From Defluviimonas salinarum (GTDB lineage: Bacteria; Pseudomonadota; Alphaproteobacteria; Rhodobacterales; Rhodobacteraceae): a stretch of 64,000 nucleotides of DNA. How positions within the stretch are numbered: position 1 is the first letter of the stretch; the number at the start of each line of letters is the position of its first letter. The DNA is taken from contig NZ_JAPDOG010000005.1 of assembly GCF_026013545.1 (NCBI RefSeq), forward strand, positions 124,001-188,000, in the 5' to 3' direction. Shown in pieces: positions 1 to 64,000 of the stretch. Made by a program: the position numbers and the translations under genes. The notes under the pieces were generated by a model. It made no database searches. It worked only from the letters and a program-made list of their open reading frames with translations, and was not told where the DNA came from.

Positions 1-142
1 TGGGGCTTGCGAAGCTTCTGGGTTAAACAGTCTCTATTCCGGCTGAAATCGCGCCTGACCGGCGGTTGCTCACGACGCTTCACGGGAAGATGACTTGCCG
101 TGGGTCCGAGTTCCGCCATGCTTCGGCAAACCGGAGGACGCC
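1..142. other. Non-coding leader upstream of msrA
   Basis: I see no gene in this stretch. It ends with the ribosome-binding sequence GGAGG (133-137) of msrA. A short inverted pair (TTGCCG near 96, CGGCAA near 124) could form a weak hairpin in the msrA leader. A tRNA-like look around 105-120 does not hold up, because no 5' half is present. Confidence 0.5.
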
Positions 143-763
143 ATGCTGAGACTTGCCCTTGCCCTGACTTTTCTCGCCAGCCCGGCCCTGGCCGCGACCG
201 AAACCGCGATCGTCGCGGGCGGTTGCTTCTGGTGCGTGGAGGCGGATTTCGAAAGTGTGCCAGGGGTGAAGGAGGTCGTCTCGGGCTATACCGGCGGCAA
301 GACTGCCAATCCTACCTACAAGCAGGTCAGCCGCGGCGGCACCGGCCATTACGAGGCGGTCGAGATCCGCTACGACCCGGATAAGATCGGCTATCCGAAG
401 ATCCTCGAGATGTTCTTCCGCTCGGTCGACCCGACCGATGCCGGTGGCCAGTTCTGCGACCGGGGCGAAAGCTATCGCACTGCGGTCTTCGTGAAAGACC
501 AGGGTCAGCGCAACGCTGCCGAAGCCGCGAAGGCCGCGGCGGAACTGGCGCTTGGCCAGAAGATCGTGACGCCGATCCTGAAGGCGAAGCCGTTCTACAA
601 GGCCGAGGCCTACCACCAGAATTACTACAAGGGCACCGACCTGGTCCTCACCCGGCGCGGCCCGAAGCGGCAGGCGGAGGCCTACAAGTTCTACCGCAAG
701 GCCTGCGGCCGTGACGCGCGGATACAGGCGCTTTGGGGCAGCGCGGCGCCCTTCGCCCACTAG
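143..763 (+). CDS. msrA: Peptide-methionine (S)-S-oxide reductase MsrA, exported form
   Basis: Reduces the S-epimer of methionine sulfoxide in oxidised proteins. The 206-residue product carries the family motif GCFWC at residues 27-31, with Cys28 as the expected nucleophile, and a further Cys near the C-terminus (RKACGR) that could act as resolving Cys. An N-terminal hydrophobic stretch ending in SPALA looks like a signal peptide, so the enzyme probably works in the periplasm. I chose the ATG at 143 because GGAGG lies six bases upstream and the signal peptide starts there; an upstream in-frame start adds 16 unrelated residues. The gene meets rbsK tail to tail, the two stops sharing one CTAG. 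Confidence 0.93.
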
Positions 764-1629
764 GCCCGGAAGGCCTCAACCTCGTCGAGCGTCGGGATCG
801 CGTCGGCGGTGCCGTGGCGCGTGACCTTGAGGCTCGCCGCCGCGCCGGCAAGCGACAGCGCCGCGGCCGGCGGGCGGCCGGCATCGCGGGCGGCCGCGAA
901 ATAGCCCGCGAACGTGTCGCCTGCGCCGGTCGTGTCGACCGCGTGGACCTTCACGGGCGCGGCAACGGCGCGGTCGCCCTCCCGCGAGCGCCATTCGGCG
1001 CCTTCGGCGCCGCGCGTTACCAGAAGTTCCGGCACGTCGATCAGGTCGAGCCCGATCCCCATCGCGGCAGCGAGCTGGTCCGCCTCGACGGCATTCAGGG
1101 CCAGAACGGTGACGTTTTCCAGCACGGCCTGCACCGCGCCGATGTCGAAGGGGGCGGCGGAATAGATCACCCGCATGCCAAGCTCGCGCGCCAGTGCGGC
1201 CGCTTCGGCCTGATGCGCCGTCTCGTTTTGCAAGAGCAGCGTGTCGCTTGGCCCGGCACCGGCAAGCGCGGCGTCGATCAAGGAGAACGGCAGCGCCCAG
1301 TTGGCACCGGGAAAGAGCACGATAGCGTTCTCGCCGCCCGCATCGACATTGATGATCGCATGGCCCGAAGGCGTGTCGAGCCGGGCGATGTGCCGGGTAT
1401 CGACCCCCCATCCGGCGAGCCGGTCGACCGCCCAGGTACCATCGGATCCTACCGCGCCGATATGGACGACCCTCGCCCCGGCCTTGGCGGCGGCGGCGGA
1501 CTGGTTCGCGCCCTTGCCGCCAAGTCCCACCGTGTAGCTCTCGGCCGCCAGCGTCTCTCCGGGCGCCGGCAGATGCGGCACCCGGTAGAAGTGGTCGATA
1601 TTGATCGAGCCGAGATTGTAGATCGTCAT
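760..1629 (-). CDS. rbsK: Ribokinase, PfkB family
   Basis: Predicted to phosphorylate ribose to ribose 5-phosphate with ATP. The 289-residue protein has both PfkB signatures: the glycine-rich substrate loop GGKGAN (37-42) and the anion-hole/catalytic segment DTTGAGD (232-238), with Asp238 as expected base. It has no ribose transport genes beside it. Its ATG overlaps the maeB stop by four bases (ATGA), so it is probably translated from the maeB transcript. Substrate assignment within the PfkB family rests on overall resemblance; another pentose or nucleoside kinase activity is possible. Confidence 0.82.
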
Positions 1630-3923
1630 CCCTGTCCCAGCCGGCAGGCGGCGATCACCGCCATGTTGAGGATATCGTTGACCGTGGAGCCCATCGAACA
1701 GATCTGGATCGGCTTGTCGACACCTGTGAGGATCGGGCCGATCACGGTCGCGCCCGCCATCTCCTGCAACAGCTTCACCGAGATCGAGGCCGAATGCCGC
1801 GCCGGTACGACGAGCACGTTGGCTGGGCCCGAGAGCCGGCAGAACGGGTAATGTGCCATCTGTTCGGGGTTGAGAGCGACATCCACCGTCATCTCGCCCT
1901 CGTATTCGAAGTCGACTCCGCGCTTGTCGAGCACGCGCGGCGCTTGGTGCATCTTGGTTGCGCGCTCCGAGACCGGGTAGCCGAAGGTCGAGAACGACAG
2001 GAACGCGACGCGCGGCTCGATCCCGAGGCCACGCGCGACGAGCGCGCCGCGCTCGGCGATGTCGGCGAGGTCGTTCTCGTCGGGCCATTCATGCACCAGC
2101 GTGTCGCCGAGAAAGATGATCCGGCCACGATGGACGATCGCGGTGATGCCGACGGCGCCATCCTCGGCCTTCACGTCGAAGACGTGGTTGATGAGGCCGA
2201 GCACATGGGCCGATTTGCGCGTGGCCCCGGAAACGAGTCCATCGCCGTGACCATGCGCCAGCATCAGTGCCGAGAAGACGTGCCGGTCGCGGGCGGCTAG
2301 ACGATGGACGTCGTGCCAGTCAAAGCCCTTGCGTTGCAGGCGCTCGTAGAGGAACTCCTTGTAAGTATCGAGATGCTTGGTGTTGGCGGCGTTCACCACC
2401 TCGATCTCGCCGACCGCGTCGACAAGGCCTTCGATGGTCAGCTTCTCGGCCACATCGTGCTCGCGACCGACCACCAGCGCCTTGCCGAGCCCGGCGCGCT
2501 GATAGGCCACCGCCGCGCGCAGCACGCGTGGGTCGTCGCCCTCGGCGAAGATCATCCGCGCCTGGGCGGCGCGGGCGCGGGCGTGGATGCCCTGCAGGAT
2601 CGACGCCGTCGGGTCCATGCGGCTCTTGAGGTGGAGCTCGTAGGCCTCCATGTCGATGATCGGACGGCGGGCGACGCCGGTATGCATCCCGGCCCTGGCG
2701 ACCGCCGGCGGGATGACGTGGATCAGGCGCGGATCGAACGGCGTCGGGATGATGTAGTCGCGTCCGAAGGAGAGCTTGCGGCCATAGGCCATCGCCACCT
2801 CTTCCGGCACCGGCTGGCGGGCCAGTTTCGCCAGCGCCTCGGCGCAGGCGATCTTCATCTCGTCATTGATCGCGCGGGCGTGGATGTCGAGGGCACCGCG
2901 GAAGAGATAGGGAAAGCCGAGGACGTTGTTGACCTGGTTCGGGTAGTCCGACCGGCCGGTGGCGACGATCGCGTCCTCGCGCACCTCATGCGCCTCTTCC
3001 GGCGTGATCTCGGGATCGGGGTTGGCCATCGCGAAGATGACCGGGTTCGGCGCCATCGAGGCGACCATCTCCTGCGTCACCGCGCCCTTGGCCGACACGC
3101 CGAGGAAGACGTCGGCGCCGCGCATCGCGTCCTCGAGCGTCCGCGCGTCGGTCTTGATCGCATGGGCCGATTTCCACTGGTTCATGCCTTCCTGGCGGCC
3201 CTGGTAGATGACCCCCTTGGTGTCGCACATGATGCAGTTTTCCGGCCGCGCACCCATCGTCTTGATCAGTTCAAGACACGCGATGCCCGCCGCCCCGGCG
3301 CCGTTCAGCACGATCCGGCAATCTTCGAGCCGCTTGCCCGACAGTTCCAGCGCGTTGATGAGCCCGGCGGCACAGATGACGGCGGTGCCGTGCTGGTCGT
3401 CATGGAACACCGGAATGTCCATGATCTCCTTCAGCCGGCTCTCGATGATGAAGCATTCCGGCGCCTTGATGTCCTCAAGGTTGATGCCGCCGAAGGTCGG
3501 GCCCATCAGGCTGACGGCCTTGATGATCTCGTCGGCATCCTCGGTATCGAGCTCGATGTCGATCGCATTCACGTCGGCGAAGCGCTTGAAGAGGACCGCC
3601 TTGCCTTCCATCACCGGCTTCGAGGCCAGGGCTCCGAGATTGCCGAGCCCGAGGATCGCGGTGCCGTTAGACACGACCGCGACCATGTTGCCCTTCACCG
3701 TGTAGTCATAGGCCGTCCCCGGATCGGCCGCGATCGCCTCGACCGGCACCGCGACACCCGGCGAATAGGCGAGCGAAAGATCGCGCTGCGTCGCCATCGG
3801 CTTCGACGCGTTGATCTCGTACTTCCCGGGCGTGGGGTTCAGGTGGTAGGCAAGCGCCTCTTCGGGCGTGACGCGGTTCTTCGGGGCCATAAGCGACGTT
3901 TCCTTGATCGTTTCCGCCGTCAT
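1626..3923 (-). CDS. maeB: NADP-dependent malic enzyme with C-terminal phosphotransacetylase-like domain
   Basis: Decarboxylates malate to pyruvate with NADP and supplies NADPH and pyruvate for gluconeogenic growth. The 765-residue length is that of the fused MaeB/Tme type: a malic-enzyme domain over roughly residues 1-430 ([18 protein letters not shown], nucleotide loop [11 protein letters not shown]) and a phosphotransacetylase-like domain over the rest. The family knows the second domain mainly as a regulator sensing acetyl-CoA. The start at 3923 has GAGGGA upstream; an in-frame ATG at 3890 is an alternative. The divergent neighbour is mutS, with about 95 bases between the two starts. Confidence 0.95.
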
Positions 3924-4017
3924 AGCGCCGCTTCCCTCGGGTCACAATGCACCGATTAGCGGCTTTTCCCCGGGAGCGCGGTTTTGTAGGGTCGCAGCGA
4001 GGATCGAGGGGGTGCGC

Positions 4018-6663
4018 GTGAACGCTCAGGACGGCAACGTGACGCCGATGATGGCGCAGTTTCTGGAGATCAAGGGGCGTTATCCGGACGCGCTCCTTTT
4101 CTACCGGATGGGCGATTTCTACGAGATGTTCTTCGATGATGCCGAGGCGGCGGCTTCGGCGCTCGACATCGCGCTGACCAAGCGCGGCCAGCATCTCGGC
4201 CAGGACATTCCGATGTGCGGCGTCCCGGTGCATTCCGCCGAGGGTTATCTTCTGACGCTCATCCGCAAGGGCTTCCGCGTCGCCATCGCCGAGCAGATGG
4301 AGGACCCGGCCGAGGCGAAGAAACGCGGCTCGAAATCGGTCGTGGCGCGCGACGTGGTGCGACTGGTGACGCCCGGAACGCTGACCGAGGAGTCGCTTCT
4401 GGAGGCACGGCGCCACAACTTCCTCGCCGCCTGGGCCGAGGTGCGCGACACGGCCGCCCTCGCCTGGGTCGATATCTCCACCGGCGAGTTCCGCGTGATC
4501 CCCTGCCCGATCTCCCGGCTCTCGCCGGAACTCGCGCGACTTGGCCCGCGCGAGGTCGTCGTCAGCGAGACGAAAGAGGCCGACCTGGCTGGATTAGTGT
4601 CTGATTCCGGGGCCGCGATGACGCCGCTCTCGCGCGGGTCCTTTGACAGTACCGGGGCCGAGAAACGCCTTTGCGAGCTTTTCGACGTCGCCACGCTCGA
4701 CGCCTTCGGCAGTTTCGACCGGGCCGAGGCTTCGGCGATGGGCGCGATCGTCGACTATCTCGACCTCACCCAGCGCGGCAAGCTGCCGCTCCTGCGCCCG
4801 CCGGTGAAGGAAATGCCGGGCGGCTCGGTGCAGATCGACGCCGCGACGCGACGCAATCTGGAGATCACCCAGTCGCTCTCGGGCGGTCGCGACGGCTCGC
4901 TGATCGCCGCGATCGACCGCACCGTGACCGCAGGCGGAGCGCGGCTTCTCGAACGGCGGCTCTCCGCCCCCTCGCGCGACCTCGCCGAGATCCGCGCGCG
5001 GCTCGAAGCGGTGCGGTTCCTCGCGGGCGAAGCCCGGCTCGCCGAGGCGCTGCGCGCCGATCTCAGGAAGGCGCCCGACATCGACCGGGCACTGTCGCGG
5101 CTCGCCCTCGACCGGGGCGGACCGCGCGATCTCGCCGCGATCCGCGCCGGGCTCGCCGAGGCCGGCTCCATCGCCCGGCGGCTTGACGGAGACATACCGG
5201 CCCGGCTCGCCGGCGCCGCCAAGGATCTCGTCGGTTTCGGCGATCTCGTTGCCTATCTCGATGCAGCCCTGGTGGCGGAGCCGCCGCTTCTGGCCCGCGA
5301 CGGCGGCTTCATCGCGGCCGGCCACAATCCGGAACTCGACGAGGCGCGGCAACTGCGCGACGAGGGTCGCGGCGTGATCGCTCGGATGCAGGCCGACTAT
5401 ATCACCGAGACGGGTATCCAGAGCCTCAAGATCAAGCACAACAACGTGCTTGGCTATTTCATCGAGACGACCGCGACCCATGCCGAGAAGATGCTCTCGG
5501 CGCCGCTGAACGAGACCTTCATCCATCGCCAGACCACGGCCAACCAGGTGCGCTTCACCACGGTCCCGCTGTCGGAGATGGAGACCCGGATCCTCAACGC
5601 CGGAAACCTCGCGCTCGAGATCGAAAAAAGGCTCTATGACGGCCTGAAAGCGATGGTTCTCGACACCTCCGTCCTCATCTCGCAAGCGGCCCGTGCGCTC
5701 TCGGAGATCGACCTCACCGCCGCCTTCGCCGATATCGCTCGCGGCGAGGACTGGTGCGAACCCACGGTCGACGACAGCCGCGCCTTCGAGATCGAGGGCG
5801 GGCGGCATCCCGTCGTGGAACGCGCGCTGAAACGCACAGGCGAGCCCTTCATCGCCAATGACTGCCTGCTGACCAGCGGCGAGACTCCGGCGATCTGGCT
5901 CCTGACCGGCCCGAACATGGCCGGCAAGTCGACCTTCCTGCGCCAGAACGCGCTCCTCGCGCTCCTCGCGCAGGCCGGCAGCTTCGTCCCGGCGCGCCGC
6001 GCCCACATCGGCCTCGTCAGCCAGCTCTTCAGCCGGGTCGGCGCGGCCGACGACCTCGCCCGCGGTCGCTCCACCTTCATGGTCGAGATGGTCGAGACGG
6101 CGGCGATCCTCAACCAGGCCGACGACCGGGCGCTCGTCATCCTCGACGAGATCGGCCGCGGCACCGCGACCTATGACGGCCTTTCGATCGCCTGGGCGAC
6201 GCTCGAACACCTGCATGACGTGAACCGTACAAGGGCGCTCTTCGCCACCCATTACCACGAGATGACCGCGCTCGCGCACAAGCTCGACGGGGTCGAGAAC
6301 GCCACTGTCGCGGTCAAGGAATGGGAAGGCGAGGTGATCTTCCTGCACGAGGTCCGAAAGGGCGCGGCTGATCGCAGCTACGGCGTGCAGGTCGCTCGCC
6401 TCGCGGGATTGCCGACGGCCGTTGTCGAACGGGCAAAGATCGTGCTGGACGCGCTGGAGAAAGGCGAACGCGAGGGCGGAACCCGCAAGCACACGCTGAT
6501 CGACGACCTGCCGCTCTTCAGTGCCGCGCCCGCCGCCACGGCGCGGCCGGTCAAACAGGAGTCGCAGCTGGAAGACCGGCTGTCCGCCCTTCATCCCGAC
6601 GAGATGACCCCACTCGAAGCCCTGGCCGCGCTCTACGAGCTCAAGGCCCTGACCGGCGACTGA
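4018..6663 (+). CDS. mutS: DNA mismatch repair ATPase MutS
   Basis: Recognises mismatches and small loops and starts methyl-independent repair with MutL. The mismatch-reading FYE motif is at residues 34-36, the Walker A loop GPNMAGKST at 631-639, followed by DEIGRGTATYDG and the ABC-type dimer motif near ATHYHE. I start it at the GTG at 4018 (881 residues) because a purine-rich GAGGGGG lies just upstream; further in-frame codons upstream give no family-like sequence. It is transcribed alone and ends at a GC-rich hairpin facing grpE. Confidence 0.95.
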   Translation: MNAQDGNVTPMMAQFLEIKGRYPDALLFYRMGDFYEMFFDDAEAAASALDIALTKRGQHLGQDIPMCGVPVHSAEGYLLTLIRKGFRVAIAEQMEDPAEAKKRGSKSVVARDVVRLVTPGTLTEESLLEARRHNFLAAWAEVRDTAALAWVDISTGEFRVIPCPISRLSPELARLGPREVVVSETKEADLAGLVSDSGAAMTPLSRGSFDSTGAEKRLCELFDVATLDAFGSFDRAEASAMGAIVDYLDLTQRGKLPLLRPPVKEMPGGSVQIDAATRRNLEITQSLSGGRDGSLIAAIDRTVTAGGARLLERRLSAPSRDLAEIRARLEAVRFLAGEARLAEALRADLRKAPDIDRALSRLALDRGGPRDLAAIRAGLAEAGSIARRLDGDIPARLAGAAKDLVGFGDLVAYLDAALVAEPPLLARDGGFIAAGHNPELDEARQLRDEGRGVIARMQADYITETGIQSLKIKHNNVLGYFIETTATHAEKMLSAPLNETFIHRQTTANQVRFTTVPLSEMETRILNAGNLALEIEKRLYDGLKAMVLDTSVLISQAARALSEIDLTAAFADIARGEDWCEPTVDDSRAFEIEGGRHPVVERALKRTGEPFIANDCLLTSGETPAIWLLTGPNMAGKSTFLRQNALLALLAQAGSFVPARRAHIGLVSQLFSRVGAADDLARGRSTFMVEMVETAAILNQADDRALVILDEIGRGTATYDGLSIAWATLEHLHDVNRTRALFATHYHEMTALAHKLDGVENATVAVKEWEGEVIFLHEVRKGAADRSYGVQVARLAGLPTAVVERAKIVLDALEKGEREGGTRKHTLIDDLPLFSAAPAATARPVKQESQLEDRLSALHPDEMTPLEALAALYELKALTGD

Positions 6664-6683
6664 GACGCGACCTCATCCCTTCT

Positions 6684-6730
6684 TCATTGCGGAAATACCC
6701 CACGGGGGTGCGGGGGTGTGAAACCCCCGC
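6684..6730 (+). repeat. GGAAATAC-hairpin intergenic repeat, copy 1
   Basis: A TTC-rich stretch, then GGAAATACCCC, a GGGGG tract and a hairpin. The same arrangement occurs at 47651-47703. Both copies lie between convergent genes (here mutS and grpE). Confidence 0.65.
6710..6730. terminator. Hairpin between mutS and grpE
   Basis: An 8-base-pair perfect stem (GCGGGGGT / ACCCCCGC) with a 5-base loop. It lies 46 bases after the mutS stop and 15 before the end of grpE, so it could end transcription from both sides. There is no clear T-run, so it may act with Rho or as an RNA end-stabiliser. Confidence 0.55.
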
Positions 6731-6745
6731 CCTCGACGCCGGAAC

Positions 6746-7294
6746 TCAGGACTTCGGCATCGAGCTGACGCCGACCTGCGCCGGGCGCAGCAGCCGTTCG
6801 TGGAGCATGAAGCCCTCGGTCATCACCTGGATGATGTCCCCCGCCTTGGTGCCGGGCACCGGCGCCTCGAACATCGCCTGATGCAGTTGCGGGTCGAAGC
6901 TCTCGCCGACCGCCGGCACGACCGGCTGGACGCCATGCTTACCGAGGACGCTGATCAACTCGCGCATGGTCAGCTCGACGCCCTCGATGAGGCCCTTGGC
7001 GGCAACGCGGCTTTCCTCGCTGGCCGCATCGAGCGCGCGCTTGAGGTTGTCGTAGACCGGCAGGAGATCGCGGGCGAGCTTGGAGCCGCCATATTGCTCG
7101 GCTTCGCGACGGTCGCGCTCGCCGCGCTTGCGGATGTTCTCGGCGTCCGCGAGCGCACGCATGAATCGGTCGCGCATCTCGTCACGTTCGGCCCGAAGCG
7201 CCTCAAGCTCTCCGGCCATCACGTCGATCTCGAGTCCCTCGTCGCCGATCAGCGCCTGATCCTCGGCAATCTCGTCTTTCTTCATGTCACTCAT
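6746..7294 (-). CDS. grpE: Nucleotide exchange factor GrpE
   Basis: Releases ADP from DnaK in the heat-shock chaperone cycle. The 182-residue protein has the family plan: an acidic N-terminus, a long coiled-coil-forming helix (roughly 25-80, ELEALRAERDEMRDRFMRAL and onward), then a beta domain with the conserved stretch near FDPQLHQAMFE. The start has AAGGGA nine bases upstream and lies four bases after the hrcA stop, so hrcA-grpE is one operon. dnaK and dnaJ are not in the window. Confidence 0.95.
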   Translation of the reverse strand: MSDMKKDEIAEDQALIGDEGLEIDVMAGELEALRAERDEMRDRFMRALADAENIRKRGERDRREAEQYGGSKLARDLLPVYDNLKRALDAASEESRVAAKGLIEGVELTMRELISVLGKHGVQPVVPAVGESFDPQLHQAMFEAPVPGTKAGDIIQVMTEGFMLHERLLRPAQVGVSSMPKS

Positions 7295-7298
7295 GGTC

Positions 7299-8366
7299 TT
7301 ATCCCTTGCGCTCCCCGGACAAGAGCCGTCCGACGAGTTGCGCCGTGTAGTCGACGATCGGCACGATGCGGCCATAGTTCAGCCGCGTCGGACCGATCAC
7401 ACCCACGGCACCGATGATCTTACGGTCAGCGTTCATATAGGGAGAGACCACCAGAGAGGAACCCGAAAGTGAGAAAAGCTTGTTCTCGGAGCCGATAAAA
7501 ATGCGCACACCTTCACCGGCCTCGGCAAGTTCGAGAAATTCCGCGATGTCGCGCTTGCGTTCCAGATCGTCGAAGAGCGTGCGGATCCGGTCAAGATCGG
7601 CCTCGTCGGCCTGGTCGATCAGGTTCGCCCGACCCCGGACGATGAGCCGCTCCGTCGCCTCGCCCGGATTCTCCCAGACCGCAAGCCCGCTTTCCACGAG
7701 TGCGTGCGCGGCGGCGTCGAGCTCCTGACGGCGCCGGGCAATCTCGGTCCGCATATGGACGCGAAGTTCGGAAAGTGTCCGGCCCTCGGCCAGCACGTTG
7801 AGGAAGTTGGCTGCCTCGCGCATCGAGGACGGCGTCTGGCCGAGAGGCGGAGTAAAGACACGGTTCTCGACCTGGCCGTCGGCGAAGACAAGCACCACGA
7901 GCGCGCGTTCGGGACCGAGGCTCACGAATTCTATGTGGCGGATCGGGGCTTCGTGCTTCGGCGTCAACACGAGGCTCGCGCCGTGAGTAATTCCGGACAG
8001 AGCCTGGCCGACGCGGTCGAGAAGCGAAGCGACCCCCGGCTCCTTGCCGCCCGTCGTCGCATCGATCGCTTCGCGGTCCTGGAGCGAGAGCGTCGAGACC
8101 TCCATCAACCCGTCGACGAACATCCTGAGACCGAGCTGGGTCGGGATCCGGCCGGCCGAGGTGTGGGGGCTGTCGAGAAGGCCGAGATATTCGAGATCCT
8201 GCATCACGTTGCGGATCGTCGCGGCCGAGACCTTCTCGCTCATCGCGCGGGTCAATGTGCGCGAGCCGACCGGATCACCGCTGTCGAGATACCCTTCGAC
8301 CACGCGCCGGAACACCTCCCGCGAACGGTCGTTCATCTCGGCCAGGATCTTTGCTCGGTCACTCAT
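7299..8366 (-). CDS. hrcA: Heat-inducible transcription repressor HrcA
   Basis: Represses groESL-type heat-shock operons by binding CIRCE elements. The 355-residue product opens with the winged-helix region ([19 protein letters not shown], then PVGSRTLTR) and continues into the HrcA sensor domain. I prefer the ATG at 8366 over the one at 8378: GGGGAAGG lies just before it, and the promoter at 8392-8420 would leave almost no leader for the earlier start. I see no CIRCE inverted repeat upstream, so the gene is not obviously autoregulated; its targets should lie elsewhere. Confidence 0.93.
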
Positions 8367-8391
8367 CGCCTTCCCCATATGGGTGCGGGAC

Positions 8392-8420
8392 AGTTAAAGA
8401 GCCAAGGCCCCAACCGTCAA
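8392..8420 (-). promoter_or_regulatory. Probable sigma-70 type promoter of hrcA-grpE
   Basis: On the minus strand TTGACG (8420-8415) and TTAACT (8397-8392) are separated by exactly 17 bases. Transcription would begin near 8385, about 20 bases before the chosen hrcA start. Confidence 0.55.
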
Positions 8421-8426
8421 TCGGGG

Positions 8427-8456
8427 TTGCATCCGCGGCCAAGCGGCCTGTATCTG
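8427..8456 (+). promoter_or_regulatory. Possible promoter of rph
   Basis: TTGCAT (8427-8432) and TATCTG (8451-8456) with an 18-base spacer, 28 bases before the rph start. It lies back to back with the hrcA promoter. Confidence 0.35.
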
Positions 8457-8483
8457 GCCGAAAGAGCGAGGAAAGGACGATCC

Positions 8484-9194
8484 ATGCGACCCTCTGGCCG
8501 GAAACTCGACGAGATGCGGGCGATCTCGATCGAAACGGGTGTCACCAAACACGCCGAGGGATCCTGCCTGATCCGTTGCGGCGACACCCATGTGCTCTGC
8601 ACCGCGACGATCGAGGACAAGGCGCCCTCGTTCCTGAAGGGCACCGGGCTCGGCTGGGTCACGGCCGAATACGGCATGCTGCCCCGCGCCACCAACACCC
8701 GCAATCGTCGTGAGGCGGCCGCCGGCAAGCAATCGGGAAGAACTCAAGAAATTCAAAGGCTTATCGGTCGTGCGCTGCGAGCCGGCGTGGACCGGGTGGC
8801 GCTTGGTGAGCGCCAGATCGTCGTGGATTGCGACGTGATCCAGGCCGACGGAGGCACCCGCTGCGCGGCGATCACCGGCGGTTGGGTGGCGCTCAGGCTG
8901 GCGGTCAACAAGCTCCTCAAGGCCGGGGTCGTGACCTCGGATCCGATCGTCGATCATGTGGCCGCGGTTTCTTGCGGTATCTATGCCGGCCAGCCGATCG
9001 CCGATCTCGATTACGCCGAGGACAGCGAGGCGGGAACCGACGGCAATTTCATCCTCACCGGACGCGGGCGTCTGATCGAGGTGCAGATGTCGGCCGAGGG
9101 CGCGACCTTCTCGCGCGACGAGATGGGCCGGCTTCTCGATCTCGCCGAGGCCGGGATCGCACGACTGGTCGAGGCGCAGAAGGCAGCGATCTGA
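8484..9194 (+). CDS. rph: Ribonuclease PH
   Basis: Phosphorolytic 3'-5' exoribonuclease that trims tRNA precursors. The 236-residue protein has the family's start ([11 protein letters not shown]), the arginine-rich segment [10 protein letters not shown] and the phosphate-binding stretch [25 protein letters not shown] lies nine bases before the ATG. It is the first gene of a plus-strand operon rph-rdgB-ridA-hemW-ybaN in which each junction overlaps or is very close. Confidence 0.96.
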
Positions 9195-9811
9195 TGCGGA
9201 AGTTCTCGGGCAAGCGGCTGCTGGTGGCGACCCACAACAAGGGCAAGCTGGCCGAGATCGCGGCACTTCTGGAACCCTACGGCATCGCCTGCGTCAGCGG
9301 CGGCGAGATGGGGCTGCCGGAGCCCGAGGAAACCGAGACGACCTTTGTCGGCAATGCCCGCATCAAGGCCCATGCCGCCGCAATGACGACAGGGCTCCCC
9401 GCGCTCGCCGATGACAGCGGCATCGAGGTCGACGGTCTTGGCGGCGCGCCGGGCGTCTATACCGCCGATTGGGCGATGACGCCTTCGGGGCGGGATTTCG
9501 TGCAGGCCATGACCCGGACCTGGGATGAGCTGGAGCGCGCGGGCGCCCCCTACCCCCGCCGTGCGCGGTTCCGGGCGGCGATGGTTTTGGCCTGGCCGGA
9601 CGGTCACGACGAGGTGTTCGAAGGCAAGGTAGAGGGCCAGGTCGTCTGGCCAATGCGCGGGGCCCAAGGACACGGCTACGATCCGATGTTCCAGCCGGAT
9701 GGCTACGACATGACTTTCGCGGAGATGGATCCGGCCAAGAAGAACCGGATCAGTCACCGCGCTGATGCGTTCGGAAAGCTGGTTGCCTGTTTCGAGGGAA
9801 GCGACGCATGA
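9194..9811 (+). CDS. rdgB: Non-canonical purine NTP pyrophosphatase (ITPase/XTPase)
   Basis: Removes dITP, ITP and XTP from the nucleotide pool. The 205-residue product has the HAM1/RdgB signatures ATHNKGKLAEI near the start, ADDSGIEVD in the middle and SHRADAFGKL near the end. The start codon shares one base with the rph stop (TGATG), so the two are translationally coupled. Confidence 0.95.
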   Translation: MRKFSGKRLLVATHNKGKLAEIAALLEPYGIACVSGGEMGLPEPEETETTFVGNARIKAHAAAMTTGLPALADDSGIEVDGLGGAPGVYTADWAMTPSGRDFVQAMTRTWDELERAGAPYPRRARFRAAMVLAWPDGHDEVFEGKVEGQVVWPMRGAQGHGYDPMFQPDGYDMTFAEMDPAKKNRISHRADAFGKLVACFEGSDA

Positions 9812-10182
9812 AGCGGATATCGACCGGATCGCCGTTCGAAGCGACGATGGGTTATAGCCGGGCAGTCGTGAAGGGTGGCTGGTGTTTTGTCTCGGGCGTG
9901 ACCGGCTATGATTACGCCACGATGACGATGCCGGAGCAAATCGCAGATCAGGCACGGAACTGCTTCTCGACGATCCGCGATGTCCTGGGTGAGGCTGGAT
10001 TCACCCTCGAGGATGTGGTGCGAGTGCAGTATACGGTGACCGATGCCGCGCTGGTCGAGGACCTGGTGCCGGCGCTCGGAGAGGCGTTCGGCGAGATCCG
10101 GCCGGCGGCGACCATGGTGGTCGCGGGGCTGATCCGGCCAGAAATGAAGGTCGAGATCGAGGTCACCGCCTTCAAGGGGTGA
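9808..10182 (+). CDS. RidA/YjgF family protein (reactive enamine/imine deaminase)
   Basis: A 124-residue single-domain Rid protein. Archetypal RidA hydrolyses reactive enamines released by PLP enzymes. The conserved arginine is present in the segment EIRPAATMVVAG, and EIEVTAFKG is the usual C-terminal strand. The start overlaps the rdgB stop by four bases (ATGA). The position between rdgB and hemW fits general metabolite repair, but the exact substrate cannot be read from sequence. Confidence 0.85.
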   Translation: MKRISTGSPFEATMGYSRAVVKGGWCFVSGVTGYDYATMTMPEQIADQARNCFSTIRDVLGEAGFTLEDVVRVQYTVTDAALVEDLVPALGEAFGEIRPAATMVVAGLIRPEMKVEIEVTAFKG

Positions 10183-10208
10183 AGACGGGTCGGACCGGAG
10201 TGGCATTG

Positions 10209-11363
10209 ATGGAAGACTGGCAGCACGGTGGTTTTGGGCTTTATTTGCACTGGCCGTTCTGCGCGTCTAAATGCCCCTATTGCGATTTCAACTCCCACGT
10301 CGCGGCCGAGATCGATCAGGAGCGCTGGAAGCGGGCCTATCTCTCGGAGATCGAGCGGGTCGGACGCGAAACCGAGGGTCGTATCCTCAACACCGTATTC
10401 TTCGGCGGCGGCACGCCGTCGCTGATGGCGCCCGAACTGGTGGCGGCGATCCTCGACAAGGTGCGTGCGACCTGGAGGATGGCGAACGATCTCGAAGTGA
10501 CGCTCGAGGCCAATCCCGGCAGCGTCGAGGCCGGGCGGTTCCGCGGCTATGCCGAGGCCGGGGTCAACCGGATCTCGATGGGTATTCAGGCGTTGAACGA
10601 CGTTGATCTGAAGCGACTCGGGCGGCTGCATTCGGTCACGGAGGCGCGTGCGGCGTTCGATGTGGCGCGCGATGTTTTCGCGCGGGTGAGCTTCGATCTC
10701 ATCTACGCGCGTCAGGATCAAAATCTGCGCGCTTGGGAGACGGAACTTGGCGAAGCGATGGCGATGGCGGTGGATCACCTGTCGCTCTATCAACTGACGA
10801 TCGAGGACGGGACGGCCTTCGGCGCCCGCCACACGGCGGGTGGTTTGAAGGGATTGCCCGAGGACGATCTGTCGGCAGATATGTATCTGAAAACACAAGA
10901 TATTCTAGGACCCTCCGGTATGCCCGCCTACGAGGTGTCGAACCACGCGCGAGATGGGGCGGAGAGCCGGCACAACCTGATCTACTGGCGCTATGGCGAT
11001 TACGCCGGGATCGGGCCGGGAGCACACGGCCGGCTGACGCTCAAAGGACAGAGGTTTGCGACGGAAACGCCGCTCGCTCCTTCCAGATGGCTACAGCAGG
11101 TCGAGGCGACAGGCCACGGAGAGTCTCCGCGCGAAGCTATTTCGGAGGCCGATCAGGCCGGCGAATACCTGATGATGGCGCTGAGGCTGGCCGAGGGCAT
11201 GGATATGAACCGGTATGCGCAGCTTGCTGGAGTCGGGTTGGATGAGATCGCCGTGGACCGACTTGAAGAGCTCGGGATGCTACGCCGCGATAGCACGCGA
11301 ATTGCCGCGACGGCAGCAGGTCGTGCCGTATTAAACGCCGTAATTCGCGAGTTGATGCCATGA
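10209..11363 (+). CDS. hemW: HemW, radical SAM haem chaperone (formerly coproporphyrinogen oxidase-like)
   Basis: The 384-residue protein has the radical-SAM cluster ligands CxxxCxxC (Cys18, Cys22, Cys25) and the GGGTPS SAM loop. HemW proteins bind haem and deliver it to respiratory targets; the HemN-type residues for coproporphyrinogen III oxidation are not expected, and I would not call it an oxidase. I chose the ATG at 10209 (CGGAG 8 bases upstream, then DWQHGGFGLYLHWPFC); a GTG at 10179 overlapping the previous stop adds ten residues and is an alternative. Confidence 0.9.
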   Translation: MEDWQHGGFGLYLHWPFCASKCPYCDFNSHVAAEIDQERWKRAYLSEIERVGRETEGRILNTVFFGGGTPSLMAPELVAAILDKVRATWRMANDLEVTLEANPGSVEAGRFRGYAEAGVNRISMGIQALNDVDLKRLGRLHSVTEARAAFDVARDVFARVSFDLIYARQDQNLRAWETELGEAMAMAVDHLSLYQLTIEDGTAFGARHTAGGLKGLPEDDLSADMYLKTQDILGPSGMPAYEVSNHARDGAESRHNLIYWRYGDYAGIGPGAHGRLTLKGQRFATETPLAPSRWLQQVEATGHGESPREAISEADQAGEYLMMALRLAEGMDMNRYAQLAGVGLDEIAVDRLEELGMLRRDSTRIAATAAGRAVLNAVIRELMP

Positions 11364-11716
11364 TCCGCCCGATCTGGCTGCTCGCGGGCGGCGCAGCCCT
11401 GGCATTGGCCGCGGCCGGAATCGTGCTCCCGCTCGTGCCGACGGTCCCTTTTCTGCTGCTCGCGGCTTTCTGTTTCGCAAGGGGGTCGGAGCGGATGCAT
11501 GGCTGGCTTGTGGCGCATCATCAGTTCGGACCGCCAATCCGGGACTGGCAGGAGCGTGGCGCGGTCTCGCGGCGCGTAAAGTGGATAGCGAGCGCGTCGA
11601 TTGCAGCTGCGCTGTGCCTCGCCGCGGCATTCCGCCTGCCCCTCGGGCTGCTGGCCGTGCAGGCCGTCGTTCTCTGTGGCGTGCTGCTGTTTCTTTGGAC
11701 GCGGCCTGAGGCCTAG
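11360..11716 (+). CDS. YbaN family (DUF454) inner-membrane protein
   Basis: A 118-residue protein with three predicted membrane segments: two near the N-terminus around a PLVPTVPFLLLAAFCFARGS stretch typical of DUF454, and one or two at the C-terminus. The function of the family is not established. It overlaps hemW by four bases (ATGA) and ends at a CTAG shared with parB on the other strand. Confidence 0.85.
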   Translation: MIRPIWLLAGGAALALAAAGIVLPLVPTVPFLLLAAFCFARGSERMHGWLVAHHQFGPPIRDWQERGAVSRRVKWIASASIAAALCLAAAFRLPLGLLAVQAVVLCGVLLFLWTRPEA

Positions 11717-12606
11717 CGAGTCGAACTCAGGATCTGGCAGAGCTCGTCAAGCTCGTCGAGCGTTCGGTAAGTGATCATCAGATTGCCGCCGTCATGGCCC
11801 TTGTGGTCGATCACTACCTTCATCTTCAGATTGGCCGAGAGATCCTGTTCGAGAACGCGGGTATCGGCGTCCTTCTCCGGGCGCGCCGCCTGTCGCGGTG
11901 CGGTTGTTTTGGCCGGAGCCTTGGCCAGCCGCTCGGTTTCGCGTACCGAAAGACCCTTTGCGATGACCTGCCGTGCCAGGGCGACGGGATTGTCCGTGGT
12001 GACGAGCGCGCGGGCATGCCCGGCGGTCAGCTGACCTTCACGCAGCCAGGTCTGGACCTCGTCGGGCAGGGTCAGCAGCCGCAGGAGATTGGCGATGTGG
12101 CTGCGGCTCTTCGAGAGGCCTTCCGCGAGCTTCTCCTGGGTGTGACCGAACCGGTCCATGAGCTGGCGGTAACCCATCGCCTCTTCGACCGGGTTCAGGT
12201 CGGCGCGCTGGATGTTTTCGATGATCGCGACTTCAAGCACCTCGGTATCGGTGAATTCCCGAACGACGACCGGAACGTCGTGAAGTTGCGCCATCTGCGC
12301 GGCGCGCCAGCGTCGCTCGCCGGCTACAATCTCGTAACTATCTGATTTTCTTGGATTTTGCCTGACAATTAGTGGCTGAATAATGCCCTTCGCGCGGATC
12401 GATGCGGCAAGCTCCTCAAGCTGCTCGCGCGGAAAATCCCGGCGGGGCTGGTCGGGATTGGGCTCGAGCTTCTCAACCGGCACGCGCGCGTCTGACCGCC
12501 GAGGGCGGTCACCAAGCGAGTCCTCCGCCCGGTCAAGATTGACGTCCGCCATAAGGGCCGAAAGACCGCGGCCGAGACCGCGCCGTTCGCTCTTTCTGTC
12601 TGACAT
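11713..12606 (-). CDS. parB: Chromosome partitioning protein ParB
   Basis: CTP-dependent clamp that loads at parS and spreads to segregate the origin region. The 297-residue protein starts with the usual RRGLGRGLSALM peptide that contacts ParA, followed by the ParB/Srx CTPase region (QPLIVRQNP, AGERRWRAAQMA) and a helix-turn-helix with LAEGLSKSRSHIANLLRLL, then a C-terminal dimerisation domain. It lies 13 bases after parA. Its probable sites are the parS palindromes at 13989-14004 and 15894-15909, within 3.3 kb. Confidence 0.96.
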   Translation of the reverse strand: MSDRKSERRGLGRGLSALMADVNLDRAEDSLGDRPRRSDARVPVEKLEPNPDQPRRDFPREQLEELAASIRAKGIIQPLIVRQNPRKSDSYEIVAGERRWRAAQMAQLHDVPVVVREFTDTEVLEVAIIENIQRADLNPVEEAMGYRQLMDRFGHTQEKLAEGLSKSRSHIANLLRLLTLPDEVQTWLREGQLTAGHARALVTTDNPVALARQVIAKGLSVRETERLAKAPAKTTAPRQAARPEKDADTRVLEQDLSANLKMKVVIDHKGHDGGNLMITYRTLDELDELCQILSSTR

Positions 12607-12619
12607 GTGTTGCCCTTTC

Positions 12620-13423
12620 CTAGCTCTTCCCGTGCCGCGCCAGCATTTCCTGCGCAAGCGCGCGATAGGCAAGACTTCCCTTCGACATCGTGTCGTAAAC
12701 GAGAACCGGCACCGCGTAGGACGGTGCCTCGCTCAGCCGGACATTGCGTGGCACGACCGTCTCATACACCAGCGCGCCGAGGTTGTCGCGGGCATCAGCC
12801 TCTACCTGTTGTGAGAGATTGTTCCGGCTATCATACATCGTGAGGACGATGCCCTCGATCCGCAGATCCGCATTGGCGGTTTGCCGGACTTGCCGGATCG
12901 ACAGCATCAGCTGCGAAAGGCCCTCGAGCGCATAGAATTCGGCCTGCAGCGGCACCAGGACCGAATGTGCGGCGACCATCGCGTTGACGGTGAGCAGGCT
13001 GAGCGAAGGCGGACAATCGATCAGGATGTAGTCAAAGTCAAAACTGTCGATCGCCGGCTGTCGCAGCGCGTCGTGCAAAAGAAAACTGCGCTTTTCGTTC
13101 GCGACAAGCTCAATGTCGGCCGACGAGAGATCGGTCGTTGCGGGACAGAGCCAGAGCCCCTCGACTTTCGTCGGGCGAATCACGTCCATCAGTGATGCGT
13201 CTTCGATCAGGAGATCGTAGGTGGTCCTTTCCCGCTGCGCGGGCTCAATGCCGAGGCCGGTTGACGCGTTGCCCTGAGGATCGATGTCGACGAGGAGCAC
13301 GCTCAAACCCTCTTCGGCGAGCGCCGCGGAAAGATTGATCGCGGTCGTGGTTTTGCCCACCCCGCCCTTCTGGTTGGCGACTGCGATGATTCGCGGGCCC
13401 GGCGGACGAGTCGGATCAGACAC
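12620..13423 (-). CDS. parA: Chromosome partitioning ATPase ParA (Soj)
   Basis: Walker-type ATPase that moves ParB-parS complexes along the nucleoid. The deviant Walker A motif KGGVGKTT is at residues 19-26, with [13 protein letters not shown] and the Walker B region [13 protein letters not shown] following; the 267-residue length is normal. Its start overlaps the end of rsmG by eight bases, tying it into the mnmE-mnmG-rsmG-parA-parB operon. Confidence 0.97.
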
Positions 13424-14033
13424 GCGTGATACCTCCGATGGTCAGGATGACGGCGTCGGGATCCGTCCTGCTCGGTGTCTTTTGATAGGAAAACTTCCAA
13501 TCTTCAAGCGCTTGATCGATCTCGACCTGGTGATTCGCGCCTTTAGGGAACAAGGCGACACCGCCGGTTGCGAGGTGCCGATCAGCAAAGCGCACAAGCG
13601 TCGCAAGAGGCGCAAGTGCTCGCGCCGAAACGACCTCGGCCTTGATCGGCTCGAGCGCTTCGATTCGCTCGGCCCGAACCTCGGTCGTGAGGCCGAGTTC
13701 GCGGCTTACCGTGTCAAGGAACGCGGCCTTCCGCTGATCGCTTTCCACAAGCGTTACTCTCAGGTCCGGGCGCTCGTCCGCCGCCAGAATCGCGGCAACG
13801 AGCCCCGGAAAGCCGCCACCGCTCCCAAGGTCGGTCCAAGTCCGGGCTACTGGAGGAGCCAAGTCGAAGATCTGCACCGAGTCGGCAAGATGCCGGCGTC
13901 TTACGTCATCGATCGTCGAGCGCGCGACGAGATTGATCGCCGGATTCCATTTCCGGAGTATGGAAACGTAGTTTTCAAACCGATTAGATGTTTCACGTGA
14001 AACATTCCGCCCGAAGTCAAAGATCTCGCCCAC
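13416..14033 (-). CDS. rsmG: 16S rRNA (guanine(527)-N7)-methyltransferase RsmG
   Basis: Methylates G527 of 16S rRNA using S-adenosylmethionine. The 205-residue product has the SAM-binding motif [15 protein letters not shown] and the later ARALAPL segment of the GidB family. A perfect parS palindrome forms codons 10-16 (reading NVSRETS), so this stretch of coding sequence must satisfy both the enzyme and ParB. It begins two bases after mnmG and overlaps parA by eight bases. Confidence 0.95.
13989..14004. promoter_or_regulatory. parS site 1 (inside rsmG)
   Basis: A 16-base perfect palindrome TGTTTCACGTGAAACA identical to the bacterial parS consensus; with flanking bases the symmetry extends to 18 bases (13988-14005). 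It lies in the 5' end of the rsmG coding region. Confidence 0.95.
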
Positions 14034-14035
14034 GC

Positions 14036-15910
14036 CTACCCCGCCGTGCGCTGCTTATCAGCGCGCCGCAGCGCCGCCAAGATGACCGTCAACGCCGCCG
14101 GCGTAATGCCATCGATACGGCTCGCATGTCCTAGAGTTCTCGGCTGCGCGCGCAATAGCTTCTCGCGCAGTTCGTAGGACAATCCGCGCAGCGCCGGATA
14201 ATCGAAATCTGCTGGGATTTCATGATGTTCATCTCGCTGCATCGCTGCAACATCGGATCTTTGCCGGTCGATATAATTGGCGTAAAGCGCGTCGCGTGCG
14301 AGTTGCTCCTGGATTTCGAGATCGATATCCGCAAGCGCCGGATCGATTCGCTCCAGTGTCGAAAAATCCACATCCGGAAAGGACAGCAGTGCAAAAGCCG
14401 AACGGCGCTGTCCATCCTGGCTGATGCTGATACCCCGCTCCGCCGCTTCGCGCGGCGTGATTTGAACCGCCTCCAGCGCCGACCGGCCCGCGGTGAGTCG
14501 TTCCATCTTTCCGAGGAAGCGCTGTCGCCGATCTTCTTCGACACATCCGAGTTCGATACCGAATCCCGTGAGTCGCTGGTCCGCATTATCGGCGCGCAGC
14601 GACAACCGGAATTCCGCGCGCGACGTGAACATACGGTACGGCTCTGTCACGCCACGCGTTACCAGATCGTCGATCATCACGCCGATATAGCTCTTCGTGC
14701 GGCTGAAGGTCACCGGTGGCCGGCCCAGCGCAGCGAGTCCAGCGTTAAGCCCCGCGACGAGGCCCTGCGCCGCGGCCTCCTCATATCCTGTAGTTCCGTT
14801 TATTTGGCCCGCAAGATATAGACCCGGTACCTGCTTCACCGCCAGAGTCGGCGCCAGCGCGCGGGGATCCACGTAGTCATATTCGATCGCGTAACCGGGC
14901 TGCAGTATCTCCACGGCTTCAAGCCCGGCGATCGAGCGAACGTAGGACTCCTGCACATCCAGCGGCAACGATGTTGAAATACCATTGGGATAGACTGTCG
15001 GATCGTCCAACCCTTCCGGCTCAAGAAATACCTGGTGCGACGTTTTGTCGGCAAATCGAACGACTTTGTCCTCGATCGAGGGGCAGTAGCGCGGACCCAC
15101 GCCCTCAATATGGCCGCCATACATGGCAGAGCGCGAAAGGTTGTCCCGAATCAACGCATGGGTGCGCTCGTTCGTATGAGTTATTGCACAACTGATCTGG
15201 CGCGCGAACGGGCGCCGATTGAGGAAGGAAAACAGCACTGGCTCCGCGTCGCCGTCCTGAAGCTCCAAGCCATCCCAGTTGATCGTGCGTCCATCAAGCC
15301 GCGGCGGCGTTCCCGTCTTGAGCCGGCCAAGCGGAAGTCCAAATCCATCAATTCGTTCGGCCAACCGGACTGAGGGCCTGTCGCCGATTCGGCCTCCCGG
15401 CTGGCGCTGATCGCCGATATGGATCACTCCGCGAAGGAACGTGCCAGAGGTCAGGACAACGGCATGGGCTTCAATGACCGCGCCATCAGCGAGAACGACA
15501 CCGGCAACTCCCTGATCATGAATTCGGAAATCAATGACTTCGCCCTCTATCAGGACGAGGTCGGGCCGCGCTTCCATCTCCGAAATCATAGCCTGCCGGT
15601 AGAGTTTTCGATCCGCTTGAGCACGCGGTCCCTGGACCGCTGGCCCCTTGCGCCGATTAAGGAGCCGGAACTGGATGCCGGCTTTATCCGCCACCCGCCC
15701 CATCACGCCATCGAGCGCATCGACCTCGCGGACGAGATGGCCCTTACCAAGCCCTCCGATCGCCGGATTGCAAGACATCACGCCAATACCATCTCGGCGC
15801 AGCGTCACAAGTGCCGTCGAAGCACCGAGCCGCGCCGCTGCATGAGCCGCCTCGACCCCTGCATGCCCGCCACCGACCACCACGACGTCAAAATGTTTCA
15901 CGTGAAACAC
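14036..15910 (-). CDS. mnmG: tRNA uridine-5-carboxymethylaminomethyl synthase subunit MnmG
   Basis: With MnmE makes the cmnm5 modification at wobble U34 of several tRNAs, using FAD and a folate one-carbon unit. The 624-residue protein opens with the FAD-binding loop [19 protein letters not shown] and has the family blocks [20 protein letters not shown] and [10 protein letters not shown]. It appears to start at a GTG (15910); a second GTG lies three codons in. The first six codons (MFHVKH) are a parS palindrome. It follows mnmE by three bases. Confidence 0.96.
15894..15909. promoter_or_regulatory. parS site 2 (over the mnmG start)
   Basis: The same perfect 16-base palindrome TGTTTCACGTGAAACA, covering all but the first base of the mnmG start codon and the next five codons. 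The distance to parS site 1 is 1905 bases. Confidence 0.95.
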
Positions 15911-15913
15911 TCC

Positions 15914-17209
15914 TCACTTGCCGATGCAGAAACTCGAGAAGATTTCATCGAGAAGATCCTCAACATCAACACGCCCGACCAGAGAATCGAGCGCCCTCAC
16001 GGCATGCCGGAGATTTTCGGCAGCCAGCTCCGCCCGATCCGGTCCGTTTCTTACCTCATCACGCGCCGATTCCATAGACCCCACGGCGCGCTCGATTGCC
16101 AATCGATGCCGCTCGCGCGTGATAAGCCCCGCGGAACCGGCGCGCTTCCCGAGTCGCTCCGAAATCGCCGCAATCAGCTCCGACACGCCCTGCCCCGTCA
16201 TTCCCGAGACACCCATTCTTGACCCGCCACCCGCGCTGAGATCCGCCTTCGCGCTGACAACGATATCCTCGGGCAGCGGCTCGATCATCGGCACAGCTTC
16301 ACCTTCGACCAGAAACACCCGAAGATCGGCGAGCCGCGCCCGCGCCAGAGCGCGCTCTACACCGATGCTTTCCACATGGTCGTCCGTCTCTCGCAACCCT
16401 GCAGTATCGAGCAACGTCACCGCCAGACCGTCGAGATCCATACGCACTTCAATCACGTCCCGCGTCGTACCGGCAACTTCGGACGTGATTGCTGCGTCGC
16501 GCCCGGCCAGTGCATTGAGCAGCGTCGATTTCCCGGCATTCGGACGGCCGACGATGGCGACCTCGAAACCTTCCCGGACCCGCTCCGCCGCCCCGAAACC
16601 CCTCATCTCACGCCGCAGTTCCTCGGCGACCGCGTCGATAAGCGCCAGAACCTCCGGTGTTACATCCACCGGCACATCCTCGTCCGCAAAATCGATCGTC
16701 GCCTCCAAGAGCGCCGCCGCGCGAATCAGATCGCGGCGCCACCCTTCGGCGCGCGCCCCGACCGCCCCTGACAGCACCCGCAGCGCCTGTTTGCGTTGCG
16801 CCTCGGTTTCCGCCTCGATGAGATCTGCAAGTCCCTCGACCTGCGCAAGGTCGAGCCGACCATTCTCCAGCGCCCGCCGCGTGAACTCTCCTGCGTCCGC
16901 GGGGCGCAGACCCGGCCGCTCCGATAACGCCTTCAGCACCGCCGCGACGGTTGCGGTCGCGCCATGCACCTGCAGCTCTGCCGTCTCTTCCCCGGTGAAA
17001 CTCGCCCCCGCCGCATAGGTCACGATCATTGCTTCGTCGATCACCTCTCCGTCGAGCCTCAGCTTCCGAAGACCGGCCCGTCGCGGCGGCGGCAAACTCC
17101 CGGCGAGAAACCTGACCGCGGGCCAGGCGTCCGGACCTGAAATCCGGATGACCGCAATACCCGCCTTGCCCCGCGCCGAAGCCAGGGCGTAGATCGTGTC
17201 CATGGTCAT
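15914..17209 (-). CDS. mnmE: tRNA modification GTPase MnmE
   Basis: GTPase partner of MnmG. The 431-residue protein has the N-terminal folate-binding domain ([22 protein letters not shown]), a helical domain, the inserted G domain with P-loop [16 protein letters not shown] and DTAGLRE, and the C-terminal FCIGK peptide whose cysteine is essential in characterised MnmE. It heads the run mnmE-mnmG-rsmG-parA-parB; only 24 bases separate it from the rho stop upstream, so rho read-through is possible. Confidence 0.96.
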
Positions 17210-17233
17210 AACCTATTGTTTTACCTAAATAAA

Positions 17234-18505
17234 TTAGGCGTTCATCGAGTCGAAGAACTCGGAGTTCGTCTTGGTTTGCTTGAGCTTGGAGATCAGGAAC
17301 TCGATCGCGTCCGTCGTTCCCATCGGGTTGAGGATGCGGCGCAGGACGTACGTTTTCTGCAGATCGTTCTTGTCCACCAAGAGATCTTCCTTCCGGGTTC
17401 CGGACTTGAGGATATCCATGGCCGGATAGACCCGCTTGTCCGCGACCTTGCGGTCGAGCACGATCTCCGAGTTGCCGGTACCCTTGAATTCTTCGAAGAT
17501 CACCTCGTCCATCCGGCTTCCGGTATCGATCAGCGCGGTCGCAATGATCGTCAGCGAACCGCCCTCCTCGATGTTGCGCGCCGCCCCGAAGAACCGCTTC
17601 GGCCGCTGCAGCGCGTTCGCGTCGACGCCGCCGGTCAGCACCTTGCCCGAGGACGGCACGACGGTGTTGAACGCCCGCCCGAGGCGGGTGATCGAGTCGA
17701 GCAGGATCACCACATCGCGCTTGTGCTCCACGAGCCGCTTCGCCTTCTCGATCACCATGTCGCTCACCGCGACGTGGCGCGTCGCCGGTTCGTCGAAGGT
17801 CGAGGAGATAACCTCGCCCTTCACGCTGCGCTGCATGTCCGTCACTTCTTCCGGACGCTCGTCGATCAGAAGCACGATCAGATAGCATTCCGGGTGGTTG
17901 GTCTCGATCGAATGCGCGATGTTCTGCAGAAGCACGGTCTTGCCGGTCCTCGGCGGCGCCACGATCAGCGCGCGTTGCCCCTTCCCGATCGGCGCGACCA
18001 GGTCGATGATCCGCGCCGACCGATCCTTGATGGTCGGATCCTCGATTTCCATCTTGAGCCGCTCGTCGGGATAGAGCGGCGTCAGGTTGTCGAACGCGAC
18101 CTTGTGCCGCGCCTTCTCCGGGTTCTCGAAGTTGATCGACGTCACCTTGGTCAGCGCGAAGTAACGCTCGTTCTCGCCGGGCGCGCGGATCACCCCTTCG
18201 ACGGTGTCGCCGGTGCGCAGCGAGTACTGGCGCAGCATGTCGGGGCTGACATAGATGTCATCCGGACCCGGCAGGTAGTTAGCCTCGGGCGAACGCAGGA
18301 AGCCGAACCCGTCCTGAAGCACCTCCAGCACGCCGTCTCCGCCGATCTCCCAGCCTTCCTCGGCATGCTCCTTCAGGATCGAGAACATCATCTCGCCCTT
18401 GCGCATCGTCGAGGCGTTCTCGACCTCGAGGTCCTCGGCCATGGCCAGCAGGTCAGCCGGGCTCTTTGCCTTCAGTTCGGCAAGGTTCAGTCGCTCTTGG
18501 GTCAT
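17234..18505 (-). CDS. rho: Transcription termination factor Rho
   Basis: Hexameric RNA-dependent ATPase that ends transcription. The 423-residue protein has the N-terminal helical domain ([20 protein letters not shown]), the cold-shock-like RNA-binding fold ([20 protein letters not shown]), the P-loop [14 protein letters not shown] and the Q/R-loop region. A 127-base leader (18506-18632) separates it from hemJ; rho genes are often autoregulated through such leaders, but I see no defined attenuator here. Confidence 0.97.
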
Positions 18506-18632
18506 TGGGAACCGATCGTATCAGGCACGGCCCTCGGGGCGGCGCGAAGGGTCATCAGGGGAAATACCGCACGCCGGACGGCGGGGCTTGGCCGATCCTT
18601 ACACGCGCATACGCCCCGGAGTCAATCTCCGC

Positions 18633-19082
18633 TCAGAACCGAACGATGACCGAGACCACGATGATGACCAGCAGCACCGTCGGAATCTCATTCATCAGCC
18701 GGTAGGTGCGACCCGTCCGGCTGTTCCGCCCGGCAACGAAATCCTTGCGCCGATACCCCAGCCAGTGATGGAACCATGTCATCACCATCACCGCACCAGC
18801 CTTGGTCCAGGGCCAGATCGCACTCCAGTCGACGATCCCCGGCGTGAACACCAGGCAAAGCCCGAACACCCAGGTCGCCGTCATCGCGGGGTTCATGATC
18901 AGCCGCAGAACTTTGCGCTCCATCACCTGAAACAGGCGGTCGGTCTCGCCACCGGATTCCACGGACTCGGCGTGATAGACGAAAAGCCGCGGCAGGTAGA
19001 ACAGCCCCGCCATCCAGGCGATCACAGAGATTACATGGAACACCTTGGTCCATGGATAGATCGCCACCAGAAAGTCCGTCAC
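18633..19082 (-). CDS. hemJ: Protoporphyrinogen IX oxidase HemJ
   Basis: Membrane enzyme for the last-but-one step of haem synthesis in bacteria lacking HemG/HemY. The 149-residue product has four hydrophobic segments, the conserved histidine in KVFHVISVIAWMAGLFYLPR and the pair of later motifs KVLRLIMNPAM and WFHHWLGYRRKDF. It starts at a GTG with purine-rich sequence upstream. Its 5' end borders the probable replication origin. Confidence 0.92.
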   Translation of the reverse strand: MTDFLVAIYPWTKVFHVISVIAWMAGLFYLPRLFVYHAESVESGGETDRLFQVMERKVLRLIMNPAMTATWVFGLCLVFTPGIVDWSAIWPWTKAGAVMVMTWFHHWLGYRRKDFVAGRNSRTGRTYRLMNEIPTVLLVIIVVSVIVRF

Positions 19083-19231
19083 CTGCCCGCTCCCTCACGT
19101 CCGTTCGCGTTTCTTCCTAATCAATGAATATGGAAAGAAAAGAGATGTAGTAGATCTTGGGCCTGTGGATGACAGGGATTACACCCGGAATACAGTGGAC
19201 ACCCACAAGCCGACAACCCTGAGGAAAGCTC

Positions 19232-19240
19232 CGTGCATAA
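19232..19240 (-). promoter_or_regulatory. DnaA box candidate
   Basis: Reads TTATGCACG on the minus strand, one mismatch (last base) from TTATNCACA. Confidence 0.5.
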
Positions 19241-19317
19241 CTTTCGCATCAGCACGAATTCTCGAATTTTTCTCCTTTGTATTCTAAGCGTTAACTATAC
19301 CCCTTTTCCGGTTGACC

Positions 19318-19326
19318 TGGGGATAA
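19318..19326 (-). promoter_or_regulatory. DnaA box candidate
   Basis: Reads TTATCCCCA on the minus strand, one mismatch from TTATCCACA. It borders the AT-rich tract ending near 19310. Confidence 0.55.
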
Positions 19327-19390
19327 CTTTTGTTGCCCGAAGTGCCGCCACGGCAGAGTTTTCCCCAGATCTGAGTAAGTGCGGCGCACA

Positions 19391-19399
19391 GGTGGATAA
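19391..19399 (-). promoter_or_regulatory. DnaA box candidate
   Basis: Reads TTATCCACC on the minus strand, one mismatch at the last base of TTATCCACA. Confidence 0.55.
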
Positions 19400-19492
19400 T
19401 CCGTCATCGCGCTTGACATAACCACTCCGGTTCCGCCAGCAACGTCCGGAACCCGATTTATCCCCGGATTGATACCTGCCCTCCCCTTGGCC

Positions 19493-19501
19493 TTGTCCAC
19501 A
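19493..19501 (+). promoter_or_regulatory. DnaA box candidate
   Basis: Reads TTGTCCACA, one mismatch from TTATCCACA. It lies 12 bases before the maf start, so DnaA bound here could also affect maf. Confidence 0.55.
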
Positions 19502-19513
19502 GAACGGTCCCCA

Positions 19514-20125
19514 ATGCCTGAAACCGGTCGCCCGAAAATCGTCCTCGCCTCCGGCTCGGAGATCCGGGCCGGATTGCTCGCCGCAGCCGGCCTCGCCCCC
19601 GATATCCGCCCCGCCCGCGTCGACGAGGACGCGATCCGCGCCGCGCTCGAGGCCGACGGCGCCGGAGGTCGCGATCTCGCCGACGCGCTGGCCGAGATGA
19701 AGGCGAGGAAGATCTCCGAGAAGGACCCCACCGCATTGGTGATCGGCTGCGACCAGATCCTCGACTGCGAGGGGCGGATCTTCGCCAAACCCGCCGACAT
19801 CGACGAGGCGCGCGACCATCTGCGCGCGCTCGCGGGACGGACTCACCGTCTCTATTCCGCAGCGGTCGTCTGTCAGGCCGGAACTCCGCTCTGGCGTCAT
19901 GTCGGCACTGTACGTTTGACCATGCGCGACATCTCTGACGCCTATCTCGACGCCTATCTCCACCGAAACTGGGACAGCGTTCGCCACAGCGTCGGCTGCT
20001 ACAAGCTCGAAGAAGAGGGAGTGCGCCTTTTTTCCCGCATCGAAGGCGACTATTTTACCGTTCTCGGCCTGCCGCTCATCGAACTCTTGACCTGGCTCGG
20101 CATTCGGGGCGACATCGCCACATGA
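19514..20125 (+). CDS. maf: Maf family nucleotide pyrophosphatase
   Basis: Hydrolyses non-canonical or modified nucleoside triphosphates; characterised Maf proteins act on dTTP, UTP or m7GTP. The 203-residue product starts with the family pattern IVLASGSEIRAGLL and has the metal-binding segment VIGCDQIL and the later SVGCYKLEEEG. I chose the ATG at 19514 because the pattern follows directly; an upstream in-frame ATG would run back into the DnaA-box region. First gene of the rightward run maf-aroE-coaE-dnaQ. Confidence 0.93.
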   Translation: MPETGRPKIVLASGSEIRAGLLAAAGLAPDIRPARVDEDAIRAALEADGAGGRDLADALAEMKARKISEKDPTALVIGCDQILDCEGRIFAKPADIDEARDHLRALAGRTHRLYSAAVVCQAGTPLWRHVGTVRLTMRDISDAYLDAYLHRNWDSVRHSVGCYKLEEEGVRLFSRIEGDYFTVLGLPLIELLTWLGIRGDIAT

Positions 20126-20961
20126 CCGACCATCCCCGCATTCCGCTCGCCGGCGTCATCGGTTCGCCGATCGCGCATTCGAAGTCGCCGCAGCTTCATG
20201 GCCACTGGCTGAAGACCTATGGCATCCGCGGGTATTACATCCCGATGGATGTGGCGCAGTCGGATCTGCGCGAGGTGATCGCCACGCTTCCGAAAGCTGG
20301 GTTCGTCGGCGTCAACGTCACGATCCCGCACAAGGAGACGGTGCTCGCGCTCGCCGATGTCGTGACCGATCGCGCCGCCCTGATCGGCGCGGCGAACACG
20401 CTGATCTTCCGCAAGGACGGACGGATTCATGCGGACAATACCGACGGTTATGGCTTCATCGCCAATCTGAGGCAGAACGCCCCGACCTGGGCGCCGCAAT
20501 CGGGAGCCGCCGCCGTCTTCGGCGCGGGCGGTGCCGCCCGCGCGGTCATCGCCTCGCTGATCGAGGTTGGCGTGCCGGAGATCCGTCTTTCAAACCGCAC
20601 TCGTGCCCGTGCCGAGGCGCTCCGGCAGGAGTTCGGCGCCAAGGTCATCGTGCACGACTGGGTCCACGCGGGTTCGATGCTGGAAGATGCCGTCACCGTC
20701 GTGAACACCTCCTCGCTCGGCATGGTCGGCAAGCCGGATTTCCGCGTGCCGCTCGACGCGCTTTCGAAATCCTCGGTGGTGACGGATCTCGTCTATACGC
20801 CCTTGCGCACGAGGCTGCTCGAAGAGGCCGAGGCGCTTGGCTGCGTGACCGTGGACGGGCTCGGCATGCTCCTTCACCAGGCGGCGCCGGCGTTCGAGCG
20901 TTGGTTCGGTGCACGCCCCGAGGTTGACCAGGCGACGCGGGACGTGGTTCTGGGCGCATGA
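20122..20961 (+). CDS. aroE: Shikimate dehydrogenase (NADP+)
   Basis: Reduces 3-dehydroshikimate to shikimate in aromatic amino acid synthesis. The 279-residue protein has GSPIAHSKSPQLHGHW at the start, the catalytic-lysine motif NVTIPHKE, the NADP loop GAGGAARAV and NRTRARAEAL. It overlaps maf by four bases (ATGA). Confidence 0.96.
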   Translation: MTDHPRIPLAGVIGSPIAHSKSPQLHGHWLKTYGIRGYYIPMDVAQSDLREVIATLPKAGFVGVNVTIPHKETVLALADVVTDRAALIGAANTLIFRKDGRIHADNTDGYGFIANLRQNAPTWAPQSGAAAVFGAGGAARAVIASLIEVGVPEIRLSNRTRARAEALRQEFGAKVIVHDWVHAGSMLEDAVTVVNTSSLGMVGKPDFRVPLDALSKSSVVTDLVYTPLRTRLLEEAEALGCVTVDGLGMLLHQAAPAFERWFGARPEVDQATRDVVLGA

Positions 20962-21560
20962 CGCGGCCTTATCTTCTGGGTCTCACCGGCTCGATCGGCA
21001 TGGGCAAGTCCACCACGGCGGCCATGTTTGCAGCTGAAGGCGTTCCGGTCTGGGACGCCGACGCCGCGGTTCATCGTCTCTATGCGAAGGGTGGCGCCGC
21101 CGTTCCGGCGATCGCCACGCTTTGCCCCGAGGCGGTGGTCGATGGTGCGGTCGATCGCACAGGGCTCAAGGCATGGATCGCCAGCGACCCCGCCGCGCTC
21201 GCGCAGATCGAGGCCGCCGTCCACCCGTTCGTGGCCGCCGACCGTGCCGCCTTCATCGCCGGGGCCAAGGCCGACGGCGCGACCCTCGTGGTGCTGGACA
21301 TCCCGCTCCTCTTCGAGACCGGCGCCGAGACCTGGCTCGACGCCACGCTTGTCGTCACCGCACCGGTCGAGACCCAGCGCGCGCGCGTCCTCGCCCGGCC
21401 TGGAATGACCGAGGCGCAGCTTGCGGCAATCCTCGCGCGGCAGATGCCGGATGCCGAGAAACGCGCCCGAGCCACCCATGTGATCGAGACCCGCAGCCTT
21501 GATCAAACCCGCGCGGCTGTGCAAAACCTGATCGCGGAGCTTCGGAACAGCCATGCGTGA
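20958..21560 (+). CDS. coaE: Dephospho-CoA kinase
   Basis: Last step of coenzyme A synthesis. The 200-residue product has the P-loop [11 protein letters not shown] and the conserved [11 protein letters not shown] and [11 protein letters not shown] segments. It overlaps aroE by four bases and dnaQ by eight. Confidence 0.96.
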
Positions 21561-22248
21561 AATCGTCCTCGACACCGAAACCACCGGCTTCGAACCCGCC
21601 GAAGGCGACCGCATCGTCGAGATTGGCGCGGTCGAACTATTCAACCATGTTCCGACCGGGCGGACCTATCACCAGTACATCAACCCCGAACGCGCGATGC
21701 CGACCGCAGCCTTCGAGGTCCACGGCCTCGGAGATGATTTCCTGCGCGACAAGCCGCGGTTCACCGAGATCGCCGGAGCATTTCTCGACTTCGTCGGGAC
21801 GGATTCGCGGCTGGTGATCCACAACGCCGCCTTCGACATGAAGTTCCTCAATGCCGAGCTTGGCTGGGCGAGCCTTCCGCTCCTGCCGATGGACCGCGCG
21901 CTCGACACCGTCGCGATGGCGCGGCGCAAGTTCCCTGGTTCACCCGCCTCGCTCGACGCGCTCTGCCGGCGCTTCGGCATCGACAACTCGGCGCGCGAGA
22001 AGCACGGGGCGCTACTCGACAGCGAGCTTCTCGCCGAGGTCTATCTGGAACTCATCGGCGGGCGGCAGCCCGATTTTGGGCTGACGGCTGCAACCACCAC
22101 ACCCGGCAACGCCGCCACCGCCGGGACCTGGCGCCCGACGGCGCGGCCCGCGCCGCTTGCCCCGCGGCTCACCGCCGAAGAGGCCGAAGCGCATCGCGTC
22201 TTTGTCGAGGGGCTGGGCGCCACCGCGATCTGGGCACGGTTCGGCTAG
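21553..22248 (+). CDS. dnaQ: DNA polymerase III epsilon subunit (3'-5' proofreading exonuclease)
   Basis: A 231-residue DEDDh exonuclease: Exo[11 protein letters not shown], Exo[13 protein letters not shown], and ExoIII with [18 protein letters not shown]. The C-terminal tail is proline/alanine rich and would contact the polymerase alpha subunit. It overlaps coaE by eight bases and ends at a CTAG shared with the opposing sugar transferase. In related genomes I would expect secB next; here secB is 26 kb away. Confidence 0.95.
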
Positions 22249-22913
22249 ACACCCGTCGCGCGCATCACTGCACCGAAGGTCCGCGCGAGTACCGAAAGAT
22301 CGGTGCCGAGGCTGACAGAATGCCCATAGGCGGTGTCGTAGTTTGCGCGCTCCGAGAACGAGCCGCGATTTCGGCACCCGATCTGCCAAAGGCCGGTTAT
22401 CCCCGGCCGCATCCGGTAATAGGCCGCATCCTGGCGGCCGTCGAGATAGAGCGCCCGCTGCTCCGGCAGGAACGGACGGGGACCGACAAGACTCATGGAG
22501 CCGGTGAGCACGTTCCAAAGTTGCGGCAGCTCATCGAGGCTGGTCCGGCGCAGCACCGCGCCGAGCCGCGTGATCCTTGGGTCCCGGGACAGTTTCTGGG
22601 TGCGGCCCCATTCCGCTGCAAGGGTGGGGTCGGCCTGAAGTATCCGGGCCAACACGCTCTCGGCGTCAGGGATCATGGTCCGGACCTTCCAGCAGCGAAA
22701 CGGCAATCCGTCGCGACCGATCCGTTTTTGCGAGTAGAGCGGACGACCGCCGGACAGCGCGGTGAGGCAGAGGACCGACGCCACCAGCGGCAGCACGAGC
22801 GGCAGCGCCAGGACAACCAGCGCGACATCCAGCACGCGCTTTCCAATCGCGGAATAGAAGCGCGGCGTATCGAAGGGGGCTACGTTGTGGAACTCGAAAT
22901 ACGGGGCGGCCAT
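22245..22913 (-). CDS. Undecaprenyl-phosphate sugar phosphotransferase, exopolysaccharide-initiating type
   Basis: A 222-residue bacterial sugar transferase of the ExoY/PssY group, which moves a sugar-1-phosphate onto undecaprenyl phosphate to start a surface polysaccharide. It has one N-terminal hydrophobic hairpin ([20 protein letters not shown]), then [38 protein letters not shown] and [14 protein letters not shown] chose the start at 22913 because GGGAG lies about ten bases upstream; 22964 is an alternative with no visible ribosome site. No other polysaccharide genes are nearby, so it is an orphan initiator. Confidence 0.88.
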
Positions 22914-23186
22914 CCCGGAGAACTCCCTCGTCAATGGGTCCGGTCGGGCTCTGCATCCGGACATGCCGCAAAGCTAAGGGCTGAGTTGTTACGGATCAGT
23001 TAAGCTTAATCGGGAGTGAACGAAGCTTCGCCGACCGCGGTTGAAGTCGCTTACGCAGTATGGCGTCTCGACGTTTAATTACGCTTTATCAATACGTTAT
23101 GGTCGCGGACAATCGTTTGAGTCGACAGGGCCCGAAACGCATCCCTTCCATTGTGGCCAACGAGGCACCGGATCAGCGCCGCGGAC
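22914..23186. promoter_or_regulatory. Leader of the sugar transferase with paired palindromes
   Basis: A 273-base gap. Two 10-base perfect palindromes with a shared AAGCTT core, TTAAGCTTAA (23000-23009) and CGAAGCTTCG (23021-23030), have centres exactly 21 bases apart, about two helical turns, 87-117 bases before the sugar-transferase start. The stretch 23075-23120 is AT-rich. Nothing coding is seen. Confidence 0.45.
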
Positions 23187-24491
23187 TCACACGAATCGGT
23201 TCCAGAGGTTTTCCAGCCGCTCCTGCCGTCCCGAGCGCGGTTTCGGGTCGATCCCATCGCGAAGGACCCGGTCCGAAATCTCCTCAAGTGTCGCACCTTG
23301 CAGCATTGTCCGGTTCGCAGGATCGTTCCATCCCGCATAGCGCGCCGCTCGCGCCGCCTCGAGCGCGCCGTCCTCGTACAGCGCCGCCGCCGCCTTGAAC
23401 GCCCGCGCGCAGACATCCATCGCGCCGACATGGGCGAGAATAAGGTCCTCGGGGTCGAGCGACTGGCGCCGAAGTTTTGCGTCGAAATTGGTGCCGCCGG
23501 TGGTGAAACCGTCCGCGCGCAGGATCTCGTAATAGGCGCGGGCCATTTCGGGGACGGAGTCCGGGAACTGGTCGGTGTCCCAGCCCGATTGGTAATCGTT
23601 GCGGTTCATGTCGATCGAGCCGAACAGGCCGAGCGAGGCGGCGAGCGCGATCTCGTGCTCGAAGGAATGACCGGCGAGGATCGCGTGGCCCTGCTCGATG
23701 TTGACCTTGACCTCGCCCTCGAGCCCGAACCGCTTGAGGAAGCCGTAGACTGACGCGACGTCATAGTCGTACTGGTGCTTCGACGGCTCCTGTGGTTTCG
23801 GCTCGACGAGGATCGTGCCCTTGAACCCGATCTTGTGCTTGTAATCGACGACCATCTGCAGGAACCGCCCGGCCTGTTCGGCCTCGCGCGTCAGGTCGGT
23901 GTTGAGCAGCGTCTCGTAACCCTCGCGCCCGCCCCATAGGACGTAGTTCTCGCCACCGAGGCGGTGAGTCGCGTCCATGCAGGACTTCACCGTCGCCGCG
24001 GCATAGGCGAAGACATTGGGATCCGGGTTGGTCGCGGCTCCGGCCATGAAGCGGCGGTGCGAGAAGAGGTTCGCGGTGCCCCAGAGGAGCCGCGTGCGCT
24101 GGCCCGCCATCTTCTGACCGATGTAATCGACGATCTCCTCAAGATTGCGCACGCTTTCGGCAAAGCTCGCGCCTTCGGGCCGCACGTCGGCATCGTGGAA
24201 GCAGAAGAACGGCACGCCGAGCAGGTCGAACATCTCGAACGCGGCATCTGCCTTCAGCTTGGCGTGGGCCATCGTGTCGCCGAACCACGGCCGCTCGAAG
24301 GTCGCGCCGCCGAACGGGTCGCCGCCGGGCCAGGCGAAACTGTGCCACCAGGCCACCGCGAACCGCAGCTGGTCCTCGAGCCGCTTGCCGAGCACGACCG
24401 CGTCGGGATCGTAATGGCGGTAGGCGTAATCGCTGGTGCAGTCGGGCCCCTCGTAGCGGATCTTCGGGATTCGGTCGAAGAAATGGGTCAT
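23187..24491 (-). CDS. xylA: Xylose isomerase
   Basis: Converts D-xylose to D-xylulose. The 434-residue protein has the catalytic-histidine segment [18 protein letters not shown], the metal ligands in [12 protein letters not shown] and [26 protein letters not shown] and TNFDAK, all as in class II isomerases. It overlaps the xylB stop by four bases and is the last gene of xylF-xylH-xylG-xylB-xylA. Confidence 0.97.
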
Positions 24492-25924
24492 GTCAGCCCC
24501 CTGATGGCGGTTGCGGCGGCCCGATAGCGGGCATGGCCCGCGTCGAAGGCCTCGGTGAGCGCCGCGACGGGTTCGAAGGTTCGGGCGATGGTGGGTGGCG
24601 TCGCGATTTCCGCCCCGGCGCCGGTCGCGGCCATGAACGCGAGCCGGGCAGCCCCGAAGGCGGCGCCATAATCCCCCGCGGCGGGCCGGGCGACAGGTGT
24701 GCCGAGCGCCGTGGCCAGCGCCGCGAGCCAATAATCCGATTTCGCGCCGCCGCCAGTCGCAAGCAGCCGGTCGATCCTCGAGCCGGTCGCGTAGAGCGCA
24801 TCGCGGCAGTCCCGGATTGCGAAGGTCACGCCCTCGAGCACCGCGCGCGTCGCGGCCTCGCGATCGGTGGCGTGGTCGAGGCCGATGAAGGCGCCGCGGA
24901 TCGCGGCGTCGTTCAGGGGCGTCCGTTCGCCGCCGAGAAAGGGAAGGAACCGGGTCTTGCCGGGCGCCTTCAGCGTGCCGAGCGCCTCGGCCAAAGCGGC
25001 AGGCTCGCTTCCGGCGAGCCGCGCAAACCAGTTCAGCGCATCGGTGGCGGCAAGGATCACCCCCATTTGGTGCCACTTGCCCGGGAGCGCGTGGCAGAAG
25101 CTGTGGACCGCCGTCGCGGGATCGGGTCTATAGCGGTCATTCGCGGCGAAAAGCACGCCCGATGTGCCGAGCGAGACGAACCCTTGCCCCGCCTTCACCA
25201 CTCCAAGCCCGATTGCCGCCGCCGCGTTGTCACCCGCCCCGCCGGCCACGACTGCGCCAGGCCTCAGCCCGAACCGGCGTGCCAGTTCCGGCCGAAGTCG
25301 GCCGGACACTGCGACGCCCTCGACGAGCCGCGGCATTGCGGTGCGGTCAAGCCCGGTTGCGGCCAGAAGCGCCTCCGACCAGTCGCGCGCCCCGGTGTCG
25401 AGCCAGCTCGTGCCCGAGGCGTCCGACATCTCCGCGACATGCTCTCCGGTCAGCCAGAGCCGGAGGTAGTCCTTGGGCAGGAGCACCCGCGCCACCTGCG
25501 TAAAAAGTGCCGGTTCGTGGCGGCGGAGCCAGAGAAGCTTGGGCGCCGTGAAGCCGGGAAAGACGATGTTGCCGCTGATCCGCCGGAACGCCGGGTCGGC
25601 GTCGAGCTCGGCGGCCTCCCGGTGGGCGCGGGTATCGTTCCAGAGGATGCAGGGCCTCAGCACATTGTCGGACCGGTCGAGAAGGACTGCGCCGTGCATC
25701 TGCCCGGAAAGCCCGATCGCCTCGGTCGCCGCGCGCGCCGCCTCGGGCAGCGCGCGCAGCACCGCCTCGGCGGCGGCGATCCAATCGGCGGGCGATTGCT
25801 CGGACCAGCCGTCCCTCGGTCGCGACACGGTGAGCGGCGCCGTCGCCTCGGCCACGATGCGCTGGTCGGCGTCGATCAGAACGCCCTTCAGGCCCGACGT
25901 GCCAAGATCGAGCCCGAGGTACAT
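24488..25924 (-). CDS. xylB: Xylulokinase
   Basis: Phosphorylates xylulose to xylulose 5-phosphate for the pentose phosphate pathway. The 478-residue FGGY-family protein opens with [15 protein letters not shown], has [11 protein letters not shown] and the ATP-binding [13 protein letters not shown]. The ATG shares one base with the xylG stop (TGATG) and the stop overlaps xylA by four bases. Confidence 0.95.
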
Positions 25925-26685
25925 CACGCCGCCTTTTCGGGCTTCTTGCCGAGGATGATCATGCCGAGGATGTCGTCGTCGGTGACCTCGTCCACGTTCA
26001 CCGTGCCGACGAGCTGACCGTTCTTCATCACGCTCGCCCGGTCGCAGAGCTTCATCACATTGTGGATGTCGTGCTCGATCAGGAAGATTCCGAGCCCCTG
26101 GCGCTTCAGCTCCTCGATCAGCTCGGCGACCATCTGCGTCTCGTGCGGCCCGAGCGCAGCCGTCGGCTCGTCCATGATCAGGATCCGGGCGTTGAAATAG
26201 ACCGCGCGGGCGATCGCGACCGACTGCCGCTGACCGCCCGAGAGCGCGGAGACCGGCACGTTGAACTTGCGGAAGTTCGGGTTGAGCCGGGCCATGATCT
26301 TGCGCGTCTCGGCCTCCATCCGCGCCTCGTCCACGAAGCCCATCGGCGTCACCAGCTCGCGTCCGAGGAAGAGGTTCGAGGCGGCGTCGAGATTGTCGGC
26401 GAGCGCGAGCGTCTGGTAGATAGTCTCGATATTGTAGGCGCGGGCGTCGCGCGGGTTCTGAATGCTGGCCTTCTGGCCATTGATGAAGATCTCGCCCGAA
26501 TCCGCCTGGTAGGCGCCGGAGAGGCATTTGATCAGCGTCGACTTGCCAGCGCCATTGTGGCCGAGCAGGCCGACGACCTCGCCGGGATAGAGATCGACTG
26601 TGACGTGATCCACGGCCTTGATGCCGCCAAAGGCGATCGAGATGTCGCGCAGCTCGACGAGGGGGGTTCCGCGATCCTGGGTCAT
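25924..26685 (-). CDS. xylG: Sugar ABC importer ATP-binding protein (xylose)
   Basis: Energises the XylFHG importer. The 253-residue protein holds a single ATPase domain: Walker [10 protein letters not shown], signature [14 protein letters not shown], Walker [13 protein letters not shown], and H-loop EHD. Many pentose importers carry a 500-residue tandem ATPase; this single-domain form resembles the FrcA-like type and would work as a homodimer. It overlaps xylH by four bases. Confidence 0.9.
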
Positions 26686-28034
26686 TTCAGGGCTCCCGTA
26701 CGCTTGCGGTACTGGATGTCGATCCAGACAGCGATTACGAGGACAAGGCCGACGACGATGTTCTGGAACGGCGAGTCGACGCCCACCATCGCCATGCCCG
26801 ATTGCAGCGACTGCATGATCAGCGCACCGAGAATGGCGCCGTAGATCGTGCCTATTCCACCCGAAAGCGCTGTGCCACCGATCACCGCAGCGGCGATGAC
26901 GCGGAGCTCGTCGAGCGTGCCGATGTCGTTGGTGTGGTTCTGCAAACGCGCTTGGGCGACGATCGCCGAGAGCGCGCAGAGAAAGCCCATGAGCGCGAAG
27001 ACCTTGACCGTCAGGAGCCGGGTGTTGATGCCCGAAAGCTCCGCCGCGTCGGGATTGCCGCCGGTGGCGAAGATGTAGCGCCCGAACCGGGTGCGCCGCG
27101 CGATCATGGTCATCGCGATGGCGAGAAGGATCAGGATCAGGACCGAGATCGGAAGGCCGAAGACCTCGCTGTAACCTTCCGGCATGGTTTCGCCGCGGGC
27201 CGCGAAGATGCGGCGCAGACGGCCGGCCGGGACCTCGTAGGAGTTCAGGATCGCGACGAAGCCGAAGATCGCGCCGGCATAGATCGCCGACATCATCACC
27301 TCGGCCCAGATCGGCTTGACGCGGAAGTCATGCGCCAGCTTGGCCTTGCGGCCCTGGAACTGCGCCCAGATCGCGAGCGCCGCGGCGATCGCGGCAACGA
27401 TCCAGGAGGCGGTCGCGCCGAGCGTGCCCTCGGAGCCGCCGAACAGCAGGAAATTCTTGTCGAGCGGCCCGAGCGTCTGGCCGGAGGTCATGTACCAGCC
27501 GACATTGCGCCAGATCAGAAGGCCGCCGAGCGTCACGATGAAGGCCGGGATGCGCTGGTAGCCGATGAGCCAGCCGTTGAAGGCGCCGACCAGCGTGCCG
27601 GTGGCGAGCCCGGCGACCATTGCCATCGGCGCCACCATCGGATGGCCGAAGCCGAGCCCCATCACGGTCGGCACCAGCCAGACCTGCATCAGCCCCATCA
27701 CCGCCGAACAGAGCGCGAGAAGCGCACCAACGGAAAGGTCGATGTGGCGTGTGACGATGACGAAGACCATACCGGTCGCCATGATCGCGACCGAGACCGT
27801 CTGGATCGTCAGGTTGAAGATGTTGCGCGCCGACAGGAACGCGCCGTCCGAGAGCCAGGCGAAGGGGTTCGCGGTGAACTCCGGCTGCAGCCGGAACCCG
27901 GTCCAGCCCTGGAAGCCGAGGCAGATCACCACGAAGGCGCCGATCATGCCGAGAAGTCTGGTGTCGATCTCCAGCGTCTCGAGAAGGCTGCGCTGGCGGA
28001 TTTCATGGGGGGCGTGCTTGGCCACGTCGGACAT
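26682..28034 (-). CDS. xylH: Sugar ABC importer permease (xylose)
   Basis: A 450-residue inner-membrane permease of the ribose/xylose class with about ten membrane segments. Characteristic stretches are [40 protein letters not shown] and [22 protein letters not shown] start it at 28034, with AAGGAACGG just upstream; an earlier ATG at 28079 has no ribosome site. The long central loop (about residues 230-300) lengthens it relative to RbsC-type permeases, as in XylH. Confidence 0.9.
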
Positions 28035-28108
28035 GTCCGTTCCTTCTGAAGATGGACCCGAGGGGCGGGCCCCGGCCATCGGCCGGAGCGCGCCTTCGCG
28101 TCAGGGGA
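28035..28108 (-). other. Intercistronic hairpins between xylF and xylH
   Basis: A 6-base-pair stem CCGGCC-ATC-GGCCGG (28072-28086) and a smaller CGCG stem next to it lie between the binding-protein gene and the permease. Such structures commonly protect the upstream message and keep binding protein in excess of permease; that role here is inference. Confidence 0.4.
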
Positions 28109-29128
28109 TCAGTTGCAGGGCGCCGGACCAGTGCTCACGCCCTGACAGAGCGCGTCCTTGCTGATCCATCCGGCATCGACCACGACCGAAAGATTCTCCT
28201 GCGTCACCGGGATCGGCGCGAGGAAGACGGCATTCATCTCGTTGCCGCCGGGCGTGGTGAACTTGACCGCATTCGGGATCGCCTCCATCGCGGTGCCGCC
28301 GGCGAGCGCGACGGCGATCTCGCCCGCCGCCTTGCCAAGTTCGCGCGCGTCTTTCCAGACAGACACGGTCTGGGTCCCGGCCGCGACCCGGTTCAGCGCC
28401 GCATGATCGCCGTCCTGGCCCGAGACCGGGATTCCGGCCATGCCCTGCGCGGTCAGCGCCGACACGACGCCGCCCGCCGTGCCGTCGTTCGAGGCGACGA
28501 CTGCGTCGACGCCGTTCGAGGTCTCGGTGAGGATCTGCTCCATGTTCTTCTGGGCGTTCGCCGGAAGCCAGCCGTCGGTATAGGCCTCGCCGACGATGGT
28601 GATGTCGCCGCTGTCGATCGCTGCCTGCAGCACCTCCTGCTGGCCGCCCCTCAGGAAGTCGGCATTGGGATCGGTGGGCGAGCCCTTGATCATCACATAG
28701 CGGCCCTTCGGCATCTTCTCGAAGACCGCGCGTGCCTGCATCCGCCCGACCTCGATATTGTCGAAGGTCAGGTAGAAGGCGCGCGGATCCTCGATCAGCC
28801 GGTCATAGGCGACGACCGGGATGCCCTCGTCGGCCGCGGCCTGCACTGCGGGCACCACGGCCTGGGTGTCCTGGCCGAGGATGATCAGAGCGTCGACGCC
28901 CTGCGCGATCAGCGCCTCGATGTCCGAAAGCTGCTTGGCCGAGGACGATTGCGCATCGGCCGAGACATAGGTGGCTCCGGCCGCGTCGAGCGCGGCCTTC
29001 ATCGCCGCCTCGTCGGTCTTCCAGCGCTCCTCCTGGAAATTCGACCAGCTCACACCGACGGTCTGCGCCCAGCCGGATGTGGCAAAGCCGGCCGTCAGGA
29101 CGACGGCCGCGAGAAAGGTTTTCGTCAT
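28109..29128 (-). CDS. xylF: Periplasmic xylose-binding protein
   Basis: Captures D-xylose for the ABC importer. The 339-residue product starts with a signal peptide (MTKTFLAAVVLTAGFATSGWA) and is a type I periplasmic binding fold with GVSWSNFQEERWKTD, DALIILGQDT and VVAYDRLIED, all matching XylF. It starts at 29128; GGGAGGAGAC lies just upstream. First gene of the xyl operon, divergent from xylR. Confidence 0.93.
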   Translation of the reverse strand: MTKTFLAAVVLTAGFATSGWAQTVGVSWSNFQEERWKTDEAAMKAALDAAGATYVSADAQSSSAKQLSDIEALIAQGVDALIILGQDTQAVVPAVQAAADEGIPVVAYDRLIEDPRAFYLTFDNIEVGRMQARAVFEKMPKGRYVMIKGSPTDPNADFLRGGQQEVLQAAIDSGDITIVGEAYTDGWLPANAQKNMEQILTETSNGVDAVVASNDGTAGGVVSALTAQGMAGIPVSGQDGDHAALNRVAAGTQTVSVWKDARELGKAAGEIAVALAGGTAMEAIPNAVKFTTPGGNEMNAVFLAPIPVTQENLSVVVDAGWISKDALCQGVSTGPAPCN

Positions 29129-29186
29129 TGTCTCCTCCCTTGGACGGGCCTCACGCCCGGATCGGCGGTTGCGCCGAACTTCCTCA

Positions 29187-29215
29187 AGGCTGCCGCGAAT
29201 AAATTCGCTTGTCAA
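29187..29215 (-). promoter_or_regulatory. Possible promoter of xylFHGBA
   Basis: On the minus strand a perfect TTGACA (29215-29210), a 17-base spacer and CAGCCT (29192-29187). The second box is weak but keeps the A at position two and final T. Confidence 0.4.
29195..29208. promoter_or_regulatory. Candidate XylR operator
   Basis: A perfect inverted repeat GCGAAT-AA-ATTCGC lying inside the spacer of the possible xylF promoter, in the xylF-xylR gap. A second looser pair, TTGTC (29209-29213) and GACAA (29230-29234), flanks it. A repressor bound here would block the promoter directly. Confidence 0.45.
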
Positions 29216-29335
29216 ATTAAAATAAGTTCGACAAAGTACATATGTGAAACAAAACTGCCAAATCCATCCCGAAATCGCCAAGAATCTGGCTGAAGGGCCG
29301 CTGGTTTGGCTATTTTTAGTTAGGCGTGCTAATTA

Positions 29336-30619
29336 ATGACCGAGGGCGACACCCGGAACAGCCAGCGCATGGGGCCTGATTCGCTCGGCTGCGGCCCGCA
29401 TATCCCGGCGCTGTCGGAATCCTCGCGGCCGCTGCGCCAGCAGATCTTCGAACGGGTGCGCGCCGCGGGCTCGATCCCCCGGGTTCAGGTCGCCAAGGAG
29501 CTGGCGATCAGCCCCGCGACGGTCACCACGCTCACCTCCGAGCTGATCGAGATGGGGCTCGTCGAGGAGATCCAGGCCCCGCGCGACGGCGAATCTGGTC
29601 GCGGCCGGCCTGCCGTGGCGCTGGGCGTGCGCGCGTCGGCGCATCTCGTGGCGGGGATCAAGCTCGCGGAGCGCGAGAACACCGCCGTGATCGTCGACTT
29701 CGCCGGCAACCTCATTGCCGACCTCGCGGCTCCGCGGCAGTCGCAAGTGATGGAATTGCCAGCGCTGGTCGAAACGATCGACGATTTGCTCGCGCGGATC
29801 TGCGCCAAGGCCGGAATCACCCGCGATGCATTGAGCGCCGTCGGCCTCGGCGTGCCGGGTTTCGTCGATGCCGCAGACGGGGTGGCGCATTGGTCGCCGA
29901 TCCTCGTCGCGCGGCATGTGCCGCTTGCCCGCGCGGTCGAGGCGCGGCTCGGCCTGCCGGTCCGGGTCGACAACGACGCCAACCTCGTGACGCTCGCCGA
30001 GCTCTGGTTCGGCGCCGGGCGGCGGCTCTCGGATTTCGCGGTGGTGACGATCGAGCATGGCGTCGGCATGGGCTTCGTGCTCAACCACCGGATCTATCGC
30101 GGCGCCCGCGGGCTCGGGATGGAGCTTGGCCATACCAAGGTGCAGCTCGACGGCGCGCTCTGCCGCTGCGGCCAGCGCGGGTGCCTCGAGGCCTATGTCG
30201 CCGACTACGCGCTCGCCCGCGAGGCGACGACCGCGCTGAACTGGACCAGCCGCGAGACGCAGTCGACGAACATGCTGCTCGAAAGCCTCTATGACCATGC
30301 CAAGGCGGGCAACGCTGCGGCGCGCTCGATCTTCCACCGTGCCGGCCGGTTTCTCGCGCTCGGGCTCGCCAATGTCGTGAACCTCTTCGATCCCGAGCTG
30401 ATCATCCTGTCGGGTGAGCGGATGCGCTACGACTACCTCTACGCCAACGAGACTCTGGCCGAGATCCAGGCGCTGGCGCTCAACACCGGCCGTCCCGTCC
30501 CGAAGATCGAGATCCATGCCTGGGGCGATCTCCTCTGGGCACATGGCGCGGCGGCGCTCGCGCTCTCGGCGGTGACCGAGGGATTGCTGGCGCCGGGCCG
30601 CGAGATCGCGGCGCAATGA
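29336..30619 (+). CDS. xylR: ROK-family transcriptional repressor XylR
   Basis: Predicted to repress the divergent xyl operon and release it on binding xylose. The 427-residue protein has an N-terminal winged helix (RQQIFERVRAAGSIPRVQVA, then ISPATVTTLTSELIEMGLV), a ROK sugar-kinase-like domain with VGLGVPGFVD and VDNDANL, and the zinc motif CRCGQRGCLE. ATP-site residues appear degenerate, as expected of a regulator. Its stop overlaps the next gene by four bases, so that gene is co-translated with it. Confidence 0.92.
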   Translation: MTEGDTRNSQRMGPDSLGCGPHIPALSESSRPLRQQIFERVRAAGSIPRVQVAKELAISPATVTTLTSELIEMGLVEEIQAPRDGESGRGRPAVALGVRASAHLVAGIKLAERENTAVIVDFAGNLIADLAAPRQSQVMELPALVETIDDLLARICAKAGITRDALSAVGLGVPGFVDAADGVAHWSPILVARHVPLARAVEARLGLPVRVDNDANLVTLAELWFGAGRRLSDFAVVTIEHGVGMGFVLNHRIYRGARGLGMELGHTKVQLDGALCRCGQRGCLEAYVADYALAREATTALNWTSRETQSTNMLLESLYDHAKAGNAAARSIFHRAGRFLALGLANVVNLFDPELIILSGERMRYDYLYANETLAEIQALALNTGRPVPKIEIHAWGDLLWAHGAAALALSAVTEGLLAPGREIAAQ

Positions 30620-32136
30620 GGGCGCTGCTGACCGCGCTGGTTTTCGCCTTTCCGGCCGGTGCAGAGCCTGTTTTCGTCGACCGCGCCCCGGGCTTGCCCG
30701 CGCCGCATGTCTATGACGGCGGCTGGGAGCATTTCGTCGGCGGCGGGGTCGCGGTCCTCGACTGCAACGCCGACGCACGGCCCGATCTCTTCGCCGCCGG
30801 GGGGGCGAACCCGGCGCGGCTCTTCGTCAACAGTACGCCCGGTCCAGGGCAGCCGATCACCTTTTCCAAGGGCGCGCTGGCTGAGATGACCGGAGTAACA
30901 GGCGCCTATCCCCTAGATATCGACGGCGACGGCTGGCTCGACCTCGCCGTGCTGCGGGTCGGGACTGACCAGCTTTTGCGCGGCGCGCCGGATTGCCGCT
31001 TTACCGATGCGACCGCCGACTGGGGCCTTGCGCCGCGTGACGCCTGGACCACCGCGTTCTCTGCGACCTGGGAGCCGGGGCAGGATTTGCCGACCCTCGC
31101 CTTCGGCCATTATGTGGACCGGGCCAATCCCGAGGGGCCGTTCGGAGCCTGCAATACATCCGACCTCTACCGGCCCAACGGCCACCACTACGGCCTGCCC
31201 GAGGTGATCGCGCCCGGTTTCTGCGCGCTGTCGATGCTGATCAGCGACTGGCGGCGGATCGGTGTGCCCGAACTGAGGATCTCCAACGACCGCCACTATT
31301 ATGTACGCGGCGGCTACGAGCAGATGTTCCGGCTCAACCCGCTCGTCGAGCGGCAGGAGGATTGGCCGAAGGTCTCGCTCTGGGGCATGGGAATCGCCAG
31401 CGGCGACGTGACCGGCGACGGGCTGCCGGAAGTGATGTTGACCTCGATGGGCGACCAGCTCCTGCAGATCAACACCGGCACGGGGTTCACCGACGCGCCC
31501 TATGAGATCGGCACCTATGCCCATGTCCCGTTTCTCGGCGACGACGGCAGGCCCTCGACCGGCTGGCATGCCGAGTTCGGCGATATCGACAACGACGGGC
31601 GCGCGGATCTCTTCATCGCGAAGGGCAATGTCGACCAGATGCCGTCGAATGCGATCAACGATCCGAACAACCTCCTGATGCAGGGGCCGGACGGACATTT
31701 CACCGAAGCCGCGGAGGCGGCGGGGATCGCCACGACCGAGCGCTCGCGCGGCGCGGCGCTCGCCGATCTCAATGGCGACGGGCGGCTCGACATCGTCGTC
31801 GTCAACCGCCGCGCGCCGATGGAGATCTGGCAAAACGCCACCGAAATCACCGGGCATTGGGCCGGAGTAGAGCCTGTTTTTGCCCAGAACACCCGAGCGG
31901 TCGGGGCGTGGCTGGAGGTCCGGACCGGTGACGGGGAACAGGCGCGCGAGGTGACGGTCGGCGGCGGTCACGCCGGTGGACAGGCCGGGCCGGTGCATTT
32001 CGGGCTCGGCGACGCGACCACTGCAGAGCTTCGCATCATCTGGCCGAACGGGACCCAGTCGGAGTGGGCTTCGATCCCTCTCGACCGGGTCACCCGGGTC
32101 GCGCCCGACGGACGCGGTCTTAAGCTCGGGCTCTAG
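30616..32136 (+). CDS. Secreted CRTAC1-family FG-GAP/ASPIC-UnbV protein
   Basis: A 506-residue exported protein of unknown role. After a signal peptide (cut near GAEP, residue 17) come repeated FG-GAP/VCBS calcium-binding loops: DCNADARPD (49-57), DIDGDGWLD (101-109), then DVTGDGLPE, DIDNDGRAD and DLNGDGRLD. A C-terminal UnbV segment (VGAWLEVRTGDGEQ, RIIWPNGTQSEW) completes a seven-bladed propeller type. The start overlaps the xylR stop (ATGA). The stop shares a CTAG with the convergent diheme peroxidase. Confidence 0.88.
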   Translation: MRALLTALVFAFPAGAEPVFVDRAPGLPAPHVYDGGWEHFVGGGVAVLDCNADARPDLFAAGGANPARLFVNSTPGPGQPITFSKGALAEMTGVTGAYPLDIDGDGWLDLAVLRVGTDQLLRGAPDCRFTDATADWGLAPRDAWTTAFSATWEPGQDLPTLAFGHYVDRANPEGPFGACNTSDLYRPNGHHYGLPEVIAPGFCALSMLISDWRRIGVPELRISNDRHYYVRGGYEQMFRLNPLVERQEDWPKVSLWGMGIASGDVTGDGLPEVMLTSMGDQLLQINTGTGFTDAPYEIGTYAHVPFLGDDGRPSTGWHAEFGDIDNDGRADLFIAKGNVDQMPSNAINDPNNLLMQGPDGHFTEAAEAAGIATTERSRGAALADLNGDGRLDIVVVNRRAPMEIWQNATEITGHWAGVEPVFAQNTRAVGAWLEVRTGDGEQAREVTVGGGHAGGQAGPVHFGLGDATTAELRIIWPNGTQSEWASIPLDRVTRVAPDGRGLKLGL

Positions 32137-33443
32137 CGCTCCACCGGCAAACCGCTTGGAACCGTCCCCGGTACGCCGAGCCGGCCCTTGATCGCGGCGG
32201 GATCACTGAGGGTGTCGAGAAAGGTGAGAATCGCAGCAATCTCCTCGGACGAAAGCGTCCGGCCCGGCTGCACCGCGGCTTCGATCTCAGCCACCTCGTC
32301 GGCCGAGCCGAGCACGGCCCAGTCGGGCTTCGTCGCGTCGAGACCGGGCAGAACCGCCTGACTGCGATCGTAGTCACCGAGCCCCACGGCGGGATCGGCA
32401 TGATGCGCAAGGAAGGCCGCAAGGTCTGACCACGCCCCGGCATGGCCCCAGGGCCCGGTCGCGGTGACATTGCGCAGGGACGGCGTGCGGAACGCATAGG
32501 CGTCTTCGGAACGGTTCGTCACCCGCATCCGGCCGGTATCGCGGGAATGGCGCTCGAACCGTTCGGCCTTGCCGGGACCGAGTTGCGGCTCTCCCATCGC
32601 GTGAAAGCCGTGGTCGGTCTGGAACGGTCCGGAATGGCACTCGGAACACCCCGCGTCTCCGTAAAACAGCGCCATGCCCTCGGCCGCGCGTTCGGCAAGC
32701 GGCACCCCTCCGCGCAGCATCCTGTCAAAGGCGGAATCGTCGGCCCGCCATTCGACGGCGATGAAGCCTGCGATGGCATTGGAGATATCGGTGAAGGCGA
32801 TCTCTCGACCCGCCGCGATCTCCGGATAGGCAGCGGCGAACATCTCGCGATAGGCGGGAATTGCCGCGACGCGCTTCGACAGGATGTCCCAGGCACCGCC
32901 TTCCCCGGTGATCAGGCCCTCGCGCACCGCGGTCGAGACGTCGTTCTCTTGATAATGCCCCGCCATCTCGTCGGCGGACAACACCGGGAACATCGTCTGT
33001 GCCGACAGAACCGAGGCGAAGCCCGCGACCATCTCCTCCTCCAGCGGGGTCCTGAACCCGGAGGGTCGCGACGGATCGGCCTCGATCCGGCCGTCGTGAA
33101 AGAGCACGGTGAACTCGCGCGCGCCAAGATTGAAGAGCGCCGGCGCATTCCGGGGAATCCGTTGTTCCGGCGGATTCTCAGGATCGGCGCGGCGATCGGG
33201 GCCGAGGCCGATCCCGCCCTCGCCAAGTCCGAGCGAGAGCCCGTCGGAGGTCGCGAACCGCGGATGGTGGCAGGTCGCGCAGGAGATGTTGCGGTTGCCC
33301 GACAGGATCGGATCATAGAAGAGCAACTGGCCGAGCCGGGATTCCGCCTCCGGCACCAACAGGAAATCGGCATCTGACACCGGCGCCGGCATCTCGGCAC
33401 GCACGGCCGTCGCGGCGAGGGCGAGTACAGCGGCAAGGCGCAT
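32133..33443 (-). CDS. Diheme cytochrome c peroxidase / MauG-type enzyme
   Basis: A 436-residue periplasmic protein: signal peptide (MRLAAVLALAATAVRA), two c-type haem sites CATCH (55-59) and CSECH (266-270), and the family stretch FHDGRIEADPSRPSG (116-130). Relatives either reduce hydrogen peroxide or, as MauG and MbnH, use bis-Fe(IV) haem to modify a partner protein. Which applies cannot be read here. The start at 33443 gives the signal peptide; a longer frame upstream adds 49 unrelated residues. It meets the CRTAC1 gene tail to tail. Confidence 0.88.
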   Translation of the reverse strand: MRLAAVLALAATAVRAEMPAPVSDADFLLVPEAESRLGQLLFYDPILSGNRNISCATCHHPRFATSDGLSLGLGEGGIGLGPDRRADPENPPEQRIPRNAPALFNLGAREFTVLFHDGRIEADPSRPSGFRTPLEEEMVAGFASVLSAQTMFPVLSADEMAGHYQENDVSTAVREGLITGEGGAWDILSKRVAAIPAYREMFAAAYPEIAAGREIAFTDISNAIAGFIAVEWRADDSAFDRMLRGGVPLAERAAEGMALFYGDAGCSECHSGPFQTDHGFHAMGEPQLGPGKAERFERHSRDTGRMRVTNRSEDAYAFRTPSLRNVTATGPWGHAGAWSDLAAFLAHHADPAVGLGDYDRSQAVLPGLDATKPDWAVLGSADEVAEIEAAVQPGRTLSSEEIAAILTFLDTLSDPAAIKGRLGVPGTVPSGLPVER

Positions 33444-33576
33444 GGCGAATCCTCCCGTTGCCAGTGATACCGGAGGGCGCGCGCTGGCGATACGGCCGCC
33501 AGCGGCGATCCGGCCTGCGGGTTGCCGACGGGCTCGGGACGGGCGAACATACCGGTGCGGCGGAACGGGGACGACG

Positions 33577-34413
33577 ATGGCCACCACCACGGTCTACATC
33601 ATGCAGCTGATCCTCGCGGTCTGGAACGCGATGGATGATCGCCATCTTGGGCTGATCGCGGCCGGCGTCGCCTTCTACATGATGTTCGCGCTCTTCCCCG
33701 GCATGGCTGCCACGATCGCGATCTGGGGCTTCTTTTCCGACCCGGCGGTGATGCGCGAATACCTCGGTTCGGTGAGCCACCTGATCCCGGCCGCCGCCTA
33801 TGGGCTGATCGAGGCGCAGCTCAATTCCTTGCTTCTCGCCACGCCGAAGACGCTTGGCTGGACCACGGCCATCTCGCTCGCCATCGCCTTTTATTCGATC
33901 CACAACGGCGTGGCGGCGCTCATCTCCGGGCTCAACGCGATCCATGTCCGCCGGCACCGGCCAGGCCTCATGCGCTGGCTGGTCTCCATCGGTATGACGT
34001 TCGCCCTGATCGCGGTCTTTCTCACCGCGCTCGCGACCGTCGTGATGGTGCCGGTGATCCTCAATTTCCTCGAACTCGGTCCGGTCGAGGGGTTCATCCT
34101 GCGCTACCTGCCCTGGACGGCGATGTTCCTCGTCGTCCTCATCGTGCTCGGCCTCTTCTACCGCTGGGGGCCGACGATGGACACGGCACCGCATTCGTGG
34201 ATCACGCCTGGCGGGTTGCTCGCCGCGATCCTCTGGGCCGCGGCGTCGATGGCCTTCTCGGTCTACCTGGAGAATTTCGGCGCCTATAACCGGATCTACG
34301 GTTCGATCGGAGCGGCGATCGCGCTTCTGATGTGGCTCTATATCTCGGCCTTCATCGTGCTTCTCGGCGCGGCGGTGAACGAGGAACACGACCGGCTGAG
34401 ACGCCTTCAGTAA
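33577..34413 (+). CDS. YihY/virulence factor BrkB family membrane protein
   Basis: A 278-residue inner-membrane protein with six predicted helices and the family signatures AAGVAFYMMFALFPGMAA, LISGLNAIH, GLFYRWGP, NRIYGSIGAAIALLMWLY and the GAAVNEE end. Once mis-annotated as ribonuclease BN; its true role is unknown. The start at 33577 follows AACGGGG. Transcribed divergently from the diheme gene; it overlaps the tamB end by seven bases on the other strand. Confidence 0.9.
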   Translation: MATTTVYIMQLILAVWNAMDDRHLGLIAAGVAFYMMFALFPGMAATIAIWGFFSDPAVMREYLGSVSHLIPAAAYGLIEAQLNSLLLATPKTLGWTTAISLAIAFYSIHNGVAALISGLNAIHVRRHRPGLMRWLVSIGMTFALIAVFLTALATVVMVPVILNFLELGPVEGFILRYLPWTAMFLVVLIVLGLFYRWGPTMDTAPHSWITPGGLLAAILWAAASMAFSVYLENFGAYNRIYGSIGAAIALLMWLYISAFIVLLGAAVNEEHDRLRRLQ

Positions 34414-37400
34414 TCGCGCTCCCAGAAGACGCCGATGCCGGTTCCGCCCTTGGAATCGACAGAACCGCGCGCCTTCAGGCCTTTCCGGATCTCGAAGTTG
34501 AGGTTGATCTCGCTCTTGCCACCCGAGCCGATCTCGACATCGGTGTAGAGCCGCTCGGAGACGTATTTCCCAGCGCGAAGCGCACCGGTGCCGTCTTCCG
34601 CCGCCGTCACGTCGAGATCGTCGAGCCCGATGCCGCCGCGCAGCCGAGACACCAGGCCTTCGCCGCCACCCCCCGCCAGCGTGGCGATCGCCGAAGCGAG
34701 CTGCGCCGCCTGGAAGGGCGAGAGATTGTCGAGGCCGCGCCCGAACAGAAGCTGCGCCACGACCTCTTCCTCGGGCAGCTCGGGCGAGGAGAGGAAGTGG
34801 ATCTCTGGTTCGGAGGCCTCTCCTTCGATCACGATCGTCGCGGTGATGCCGTCGCTTTCGCTCGACGCCGCGAAGCGGACATAGGGGGTCAGCGCGCCCT
34901 GCAGCTCCACCAGTCCCTCGTCGATGCTGAACCGCTTGCCGAGAATGTCGAGCCGGCCGCGGATGAGATCGAATCGCCCCGACGGCACGATATTGGCGGT
35001 GGTTCCGGTCAGCCGCAGCGTGCCGCCCAACTCGGCATCGAGTCCGCGGCCGCGCACGAAGATCCGGCCCGGGGCCGAAACCGTGAGATCGACATTGTAG
35101 ACCGGCCCGCCTTCGCGGCGCTCGCTGGACGGACCAGCCATTTTCCGGGTGTCGCGCACCGCGGCGGGATCGTTGACATGGCGCAGCCCGGTAAGGGTGG
35201 GTCGGCTGCCGAAACCGGTCGAAGGGATGCGGACCTCGGTGCGGTCCAGGTTGATCGCCCCGGCGATCGTGGCGCCGCCGAGGAACGGGCCGGCGATCGA
35301 GACAGTGCCGTCGATGAAGGTCTCGTAGAGATCGGGATCGCGAAGCCGGACGCCGGCGAGCCGGAGCGTGAGATCGCCCTGGAAGGGCGGCGTCAGCGCC
35401 ACCGGGCCCGAGACTTCGATCCGCCCGCCGCCGCGGACATTGGCGCCGCCCGAAAGGTTGGCGCGGCCTCCGGCAAGATCGGCGGCGACGTCGAGCCCTT
35501 CCATCTCGAACCCGAAGGTCGGGGCCACGAGCCGGGCGCCGGACAGGGCGATCCGGCCCTGGAGGGATTCAAGGCGGACCGGGCCGCTCAGGCGCAGGTC
35601 GAAGCTGACTGGCCCGTCGATGTTGCGCGGCGCGAGAAGCGGGTTGAGGATCGCCGATTGCGTACCGCCCCGAATGCCGACGTCGGCGGTGCTGAGGTCC
35701 CGCGCGATGCGCCCGGCGATATCGGCCGACGTGGCGCCAGGACCGTTGCCGGAAAGGTCGACATCGTATCCGTCGGCGGATTCGGTGACGCGGCCCTCGA
35801 GGGTCAGGGGGCCGGGGAAGCCGGGCGCCAGAAGCGCCATGTCGTTGAGCCGCGCCGCGATGTCGACTCGCCGAACGTCATCCTCGATGCTGCCCGTCGC
35901 CTCCAGCCGGAGCTGCGGGTTGTCGAGTTCGAACGTATCGATTTCGACCCGGCCCTCCTCCTCGGCGATCGACAGGCTGAGTGTCGAGGCGCCCGCAAGA
36001 AGGCGGTCGGCAGTGGGCTCGCCGATACCGAGGCCGCTGGCCGAGGCGTCGAGCGTGATCTGGCGGCGCTTGCCGGTCCCGATGAGCCGGGCGTCCGCTT
36101 TCATCGCGCCGCGATACTTCGCCCCGAGTGCGCCAAGATCGGCGAAATCGAGTGTCGCGGTCACGTCGCTCGCCTCGCTGCCCAGATGGCCCGAGGCCGA
36201 GGCGATCAGCGTGGTGGCGGACAGGTCGAGGCTGCGTATCTCGATCCCCTCGGTGCCGCGGCTGACCGAGGCGGTGACCGTGGCGAGGCCTTCGAGCAGC
36301 CGGTCGAGCTCGGCCTGGCCGGCGCTGAGATCGCGCCCCTCGATCCGGCCTTCGAGGTCGAAGACCCCGGAAAGAAGACCGGTGGAACCCGAGACCTCGA
36401 GGTTCGCCGCCCCGCCGAGCTGACGCCCCGCGAGGCCGGAGAACCGGCCCATGTCGGCGACCTCGGCGGTGACCCGACCGCCGAGCGTGAGGCCCTTGTC
36501 GGTGGTCTCGATGTTGAAGCCGCCGCTGGCGCCGTAGCCCTGCCCCTCCACGTCGAAGGACGGGATGGAGAGAGGCTCACCCCCCTGCCAGTGAAACATG
36601 ATCTTGCCGGCAAGATCCGGTCCGACGGCACTGGCGAGTGCCGGATCGGTGGGTTCGATCCCGTTGGCCGCGAACCCGACATGACCGCCGACGCGGGTCA
36701 CGCCGACACCGTCCGAACCGGGCCGGCCGATCCGCCCCGATCCGTCGAGCGAGACCGCGGCAATGGTCAGGTCGGCGCGGCGAAGACCATGAAGGTCGCC
36801 AGTGAGTTTCCAGCCGTCGCCCCTTTCCGCGCTGTAGCGCAGGCTGAGTTCGGCGGCGCGCAGATATGTCTTCTGGCCCGGCAGCGGCAGCAGCACCTCG
36901 CTGCCGTCGGTAAGGCCGATCCGGGTGGTCAGCGCCATCTGCAACGGCAGACCCGAGGGGGCGAGCGAGAGCCGGCCGCTGACATCGACACCGCGTGAAC
37001 CGATCACCAGCCGCGTCAGGTCAAGCTGGCCGGAGGGTGCGCGCCTTCCCTCGGCTTCGAGTGTGACATCGGGGCCGAAGAAGTCCTGGTATTCCGGCAG
37101 GAGCAGCGGCGCGATGTCGCCGCCGAGTGCGGCCCGGAACCGCCGCTCGGCAACGCCGTCTTCCGTGGCCACGGCAAGCAGCTCCACCTGGCCCTTGAGG
37201 CGCGGCGCACCGTCGGTCGAGAGCGTGATGTCGGTGCGGAAATCGTCGATGATGCCATCGCCGGCGATCGCAAGCTCGATCGAGGGCTTGCCCGGGAGCC
37301 CGATCAGGTTGGCGGCGATCCCGTCCGCGGCCTCGGCGACGAGCAGGTCGAGCGTCGCCTTGCGGGTCTCGTTGGCATAGCTGCCGGTCAGCGAGACCCT

Positions 37401-37943
37401 GCCCTCGCGCCCGTCGATCCGGGTGACGTTCAGATCAGCCGAGCCTTCGCCGCCAGCAAGCTGCATCGTCCCGTCGAGCGAGACTTCGGCGGCGGCGCCG
37501 AACAGCGCCTCGCCGAGCACCACGCGGTCGGCGTGGAGCTTGCCGATCGACACGCTGACCGGCAGTTCCGGCAGCGCGAAGCCCGAGGCCTCGGTCCGGC
37601 TCTTGCCCGACGAGGGCCGACGCGGCAGCTCGATCACCTCGGCGGTCATCTCGCTGATCTCGACCCGGCCCCGCAGGAGGGCGGACCGTTTCCAGCCGAT
37701 CGCGCCGCCACGGATCGTCAGCCACACGCCATCGGCATCGGCGATCGTCATCTGCTCGAACGTCGCGCGCGAGGACAGCGCGCCGGCGAAACCGTCGATC
37801 CGCACGGTGCGGCCGAGGCCGGAGAGGTTGTCCTCAAGAAAGCCGGTCAGGAAGTCGCGGTCGCGCTCGGGGCTCTCTTCCTCCTGTGCCGGGGCGACCA
37901 GAGGCAGGAGCGCGACCAGAAGGGAAAGAAGAAGCCGCCGCAT
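34407..37943 (-). CDS. tamB: Translocation and assembly module inner-membrane component TamB
   Basis: A 1178-residue giant anchored in the inner membrane that bridges the periplasm and works with TamA in outer-membrane protein assembly or lipid transfer. It has an N-terminal signal-anchor (MRRLLLSLLVALLPLVAPA), a long run of beta-strand-rich AsmA-like repeats over most of its length, and the C-terminal DUF490 domain ending GIGVFWERDY. It starts with an ATG sharing a base with the tamA stop (TGATG). Confidence 0.94.
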   Translation of the reverse strand: MRRLLLSLLVALLPLVAPAQEEESPERDRDFLTGFLEDNLSGLGRTVRIDGFAGALSSRATFEQMTIADADGVWLTIRGGAIGWKRSALLRGRVEISEMTAEVIELPRRPSSGKSRTEASGFALPELPVSVSIGKLHADRVVLGEALFGAAAEVSLDGTMQLAGGEGSADLNVTRIDGREGRVSLTGSYANETRKATLDLLVAEAADGIAANLIGLPGKPSIELAIAGDGIIDDFRTDITLSTDGAPRLKGQVELLAVATEDGVAERRFRAALGGDIAPLLLPEYQDFFGPDVTLEAEGRRAPSGQLDLTRLVIGSRGVDVSGRLSLAPSGLPLQMALTTRIGLTDGSEVLLPLPGQKTYLRAAELSLRYSAERGDGWKLTGDLHGLRRADLTIAAVSLDGSGRIGRPGSDGVGVTRVGGHVGFAANGIEPTDPALASAVGPDLAGKIMFHWQGGEPLSIPSFDVEGQGYGASGGFNIETTDKGLTLGGRVTAEVADMGRFSGLAGRQLGGAANLEVSGSTGLLSGVFDLEGRIEGRDLSAGQAELDRLLEGLATVTASVSRGTEGIEIRSLDLSATTLIASASGHLGSEASDVTATLDFADLGALGAKYRGAMKADARLIGTGKRRQITLDASASGLGIGEPTADRLLAGASTLSLSIAEEEGRVEIDTFELDNPQLRLEATGSIEDDVRRVDIAARLNDMALLAPGFPGPLTLEGRVTESADGYDVDLSGNGPGATSADIAGRIARDLSTADVGIRGGTQSAILNPLLAPRNIDGPVSFDLRLSGPVRLESLQGRIALSGARLVAPTFGFEMEGLDVAADLAGGRANLSGGANVRGGGRIEVSGPVALTPPFQGDLTLRLAGVRLRDPDLYETFIDGTVSIAGPFLGGATIAGAINLDRTEVRIPSTGFGSRPTLTGLRHVNDPAAVRDTRKMAGPSSERREGGPVYNVDLTVSAPGRIFVRGRGLDAELGGTLRLTGTTANIVPSGRFDLIRGRLDILGKRFSIDEGLVELQGALTPYVRFAASSESDGITATIVIEGEASEPEIHFLSSPELPEEEVVAQLLFGRGLDNLSPFQAAQLASAIATLAGGGGEGLVSRLRGGIGLDDLDVTAAEDGTGALRAGKYVSERLYTDVEIGSGGKSEINLNFEIRKGLKARGSVDSKGGTGIGVFWERDY

Positions 37944-39823
37944 CAGAAGGCCTGCCCGATGCCGACGTAAAGCTGAACACCGCCACCCGTGCCGCCCGAG
38001 ACCGGCAGGCCGACATCGAACCGGATCGGCCCGATGCCGGTGTCGTAGCGCACGCCGAGACCGGCGCCGGCATGCCAGTTGCCGGTGCCGCCAAAAAGCC
38101 CGTCGTCGCTGATGTAGCCGGCATCGTAGAAGGCCACGCCGCCGATCTTCTCGGTGATGCCGGCGCGCACCTCTCCCGAGAGGCCGGCGAAGCTCAAGCC
38201 GCCGGTCTCGATCGTCGTGGTGGGCGAGGTCGGTACCGACACGCCGAGCGACTGGTAGGGCTGGCCGCGTACGGTGCCGCCGCCGCCAGAGAAGAACAGG
38301 TAGCCAGGAGGCGTCTCGGCGAGCGCTGAACCAACCACGGTGCCGAGCTGAACCCGGCCGGCAAGCACGACCCGGTCCTTGGCGCCGAAACCGCGATAGG
38401 TGCGCGCGTCACCCAGGAAATAGGCGCCCGAGCCGGTGCTGCCCATGCCGTAGAACGGGGCGAGATCCGCATCGAAAAAGTAGCCCTTGCGCGGGTCGAG
38501 CGGTTCGTCGCGATTGTCCCAGGTGAGTGAGAGCGGCAGAGCGAACGCGCTGAAATCCAACTTGTTGCCGAAGGGATCGGTCACGCGCGAGGCGATATAG
38601 GACAGCCCGGCCTCGGCGCTCAGCCTGTCGCTCAGCACGCGCGTCAGGCCGAAGGTCACTTCAAGAGTATCGACGTCGAGGTCGAGAAGCTCGGTGCGTT
38701 CCGCGCGTGCTTCGAAGAACGCGGTGGCATCTGTCACCGGGGTCGCGGGCCGGTCGATGCGGACGCCGAGATTGTAGCCGGGGCTGACGTCCTGGCCGCC
38801 GATCTGATCGACTGCGCCTTCGAGGCGCAGCCGCTCGCCGCCGCCGAAAAGGTTGCGGTGCAGCCAGTAGCCAGAGAGATTGAGGCCGTCGCTCGTGGAG
38901 GCTTCGGCACCGAAGCCGAAACGGCGCAACGGCGCCTCGGCGACGACCAGCGCCGCGTCGAGCGTGTCTCCGGGGCCAAGCGTTTCGGCTTCGGTCAGGG
39001 CGACGGTGCGGAAGACACCAGTCCGGCGCAGCCGCGTCGCGACGGTGTTCATCTCTGCGGGGTCGTAGACCTCGCCGGTCGGGAAGCCGGCGATCCTTTC
39101 GATCCGGCGGGGATTCATCCGCTCGTAGCCCGATATCGTCATCTTGCCGAAACGGACGCGCGGTCCGGGGGCAAGCAGGATCTCGGAGTCGACCGACGCT
39201 TCGCGGTGGTCGGCGATGACGGTCTGGTCCGCGACCCCGGCCTTGGCGTGGCCGACGTTGCGCCAGCCTTCGACGCCGGCCTCTGCGGCGGCGACGATGG
39301 CGGTGGAGCGGGCGGGCTCTCCGTCACGATAATCGGGCGGAAGCTTGGTGCCCGGCGCATAGGGGCGCATCCGCGCCTTGGCAAAGCGGAACTGCGGGCC
39401 GGGTTCCACGGTGATGCGGATCTCGCGGATCGTCTCGGGCGCGTCGAGCGGCGCGATCCTGGCGGCCTCCTGGCCGTCGACGGCGATCCGGATCACGCCG
39501 GAATAGCGTCCCTCGGCGTAGAGCGTGCCGAGCAGCCGACCGTAATCGGCGCGCGCGGCGGCGAAGAGCGCCTGGGCGTCGCCCTGCTTTTCGCGCTCGG
39601 CCTGCAAGACAAGCGATGCCGCGCGGAGCGCGTCGGTCAGGCTCTCGTCGGCGCCCGGCGCGGCAAATACCACGCGGTCAAGCGCGTGCGCCGGAAGGGA
39701 GGCAGTCAGAAGTGCCAGCCCGCCGATCGCCCATCGGCCATTCCGCAAGAGCCGCCCTGCCTGTCGCCTCACCCGTTTCCCCACACCCGAAAGCCTTACC
39801 TGCACATTCCTTGCAGCAATCAT
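37943..39823 (-). CDS. tamA: Outer-membrane Omp85-family protein TamA
   Basis: A 626-residue protein: a signal-like hydrophobic stretch (GLALLTASLPAHA near residue 45), about three POTRA domains (IRIAVDGQEAARIAPLD, PGPQFRFAKARMRPYAPG, FGKMTISGYERMNP), and a 16-strand Omp85 barrel with the VRGQPYQSLG lid-lock motif. It ends in a terminal phenylalanine (GIGQAF), the usual outer-membrane signal. The exact start is uncertain; I took the ATG at 39823, which gives a rather long basic N-terminus before the signal core. Confidence 0.9.
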   Translation of the reverse strand: MIAARNVQVRLSGVGKRVRRQAGRLLRNGRWAIGGLALLTASLPAHALDRVVFAAPGADESLTDALRAASLVLQAEREKQGDAQALFAAARADYGRLLGTLYAEGRYSGVIRIAVDGQEAARIAPLDAPETIREIRITVEPGPQFRFAKARMRPYAPGTKLPPDYRDGEPARSTAIVAAAEAGVEGWRNVGHAKAGVADQTVIADHREASVDSEILLAPGPRVRFGKMTISGYERMNPRRIERIAGFPTGEVYDPAEMNTVATRLRRTGVFRTVALTEAETLGPGDTLDAALVVAEAPLRRFGFGAEASTSDGLNLSGYWLHRNLFGGGERLRLEGAVDQIGGQDVSPGYNLGVRIDRPATPVTDATAFFEARAERTELLDLDVDTLEVTFGLTRVLSDRLSAEAGLSYIASRVTDPFGNKLDFSAFALPLSLTWDNRDEPLDPRKGYFFDADLAPFYGMGSTGSGAYFLGDARTYRGFGAKDRVVLAGRVQLGTVVGSALAETPPGYLFFSGGGGTVRGQPYQSLGVSVPTSPTTTIETGGLSFAGLSGEVRAGITEKIGGVAFYDAGYISDDGLFGGTGNWHAGAGLGVRYDTGIGPIRFDVGLPVSGGTGGGVQLYVGIGQAF

Positions 39824-39889
39824 CGGCGATTTCCAGCGCAGTCCGACAACGCGCGCGTCTTTTGGCGCATCCGCTGCCACTGTGCGCGG

Positions 39890-40924
39890 TCAGTTCTGCT
39901 GAAGCGCCGCAGCCCATTCGTCCAGGAACGCCTGCCGCTTGATCGCGTCGAGGAAGACCAGAAGGCCGGGGTCGAGGCGCATCGGCCGGAGATGCGGGCC
40001 ACGCGACAGCGCGACCTCGTCGATCGGCGGCAGGCCGGCCTCCTCGCCGACGAGCCGCCGGCCCTCGGCGCCGAGAAGGAAATCGAGAAACCCGCCGCCC
40101 AGCGCGGGATCGGGCGCGCCGACCGGGATGAGCCCGGTGCGCAGGAGCGTCAGCGTGTAGTCCTCCAGCTCGACCACCGCCGCGTCGTCGTCGCTGGCGA
40201 GCCGCGGCCCGGCATAACTGCCGAGCACATTGTAGGCGAGCGCGAGCCGGCCCTGTTCCAGGTCCGTGATCATCGCGTTCGACGAGGTGTAAAGCCGTGG
40301 CGCGAGGCCGCCCATCACCTCGGCGAGGCGCCAGAAACTGTCGGACTGCCGCGCGTCCTGCGTGGCGAAAAGGTAGCCCGCACCGGAGAGTTCGGGATCG
40401 TAGGTTCCGATCCGGCCGCGGAACCGCTCGGGATCGTCGCGCAGCATGTCGATCAGGTCGCGCCGAGTCTGCGGCAGGGAAAGGCCGCCGATCGCCCGGC
40501 GCGAGGCGATCAGCACGACGTTTTCCTGTGCGAAGGCAAAGAGCCGGTCCTGCCAGTGCGCCCAGCCCGGCAACGCATCGGTGGCGGCAGAGCGGTAGGG
40601 AGCAGCGAAGCCGTCATTGGCAAGTTTCATCTGCAGATCCATTGCCGAGGAGATGACGAGGTCGAAGGCCGCGCTCTCGTCATGGATCGCGGCGAAGACC
40701 TCCTGCGAATTGGCGACCGTGTAGTGGACTTCGACATCCGGAAAACGCTTCTGGAACGCCGCGATCACCGGTTTCAGAACGCCCGTGTCGGTGGTCGACA
40801 GGATTGCCAGCTCGCGTCGTTCGGTGCCGGGCGCGGGAAAGCGTACCTCTTCCTCGACGGTGAATCCGGCGGCCGAGCCGGCGATGCCGAGGATCAGGCC
40901 GAGGGCAAGTAGAGCCGCGCGCAT
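39890..40924 (-). CDS. Periplasmic ABC-type binding protein paired with TctDE
   Basis: A 344-residue exported type II binding protein (signal MRALLALGLILGIAGSAAG pattern, then ELAILSTTDTGVLKPVIAAF), of the iron(III)/sulfate-like solute-binding group. There is no ABC permease or ATPase gene near it. Its 5' end overlaps the sensor kinase gene by 31 bases, in the order tctD-tctE-binding protein. This suggests that it presents ligand to the kinase rather than to a transporter. The ligand is unknown. Confidence 0.85.
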   Translation of the reverse strand: MRAALLALGLILGIAGSAAGFTVEEEVRFPAPGTERRELAILSTTDTGVLKPVIAAFQKRFPDVEVHYTVANSQEVFAAIHDESAAFDLVISSAMDLQMKLANDGFAAPYRSAATDALPGWAHWQDRLFAFAQENVVLIASRRAIGGLSLPQTRRDLIDMLRDDPERFRGRIGTYDPELSGAGYLFATQDARQSDSFWRLAEVMGGLAPRLYTSSNAMITDLEQGRLALAYNVLGSYAGPRLASDDDAAVVELEDYTLTLLRTGLIPVGAPDPALGGGFLDFLLGAEGRRLVGEEAGLPPIDEVALSRGPHLRPMRLDPGLLVFLDAIKRQAFLDEWAAALQQN

Positions 40925-42261
40925 GTGCCGCCTCCTTCGCGTTCGGTGAGGTCAAAACGCCCGCCATGGGCTGCGGCGACCTCGGCGACGATGGTCAGGC
41001 CGAGGCCAGATCCGATCACGTCGCGCGCGTTCTCTCCTCGCGCGAAGCGCTTGGTGAGCCGCCCCGGTTTCTGGCCCGACAGTCCGCGGCCCCGGTCGGC
41101 GACCTCGATCAGCACCGGATCGCCCGGGCGGAGCGCCAGATCGATCATGGTTTCCGGGGGCGAATACTTGATCGCGTTGTCGATGAGATTGCGAAGCGCC
41201 GCCTCGATCAGGGCGCGGTCGCCCTGCACACGCGCCGGTTCGGCGGTGACGCGCAGAGTCAGGTCTTTGAGGTCGGCCGTGGGCAGGAACGCATCGGCCT
41301 GGGCGGCGAGGAGCTTCGCGAGATCCACGCTTTCGTCCGCGAGCCGGTCGGAGCGGGCGACGACGGTGGCATGGTCGAGAAGTTGGCCCGCTGAACGGCT
41401 GCTTTCCTCGACCGCGCGGATCACCGCGCGGAGCGACTCGCGCATCTCCTCCGACTGGCTCTGGCGCAGGGCGATCTCGGCCCGGGCGCGGACCGTGGCC
41501 AAGGGCGTGCGGATATGGTGGGCCGCCTCGGCGATGAAGGTCTCGGTCCGGGCAAGCGCGCCGCGCAGCCGGGCGATGAAGCCGTTCAGCGCGGTGATGA
41601 GCGGCCTGAGCTCCACCGGTGTCGGATGATCGACGGCGCGCAGGTCCTGCGGGCCCCGCCGCGCCACTGCGGCGGCAAGCCGGTTGATCGGGCCGAGCAC
41701 GCTGCCCGCTGTGAGCAGCGACAGAGCTGCCGCCAGTACGAAGGATCCGAGCCCGATCGCGGCGGCGCGCTGGGCGACGCGCTGGGCGATCGCCTCCTGC
41801 CCCTGCCGGGTCTGGGCGACCATGACGAGCACCGGCACCGGCTTGCGCGCCACCAGCACCATGCGGGCGACCGCGGCGACGCGGACCTCGGTGTCGCGAT
41901 AGGGCGAGGTGTAGAAGACCGGCGCCACCGCCGCGCCAGCCTCGGGCGGTAGCGGCAGGTCGTCATACCCGGTCAGTGTGAGCCCGCGTGCGTCGATCCG
42001 GTAGAACACCCGGTCGGCCGAGATCGAGCCGAGGATCGAGAAGGCCTCGTAGGGCAGATCGACGCTGACCCCGTCATCCCCGCCTTGCAGGCTCTCGGCG
42101 ATGGCCAGTGTCGCCGCGCCGAGCACGCCGTCCTGGCTCGCCTCGGCTGCCTGGTCGGCGACCGTGCGGACGGTGAAATAGAGAACGATGGCAAGCACGG
42201 CGGCGATGCCCAGAAGCTGCAGGACAAGCCTGAGGCGTAGGGAAAGCGGTGCGCGCCTCAT
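40894..42261 (-). CDS. tctE: TctE-type sensor histidine kinase
   Basis: A 455-residue membrane kinase: membrane segment near 10-30, a periplasmic domain of about 130 residues, a second membrane segment near 165-187, a HAMP-like linker, the phospho-acceptor histidine in AHHIRTPL (His248), and an ATPase domain with NLIDNAIKYSP, DRGRGLSG and GSGLGLTIV. It overlaps tctD by four bases (ATGA) and the binding-protein gene by 31. Expected to control the divergent tctCBA operon. Confidence 0.9.
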   Translation of the reverse strand: MRRAPLSLRLRLVLQLLGIAAVLAIVLYFTVRTVADQAAEASQDGVLGAATLAIAESLQGGDDGVSVDLPYEAFSILGSISADRVFYRIDARGLTLTGYDDLPLPPEAGAAVAPVFYTSPYRDTEVRVAAVARMVLVARKPVPVLVMVAQTRQGQEAIAQRVAQRAAAIGLGSFVLAAALSLLTAGSVLGPINRLAAAVARRGPQDLRAVDHPTPVELRPLITALNGFIARLRGALARTETFIAEAAHHIRTPLATVRARAEIALRQSQSEEMRESLRAVIRAVEESSRSAGQLLDHATVVARSDRLADESVDLAKLLAAQADAFLPTADLKDLTLRVTAEPARVQGDRALIEAALRNLIDNAIKYSPPETMIDLALRPGDPVLIEVADRGRGLSGQKPGRLTKRFARGENARDVIGSGLGLTIVAEVAAAHGGRFDLTEREGGGTCARLYLPSA

Positions 42262-42923
42262 TCCGCGGTCAACCGGTAGCCGAGGCCGCGCACCGTCTCG
42301 ATCCGCGCGCCGGAGCCTTCGAGCTTCTTTCTCAACCGCGCGACATAGACCTCGATCGCGTTGTCGGTGACGCTTTCGGCGTAGGAAAACAGCCGGTCGC
42401 AGATCTGCGATTTCGAGAATATGCGCTCTGGCGCGGCGAGAAGGATTTCGAGAAGCCGGAGCTCGCGGTTCCTAAGTTCCCGCATCTCGCCGCTGACGAC
42501 GAGGCTTGCGTTGAGCGGGTTGAAGGTGAGCCCGGCATAGTGCTGCACGGTTTGCAGCGCATTGCCGCGCCGCCGCAGCACGGCTCGGCAGCGGGCCTCA
42601 AGCTCGGCGAAATCGAAGGGCTTGGTGACGTAGTCGTCCGCCCCGAGGTCGAGCACGTCGACCCGGTCCGACACCTCCGCGCGCGCGGTCATCACGATGA
42701 TCGGCGTATCGCGCCCCGAGCGGCGCTCGCGGCGCAGGAAGTCGCGGCCGTCGCCGTCGGGCAGCGAGATGTCGAGCAGGATGAGGTCGTAGGATGCCGC
42801 CGCGAGGCAGTCGCCCGCCTCGGCGAGCGAGGCGGCGGGATCGACCGCATGGCCGTCAAGCCGGAGCCGCTCGGCAACCGACTGTGCCAGATCGGGATTG
42901 TCCTCGACGAGAAGGAAGCGCAA
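42258..42923 (-). CDS. tctD: TctD-type OmpR-family response regulator
   Basis: A 221-residue regulator: receiver domain with phospho-acceptor Asp51 (LILLDISLPDGDG) and Lys101 (DDYVTKPFD), then an OmpR-type winged helix (LRNRELRLLEILLA, YVARLRKKLEGSGARIETVR). No ATG fits; I start it at a TTG (42923), which begins RFLLVEDN and has AGGGGG eight bases upstream. A GTG at 42932 is the alternative. Divergent from tctC, with 124 bases between. Confidence 0.9.
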   Translation of the reverse strand: MRFLLVEDNPDLAQSVAERLRLDGHAVDPAASLAEAGDCLAAASYDLILLDISLPDGDGRDFLRRERRSGRDTPIIVMTARAEVSDRVDVLDLGADDYVTKPFDFAELEARCRAVLRRRGNALQTVQHYAGLTFNPLNASLVVSGEMRELRNRELRLLEILLAAPERIFSKSQICDRLFSYAESVTDNAIEVYVARLRKKLEGSGARIETVRGLGYRLTAE

Positions 42924-43047
42924 GGCACCCACCCCCTGGTGACAGGTTGCTGTCAGCTTTTCAGCGAATCGTGGGTCTTGCAAGGGGATCGGCACCGCGC
43001 CGCTTTGGCGTGCGTGTCCGGAAAGAAAACACACACGGGAGGAATAC

Positions 43048-44016
43048 ATGACATTCAGGGCAATGAAGGTGTTCGGCACGAGCGCCGCGATCGGTCTCAT
43101 GGCGGCCTCGTCGGTCTGGGCGACCGAATGCATCGCGCCGGCCAATCCGGGCGGCGGCTGGGACTTCACCTGCCGCCAGGTCGGCAAGATCCTGTTCGAC
43201 ATCGGTCAAGTCGACCAGCCGGTGCAGGTTACCAACATGGCCGGTGCGGGCGGCGGGCTCGCCTTCTCGACCGTGGTCAACGAGCGCAACACCGACGAGG
43301 ACCTCATCATCGCCGCATCTTCTGCAACGACGACGCGGCTCGCGCAGAACGCCTATGGCGGGGCGACCGCCGATCAGGTGCGCTTCGTCGGCGCGATCGG
43401 CGCCGATCCCGGCGTGATCGTGGTCGCGGCCGACAGCCCGTTCCAGACGCTCGGCGATCTCGTCGAGGCGGTCAAGGCCGATCCGGGCTCGGTCGCCTTC
43501 GCGGGCGGTTCGGCGGCGGGCGGCTTCGACCACATGAAGCCCCTGCAGGTGCTGAAGGCCGGCGGCTTCACCGACATCACCAAGGTCAAGTATATCGGCG
43601 TCGATGGCGGCGCCGACGCGATCACCCAGACCGTCGGCGGCTTCACCCAGGCGATGACCGGCGACATGTCCGAGATCGTCGGCTTCATCAAGTCGGGCGA
43701 GGTCCGGGCGCTCGCGGTCCTGACCGAGGAGCGGGTGCCGGGCTTCGAGGACATCCCGACCGCGAAGGAGCAGGGCTTCGACGTCGTCGCGGTGAACTGG
43801 CGCGGACTCTATGTGCCGAAGGGCATTTCTGACGAGGCCTTCGCCAAATGGGCCGGGCGGCTTCAGGCCGTGGCCGACAGCGCCGAGTGGAAAGAGGCGA
43901 TGGCGGCGAACGGACTCGCGCCCTTCACCAAGGTCGGCGACGATTTCCAGAGCTGGATCGATCAGGTCGTGGCCGACACGACCGAGCTTTCCAAGGAAAT
44001 CGGAGTGATCCAGTGA
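43048..44016 (+). CDS. tctC: Tripartite tricarboxylate transporter binding protein TctC
   Basis: Periplasmic binding protein of a TTT importer, usually for di- or tricarboxylates. The 322-residue product has a signal peptide cut near SVWA, the family opening CIAPANPGGGWDFTCR, NMAGAGGGLAF and the later GFDVVAVNWRGLYVPKG. GAGGA lies eight bases before the ATG. First gene of tctC-tctB-tctA-atuA-like-DUF4387. Confidence 0.92.
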   Translation: MTFRAMKVFGTSAAIGLMAASSVWATECIAPANPGGGWDFTCRQVGKILFDIGQVDQPVQVTNMAGAGGGLAFSTVVNERNTDEDLIIAASSATTTRLAQNAYGGATADQVRFVGAIGADPGVIVVAADSPFQTLGDLVEAVKADPGSVAFAGGSAAGGFDHMKPLQVLKAGGFTDITKVKYIGVDGGADAITQTVGGFTQAMTGDMSEIVGFIKSGEVRALAVLTEERVPGFEDIPTAKEQGFDVVAVNWRGLYVPKGISDEAFAKWAGRLQAVADSAEWKEAMAANGLAPFTKVGDDFQSWIDQVVADTTELSKEIGVIQ

Positions 44017-44456
44017 TCACCGGCGACCGGATCTTCGGTCTGGTCGTGATCCTCGTGGCGCTGGCCTATGTCGCCAGCGCCACGCAGATCCAGGTCAGCT
44101 TCCTTGCCGACCCGGTGGGATCGAAGACCTTCCCCTACATCATCGGCACGATTGGCGCGATCTGCGGCCTCTACATGGTGATCCGTCCCGATCCGGACCC
44201 GGAATGGCCCGACCTGCCGACGCTCGGCCGGCTCGGCTTCGCGCTCCTGGCGCTCGTCGCCTATGCCTACATGCTGAAGCCCCTGGGCTTCCTCATCCCG
44301 ACAGCCATCGTCGCGGCGATCCTGAGCTACCAGATCAGTCCGCGACCCCTGCCCGCGATCCTCTCCGGCCTCGGCCTCTCGGCCGGGCTCTACGTGGTCT
44401 TCAAATTCCTCCTTGGGCTCAGCCTCACCGGCCTGCCCAAGGTCATCATGGGCTGA
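44013..44456 (+). CDS. tctB: Tripartite tricarboxylate transporter small membrane subunit TctB
   Basis: A 147-residue protein with four predicted helices, fitting the TctB family (GSKTFPYIIGTIGAICGLY, MLKPLGFLIPTAIVAAILSY). It starts at a GTG overlapping the tctC stop (GTGA). Confidence 0.88.
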   Translation: MITGDRIFGLVVILVALAYVASATQIQVSFLADPVGSKTFPYIIGTIGAICGLYMVIRPDPDPEWPDLPTLGRLGFALLALVAYAYMLKPLGFLIPTAIVAAILSYQISPRPLPAILSGLGLSAGLYVVFKFLLGLSLTGLPKVIMG

Positions 44457-44465
44457 GACAACGTC

Positions 44466-45986
44466 ATGGACCTTATCTCCAACCTCGCGCTCGGCTTCTC
44501 GATCGCGCTGTCGCCTTGGACGCTGATGCTTGCCGTGATCGGCGCCTTCGTCGGTACCATCATCGGCGCCTTGCCGGGCCTCGGCCCGTCGAACGGCGTG
44601 GCGATCCTCATTCCCCTGGCCTTCACAATGGGCCTTGATGCGACCTCGGCGCTGGTGCTGCTGACGAGCGTCTATTACGGCGCGATGTATGGCGGGCGGA
44701 TCTCCTCGATCCTGCTCAACATCCCCGGCGACGAGCCGGCGCTGATGACCACGCTCGACGGCTATCCGATGGCCAAACAGGGGCGCGCCGGCGATGCGCT
44801 GGTGATCTCGGGCGTGGCGTCCTTCGTCGGCGCCTTCATCGCTACGATCGGGCTGGCGATCATGGCGCCGATGCTGGCGCGGGTGGCCTATCTGTTTGGC
44901 CCGGCGGAGTATTTCGCGCTCTATCTCCTCGCCTTCTGTACCCTCGGCGGCATCGCCTCGAAGAACCAGGCCAAGGCCGCGCTCGCCTCCTGCATCGGGC
45001 TCGGCATCGCGATGATCGGGCTCGACAACACGTCCGGCATGCCGCGCTTCACCTATGGCAACCTGCACCTGATGGACGGGGTGGACTTCCTCGTCGCCAT
45101 CGTCGGGCTTTTCGCCATCGCAGAGGTGTTCTTCTTCATCGAGAGCCACGGCAAGGAAAGCGCCATCGGTGTCAAGCTGGAGAAGATCACCATCCCGGTG
45201 AAGGACATCGTCGGTTCGACCGGCGCGATGCTGCGCTCGACCGTAATCGGTTTCTTCGCGGGCGTGCTGCCCGGCGCGGGCGCCTCGCTCGGCTCCTTTA
45301 TGGCCTATGTGGCGCAGAAGGCGGCCGACCCCGACAAGGCAAGCTACGGCAAGGGCAATCCAAAGGGCGTTGCCGCGCCCGAGGCCGGCAACAACGCCGC
45401 GGCCGGCGGCGCGCTGGTGCCGATGCTGACGCTCGGTGTGCCGGGGTCGGGGACGACGGCGGTGCTCCTGGCGCTCCTGATGACGCTGAACATCACGCCG
45501 GGGCCGACGCTCTTCACCGACCGGCCCGAGGTGGTCTGGGGTCTCATCGCCTCGCTCCTCATCGCCAATATCGTGCTTCTGGTGATGAACGTGCCGATGG
45601 TGAAGATCTTCGTGAAGGTCCTGACCGTGCCGGCCTGGGTGCTTCTGCCGGGCGTCACGATGGTCTCTTTCGTCGGCATCTACTCGCTGACCGGAAGCTA
45701 CTTCGACCTCGTCCTGATGATCGCCTTCGGCGCCCTTGGCTACGTGCTGCGCAAGCTCGACATCCCGACCGTGCCGGTGATCCTCGGCATCCTTCTCGGC
45801 AACCACATGGAGGACAGCCTGCGCCGCGCGATGGTGATCTCGGACGGCGACTGGACCTTCCTCTTCTCCTCGCCGATCTCGATCGGCCTCTGGATTGCCG
45901 CCATTGCCGGGTTTGTCGCACCGATCTTCCTGCGCGGGATATTGAAGAAGCCCGAGATCCGCGACGCCGACGAGCTGGTGGACTGA
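44466..45986 (+). CDS. tctA: Tripartite tricarboxylate transporter large membrane subunit TctA
   Basis: A 506-residue permease with about eleven helices. The duplicated family motif is visible as GALPGLGPSNGVAILIPLAF near the start and GVLPGAGASLGSFMAYVAQK in the second half, with PKGVAAPEAGNNAAAGGALV after it. Nine bases follow tctB; the stop shares one base with the next ATG. Confidence 0.94.
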   Translation: MDLISNLALGFSIALSPWTLMLAVIGAFVGTIIGALPGLGPSNGVAILIPLAFTMGLDATSALVLLTSVYYGAMYGGRISSILLNIPGDEPALMTTLDGYPMAKQGRAGDALVISGVASFVGAFIATIGLAIMAPMLARVAYLFGPAEYFALYLLAFCTLGGIASKNQAKAALASCIGLGIAMIGLDNTSGMPRFTYGNLHLMDGVDFLVAIVGLFAIAEVFFFIESHGKESAIGVKLEKITIPVKDIVGSTGAMLRSTVIGFFAGVLPGAGASLGSFMAYVAQKAADPDKASYGKGNPKGVAAPEAGNNAAAGGALVPMLTLGVPGSGTTAVLLALLMTLNITPGPTLFTDRPEVVWGLIASLLIANIVLLVMNVPMVKIFVKVLTVPAWVLLPGVTMVSFVGIYSLTGSYFDLVLMIAFGALGYVLRKLDIPTVPVILGILLGNHMEDSLRRAMVISDGDWTFLFSSPISIGLWIAAIAGFVAPIFLRGILKKPEIRDADELVD

Positions 45987-47350
45987 TGCAAGAGACACGC
46001 GTCCTGATCCCGACCGGCGCCCTGGGCCTCGGCTATGACCGAGCGGCGCTGGCGCGCGGGATCGCGGCGAAGCCGCATATCATCGCCGTCGACGGCGGCT
46101 CGACCGACAGCGGCCCGGCCTATCTCGGCCGGGCCGCGTCGAAATACTCCCGCGCCACGACGCGGGCGGAGTGGCGCGACCTGATGCAGGCGCGCGCCGA
46201 GGCAGGCGTGCCCCTGATCATCGGCACGGCGGGCACCTGCGGGGCCGATGCCACCGTCGACTGGCTTTTTGACATCACCCGGGACCTGGCGGCGGAGCTG
46301 GGCCAGAAACTCACCGTGACCCGGCTCTATTCCGGCCAGAACCCCGCCGAGATCGCCGCCGCCTTCGACGCAGGCCGGATCACCGACCTGCCCGCCGCGC
46401 CCGGGATCGACGCCGACACCATCCGCGCCTGCAGCAATATCGTCGCCCTCGCCGGCGCCGAGCAGGTGGCCGCCGCACTCGCCACCGGCGCCGACATCGT
46501 CATTGCCGGCCGGACCACCGACACGGCGATCATCGCCGCCCTGCCGATCGCGCGGGGCTGTCATGGGGGCGCCGCCTGGCACGGCGCGAAGATCGGGGAA
46601 TGCGGAGCGCTTGCCACCACTCACCCCGCCTCGGGCACGATCCTGATCACCTTCGACGGCACCGGCTTCACCGTCGACCCCATGGCTCCTTCCGCCCGTG
46701 CCACGCCCTACACGGTCTCGGCGCATATGCTCTACGAGAATTCCGACCCGTTCCTCCTCTACGAACCGGGCGGCGTTCTCGACGTCACTGATGCGACCTA
46801 TGCCGCGCTCGACGACCGTAGGGTGCGGGTCGAGGGCTCGGTCTGGCGGCCGGGACCCTATACCGTGAAACTCGAAGGCGCCCGCATCGCCGGATACCAG
46901 ACCGTCAGCCTGACGCTCCTGCGCGACCGCCGCTATGTCGCGAACGCGACTGGCTGGGCGGCCGAAGTCGCGGCCCGCGCGCGCGCGGATGTGGGCGCGC
47001 GGATGGGTCTTGCCGCCGACGCCTTCGAGATCGAACTCAGGCTCATCGGCCGCGACGCCACGCTCGGCCCCCTGGAACCCCCCGGTCCGGTCCCCGCCGA
47101 AATCGGCGTCCTCGCCATCGCCACCGCGCCCTCCGAAGCCGAGGCCGCCGAGATCGGCAAGATCCTCAATCCCTATCTCCTGCACCATGCGTTGACCGAG
47201 GACGAGCCGATGCCCACCTTCGCCTTCCCCTTCTCGCCCGCCGAGATGAGCCGCGGCGCCCTCTACGAGTTCTGCCTACACCATGTCATGGCGCTCGACG
47301 ACCCGATGGCGCCGTTCCGCATCGTCACCGACGAGGTCGGCCATGGTTGA
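45986..47350 (+). CDS. AtuA-like protein (DUF1446)
   Basis: A 454-residue cytoplasmic protein of the DUF1446/acyclic-terpene-utilisation AtuA family: VDGGSTDSGPAYLGR near the start, IIGTAGTCGAD, IVIAGRTTDTA and LYENSDPFLLYEPGG. The enzymatic reaction of the family is not established. It is coupled to tctA by TGATG and overlaps the next gene by eight bases, so it probably acts on what TctCBA imports. The name AtuA does not imply terpene use here. Confidence 0.85.
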   Translation: MQETRVLIPTGALGLGYDRAALARGIAAKPHIIAVDGGSTDSGPAYLGRAASKYSRATTRAEWRDLMQARAEAGVPLIIGTAGTCGADATVDWLFDITRDLAAELGQKLTVTRLYSGQNPAEIAAAFDAGRITDLPAAPGIDADTIRACSNIVALAGAEQVAAALATGADIVIAGRTTDTAIIAALPIARGCHGGAAWHGAKIGECGALATTHPASGTILITFDGTGFTVDPMAPSARATPYTVSAHMLYENSDPFLLYEPGGVLDVTDATYAALDDRRVRVEGSVWRPGPYTVKLEGARIAGYQTVSLTLLRDRRYVANATGWAAEVAARARADVGARMGLAADAFEIELRLIGRDATLGPLEPPGPVPAEIGVLAIATAPSEAEAAEIGKILNPYLLHHALTEDEPMPTFAFPFSPAEMSRGALYEFCLHHVMALDDPMAPFRIVTDEVGHG

Positions 47351-47645
47351 GATCGGCCAGATCGCCGCGAAGGTACGCTCCAAGAATGCCGGCCCGTTCT
47401 GGCTGACGATCGACATTTTCTGCCGGAACAGGGTCGATTTCGAACGGATCTCGACCGGCCTTGAAACAGACAGGATCGCCGCCCGCTTCCGCGCCGATCC
47501 CGCACTGATCAAGCGCTTCGACATCGCCGAACTGAACGTCGTCAAGCTCTCGCTGCCGCGCCCCGCCGTGCAGGGCACGCGCCCCGACCGCGACATGCAC
47601 GGCGCCGCCTGGGCCGTGCTCGTCGAGGAGATGGAGGTCGACTGA
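47343..47645 (+). CDS. DUF4387 protein (AtuA-like ferredoxin-fold domain)
   Basis: A 100-residue protein of the DUF4387 family, recognised by IGQIAAKVRSKNAGPFWLTI, RFDIAELNVVKLSLPRP and the QGTRPDRDMHGAAWAVL stretch. In many genomes it follows a DUF1446 gene, and in some it is fused to it, suggesting two parts of one enzyme. It overlaps the DUF1446 gene by eight bases and closes the operon before a hairpin at 47681. Confidence 0.85.
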   Translation: MVEIGQIAAKVRSKNAGPFWLTIDIFCRNRVDFERISTGLETDRIAARFRADPALIKRFDIAELNVVKLSLPRPAVQGTRPDRDMHGAAWAVLVEEMEVD

Positions 47646-47650
47646 CCCCA

Positions 47651-47703
47651 CTTTCTGTCTGGAAATACTCCGCAGGGGGTCCGGGGGACGCGACGTCCCC
47701 CGG
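47651..47703 (+). repeat. GGAAATAC-hairpin intergenic repeat, copy 2
   Basis: CTTTCTG, then GGAAATACTCC, a GGGGG tract and a hairpin, the same arrangement as at 6684-6730. It too lies between convergent genes (DUF4387 and idi). Confidence 0.65.
47681..47703. terminator. Hairpin between the DUF4387 gene and idi
   Basis: A perfect 10-base-pair stem CCGGGGGACG / CGTCCCCCGG with a CGA loop, 35 bases after the DUF4387 stop and 14 before the idi end. No T-run; symmetrical, so usable from both directions. Confidence 0.6.
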
Positions 47704-47717
47704 CCGCCGGGGCCAGG

Positions 47718-48245
47718 TCAGGCGCCGAAGATCCGGGCGCGATGCTCGGCCAGGTAGATGCGCAGCCAGGGCGTGAAGCGATCCGGCGACGCCGCAACCT
47801 CGGCGACGAGATCGGCGAGGGTGATCCAGCGCACCTCCATCACCTCGTCGCGGTTAGGGGTGACGGTCAGCCCCTTCGGCGCCCGCGCGGTGAAGATGTC
47901 GACCACCTCGTGTTCGGTCATGCCGCCGCCGACATCGGCGCGGTACTCGACCTGATCGGCGAAGATCGGCGCCACGCCCTCGATGCCGAGTTCCTCGCGC
48001 AGCCTGCGGCTGGCGCAGTCCACCGGCGCCTCGTCCCAATGCGGATGGGTGCAGCAGGTGTTCGCCCAGAGCCCCGGCGTGTGGTACTTGCCGAGCGCCC
48101 GGCGCTGGATCAGCACGCGGTCGCCCTCCATCAGGAACACCGACACCGCCTTGTGCCGCAGCCCCCGAAGATGCGCGCCGAGCTTGTCGAAGGGCGCGAG
48201 CCGCCCCTCGATCCAGGTCGGGATGAGATCGGCCGCCGCCGTCAC
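47718..48245 (-). CDS. idi: Isopentenyl-diphosphate delta-isomerase, type I
   Basis: Interconverts IPP and DMAPP for isoprenoid, quinone and carotenoid synthesis. The 175-residue Nudix protein has the catalytic cysteine segment WANTCCTHPHWDE and the Nudix helix REELGIEG, with a glutamate-bearing EVVDIF later. It starts at a GTG overlapping the secB stop (GTGA), so is translated from the secB transcript. It is not near carotenoid genes here. Confidence 0.93.
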   Translation of the reverse strand: MTAAADLIPTWIEGRLAPFDKLGAHLRGLRHKAVSVFLMEGDRVLIQRRALGKYHTPGLWANTCCTHPHWDEAPVDCASRRLREELGIEGVAPIFADQVEYRADVGGGMTEHEVVDIFTARAPKGLTVTPNRDEVMEVRWITLADLVAEVAASPDRFTPWLRIYLAEHRARIFGA

Positions 48246-48742
48246 GACGGCTGTTCAGCCGCCTTCTGCGCCGCCGCGCGGCGCGCGAGCTCCTGGCGGT
48301 AGAGCGCGAGGAAATCGACCGTGTCGATGTTCAGCGGCGGGAAGCCGCCATCGCGCGTCACGTCCGAGACGATGCGGCGGACGTAAGGAAACACCATGCG
48401 CGGGCATTCGATCAGGAGGAACGGGTGCAGCTGCTCCTCCGGCACGCCCTCGACATGGAAGATCGCGCCGTAATCGAGCTCCATCAGGAAGAGCGGCGAC
48501 TTGTCGGACTTGTTGGTCGAGGTCACCTTGAACTTGGAGACCACCTCATACTGGTTCTCGACCGCGCGCTTGCGGGCGTCGAGGCTGACCTGGACCTGGA
48601 TCTCGGGCGTCACCTCGCTGGCGCTGATCCCCTTCTGGGCCACGATGTTCTCGAAGGACATGTCGCGGATGAACTGCCCCAGCACGCTCATCTTCACCTG
48701 CGGCGCTTCCGTCGTTGCAGCCCCGTTGCCGTTCTCGGCCAT
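48242..48742 (-). CDS. secB: Protein-export chaperone SecB
   Basis: Tetrameric chaperone holding preproteins unfolded for SecA. The 166-residue protein has the family core VLGQFIRDMSFENIVAQKG and HPFLLIECPRMVFPYVRRIV. The ATG at 48742 follows CTTGGGAGAATTGAAC with a clear GGGAG. It would be dnaQ's neighbour in the ancestral order. Confidence 0.95.
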   Translation of the reverse strand: MAENGNGAATTEAPQVKMSVLGQFIRDMSFENIVAQKGISASEVTPEIQVQVSLDARKRAVENQYEVVSKFKVTSTNKSDKSPLFLMELDYGAIFHVEGVPEEQLHPFLLIECPRMVFPYVRRIVSDVTRDGGFPPLNIDTVDFLALYRQELARRAAAQKAAEQPS

Positions 48743-48801
48743 GTTCAATTCTCCCAAGGAAATCCGGTTGGCCGCTGGTGTAGCACCTTGGCCCGCGGGC
48801 C

Positions 48802-49281
48802 TCAATGCCGGGTCCAGCCCGAGGGACGGTCCGATATCGGCCGCTCGGAGTCGATCTCGTGATACTCGCCGTCGATCACGTCGGGCCGGTGCGGCTCGCG
48901 CCGGGGCGGCATGCCGCCGACGGTGAACCGCTCCACCCGCACACGCGCGGCAAGATAGCGCAGCACCGCCGCCCGTACCGGCGGGATCAGGAGCAGGATG
49001 CCGACCGTGTCGGTGAAAAAGCCCGGCGTGAGCAAAAGCGCGCCGGCGAAAAGGATCAGTGCGCCGTGGGCGATGGGTTCGGTCGGGTCGCGCAGCTCGC
49101 CGAGCGCGCCGCGCAGCTGCGCGAGCGCCAGCGCGCCCTGCATCCGCACGAGAAAGCTGCCCGCGATCGCGGTTGCGAGCACAATGGCGAGCGTCCACCA
49201 GATGCCGATGATGCCGCCGACCTGAATGAACAGGCCGATCTCGATCATGGGTACCGCGAGGAACGCGATCAGCAGCCACAT
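48802..49281 (-). CDS. fxsA: FxsA family membrane protein
   Basis: A 159-residue protein with four predicted helices and the family pattern MIEIGLFIQVGGIIGIWWTL, LTPGFFTDTVGILLLIPPVR. In E. coli FxsA suppresses phage T7 exclusion by the F plasmid; the normal role is unknown. The acidic C-terminal tail after the membrane part is typical. Separated from secB by 59 bases. Confidence 0.88.
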   Translation of the reverse strand: MWLLIAFLAVPMIEIGLFIQVGGIIGIWWTLAIVLATAIAGSFLVRMQGALALAQLRGALGELRDPTEPIAHGALILFAGALLLTPGFFTDTVGILLLIPPVRAAVLRYLAARVRVERFTVGGMPPRREPHRPDVIDGEYHEIDSERPISDRPSGWTRH

Positions 49282-49312
49282 GGGCCTCTCCTTTCCGGTC
49301 CGTGGAGTGGAC

Positions 49313-49340
49313 TTGACCCCACCCGTGACTTACATAGGGG
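49313..49340 (+). promoter_or_regulatory. Possible promoter of the Tim44-mltA-smr operon
   Basis: TTGACC (49313-49318) followed after 16 bases by TAGGGG, in the 120-base gap between the divergent fxsA and Tim44 genes. The second box is weak. Confidence 0.3.
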
Positions 49341-49401
49341 GAACGAAGCAAATATACCAACCCTGCCGCAGTCCGTGCTGCGGCATCAGAGGCGCAGCGA
49401 A

Positions 49402-50058
49402 ATGTCCAATGCCCTTATCCAGCTCCTAGTCCTTGCCGGGATCGCGATCTTCCTGATCCTGCGGTTGCGGAGTGTGCTGGGCACCCGCGAGGGCTTCGAG
49501 AAGCCGCCGTCGACCGCGCCGTTGCCCGGTGCCCGCAAGGGCAAGTTCGAGGTGATCGAGGGCGGCCCGGACCGCGACATCACCGACCATGTCGAGGAAG
49601 GCAGCGATGCCGCGCGCGCACTCGCCGCGATGAAGCAGGTCGAGCCCAGCTTCTCGGTGTCGGAGTTCCTAACCGGCGCCCGTGGCGCCTACGAGATGAT
49701 TCTGATGGCCTTCGAGAAGGGCGACCTGTCGAAGGTGCAGCCGTTCCTCTCCGAGGAAGTCTATGACACTTTGGCCGAAGTCGTCGCCACGCGCGCCTCG
49801 CGCGGGCTGACGGTGACGGCCGAGTTCATGGGCACCCGCGAGGTGTCGGTGCAGCGGGCGGAGTTTGACCGCCGTACCGGCGAGGCCGAGGTGACGGTGC
49901 GCTTCGCGAGCGAGCTCATTTCGGCGGCGCGCGACGCGTCCGGCGAGATCGTCGAGGGCAATCCGAACGAGGTGCGCCGCCAGCGCGACGTCTGGACCTT
50001 CGCCCGCAAGATGGGTCAAAACGATCCCAACTGGCAACTCGTCGCCACCGGCGAGTGA
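49402..50058 (+). CDS. Tim44/TimA-domain inner-membrane protein
   Basis: A 218-residue protein with one N-terminal membrane helix (LIQLLVLAGIAIFLILRLRS) and a C-terminal Tim44-like domain (FLTGARGAYEMILMAFEKGD, LSEEVYDTLAEVV, VTVRFASELISAARD). Mitochondrial Tim44 tethers Hsp70 at the TIM23 channel; the bacterial relatives bind peptidoglycan or membrane-linked partners in a way still unclear. It heads a plus-strand operon with mltA and smr and faces fxsA. Confidence 0.88.
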   Translation: MSNALIQLLVLAGIAIFLILRLRSVLGTREGFEKPPSTAPLPGARKGKFEVIEGGPDRDITDHVEEGSDAARALAAMKQVEPSFSVSEFLTGARGAYEMILMAFEKGDLSKVQPFLSEEVYDTLAEVVATRASRGLTVTAEFMGTREVSVQRAEFDRRTGEAEVTVRFASELISAARDASGEIVEGNPNEVRRQRDVWTFARKMGQNDPNWQLVATGE

Positions 50059-50981
50059 TGCGCGCGGCAAGTCTGCTCGACTTCTCCGGCCTTCCCGGCT
50101 GGGCGGCGGACGACCATGCCGCGGCCCTCGCCGCCTATGCTGTGACGGCCGACCTCCTTGGCGCCGACTGGCCCACGCCCGCGAGTGGCGATGCCCGCAC
50201 CTTCTTCGAGGCCTCTTTCACGCCGGTCGAGATCGGCGCGCCGCCGGGCCTCCTGACCGGTTACTACGAGCCCGAGATCGAGGGCCGTGCCCGAAGGGGT
50301 GAAGGCTTCGACCATCCGCTCTACGCGCCGCCCGCCGATCTGCCCGCCAACCAACCCTGGTTCAACCGGGCCGAAATCGAGGCGGGCAATCTTCTGGCCG
50401 GGCGCGAGTTGGTGTGGCTCGCCGATCCGGTCGAAGCCTTCCTTGCCCAGGTTCAGGGCTCGGTGCGGGTGCGATTTGAGGACGGATCCGTGCGCCGCTT
50501 CGGCTTCGCCGCCAAGAACGGCCAACCCTACCGCTCCATCGGGCAGGAGCTGACCCGCCGCGGCGCGGGCGGGCCGGATGATGGCATCACCGCCGACGGC
50601 ATTCGCGCCTGGTGCCGGGCGCATCCGGACGAAACCCCGGCGCTGCTGCGCCACAACCCCTCCTTCGTCTTCTTCCGCGAACTTGACCTGCCGCCCGACA
50701 GCGGCCCGATCGGTGCGATGGGGCGGCCGGTCACGGCGCTCCGCAGCCTCGCCGTCGATCCCGAGCATATTCCGCTCGGGGCCCCGGTCTGGGTCGAGGG
50801 TGGCGACTTCGCGACGCTGATGGTGGCGCAGGACACCGGCAGCGCCATCAAGGGCGCGCAGCGCGGCGACATCTTCTGCGGCACCGGTATCGAGGCCGGG
50901 CACCGGGCCGGCGACATGCGGATTTCAGGCAGGTTAGTGACGCTTTTGCCGCGTAAAATGGCCGAAAGGCTTGCCCGGTGA
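50058..50981 (+). CDS. mltA: Membrane-bound lytic transglycosylase A family protein
   Basis: Predicted to cleave peptidoglycan glycan strands. The 307-residue protein has the MltA domain (LLTGYYEPEIEGRARRGEG, YAPPADLP) and the 3D domain (DPEHIPLGAPVWVEG, AQDTGSAIKGAQRGDIFCG). The oddity is that no signal peptide or lipobox precedes the domain, although the substrate is periplasmic. The ATG shares one base with the previous stop (TGATG); a GTG three bases earlier is possible. Export may need a partner or a missed start. Confidence 0.88.
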   Translation: MRAASLLDFSGLPGWAADDHAAALAAYAVTADLLGADWPTPASGDARTFFEASFTPVEIGAPPGLLTGYYEPEIEGRARRGEGFDHPLYAPPADLPANQPWFNRAEIEAGNLLAGRELVWLADPVEAFLAQVQGSVRVRFEDGSVRRFGFAAKNGQPYRSIGQELTRRGAGGPDDGITADGIRAWCRAHPDETPALLRHNPSFVFFRELDLPPDSGPIGAMGRPVTALRSLAVDPEHIPLGAPVWVEGGDFATLMVAQDTGSAIKGAQRGDIFCGTGIEAGHRAGDMRISGRLVTLLPRKMAERLAR

Positions 50982-51559
50982 GCCGCCGCCCGCGCGGGCT
51001 CAGCCCGGAGGAGAAGGAGCTTTGGAGCCGCGTCGCCGCCTCGGCCCGCGCGATGCGGCCCGGCAAGGTGAGACCGGACGAGGCCGAGGCGAAGCCGAAG
51101 CCGCGAAAGCCGCATCCGACCCCTCTGGATTTCCGCATCGGCGAGACGGCGCGACCCCTCTCGGTGGCGCATGACCTCGTTCCCGCGCTTGAAGAGCGGC
51201 TCGCGGCGCAGCCCTTGCGGATGGACCGGCGCACGCACCAGCAGATGCTGCGTGGCAAGCTGAAGCCCGAGGCACGGATCGACCTCCACGGCATGACGCT
51301 GGCCGAGGCTCATCCCGAGCTGATCCGTTTCATCCTCAACGCGCAGGCGGCGGGCAAGCGGATGGTGCTGGTGATCACAGGCAAGGGCAAGATGCGCGAC
51401 GATCCCGGTCCGATCCCGCAGCGGATGGGCGTACTGCGTCACCAGCTGCCGACTTGGCTGACCCAACCGCCCCTTGGCGCGGTTGTGATGCAAATCGCTC
51501 CCGCGCATCTGAAGCACGGCGGCGGCGGCGCCTTCTACGTCTACCTGCGCCGCTTCTAG
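50978..51559 (+). CDS. Smr-domain protein
   Basis: A 193-residue protein with a basic, disordered N-terminus (to about residue 90) and a C-terminal Smr domain: RIDLHGMTLAEAH, VLVITGKGK and HGGGGAFYVYLRR. Smr domains are nucleases or nucleic-acid binders; SmrB-like members cut mRNA at collided ribosomes. The start is a GTG overlapping the mltA stop (GTGA). It shares its CTAG stop with the hydrolase gene on the other strand. Confidence 0.87.
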   Translation: MSRRPRGLSPEEKELWSRVAASARAMRPGKVRPDEAEAKPKPRKPHPTPLDFRIGETARPLSVAHDLVPALEERLAAQPLRMDRRTHQQMLRGKLKPEARIDLHGMTLAEAHPELIRFILNAQAAGKRMVLVITGKGKMRDDPGPIPQRMGVLRHQLPTWLTQPPLGAVVMQIAPAHLKHGGGGAFYVYLRRF

Positions 51560-52689
51560 GGCTGGATCTGCGAGATCGCGGTCACCGGGGACAGCACAAC
51601 CTGTGTCGCGTTCTGCACCGTCAGCACCGCGCCGGGCAGCAGCCCCGTCCGGCCCGTCCGGTCCTGCGCGAAGGCGCTGTCGACATCGGCTAGCTGGCCG
51701 AGAATCGCGATGAGCGCCGGAGATTCGCCGGGGTTGAAATGGCCCGATCCCTCGGAGAACGCGGTGGTGTCGAGCAGCGTCACCTTGAGATCCGCAAGCT
51801 CCGCAACATCTCCGACATTGCCGAGCCGGTCGCGCTGCCCGGTGAGCCGTGCCGAGAGGGCCAGAGCCTTGTCCCGCTTTGAGGTGAAGATCACGAAGGG
51901 CTGCGGCAGTTCGCCGATCCGTTGAGCCTGCGCGCGGAACACGTCGACGTCGATGTCGGGTGAGACGAGCATCACGCCCGACACCCGGTCGAGCAGCTTG
52001 CCCTCGTCCTTGAGCGCGAGCTGGCGCAGCGTCTCCATCGTCAGCGACGAACCCATGGAATGCGCGACGATCACGATGCGCTCCGCGCCTGCTGCCGCAA
52101 CCTCGCGCAGCAGCGTTTCGAGCCCGTCACGCGCGAAGAGCGCGCTGTCCCGGTCGTAGGCATAGCCGAGCGGATTGGCCCGCGATGGCCAGGAGTAATG
52201 GACGAGCGTGCCCTCGATGCCGATGTCGGCGCCGATCTGTGCGAGGCGATAGGCACCCTCGGCGAAGTTGTTGTTAAAGCCGTGGACGAAGACGACCGCC
52301 TCGCGCTGTTCGCGCCGGTTGCGGGCAAGTGCGGCGCCGAGATCCGCGCGGAAGCTCCCCGCGTCCGGGTAGATCTCTTGCTGGGCCGCCACGAAATCCG
52401 TCGCCGGATCGGCGGGGCGGTTCGGCTTGGGCCAGGAGATTTCTCCGGCGACATGTTGCGGCGGAATGGCCACGTCGAGCCGGACGAACCGTGTCTCCGG
52501 GCTGCGAACCTTGCCGAACGCCTCACCGGTTGCCGGGTCGGCGCCGCGGGTCGTGCCGATAAAAAGCGTCTCTATCCTGCCTGAACTCGCCGCGGCTTGG
52601 TTGACCACGACACTGCCGCGCGGCTCGCAGGCCGCGAGCGCCAGGATGACCAGAATAGACGTTACGATCCGCACCTTGCCCGCCTGCAT
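51556..52689 (-). CDS. Alpha/beta hydrolase lipoprotein (DUF900)
   Basis: A 377-residue protein with a lipoprotein signal (ILVILALAAC) and a DUF900 alpha/beta-hydrolase domain: TLFIGTTRGADPATG, VFVHGFNNNFAEG, and the nucleophile elbow AHSMGSSLTME. Its substrate is unknown; it is probably anchored in the periplasm. The start is not certain: ATG at 52689 (used) or GTG at 52674. Confidence 0.82.
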   Translation of the reverse strand: MQAGKVRIVTSILVILALAACEPRGSVVVNQAAASSGRIETLFIGTTRGADPATGEAFGKVRSPETRFVRLDVAIPPQHVAGEISWPKPNRPADPATDFVAAQQEIYPDAGSFRADLGAALARNRREQREAVVFVHGFNNNFAEGAYRLAQIGADIGIEGTLVHYSWPSRANPLGYAYDRDSALFARDGLETLLREVAAAGAERIVIVAHSMGSSLTMETLRQLALKDEGKLLDRVSGVMLVSPDIDVDVFRAQAQRIGELPQPFVIFTSKRDKALALSARLTGQRDRLGNVGDVAELADLKVTLLDTTAFSEGSGHFNPGESPALIAILGQLADVDSAFAQDRTGRTGLLPGAVLTVQNATQVVLSPVTAISQIQP

Positions 52690-52736
52690 CTGCCACGCGA
52701 AATCAATAGTCAAAGCCGCCGGGTCCCGCCAGCCGC

Positions 52737-54038
52737 TCAGAGCACATAGCGGCTGAGATCGGCCGAGCGGGCGAGGTCGCCGAGGTTCTTCTCGACGAAA
52801 TCGCCATCGACCGTGACCTTGTCCCCGGCCCGGTCCGGCGCGGTGAACGACAGCTCCTCGAACACCCGCTCCATCACCGTGTAGAGCCGCCTCGCGCCGA
52901 TGTTCTCGACGCTGCGGTTGACCTCGGCGGCGATGTGGGCGAGCGACCTGATGCCGTCCTCGGAGAAGTCCACGGAAACCTCCTCGGTCGCCATCAGCGC
53001 CGAATACTGCCGGGTCAGCGCATTGTCGGTCTCGGTGAGGATCCGGACGAAATCCTCTTCCGTCAGCGCGCGAAGCTCCACCCGGATCGGCAGCCGGCCC
53101 TGCAGTTCGGGCAGGAGGTCCGAGGGCTTGGCGATATGGAAGGCGCCGGAGGCGATGAAGAGGATGTGGTCGGTCTTCACGGCCCCGTATTTCGTGCTGA
53201 CGGTGGTGCCCTCGATCAGGGGCAGGAGGTCGCGCTGCACACCCTCTCGGCTGACATCGGCGCCGCGGGTCTCGGCGCGGGCGCAGACCTTGTCGATCTC
53301 GTCGAGAAAGACGATGCCGTTTTCCTGCACAGCCTCGAGCGCCGCAAGCTTGACCGCCTCGTCATCGAGAAGCTTGTCGGCCTCCTCGGAGATCAGCAGA
53401 TCGTAGCTTTCGGCCACGGTCAGCTTCTTGCGGGTACGTCGTCCGCCGAAGGCCTTGCCGAAGATGTCGCCGAGATTCATCATCCCCATGCCCTGCTGGC
53501 CCGGCAGGTCCAGCATCGGCATCTGCGGCGCGGCCTCGGCAACCTCGAGCTCGATCACGGTGTTGTCGAGCTCGCCCTTCTTCAGCCGTGTCCGGAACAT
53601 CTCGCGCGTCTGCTCGCGGGCGTCCGCGCCGGCGATCGCCTCGATCACCCGCTCCTCGGCGGCCTGGTGGGCGCGGGCCTTGACCTCCTCGCGCATCCGC
53701 TCGCGGGTCTCGATCATCGCGGTGTCCATCAGGTCGCGGATGATCTGCTCGACATCGCGGCCGACATAGCCCACCTCGGTGAACTTCGTCGCCTCGACCT
53801 TGAGGAAGGGCGCCCTGGCGAGCTTCGCGAGCCGCCGCGAGATCTCGGTCTTGCCGACGCCCGTGGGGCCGATCATCAGGATGTTCTTCGGATAGACCTC
53901 CTCGCGCAGGTCGTCCGAAAGCTGCTTGCGGCGCCAGCGGTTCCGGAGCGCCACCGCGACGGCGCGCTTGGCGTCCTTCTGGCCGATGATGAAACGGTCG
54001 AGTTCCGAGACGATCTCGCGGGGGGTGAGGTTGGTCAT
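52737..54038 (-). CDS. hslU: ATP-dependent protease ATPase subunit HslU (ClpY)
   Basis: AAA+ unfoldase that feeds substrates to HslV. The 433-residue protein has [20 protein letters not shown], the P-loop [18 protein letters not shown], the GYVGRDVE pore loop, Walker [11 protein letters not shown] and the C-terminal [10 protein letters not shown] tail that activates HslV. It is coupled to the membrane-protein gene upstream by ATGA. Confidence 0.97.
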
Positions 54039-55126
54039 GGGGTCTCCGAGTAAGGCGGCAGCCGGTCCTTGCCGGGAAATGCGGGAAGCGCGCGCATCAG
54101 CGCGGCGCGGAGCGGCACCCACCAGGTGCCGAGCACGGTAAAGAAGGCGCCGAGGATGATCAGGATCTTGGCCCAGTCCATCGCATCTGCGAAGCCGTCG
54201 CCCGCCACCGCCCAGTAGATCACCGCGCCAATATAGACGATGCCGGCCGTCAGCATCGAGCGGCGGTCGATGACGAGCGCGATCAATGCGAAGACCAGAA
54301 GTGCCGCAGATGTGGGCAGGATCGACCCGGGGCCGCCCGCGCCCCAGATATTGCCGGCGATCGAGTTCACCAGCGCAGCGCCCGCCAGAAGGTGCAGCCA
54401 GAACGCGGTCGCGGAATGCCGCCCGATCCGGTGCGGGTCCCTCATGTCGAACCACATCGCGCCCAGGAAGGCGCCGATGCCGAAGACGAGCGACGCGGCG
54501 GTGAGGTTCGCCCGCGGCACGAAGCTCTGCGCCCATGCGTCGAGGTTGCCGAAGCCGCCGCCGGGGTTGTAGCGGGTGAAGAGCGCGTAGGTCGACATGA
54601 GGGCGAAGGCGCCGAAGACGAACATCGCAAAGGGCAGCTTGAAGCGGCGGAACCAAAGCGCCGCGGCGCCCGCCGCGATGGCGGCCGAGGCGAAGGCCAC
54701 GCCCTTCAGCCCAAAGTCCATCTGGCCGAGAAGCGTCAGGGCCGAGACATAGATTCCGCCGGAATAGGCACTGATCAGCACCATCGACGGCAGGTTCATC
54801 CGCCGCTTCAGCGTGAAATACCGGGCCATCCACCAGGCCACTGCGGCGATGATCGCCGGGATCAGGATCAGGATCGTCACGCCGCCGATCACGCCGAGAA
54901 GCAGCCCGAGGCCGCCGAGCAGGATCGCAAGGCCGGAGGCGACGAAGATCTCGGCGAAGCCCTTGAAGAACTCGAAGGGCTCGTCCTCCGCCGGCAGCGC
55001 CCTGCGCTTGCCCGCCCGGCCATGCGCGAGCGCGGTCACGGCCGCCGCCTGCGCTTCGGTCACGATCCCGGCGGCGACGGCCGCGCGCAGGTCGGTCGGG
55101 CCGAAGGTCTTCGGCTCCTCAGCCAC
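54035..55126 (-). CDS. Multi-pass membrane protein encoded between hslV and hslU
   Basis: A 363-residue protein I cannot place firmly. It has a soluble N-terminus of about 60 residues ([20 protein letters not shown], somewhat like the start of DUF2157 proteins), then about ten hydrophobic segments. It overlaps the hslV end by eight bases and the hslU start by four, so the three are made from one message in a fixed order. This suggests a link with HslUV, for example substrate delivery or membrane tethering, but there is no direct evidence. Confidence 0.85.
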
Positions 55127-55676
55127 GGATCGTCTCCACGGTGAGGTTGCCGTTGGTGTAGACGCAGATATCTGCGGCGATCGCCATCGCCTTCCGCGCG
55201 ATCTCCTCGGCGGAAAGATCAGTCTCCATCAGCCCCCGCGCGGCGGCGAGCGCGAAGTTGCCGCCCGAGCCGATGGCGGCGACGTCATGTTCCGGCTCCA
55301 GCACGTCGCCCGCGCCGGTGACGACGAGAAGCGTCGTGCCGTCGGTGACGATCAGCATCGCCTCGAGCTTCTGAAGGTATTTGTCGGTGCGCCAGTCCTT
55401 GGCCAGCTCGACGCAAGCCCGCATGAGCTGCCCAGGCGCGGCTTCGAGCTTCTTCTCCAGCCGCTCCAGCAGCGTGAAAGCATCTGCGGTGGAGCCGGCG
55501 AAGCCCACGACCACGTCGCGGCCGCCGGGGCTGAGGCGCCGCACCTTGCGCGCGGTGCCCTTGATCACGGTCTGGCCGAGGCTCACCTGCCCGTCGCCCG
55601 CGACAACGACCTCGCCGCCCCTGCGCACGCCGATGATCGTCGTGCCGTGCCAGCCGGGGAATTTCTCGTCCGCCAT
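55119..55676 (-). CDS. hslV: ATP-dependent protease proteolytic subunit HslV (ClpQ)
   Basis: Threonine protease of the HslUV complex. The 185-residue protein has [23 protein letters not shown], in which a Thr at residue 12 or 13 should be the nucleophile. That implies removal of an N-terminal propeptide longer than that of E. coli HslV. The rest ([35 protein letters not shown]) is typical. First gene of hslV-membrane protein-hslU. Confidence 0.96.
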
Positions 55677-55740
55677 CGAAGCCCTCCGTTCGTCCGGTCC
55701 TATATGGCGGCACGGCCCGCCGCCCGCAACCGGCGCAACG

Positions 55741-55762
55741 AAAAGGGCGCCCGAAGGCGCCC
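55741..55762 (-). terminator. Intrinsic terminator of trxA
   Basis: On the minus strand GGGCGCC-TTCG-GGCGCCC (55762-55745) followed by TTTT. It is a 7-base-pair stem with a stable tetraloop and lies 24 bases after the trxA stop. Confidence 0.8.
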
Positions 55763-55786
55763 CCGTGATCCGTCCCGGTGACGGGA

Positions 55787-56107
55787 TCAGATCGCGGATT
55801 CGATCCAGTTCTGCAGCGCCGCCTTCGGGGCCGCGCCGACCTTGTTCGAGATGATCTGGCCGTCCTTGAACATGAACAGCGCCGGAATCCCCCGCACGCC
55901 CATCTGGGCCGGCGAATCAGGGTTCTCGTCCACGTTCACCTTCACGATCTTGACCTTGCCGGCGTAATGCTCCGACAGCTCCTCGAGCGCCGGGCCGATC
56001 TGCTTGCAGGGGCCGCACCATTCCGCCCAGAAATCGACGACGACGGGGATGGCGGACTGCCGGACTTCGGAGTCAAAGGTGGCGTCGGTGACGGCGACGG
56101 TGGCCAT
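55787..56107 (-). CDS. trxA: Thioredoxin 1
   Basis: General protein disulfide reductase. The 106-residue protein has the active site WCGPCKQIG and the cis-proline stretch [16 protein letters not shown] lies seven bases before the ATG. A strong promoter upstream and an intrinsic terminator downstream make it a single-gene unit. Confidence 0.97.
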
Positions 56108-56139
56108 ATTCAGTCTCCAATTCGGAATGCGTTCGCAAG

Positions 56140-56168
56140 AAAGTATGGGCGCCTATGGAGCGCGTCAA
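56140..56168 (-). promoter_or_regulatory. Promoter of trxA
   Basis: On the minus strand TTGACG (56168-56163) and TACTTT (56145-56140) with a 17-base spacer. The TGA within TTGACG is also the addA stop codon, so the promoter begins in the last codon of addA. Confidence 0.7.
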
Positions 56169-59100
56169 GGGATGGTAGTCGCGAGCAGCGCCTCCCTCAC
56201 GATCTCGGGAGGCAGCGGCATCACCTGCCCGGTCCGCGTCCAGAGGATCGCGGTCTCGATCCGCCGGTCGGGATAGATCTGGCCGAGCATCGCGGCATAG
56301 GCGCCCATCTGGCGCAGGATCCCGTCGGGAACGAGTTCCGGCGCGGCGGGCACGACGGCATTCGACTTGTAATCGACCGCGAGCACCCGGTCGGGCTCGA
56401 TGAGCAGCCGGTCGATCGTGCCATGCACGACGCGGCCGCCGAGCTCTGCCAGGCGCGCCGTCACCTCGACCTCGGCCAGCGCGCCCGCGGCGAGCAGGGG
56501 CGCCATGCCGGGGGCGGCGAGAACCCCGCTCGCTTCGGCCAGAAGCGTCTCTGTTTCACCCGGATCGCCCGGTTCCTCACCCGAGACGAGAAGCGCGGCG
56601 GCGATCTCCGGCCAGTCGGCCTCGGGCCAGAGCGGCAGGTGTTCGAGCAGGAGGTGTAGGAAGGTGCCACGGCGCTTCGCCGCCTCCTCGTCGAGCCCCG
56701 CCTCGCCCGGAAGCGCCTTGGCGCCACCGAGCCCGGAGGGCGACAGCGGCTTCTCCGCCTCGGCCGGAACCGGCGCGGGATCGCGGGCCCAGCCGGGGAT
56801 TACAGGGCGCAGTTCGGCCTCGGCCGCGTCAGGTGCCGCATTCGCCGGCCAAGTGCCATGCTCGAACCGCTTCACCCCGCCCGGCAGGACCGCACCGCCA
56901 GCCTTCTCCACCGCATCGGCGATGAGCCCGTACCAGCTCTCGGCCCCCTGCCCGACATCGCCGGCGCCGCAGGCGATGAGCCAGTTCTCCGCCCGCGTCA
57001 TCGCGACATAGAGAAGCCGCATCCGCTCCTCGCGCTGGCGTTCGATCAGGCGCGCCCGTTCCGCGCCGATCGCCGCCGGGCTTTCGGCGTCGCGGGTCTT
57101 CCAGACCGGGCTGCCGTCGAGGATCAGGATCTCGTCGCGCAGTTCGTCACGGCGTTTCGCGGTGTCGGGCAGGATCACGATCGGCGCTTCGAGCCCCTTG
57201 GCGCCATGCACCGTCATCACCCGGATCGCCTTCGAGGCGGTGTCGAGCCGCCGCTTGATCTCCACCTCGTCGACCTCGAGCCAGACGAGGAAGCCGGTAA
57301 GGCTCGGCACCTCGGCCTGTTCGAAGGTGAGCGCCTGGTTGAGGAGCGCGTCGATCCCGTCCTCGGCCTCGACCCCGAGCCGGGCGAGCAGCTTCCGCCG
57401 CCCGTCATGCCGGGTCAGAATCCGCTCGACGAGATCGTAGGGCCGCAGGAAGTCGGTCCGCTTGCGCAGATCATCGAGCACCGCGAGCGTTTCGGGAAAA
57501 TCGCCGCCGCGCTCGCGGAGCGCGGTCCAGAGAAAGACGCGCTCGCCCCTTCCATGCGCGAGGTCGTAAAGCTCGGCCTCCGACCAGCCGAAGAGCGGCG
57601 AGCGCAGGGCCGCGGCGAGCGACAGGTCGTCCTCGGGGGTGGCGAGGAAGCGCAGGAGCGCGGAGAGATCCTTGACCGCAAGCTCGCCGCCGATCTTCAG
57701 CCGGTCGGCGCCGGCGATGTCGAGACCCTCGGCCTTGCAGGCGCGGATGATCTCGTGAAAGAGGTCCGAGCGGCGCTGGACGAGGATCAGGAAGTCGCCA
57801 GCATGGACCGGCCGCGCCGCGCCTTTCGCGACGATCTGCACCCCGGTCTCGATTATCCGCCGGATCTCGGCGGCGATGCGGCGGGCGAGGATCACCGTCT
57901 CGTGGTCCTCGGGCAGGATGTCAGTCGGGTCGTACCAGTTCTCGGGCTCGGGCTTTTCCGCCTTCGGCACCGGCGGCCAGAGGTCGACCCGGCCCGGCAG
58001 GCCGCTGTTGAAGGCGATATGCTTCGCAAAGCCGCCGAGCCCGCGGTTGACGCGTTCGTCGAAGGTGAGGTCGACGACCCTCAGGATCGCGTCCGAAGAG
58101 CGGAACGAATGCATCAGCTCCTGTTGCTGGAACCCGACGGAAACGGCGGCGTACTTGGCCGCGAAATGCGCCCTCATCGCGTCGAAGGCGGTGAGATCGG
58201 CGCCCTGGAAGGAATAGATCGACTGCTTCTTGTCTGCGACGACGAAGATCGTCCGCGCGGCACCCCGCGCACCCTCGCCGGCGGTGAACTCCTCGGCCAG
58301 CCGCTCGATCACCTGCCACTGGCCGGGGCTGGTATCCTGCGCCTCGTCGACGAGAATGTGGTCGATGCCGCCGTCGAGCCGGAACAGCACCCAGGCCGCG
58401 ACCGAGCGGTCGGAGAGCAGCGCGGCGGCGCGCGTGATGAGGTCGTCGAAGTCGAGCCAGCCGGCGGCAGCCTTGCGCTGGGCATAGCGCGGCAGGAAGG
58501 CGGCGGCGAACCGGTGGAGCGCGGCGGTCTTCTCGGCCGCCAGAAGGGCTATCCGGCGGTCGCGCCCGGCCTCGATGCGCCGCATCAGCGCCTCGATCCG
58601 CGGCATCAGCGCGGCCGCCGGACCCCCGCGTAGGCCCTTGGTCGGGAAATCGCCGATCTTCGCGGCGAAGGCGCCAGCCTTGGCGTCCTTGCCGTAAAGC
58701 AGCACGCCTTCCAGCCCCTCGATCGTCGCGAGACCCGGCGGATCGAACGACAGGCCCGCGAGCTTCAGCCCCGCCTTCGCGTCCTTCGGCCCGCTGGCGG
58801 CGAGCAGCGGCACGAGCGCGGCGATGACCTCGGCCTCGCCGCCCATAAAGGCCTCGGCCACGAGGTCGGCAGCCGCGAATCCCGTCGGCAGACCGAAAAG
58901 CGCGAGCGCCCCATCGCGGGCGAGCGGGGAAGAAAAAGCGTCACTGTTCCGGCACAAATCGGCGAGAAAGCCCGCGAGGTCGTCGCCCGAGAAATGCGCG
59001 GTGATCGCATCGACCGCCGCGATATCCACGCCGGCGGCAAGCTCCTCCAGGATCTCCTCGCGGATCAGCTTCGCGGCTCGGTCGTCAAGTTCGGCGAAGC

Positions 59101-59527
59101 CGGGAGAGATCCGCGCCTCGAGCGGGAAGCGGCGCAGCAACGCGGCGCAGAAGGAATGGATCGTCTGGATCTTCAGCCCGCCCGGCGTCTCGATCGCGCG
59201 GGCGAAAAGCCGGCGCGCACGGGAGAGCGTCTCGGCGTCGATCCGTGCATCGACCCCGAGCTCGCTGAGTGCTTCGCGCAGCTCCGGCTCGGGCAGCATC
59301 GCCCAGCCGCCGAGCCGCTGGAACAGCCGGTTCTGCATCTCGCTCGCCGCCGCCTTGGTATAGGTGAGGCAGAGGATCTTCTGCGGCTCGGTGCCCCCGA
59401 GCAGGAGCCGCGCCACCCGGTCGATCAGCACCCGCGTCTTGCCGGAGCCGGCATTGGCCGAGAGCCAGGTCGATTGCGCCGGATCGGCGGCCCGGACCTG
59501 GGCCGCGCTCGCGTCGTTGCGCCTCAT
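56165..59527 (-). CDS. addA: AddA, helicase-nuclease subunit of the AddAB recombination complex
   Basis: With AddB processes double-strand breaks for RecA. The 1120-residue protein has the UvrD-type P-loop ANAGSGKTRVLIDRVARLL, motif II VDEAQDTSPGQWQVIERL, FVVADKKQSIYSFQGAD, motif V VMTVHGAKGLEAPIV, and a C-terminal PD-(D/E)XK nuclease (GTIDRLLIEPDRVLAVDYKS). It overlaps the addB stop by four bases (ATGA). Confidence 0.95.
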   Translation of the reverse strand: MRRNDASAAQVRAADPAQSTWLSANAGSGKTRVLIDRVARLLLGGTEPQKILCLTYTKAAASEMQNRLFQRLGGWAMLPEPELREALSELGVDARIDAETLSRARRLFARAIETPGGLKIQTIHSFCAALLRRFPLEARISPGFAELDDRAAKLIREEILEELAAGVDIAAVDAITAHFSGDDLAGFLADLCRNSDAFSSPLARDGALALFGLPTGFAAADLVAEAFMGGEAEVIAALVPLLAASGPKDAKAGLKLAGLSFDPPGLATIEGLEGVLLYGKDAKAGAFAAKIGDFPTKGLRGGPAAALMPRIEALMRRIEAGRDRRIALLAAEKTAALHRFAAAFLPRYAQRKAAAGWLDFDDLITRAAALLSDRSVAAWVLFRLDGGIDHILVDEAQDTSPGQWQVIERLAEEFTAGEGARGAARTIFVVADKKQSIYSFQGADLTAFDAMRAHFAAKYAAVSVGFQQQELMHSFRSSDAILRVVDLTFDERVNRGLGGFAKHIAFNSGLPGRVDLWPPVPKAEKPEPENWYDPTDILPEDHETVILARRIAAEIRRIIETGVQIVAKGAARPVHAGDFLILVQRRSDLFHEIIRACKAEGLDIAGADRLKIGGELAVKDLSALLRFLATPEDDLSLAAALRSPLFGWSEAELYDLAHGRGERVFLWTALRERGGDFPETLAVLDDLRKRTDFLRPYDLVERILTRHDGRRKLLARLGVEAEDGIDALLNQALTFEQAEVPSLTGFLVWLEVDEVEIKRRLDTASKAIRVMTVHGAKGLEAPIVILPDTAKRRDELRDEILILDGSPVWKTRDAESPAAIGAERARLIERQREERMRLLYVAMTRAENWLIACGAGDVGQGAESWYGLIADAVEKAGGAVLPGGVKRFEHGTWPANAAPDAAEAELRPVIPGWARDPAPVPAEAEKPLSPSGLGGAKALPGEAGLDEEAAKRRGTFLHLLLEHLPLWPEADWPEIAAALLVSGEEPGDPGETETLLAEASGVLAAPGMAPLLAAGALAEVEVTARLAELGGRVVHGTIDRLLIEPDRVLAVDYKSNAVVPAAPELVPDGILRQMGAYAAMLGQIYPDRRIETAILWTRTGQVMPLPPEIVREALLATTIP

Positions 59528-62469
59528 CCGACATCCTCCGGCTCCGGCCCGTCGCCCATCTCCCACTCGCCGAACCGCGCGAGGTGGTCGTAGTCGCCGT
59601 CGCGCCGCGCCTCGAACACCGCCCGGCGCGAGGCGTATCCGGTCTCGCGGCGGCGGTAGGCGGCGATGAGCCTTTCAAGTTCGGCCCAGGTCCGGGCAAT
59701 CACCGCGTCGTCGATCTTCGAGGGCTTCTCGCCGCCATCGCCGCCGAGCCAGATGTAGGTCGCCCCCTCGACCGCGCGCGGGCCGAGATCGGCGAAGCCG
59801 CCGCGTTCGGCCATTGCCGCTTCGAGCAGGAGCTGCTTCTCGAACGCCTCCTCCTGCTTGTCGCTCGGTGGGCGACCGGTCTTGTAGTCGTAGATATGCA
59901 CGCTTCCGTCATTGAGTAGGTCGATCCGGTCAGGCTTGGCGCTGAGCGTGAAGCGGCCGGATTCGAGCGGAACAGAGCCTTTCTTCTCAAGGATCACCGG
60001 CACGCCCCGCGCTTCGCGGCGGGACTCGGCGGCGACGAAGCTGTCGGCGACGCGGCCGAGTTTGGCGAGCCAGATTCGCTGCGCACTGGGCCATGGGATC
60101 TCCTCGCCGAGGATGGTTTCGGCGAGCGCCATCAGCCGGGCGCGGGCGGCCACTTCGGTTTCACCCTCGGGCCGGCTGCGGATGAACTCCTCGACGATCC
60201 GGTGCAGCACCTGGCCGCGCTGGCGGGCATCGGGCGTGGCGCGCAGCGGGTCGAGCGGTTTCAGCCGGAGCATGTAGCGGGCATAGATCGCGTAGGGATC
60301 GCGGATGAGCGTGCGGATCCCGGTCACCGCGAGTTCACGCGGCCGGTCGTCGACCGGCGGGCGCGGTGCCGGGCGACGGGCGGGGTCCGTCGCGGTCTCG
60401 GGCGCCTCGAGCGCGGCGGCAAGGCCAAGCCAGCCCGCGCCACGCGCCCGCATATCGGCCAAGGCTTCCTTCCCGCCCTGCTCCGGCAGGCCGTCGAGCA
60501 GGTTCGTCAGCCGCGCCAGCCAGCGCGAGGGTACGGTTTCGGCCTCGTCGTCGCGGATCGACCGCGACAGGATCACCTCGGGCGCGCCCACCGCCTGCTG
60601 GAAGTCGTGCGCCGAGAGACCGACCTGACGTTCGGGCAACAGAAGCCCGGCCTTCAGCCGCATCTGCCGCGACAGCCACGGATCGGGCGCGGGCAGTGCC
60701 GGCCAGATGCCCTCGTTGAGCCCGGCGAGGATCACCAGATCGGCGCCCTGCACCCGCGCCTCGAGCGTGCCCCAGATCGCGATCAGGGGATGCGTGCCCT
60801 CGATGCGGCGGACCGTGCCCTGACCGAGGAGCGCGGCGATCAGGTCGGCGAACTCCGCCGGCCCGTAATCGCCGCCATGCCCGGCCTCGCGCCGCAACTC
60901 CTCCATCGCCGCGAGGGCGACCCGGCCTGCCTCCTCGCGCCAGAGTTCGCTGTCGCCGATGCTTCCGCCCGGACCGGCCGCGATCTCGCCCGCAAGCGCC
61001 AGAAACGTCTCTGTCCATGCCGAAAGCGGGCGTTTTTCGGCCGCATCGAGCCCGGCGATCCAGCCGCCGATCCAGACGGCCCAGGCGATCCGCCCGGCCT
61101 CGCCGCGCGCCTCCGCCCAAGAGCGAAGATCGGCGCCTTCGGGAAAGGGCGGCCCGCTGCGGCGCAGTTTCATTTCCAGATCGCGGGTGAAGCGCAGGTG
61201 GTCGCCGCGCAGATGCGAGCCGGTCGCGGTCAAGGGATGCTTGAGCAGGATCAGCAGCGCCTCGGCCGAGAGCCGCCGCCCGAGAAGCCCCGCGACATGG
61301 CGCAGGAACCGGCCCGGCGCGGATTGCGCGAGCGGCTGGCCGGCGCTGTCGTCGGGCAGGATCCCCCAGCGGTCGAGCGCCGCCGCGACTCGCCGGGTCA
61401 GCATCCGGTCGGGCGAGATCAGCGCCGCCCGCTGGCCCTCCTCCGCCGCCCTGCGCAGCCGCAGCGCGATCGCCACCGCCTCGGCCCGCGGCGAGGGCGC
61501 CTCGATCAGCGAGAGCCTTTCCACCGCGGGCGCGAGCGGGCCGAGACCGGCCCCCTCCGCCATCCACTGGTCGGTGACCGGCGCGGGCCGCAGCGCGAGC
61601 GAGATCAGCCGGTTGCGCGCCGGATCCGGCGCGGCGCCGGGCCAGGGAAGGATCGCGCCGGGGGGCAGGCCGAGTGTTTCGGCGAGTTTCAGAAACCGGT
61701 ATTGCGGATGGTCCTCGACCGGAATCCGGCCGGAAGAGAGACTGTTCCACGCCGCGTCCGTCATGTCGAAATCGACGCCGGGCAGCACCACGGCGCCCTG
61801 CGGCAGCCGCGCAACCGCCGCCATCAGCGCAAGCGTCGCGCCGCGCGAGCCGGTCGAACCGGCGATCAGGATCGGCTCGTCCGGCGGCGCCTCGGCCCAG
61901 CGTTCGGCCAGCGCCTCGACGACGCGGCGCTGGCGCGCCTCGGCATCCGGCACGGCGTCGTCGGCGAAGTAGCGCGCGACGATGCGGATGAAGGCGAGGC
62001 TCCGCTCCCAATGCGCGGCATGATTCTCGGCGAGGTCCGGCGCTTCCAGCGCGGCGGGGGCGACGCCTTCGCCCTGCATCTCCGCCATCAGCCGGGCGAG
62101 GCTGTCGGCGAGGTCGATCGCGGCGGTGCCGGAGTCGAAATCGGGCTGCCGAGCGATGAGGCCCGCGACGAGCTGCGCCAGCTCCAGCCGTCGGCGCAGC
62201 GCCGGCACCGGCGGCGGCAGCCCGGCGAGCGGATCGCGGCCGAGATCGGTGACGAGCCGCAGCCGCGGCAGGAACCGGGCGCCGTGGCGGTCGAACTCGG
62301 CCCGGACCCGGCGCAGCATCCGCCCGGTATTGAGGTAGAGCGTGACCCGCGCCATCGCCTCGGGCGGCTGGTCCGCCATCTTCGCGACGAGGCCGGAGAC
62401 GAGGGCCGCGGGAAAGTCGGCGCCGGGCGGCAGGCCAAAGAGGCGCGGCGCGGCGGAAGGCTCAAACAT
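59524..62469 (-). CDS. addB: AddB, nuclease subunit of the AddAB recombination complex
   Basis: Partner of AddA. The 981-residue protein resembles a helicase whose P-loop is degenerate (ILIAGSTGSRGATLAL, no GKT). It has a C-terminal nuclease domain with KPDRIDLLNDG and IYDYKTGRPPSDKQE. This fits the alphaproteobacterial AddB type, in which only AddA drives translocation. I start it at 62469, where the family's FEPSAAPRLFGLPPGADF begins; it overlaps murU by eight bases. Confidence 0.93.
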   Translation of the reverse strand: MFEPSAAPRLFGLPPGADFPAALVSGLVAKMADQPPEAMARVTLYLNTGRMLRRVRAEFDRHGARFLPRLRLVTDLGRDPLAGLPPPVPALRRRLELAQLVAGLIARQPDFDSGTAAIDLADSLARLMAEMQGEGVAPAALEAPDLAENHAAHWERSLAFIRIVARYFADDAVPDAEARQRRVVEALAERWAEAPPDEPILIAGSTGSRGATLALMAAVARLPQGAVVLPGVDFDMTDAAWNSLSSGRIPVEDHPQYRFLKLAETLGLPPGAILPWPGAAPDPARNRLISLALRPAPVTDQWMAEGAGLGPLAPAVERLSLIEAPSPRAEAVAIALRLRRAAEEGQRAALISPDRMLTRRVAAALDRWGILPDDSAGQPLAQSAPGRFLRHVAGLLGRRLSAEALLILLKHPLTATGSHLRGDHLRFTRDLEMKLRRSGPPFPEGADLRSWAEARGEAGRIAWAVWIGGWIAGLDAAEKRPLSAWTETFLALAGEIAAGPGGSIGDSELWREEAGRVALAAMEELRREAGHGGDYGPAEFADLIAALLGQGTVRRIEGTHPLIAIWGTLEARVQGADLVILAGLNEGIWPALPAPDPWLSRQMRLKAGLLLPERQVGLSAHDFQQAVGAPEVILSRSIRDDEAETVPSRWLARLTNLLDGLPEQGGKEALADMRARGAGWLGLAAALEAPETATDPARRPAPRPPVDDRPRELAVTGIRTLIRDPYAIYARYMLRLKPLDPLRATPDARQRGQVLHRIVEEFIRSRPEGETEVAARARLMALAETILGEEIPWPSAQRIWLAKLGRVADSFVAAESRREARGVPVILEKKGSVPLESGRFTLSAKPDRIDLLNDGSVHIYDYKTGRPPSDKQEEAFEKQLLLEAAMAERGGFADLGPRAVEGATYIWLGGDGGEKPSKIDDAVIARTWAELERLIAAYRRRETGYASRRAVFEARRDGDYDHLARFGEWEMGDGPEPEDVG

Positions 62470-63163
62470 CGCGTGCCGCCTCACCGAGAAGCGCCTCGGC
62501 AAGCGGGATCGCCTCGGGCCGCCCGACATCGCACCAGCCGCCGGCATGAACGGCACCGTAGAGCCGGCCTTCGGCGAGCATCCGGTCCCAAAGCCGGTTC
62601 AGAGAGAACACCAGGTCGGGGATTTCCGCGAGGCCGTCGGGCTTGAGGATCTGCGCCCCGGTATAGACGAAGCCCCGGCCGCGGCTGAGCCGCCCCTCGG
62701 CATCGAGGTCGAAGTCGCCGGGTCCGGTATGGCCCGTCGCCCGCTCCCGCGACACGAGCAGCAGGAGCCCGTCCATCTGCCCCGGATCCCAGCCTGCACG
62801 AAGCCGGGCGAGCGCGTTCGGCCCGGTCCAGACCGCATCGGTATTGAGCGTGAAGACCGCGCCGGGACCGAGCAGCGGCAGCGCGTGACGAAGCCCGCCG
62901 CCGGTCTCCATGATCGTCTCTGTTTCGTCCGAAAACCTCAAATCCGGCCGGTGGGCGAGATGGGCGCGGATCTGGCCGGGCAGGTAATGGAGATTTGCGA
63001 CAATGCGCCCGATCCCGGCGCCGTCGGCCTGCGCGAGCGCATGGTCGACGAGCGCCCGTCCGGCGACCTCGATCAGAGGCTTCGGCCGGGTTGCGGTCAG
63101 CGCGCGCATCCGCGTGCCGAGGCCGGCGGTGAAGAGCATCAGGGCGTCGGGTAGCTGCCGCAT
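62462..63163 (-). CDS. murU: N-acetylmuramate 1-phosphate uridylyltransferase MurU
   Basis: Makes UDP-MurNAc from MurNAc-1-phosphate in the peptidoglycan-sugar recycling route that bypasses fosfomycin-sensitive MurA. The 233-residue nucleotidyltransferase has LMLFTAGLGTRMRALTATRP with the PKPLIEV signature, ETGGGLRHALPLLG and LNTDAVW. It overlaps amgK by 25 bases upstream and addB by eight downstream. Confidence 0.88.
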   Translation of the reverse strand: MRQLPDALMLFTAGLGTRMRALTATRPKPLIEVAGRALVDHALAQADGAGIGRIVANLHYLPGQIRAHLAHRPDLRFSDETETIMETGGGLRHALPLLGPGAVFTLNTDAVWTGPNALARLRAGWDPGQMDGLLLLVSRERATGHTGPGDFDLDAEGRLSRGRGFVYTGAQILKPDGLAEIPDLVFSLNRLWDRMLAEGRLYGAVHAGGWCDVGRPEAIPLAEALLGEAARDV

Positions 63164-64000
63164 TGGTCCTTGATCCTTTGCACACGCTCCGGGGTCGGTT
63201 CGGGCAGCGCCTCGGCCACCGTCCGGGCGAGGTCCGCCAGCGCGGGATGGGAGAGGTTGCGCTGCAGGTAGCCCCAGACGCGGGGCAGGTAGCCGAGGTA
63301 ATGCGGCTTGCCGAAATGCAGCGTCAGCCGGGCGAAGACGCCGACGATCCTGAGCGCGCGCTGGGCGCCAAGAAGGGCGTAGACGGCGGCGAACTGGTCG
63401 GCGTCGCGCCCGATCGCGGAGGTGTAGCGGGCGAGCATCGCCGTTTCAGTCTCGGGCGACACATCGCGGCGGGCGTCCTGCAGCAGCGACACGAGATCGT
63501 AGGCCGGATGCGCCGCGACCGCGTCCTGGAAGTCGAGGAGGCCGAGCCGGGCGTGGCCCTGCCGCTCGGGCAGCCAGATCAGGTTCTCGGCGTGGAAGTC
63601 GCGGAGCGCGGTGACCAAGGCAGGGTCGGCGAGGCGGCGGTACGTTTCCGCGATCTGCTCCGGCAGCGCCAACGCGGCCGGCGTCTCGGCCGCGCCGATG
63701 CCGGGCAGATACCAGCGCGGGGTGAGCGTCACCAGTGCCGCCAGCGCCGGGCCGTCGAGCGGCGCGACGAAGTCCGGCGGGGCGTGGTGGTGGAGGTCGG
63801 TGAGGAAATCGGTCGCCGCCGTGTAGAGCGGGCGCTCCCGCGCCGGATCTTCCGCCACGAGCCGCGCCACGAGCGCGTCGCCGAGATCTTCGAGGAGCAG
63901 GAACCCAGCGCCGTGATCGGCTGCGAGGACCACCGGGGCGGAATAACCTTGACCCGAAAGCCAGTCCGCCATCCGCGCAAAGCGCTCGGTGCTTTCGCCG
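63139..64000 (-). CDS. amgK: N-acetylmuramate/N-acetylglucosamine kinase AmgK (5' end outside window)
   Basis: Aminoglycoside-phosphotransferase-like kinase that phosphorylates MurNAc/GlcNAc at the anomeric carbon, feeding MurU. The visible part has LLLEDLGDALVARL, DFHAENLIWLPE (catalytic loop of this fold, Asp-X-His-X-X-Asn type) and GLLDFQDAVAAHPAYDLVSLL. The frame stays open to the end of the window (reading ...ESTERFARMADW), so the start is missing here. It is followed by murU with a 25-base overlap, as in known amgK-murU pairs. Confidence 0.88.
   Translation of the reverse strand, partial: GESTERFARMADWLSGQGYSAPVVLAADHGAGFLLLEDLGDALVARLVAEDPARERPLYTAATDFLTDLHHHAPPDFVAPLDGPALAALVTLTPRWYLPGIGAAETPAALALPEQIAETYRRLADPALVTALRDFHAENLIWLPERQGHARLGLLDFQDAVAAHPAYDLVSLLQDARRDVSPETETAMLARYTSAIGRDADQFAAVYALLGAQRALRIVGVFARLTLHFGKPHYLGYLPRVWGYLQRNLSHPALADLARTVAEALPEPTPERVQRIKDQCGSYPTP

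Follow-up and report, generated by a model that had tools for sequence, protein, structure and literature searches.

A TctCBA importer operon carrying a CmlAB-like AtuA–DUF4387 pair in Defluviimonas salinarum: a probable module for uptake and cleavage of a hydroxy acid

The closest described relative of the AtuA–DUF4387 pair encoded in the window (the whole 64,000-nucleotide stretch of Defluviimonas salinarum DNA analysed here) is a two-chain complex deposited in the PDB (9erq/9evf) as citramalate lyase, in which CmlA belongs to the AtuA family and CmlB is a DUF4387 protein; the 9evf entry is titled 'Citramalate lyase - ADP - pyruvate complex'. The crystallised chains are almost identical to ECs_0760 and ECs_0759 of E. 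coli O157:H7 (E 1.3e-291 and 5.2e-57), and we therefore rejected the annotation of these two as methylaspartate ammonia-lyase and acyl-CoA synthetase. Their genes sit within a glutamate mutase/methylaspartate ammonia-lyase/fumarase cluster, from which citramalate cleavage is the missing step according to PMC4682846. We found no papers on CmlAB or DUF4387 in the open-access literature, where absence proves little.

Other known systems resemble parts of the locus. The AtuA of acyclic terpene utilisation is homologous to the large subunit (hhalign 99.5%, 330 columns) and its proposed chemistry likewise frees acetate from a tertiary 3-hydroxy acid, but it is ~600 aa long, has a C-terminal domain of its own and acts on a CoA thioester, whereas the window AtuA has 454 aa. 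The long AtuA frames number 16 (597–697 aa from stop to stop, two being the same gene), and their C-terminal domain resembles DUF4387 weakly (hhalign probability 11%, P 6.5e-4). Salmonella TctCBA/TctDE shares with the window the three importer families, the divergent two-component regulators and a 51% identical TctA, which adjoins tctD. It differs in that the window has a solute-binding protein in the regulator operon, a direct repeat that was not found in the Salmonella stretch scanned, and a putative lyase appended to the importer operon, and in that the window response regulator scores below the TctD cut-off. CitDEF, the citrate/citramalate lyase of the acyl carrier protein type, performs the same overall type of reaction with other protein families, and CitF has no match in the D. 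salinarum genome at E <= 0.001.

Direct reading and translation of the window place five genes on the plus strand in the order tctC-tctB-tctA-AtuA(DUF1446)-DUF4387, with curated Pfam cut-offs exceeded by all five proteins:

43048..44016, plus strand: tctC, periplasmic acid-binding protein (PF03401, TctC, 96.5 bits against a cut-off of 27)
44013..44456, plus strand: tctB, small membrane subunit with a GTG start (PF07331, 73.1 bits against 29.1)
44466..45986, plus strand: tctA, large membrane subunit (PF01970, 497.1 bits against 28.9)
45986..47350, plus strand: AtuA/DUF1446, CmlA-like large subunit (PF07287, 77.2 bits against 22.8)
47343..47645, plus strand: DUF4387, CmlB-like small subunit (PF14330, 76.4 bits against 27)

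All three subunits of a tripartite tricarboxylate transporter are thus present. The gene order and junctions given by an earlier sequence-only reading proved exact: tctC and tctB overlap by 4 bases, tctB and tctA are separated by 9, tctA and AtuA overlap by 1, and AtuA and DUF4387 by 8. No NCBIfam model matches any of the five proteins at E <= 0.01. The closest PDB relative of TctC is 25hk (E 3.4e-33), and no PDB match was found for TctA.

That reading had called the unit uncharacterised, a label that no longer holds, since CmlA and CmlB are homologous to its last two products. AtuA matches 9erq_A over residues 5–441 (phmmer E 8.6e-74) and DUF4387 matches 9erq_B (E 4.6e-11); chains of 9erq/9evf are the only PDB sequence matches of either protein at E <= 0.001, and the two further matches of DUF4387 at E <= 1 are at chance level. 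The AlphaFold2 models (pLDDT 91.7 for AtuA and 93.2 for DUF4387) agree with this assignment. The AtuA model superposes on 9evf_A along its whole length (E 7.4e-47, TM 0.92/0.91; Z 48.0, rmsd 2.3, 448 aligned residues) and the DUF4387 model on 9evf_B (E 1e-9, TM 0.85/0.81), 9evf being the sole PDB fold match of each at E <= 0.001. Lesser AtuA fold matches, with Z of 9.1 and below and lying mostly in residues 300–428, were set aside as common ferredoxin-like arrangements. The likeness to CmlAB thus comprises homology and a whole-length fold match for each subunit, as well as adjacent overlapping genes. The differences are equally evident: the E. coli relative belongs to a glutamate fermentation cluster, whereas the window pair, known from sequence and models, stands behind a Tct importer, is ~32% identical to E. 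coli CmlA and CmlB, and has its AtuA in a separate, supported clade of the tree (from which L190 was left out for a broken match, and whose 59 rows include one protein twice). Alignments used 58 of 81 rows for AtuA (the window and 57 of 80 loci) and 54 of 81 for DUF4387. Sixty-five AtuA columns have the same fixed residue in both clades (at least 97% of 58 rows in that of the window, 9 of 9 in that of CmlA), and 25 are fixed differently, some with loss of positive charge (R307 to Q305, K254 to N252 and R393 to N395); the substrate may therefore differ from that of CmlA.

The pair is inherited together. Among the best 80 of at least 555 confirmed AtuA matches (62–83% identical), DUF4387 follows AtuA on the same strand in 80 of 80 loci and starts between -17 and +14 bases from the AtuA stop in 79; in L144 the frames (8995–10314 and 10310–10615) likewise abut. 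An orthologous tctA (at least 70% identity) lies directly upstream of AtuA in 58 of the 80, and the five-gene arrangement is not due to chance. In Shinella and Rhodobacter the pair is tied to a different TctCBA. A close AtuA orthologue (67–85%) occurs in 20 of 21 genomes of the genus, being partial in G006 and G007, while in G004 (77% complete) AtuA is represented only by a 31% paralogue; in an even sample of the class, 4 of 288 other genomes have an orthologue at 57% or above. A phylum sample contained 18 DUF4387 loci outside the window, 17 with adjacent separate frames and one (L190) with a single AtuA–DUF4387 frame, which bears out the earlier remark on their fusion in some genomes. Because they correspond to two chains of one solved complex, are adjacent throughout the loci examined and are once fused, AtuA and DUF4387 very probably form one enzyme, as the sequence-only reading had suspected.

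Upstream of tctC lie a divergent regulator operon and a putative operator:

39890..40924, minus strand: SBP_bac_11 extracellular solute-binding protein (Pfam), last gene of the regulator operon
40894..42261, minus strand: TctE-like sensor histidine kinase (2CSK_N, HAMP, HisKA and HATPase_c by Pfam)
42258..42925, minus strand: OmpR-family response regulator; start uncertain, TTG or GTG near 42925–42934 as read by eye
42940..42958, plus strand: putative tandem direct-repeat operator, TGWCAGSTT-NN-TGWCAGST, between the response regulator and tctC

Among NCBIfam models the response regulator fits TctD (NF012023) best but, at 188.9 bits, falls short of the cut-off of 337. Of the 58 loci in which an orthologous tctA immediately precedes AtuA, 42 have the SBP_bac_11 gene together with the response regulator and kinase; the product of this gene is probably a periplasmic accessory of the sensor. 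The direct repeat between the regulator and tctC is new here. Its half-sites are 11 bases apart; it has one exact match in the whole 5.0 Mb genome and, with up to 2 mismatches, is expected 0.02 times in the shuffled window. Of the 59 loci that have the regulator, 56 carry the site at tctC, against 0 of the 16 that lack it; this count omits 25 of 100 loci lacking a TctC of at least 60%. Five loci, all carrying regulator and repeat, were counted twice (L051/L069, L057/L070, L060/L071, L059/L072 and L062/L073), and their removal changes 56/59 to 51/54. The misses are L065, whose repeat at 3937 is probably its own site and seems out of place because the tctC frame is over-long; L110, with a relaxed repeat at 5999; and L127, with none. 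As the motif was derived from the same sequences, the fair contrasts are those between loci with and without the regulator and the uniqueness across the genome.

Rearranged loci link this site to the pair itself. L100, L111 and L123 each have the repeat twice, in the importer–regulator gap and directly before AtuA, giving 6 sites in 47 kb against a background of 1 in 1.62 Mb under a relaxed pattern fixed ahead of scanning. Since the repeat also precedes AtuA–DUF4387 there, the pair belongs to an importer's regulon. Given the conserved operon and the operator shared in rearranged loci, the substrate of the enzyme is very likely the acid that TctCBA imports, in line with the earlier proposal that the pair transforms it. 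The repeat may serve as a genetic marker for tracing the regulon and, by way of TctC, the acid. In L100, L111 and L141, the last with the same module arrangement as the window, genes for a CoA-transferase and a citryl-CoA-lyase-type enzyme lie near the module, representing a CoA-dependent way of cleaving the same kind of bond.

We therefore propose, with a probability of about 0.7, an uptake-and-cleavage module in which TctCBA imports an acid for a CmlAB-type, CoA-independent and probably ATP-coupled lyase, with citramalate as the likeliest substrate. A periplasmic acid would activate the divergent three-protein system of response regulator, kinase and solute-binding protein, which, judging from the conserved site, would act at the direct repeat that precedes tctC; TctCBA would then take up the acid. 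AtuA–DUF4387 would break the C–C bond beside the tertiary hydroxyl of a 3-hydroxy acid to yield a 2-oxo acid plus an acetyl unit, a reaction that would need no coenzyme A and would probably spend ATP; citramalate would give pyruvate and acetate or, possibly, acetyl phosphate. We infer the direction, the CoA independence and the use of ATP from the name and title of 9evf. The methylaspartate route was rejected as a source of citramalate from glutamate in the D. salinarum genome, in which MAAL_C has no match at E <= 0.001. Two domains annotated as 'terpene utilisation' and 'DUF4387' gain a likely, testable job in many Rhodobacteraceae, and the chemistry, if true, would be an uncommon CoA-free release of an acetyl unit from a free acid.

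For the acid, citramalate is our leading guess and citrate its main rival. Related importers show that the acid cannot be read from the type of importer: blocks with 54–59% identical TctC and the same kind of regulators lack an adjoining AtuA–DUF4387, and importers with 44–47% identical TctC adjoin HMG-CoA lyase and CoA-transferase, divergently in 3 of the 8 importer-homologue loci examined. The sequence-only reading had held that a TctC binding a common acid used normally without the pair would speak against it; related importers standing without the pair go part of the way, but their TctC is only 54–59% identical. A lyase of the same CoA-independent class could instead cleave citrate (to oxaloacetate and an acetyl unit), 2-methylcitrate or homocitrate, fed by a classical citrate-type TctCBA, which we consider rather unlikely. 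Salmonella TctC binds citrate, and the TctA identity to the tctD-linked Salmonella protein, the citryl-CoA lyase calls above cut-off in L111 and L100, and the substrate-side columns unlike CmlA all point that way, but the sole relative with a structure takes its name from citramalate. Moreover, no lyase is needed to feed citrate into the TCA cycle, so that a dedicated aerobic one would gain little. It is possible, though we hold it doubtful, that the importer-linked clade constitutes a distinct subfamily of ATP-driven, CoA-independent lyases whose acid is not citramalate but, for instance, citrate, and which either complement or replace a CoA-transferase and citryl-CoA-lyase route within one dedicated two-component regulon.

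Cleavage of a 3-hydroxy-3-methylglutarate-like acid to acetoacetate and an acetyl unit, the reaction suggested for the long AtuA with its CoA-thioester substrate, appears improbable. The HMG-CoA lyase and CoA-transferase genes beside sister importers would suit it, yet the citrate-synthase-type partners found in L100, L111 and L141 suggest that the product is a 2-oxo acid, the long AtuA has its own C-terminal domain in place of a separate DUF4387, and PMC4097962 assigns the AtuA step to LiuE. Least probable, in our judgement, is that the pair has no lyase activity or an unrelated role (as an isomerase or in regulation) and is merely carried along with the importer. The 32% identity to CmlAB and the importer blocks without the pair are compatible with this, but both genes and the family-wide columns are retained, AtuA has its own preceding repeat copy in the rearranged loci, and the pair keeps company with another TctCBA in Shinella and Rhodobacter, all of which speak against it.

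At the borders of the operon, a GGAGG ribosome site lies upstream of tctC, and directly 3' of DUF4387 there is a further feature:

47676..47708, plus strand: G+C-rich inverted repeat without a T-run, a possible transcript end

The fold of 47645–47715, which covers this repeat, has a z-score of -2.48.

The AtuA (DUF1446) and DUF4387 proteins encoded behind the tctCBA importer very probably form a single CmlAB-type enzyme, a reading to which we assign a probability of about 0.95. The sequence-only reading had the five genes and their spacing exactly right, and all five proteins score above the curated cut-off of their own Pfam family. The unit and its flanks, including a candidate operator, are arranged as follows.

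39890-42925, minus strand: divergent left operon encoding an OmpR-type response regulator, a 2CSK_N kinase and a solute-binding protein (Pfam)
42940-42958: tandem direct repeat TGWCAGSTT-NN-TGWCAGST in the regulator-tctC gap, operator candidate
43048-47645, plus strand: tctC-tctB-tctA-AtuA-DUF4387
47676-47708: strong, G+C-rich hairpin without a T-run, between DUF4387 and the convergent isomerase gene
Right flank: convergent isopentenyl-diphosphate isomerase gene, then housekeeping genes (named by eye)

In the PDB sequence search (E <= 0.001) each protein of the pair had a single relative, and both belong to one two-chain complex (9erq/9evf): AtuA matched 'Citramalate lyase, subunit A (cmlA)' of the AtuA family (E 8.6e-74), and DUF4387 matched 'subunit B (cmlB)', itself a DUF4387 protein (E 4.6e-11). 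Foldseek, run with confident AlphaFold2 models (input alignments of 58 and 54 rows, respectively), returned 9evf as the sole match at E <= 0.001 for each; in VIA-align the AtuA model fitted 9evf with Z 48.0 and rmsd 2.3 over 448 residues, the next row reaching Z 9.1 over 107. Entry 9evf, released on 2025-10-08, is entitled 'Citramalate lyase - ADP - pyruvate complex'. Our search of the open literature found no paper on CmlAB; a 2015 account, in the excerpts cited here, records a DUF1446 gene in an E. coli cluster with no function given and describes the fate of citramalate as unclear (PMC4682846). Annotation of E. coli O157:H7 ECs_0759/ECs_0760 (L003:21934-23618) as acyl-CoA synthetase/3-methylaspartate ammonia-lyase was rejected as a misannotation, these being CmlB and CmlA.

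The two genes travel together. A same-strand DUF4387 gene lies behind AtuA in all 80 relatives examined (the best 80 of at least 555 AtuA matches), with a scripted spacing of -17 to +14 bases in 79 and the remaining locus, L144, placed by its reading frames. DUF4387 occurs in 19 of 299 genomes of a phylum sample, and all 18 loci outside the window have AtuA alongside, as separate frames in 17 and as a single frame in one, the natural AtuA-DUF4387 fusion of L190 (genome G520).

Both subunits are only ~32% identical to CmlAB, and in a tree of 59 rows (58 different; midpoint-rooted for drawing only) a supported branch (98/90) separates the window clade from E. coli CmlA. The window clade (>=97% of 58 rows) and the CmlA clade (9/9) agree at 65 fixed columns, including D36, G38, D41, G43, G175, R176, D179, K202, E205, C206, E251, K295, E297, E372 and H433, and another 25 columns are fixed in each but to different residues; the two clades thus have a common frame but may differ in substrate. 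Citramalate is our best, still tentative, guess, and citrate or a homologue is the somewhat less likely alternative. The acid would be bound by TctC, imported through TctAB and cleaved by AtuA-DUF4387 into a 2-oxo acid and an acetyl unit. By analogy with the ADP in 9evf, the enzyme may use ATP; an acyl-phosphate path to acetyl phosphate, which we infer ourselves, would let acetate kinase, present in this genome, regain ATP. The same genome yielded no MAAL_C or CitF match. For AtuA itself, an acetate-releasing lyase role in terpene degradation is listed, in the text cited, among enzymes 'characterized or tentatively identified' (PMC4847356), and the cited part of another source assigns that step to LiuE instead (PMC4097962).

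Three of the best 80 of at least 555 relatives (L100, L111 and L141) are accompanied by a CoA-dependent enzyme pair of the same bond-cleavage type, the L123 stretch being too short to judge. The importer operon of L111 (Rhodobacteraceae HIMB11) runs on into a CoA-transferase and a citryl-CoA lyase equivalog match (421 against a cut-off of 261 bits); L100 (Actibacterium pelagium) has a CoA-transferase of the same cluster inside its importer operon and a citryl-CoA-lyase-type gene (442 bits) behind DUF4387. In L141 (Kangsaoukella pontilimi), where the module is arranged as in the window, overlapping CoA-transferase and citryl-CoA-lyase-type frames (514-2621, by cluster) adjoin the binding-protein gene, and the lyase is 72% identical to that of L111.

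An orthologous tctA lies directly upstream of AtuA in 58 of these best 80 of at least 555, 42 of them also with regulator, kinase and binding protein; a different tctCBA lies directly downstream of the pair in 7, a different, divergent tctA occurs in 4, and tctA is absent from the available stretch in 11, several being short contigs. At most listed regulator-less loci the frames flanking the five-gene unit fall in no cluster common to other loci (exceptions: L054 and L056, both of the window's genus), which favours a complete module whose products would enter central metabolism. A close AtuA orthologue is present in 20 of 21 same-genus genomes, and one at >=57% in 4 of 288 others (even class sample).

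The operator candidate at 42940-42958 is tied to the divergent response regulator: of 59 loci that have the regulator, 56 carry the repeat at tctC, as against 0 of 16 that lack the regulator. One other match occurs in 1.34 Mb, at L065:3937; an over-long frame there has probably displaced what is the repeat of that locus itself. The 5.0-Mb genome contains a single exact copy. Three rearranged loci each have two copies of a relaxed form of the repeat, one separating a different tctC from the regulator and the other lying in the interval from the binding-protein gene to AtuA; these make 6 sites within 47 kb, the background being 1 in 1.62 Mb.

L100: 5835 and 8912, relaxed repeat
L111: 5846 and 8923, relaxed repeat
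L123: 1294 and 4371, relaxed repeat

Where separated from the importer, AtuA-DUF4387 retains the same predicted control site. The best plasmid relative of the importer, Paracoccus seriniphilus p599725, has the pair; eight further importer-homologue loci, opened from 49 records, lack it within the stretch examined. Four of the eight retain the regulator-kinase-binding protein block. Two of these (L204 and L207) have the strict repeat between regulator and tctC, where it was not found in L205 or L206; the repeat thus goes with the regulator and the importer rather than with the lyase alone. Three others of the eight pair the importer with HMG-CoA lyase and CoA-transferase, and one is the Salmonella tctD-tctCBA unit. 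The acid is therefore not set by the importer family. Sister TctCBA operons divergent from HMG-CoA lyase and CoA-transferase genes (L208:2527-8509, L209:2595-8503, L211:2681-8488) probably serve another imported 3-hydroxy acid, cleaved via a CoA route.

Three same-genus genomes (L195, L196, L197) carry a second AtuA paralogue, ~30% identical to that of the window and not found in the window's own genome; in L196 and L197 a DUF4387 frame was called as well. On Klebsiella plasmid pHNLC3 (L016:8986-17045), which also bears resistance genes, a CmlA-like pair that shares 55% identity with E. coli CmlA is accompanied by aldehyde dehydrogenases and a fumarate hydratase. In an alphaproteobacterial MAG, the AtuA-DUF4387 pair is followed at a short distance by a frame resembling Cas9 and by two small ones that resemble Cas1 and Cas2 by eye (L118:10575-15077).
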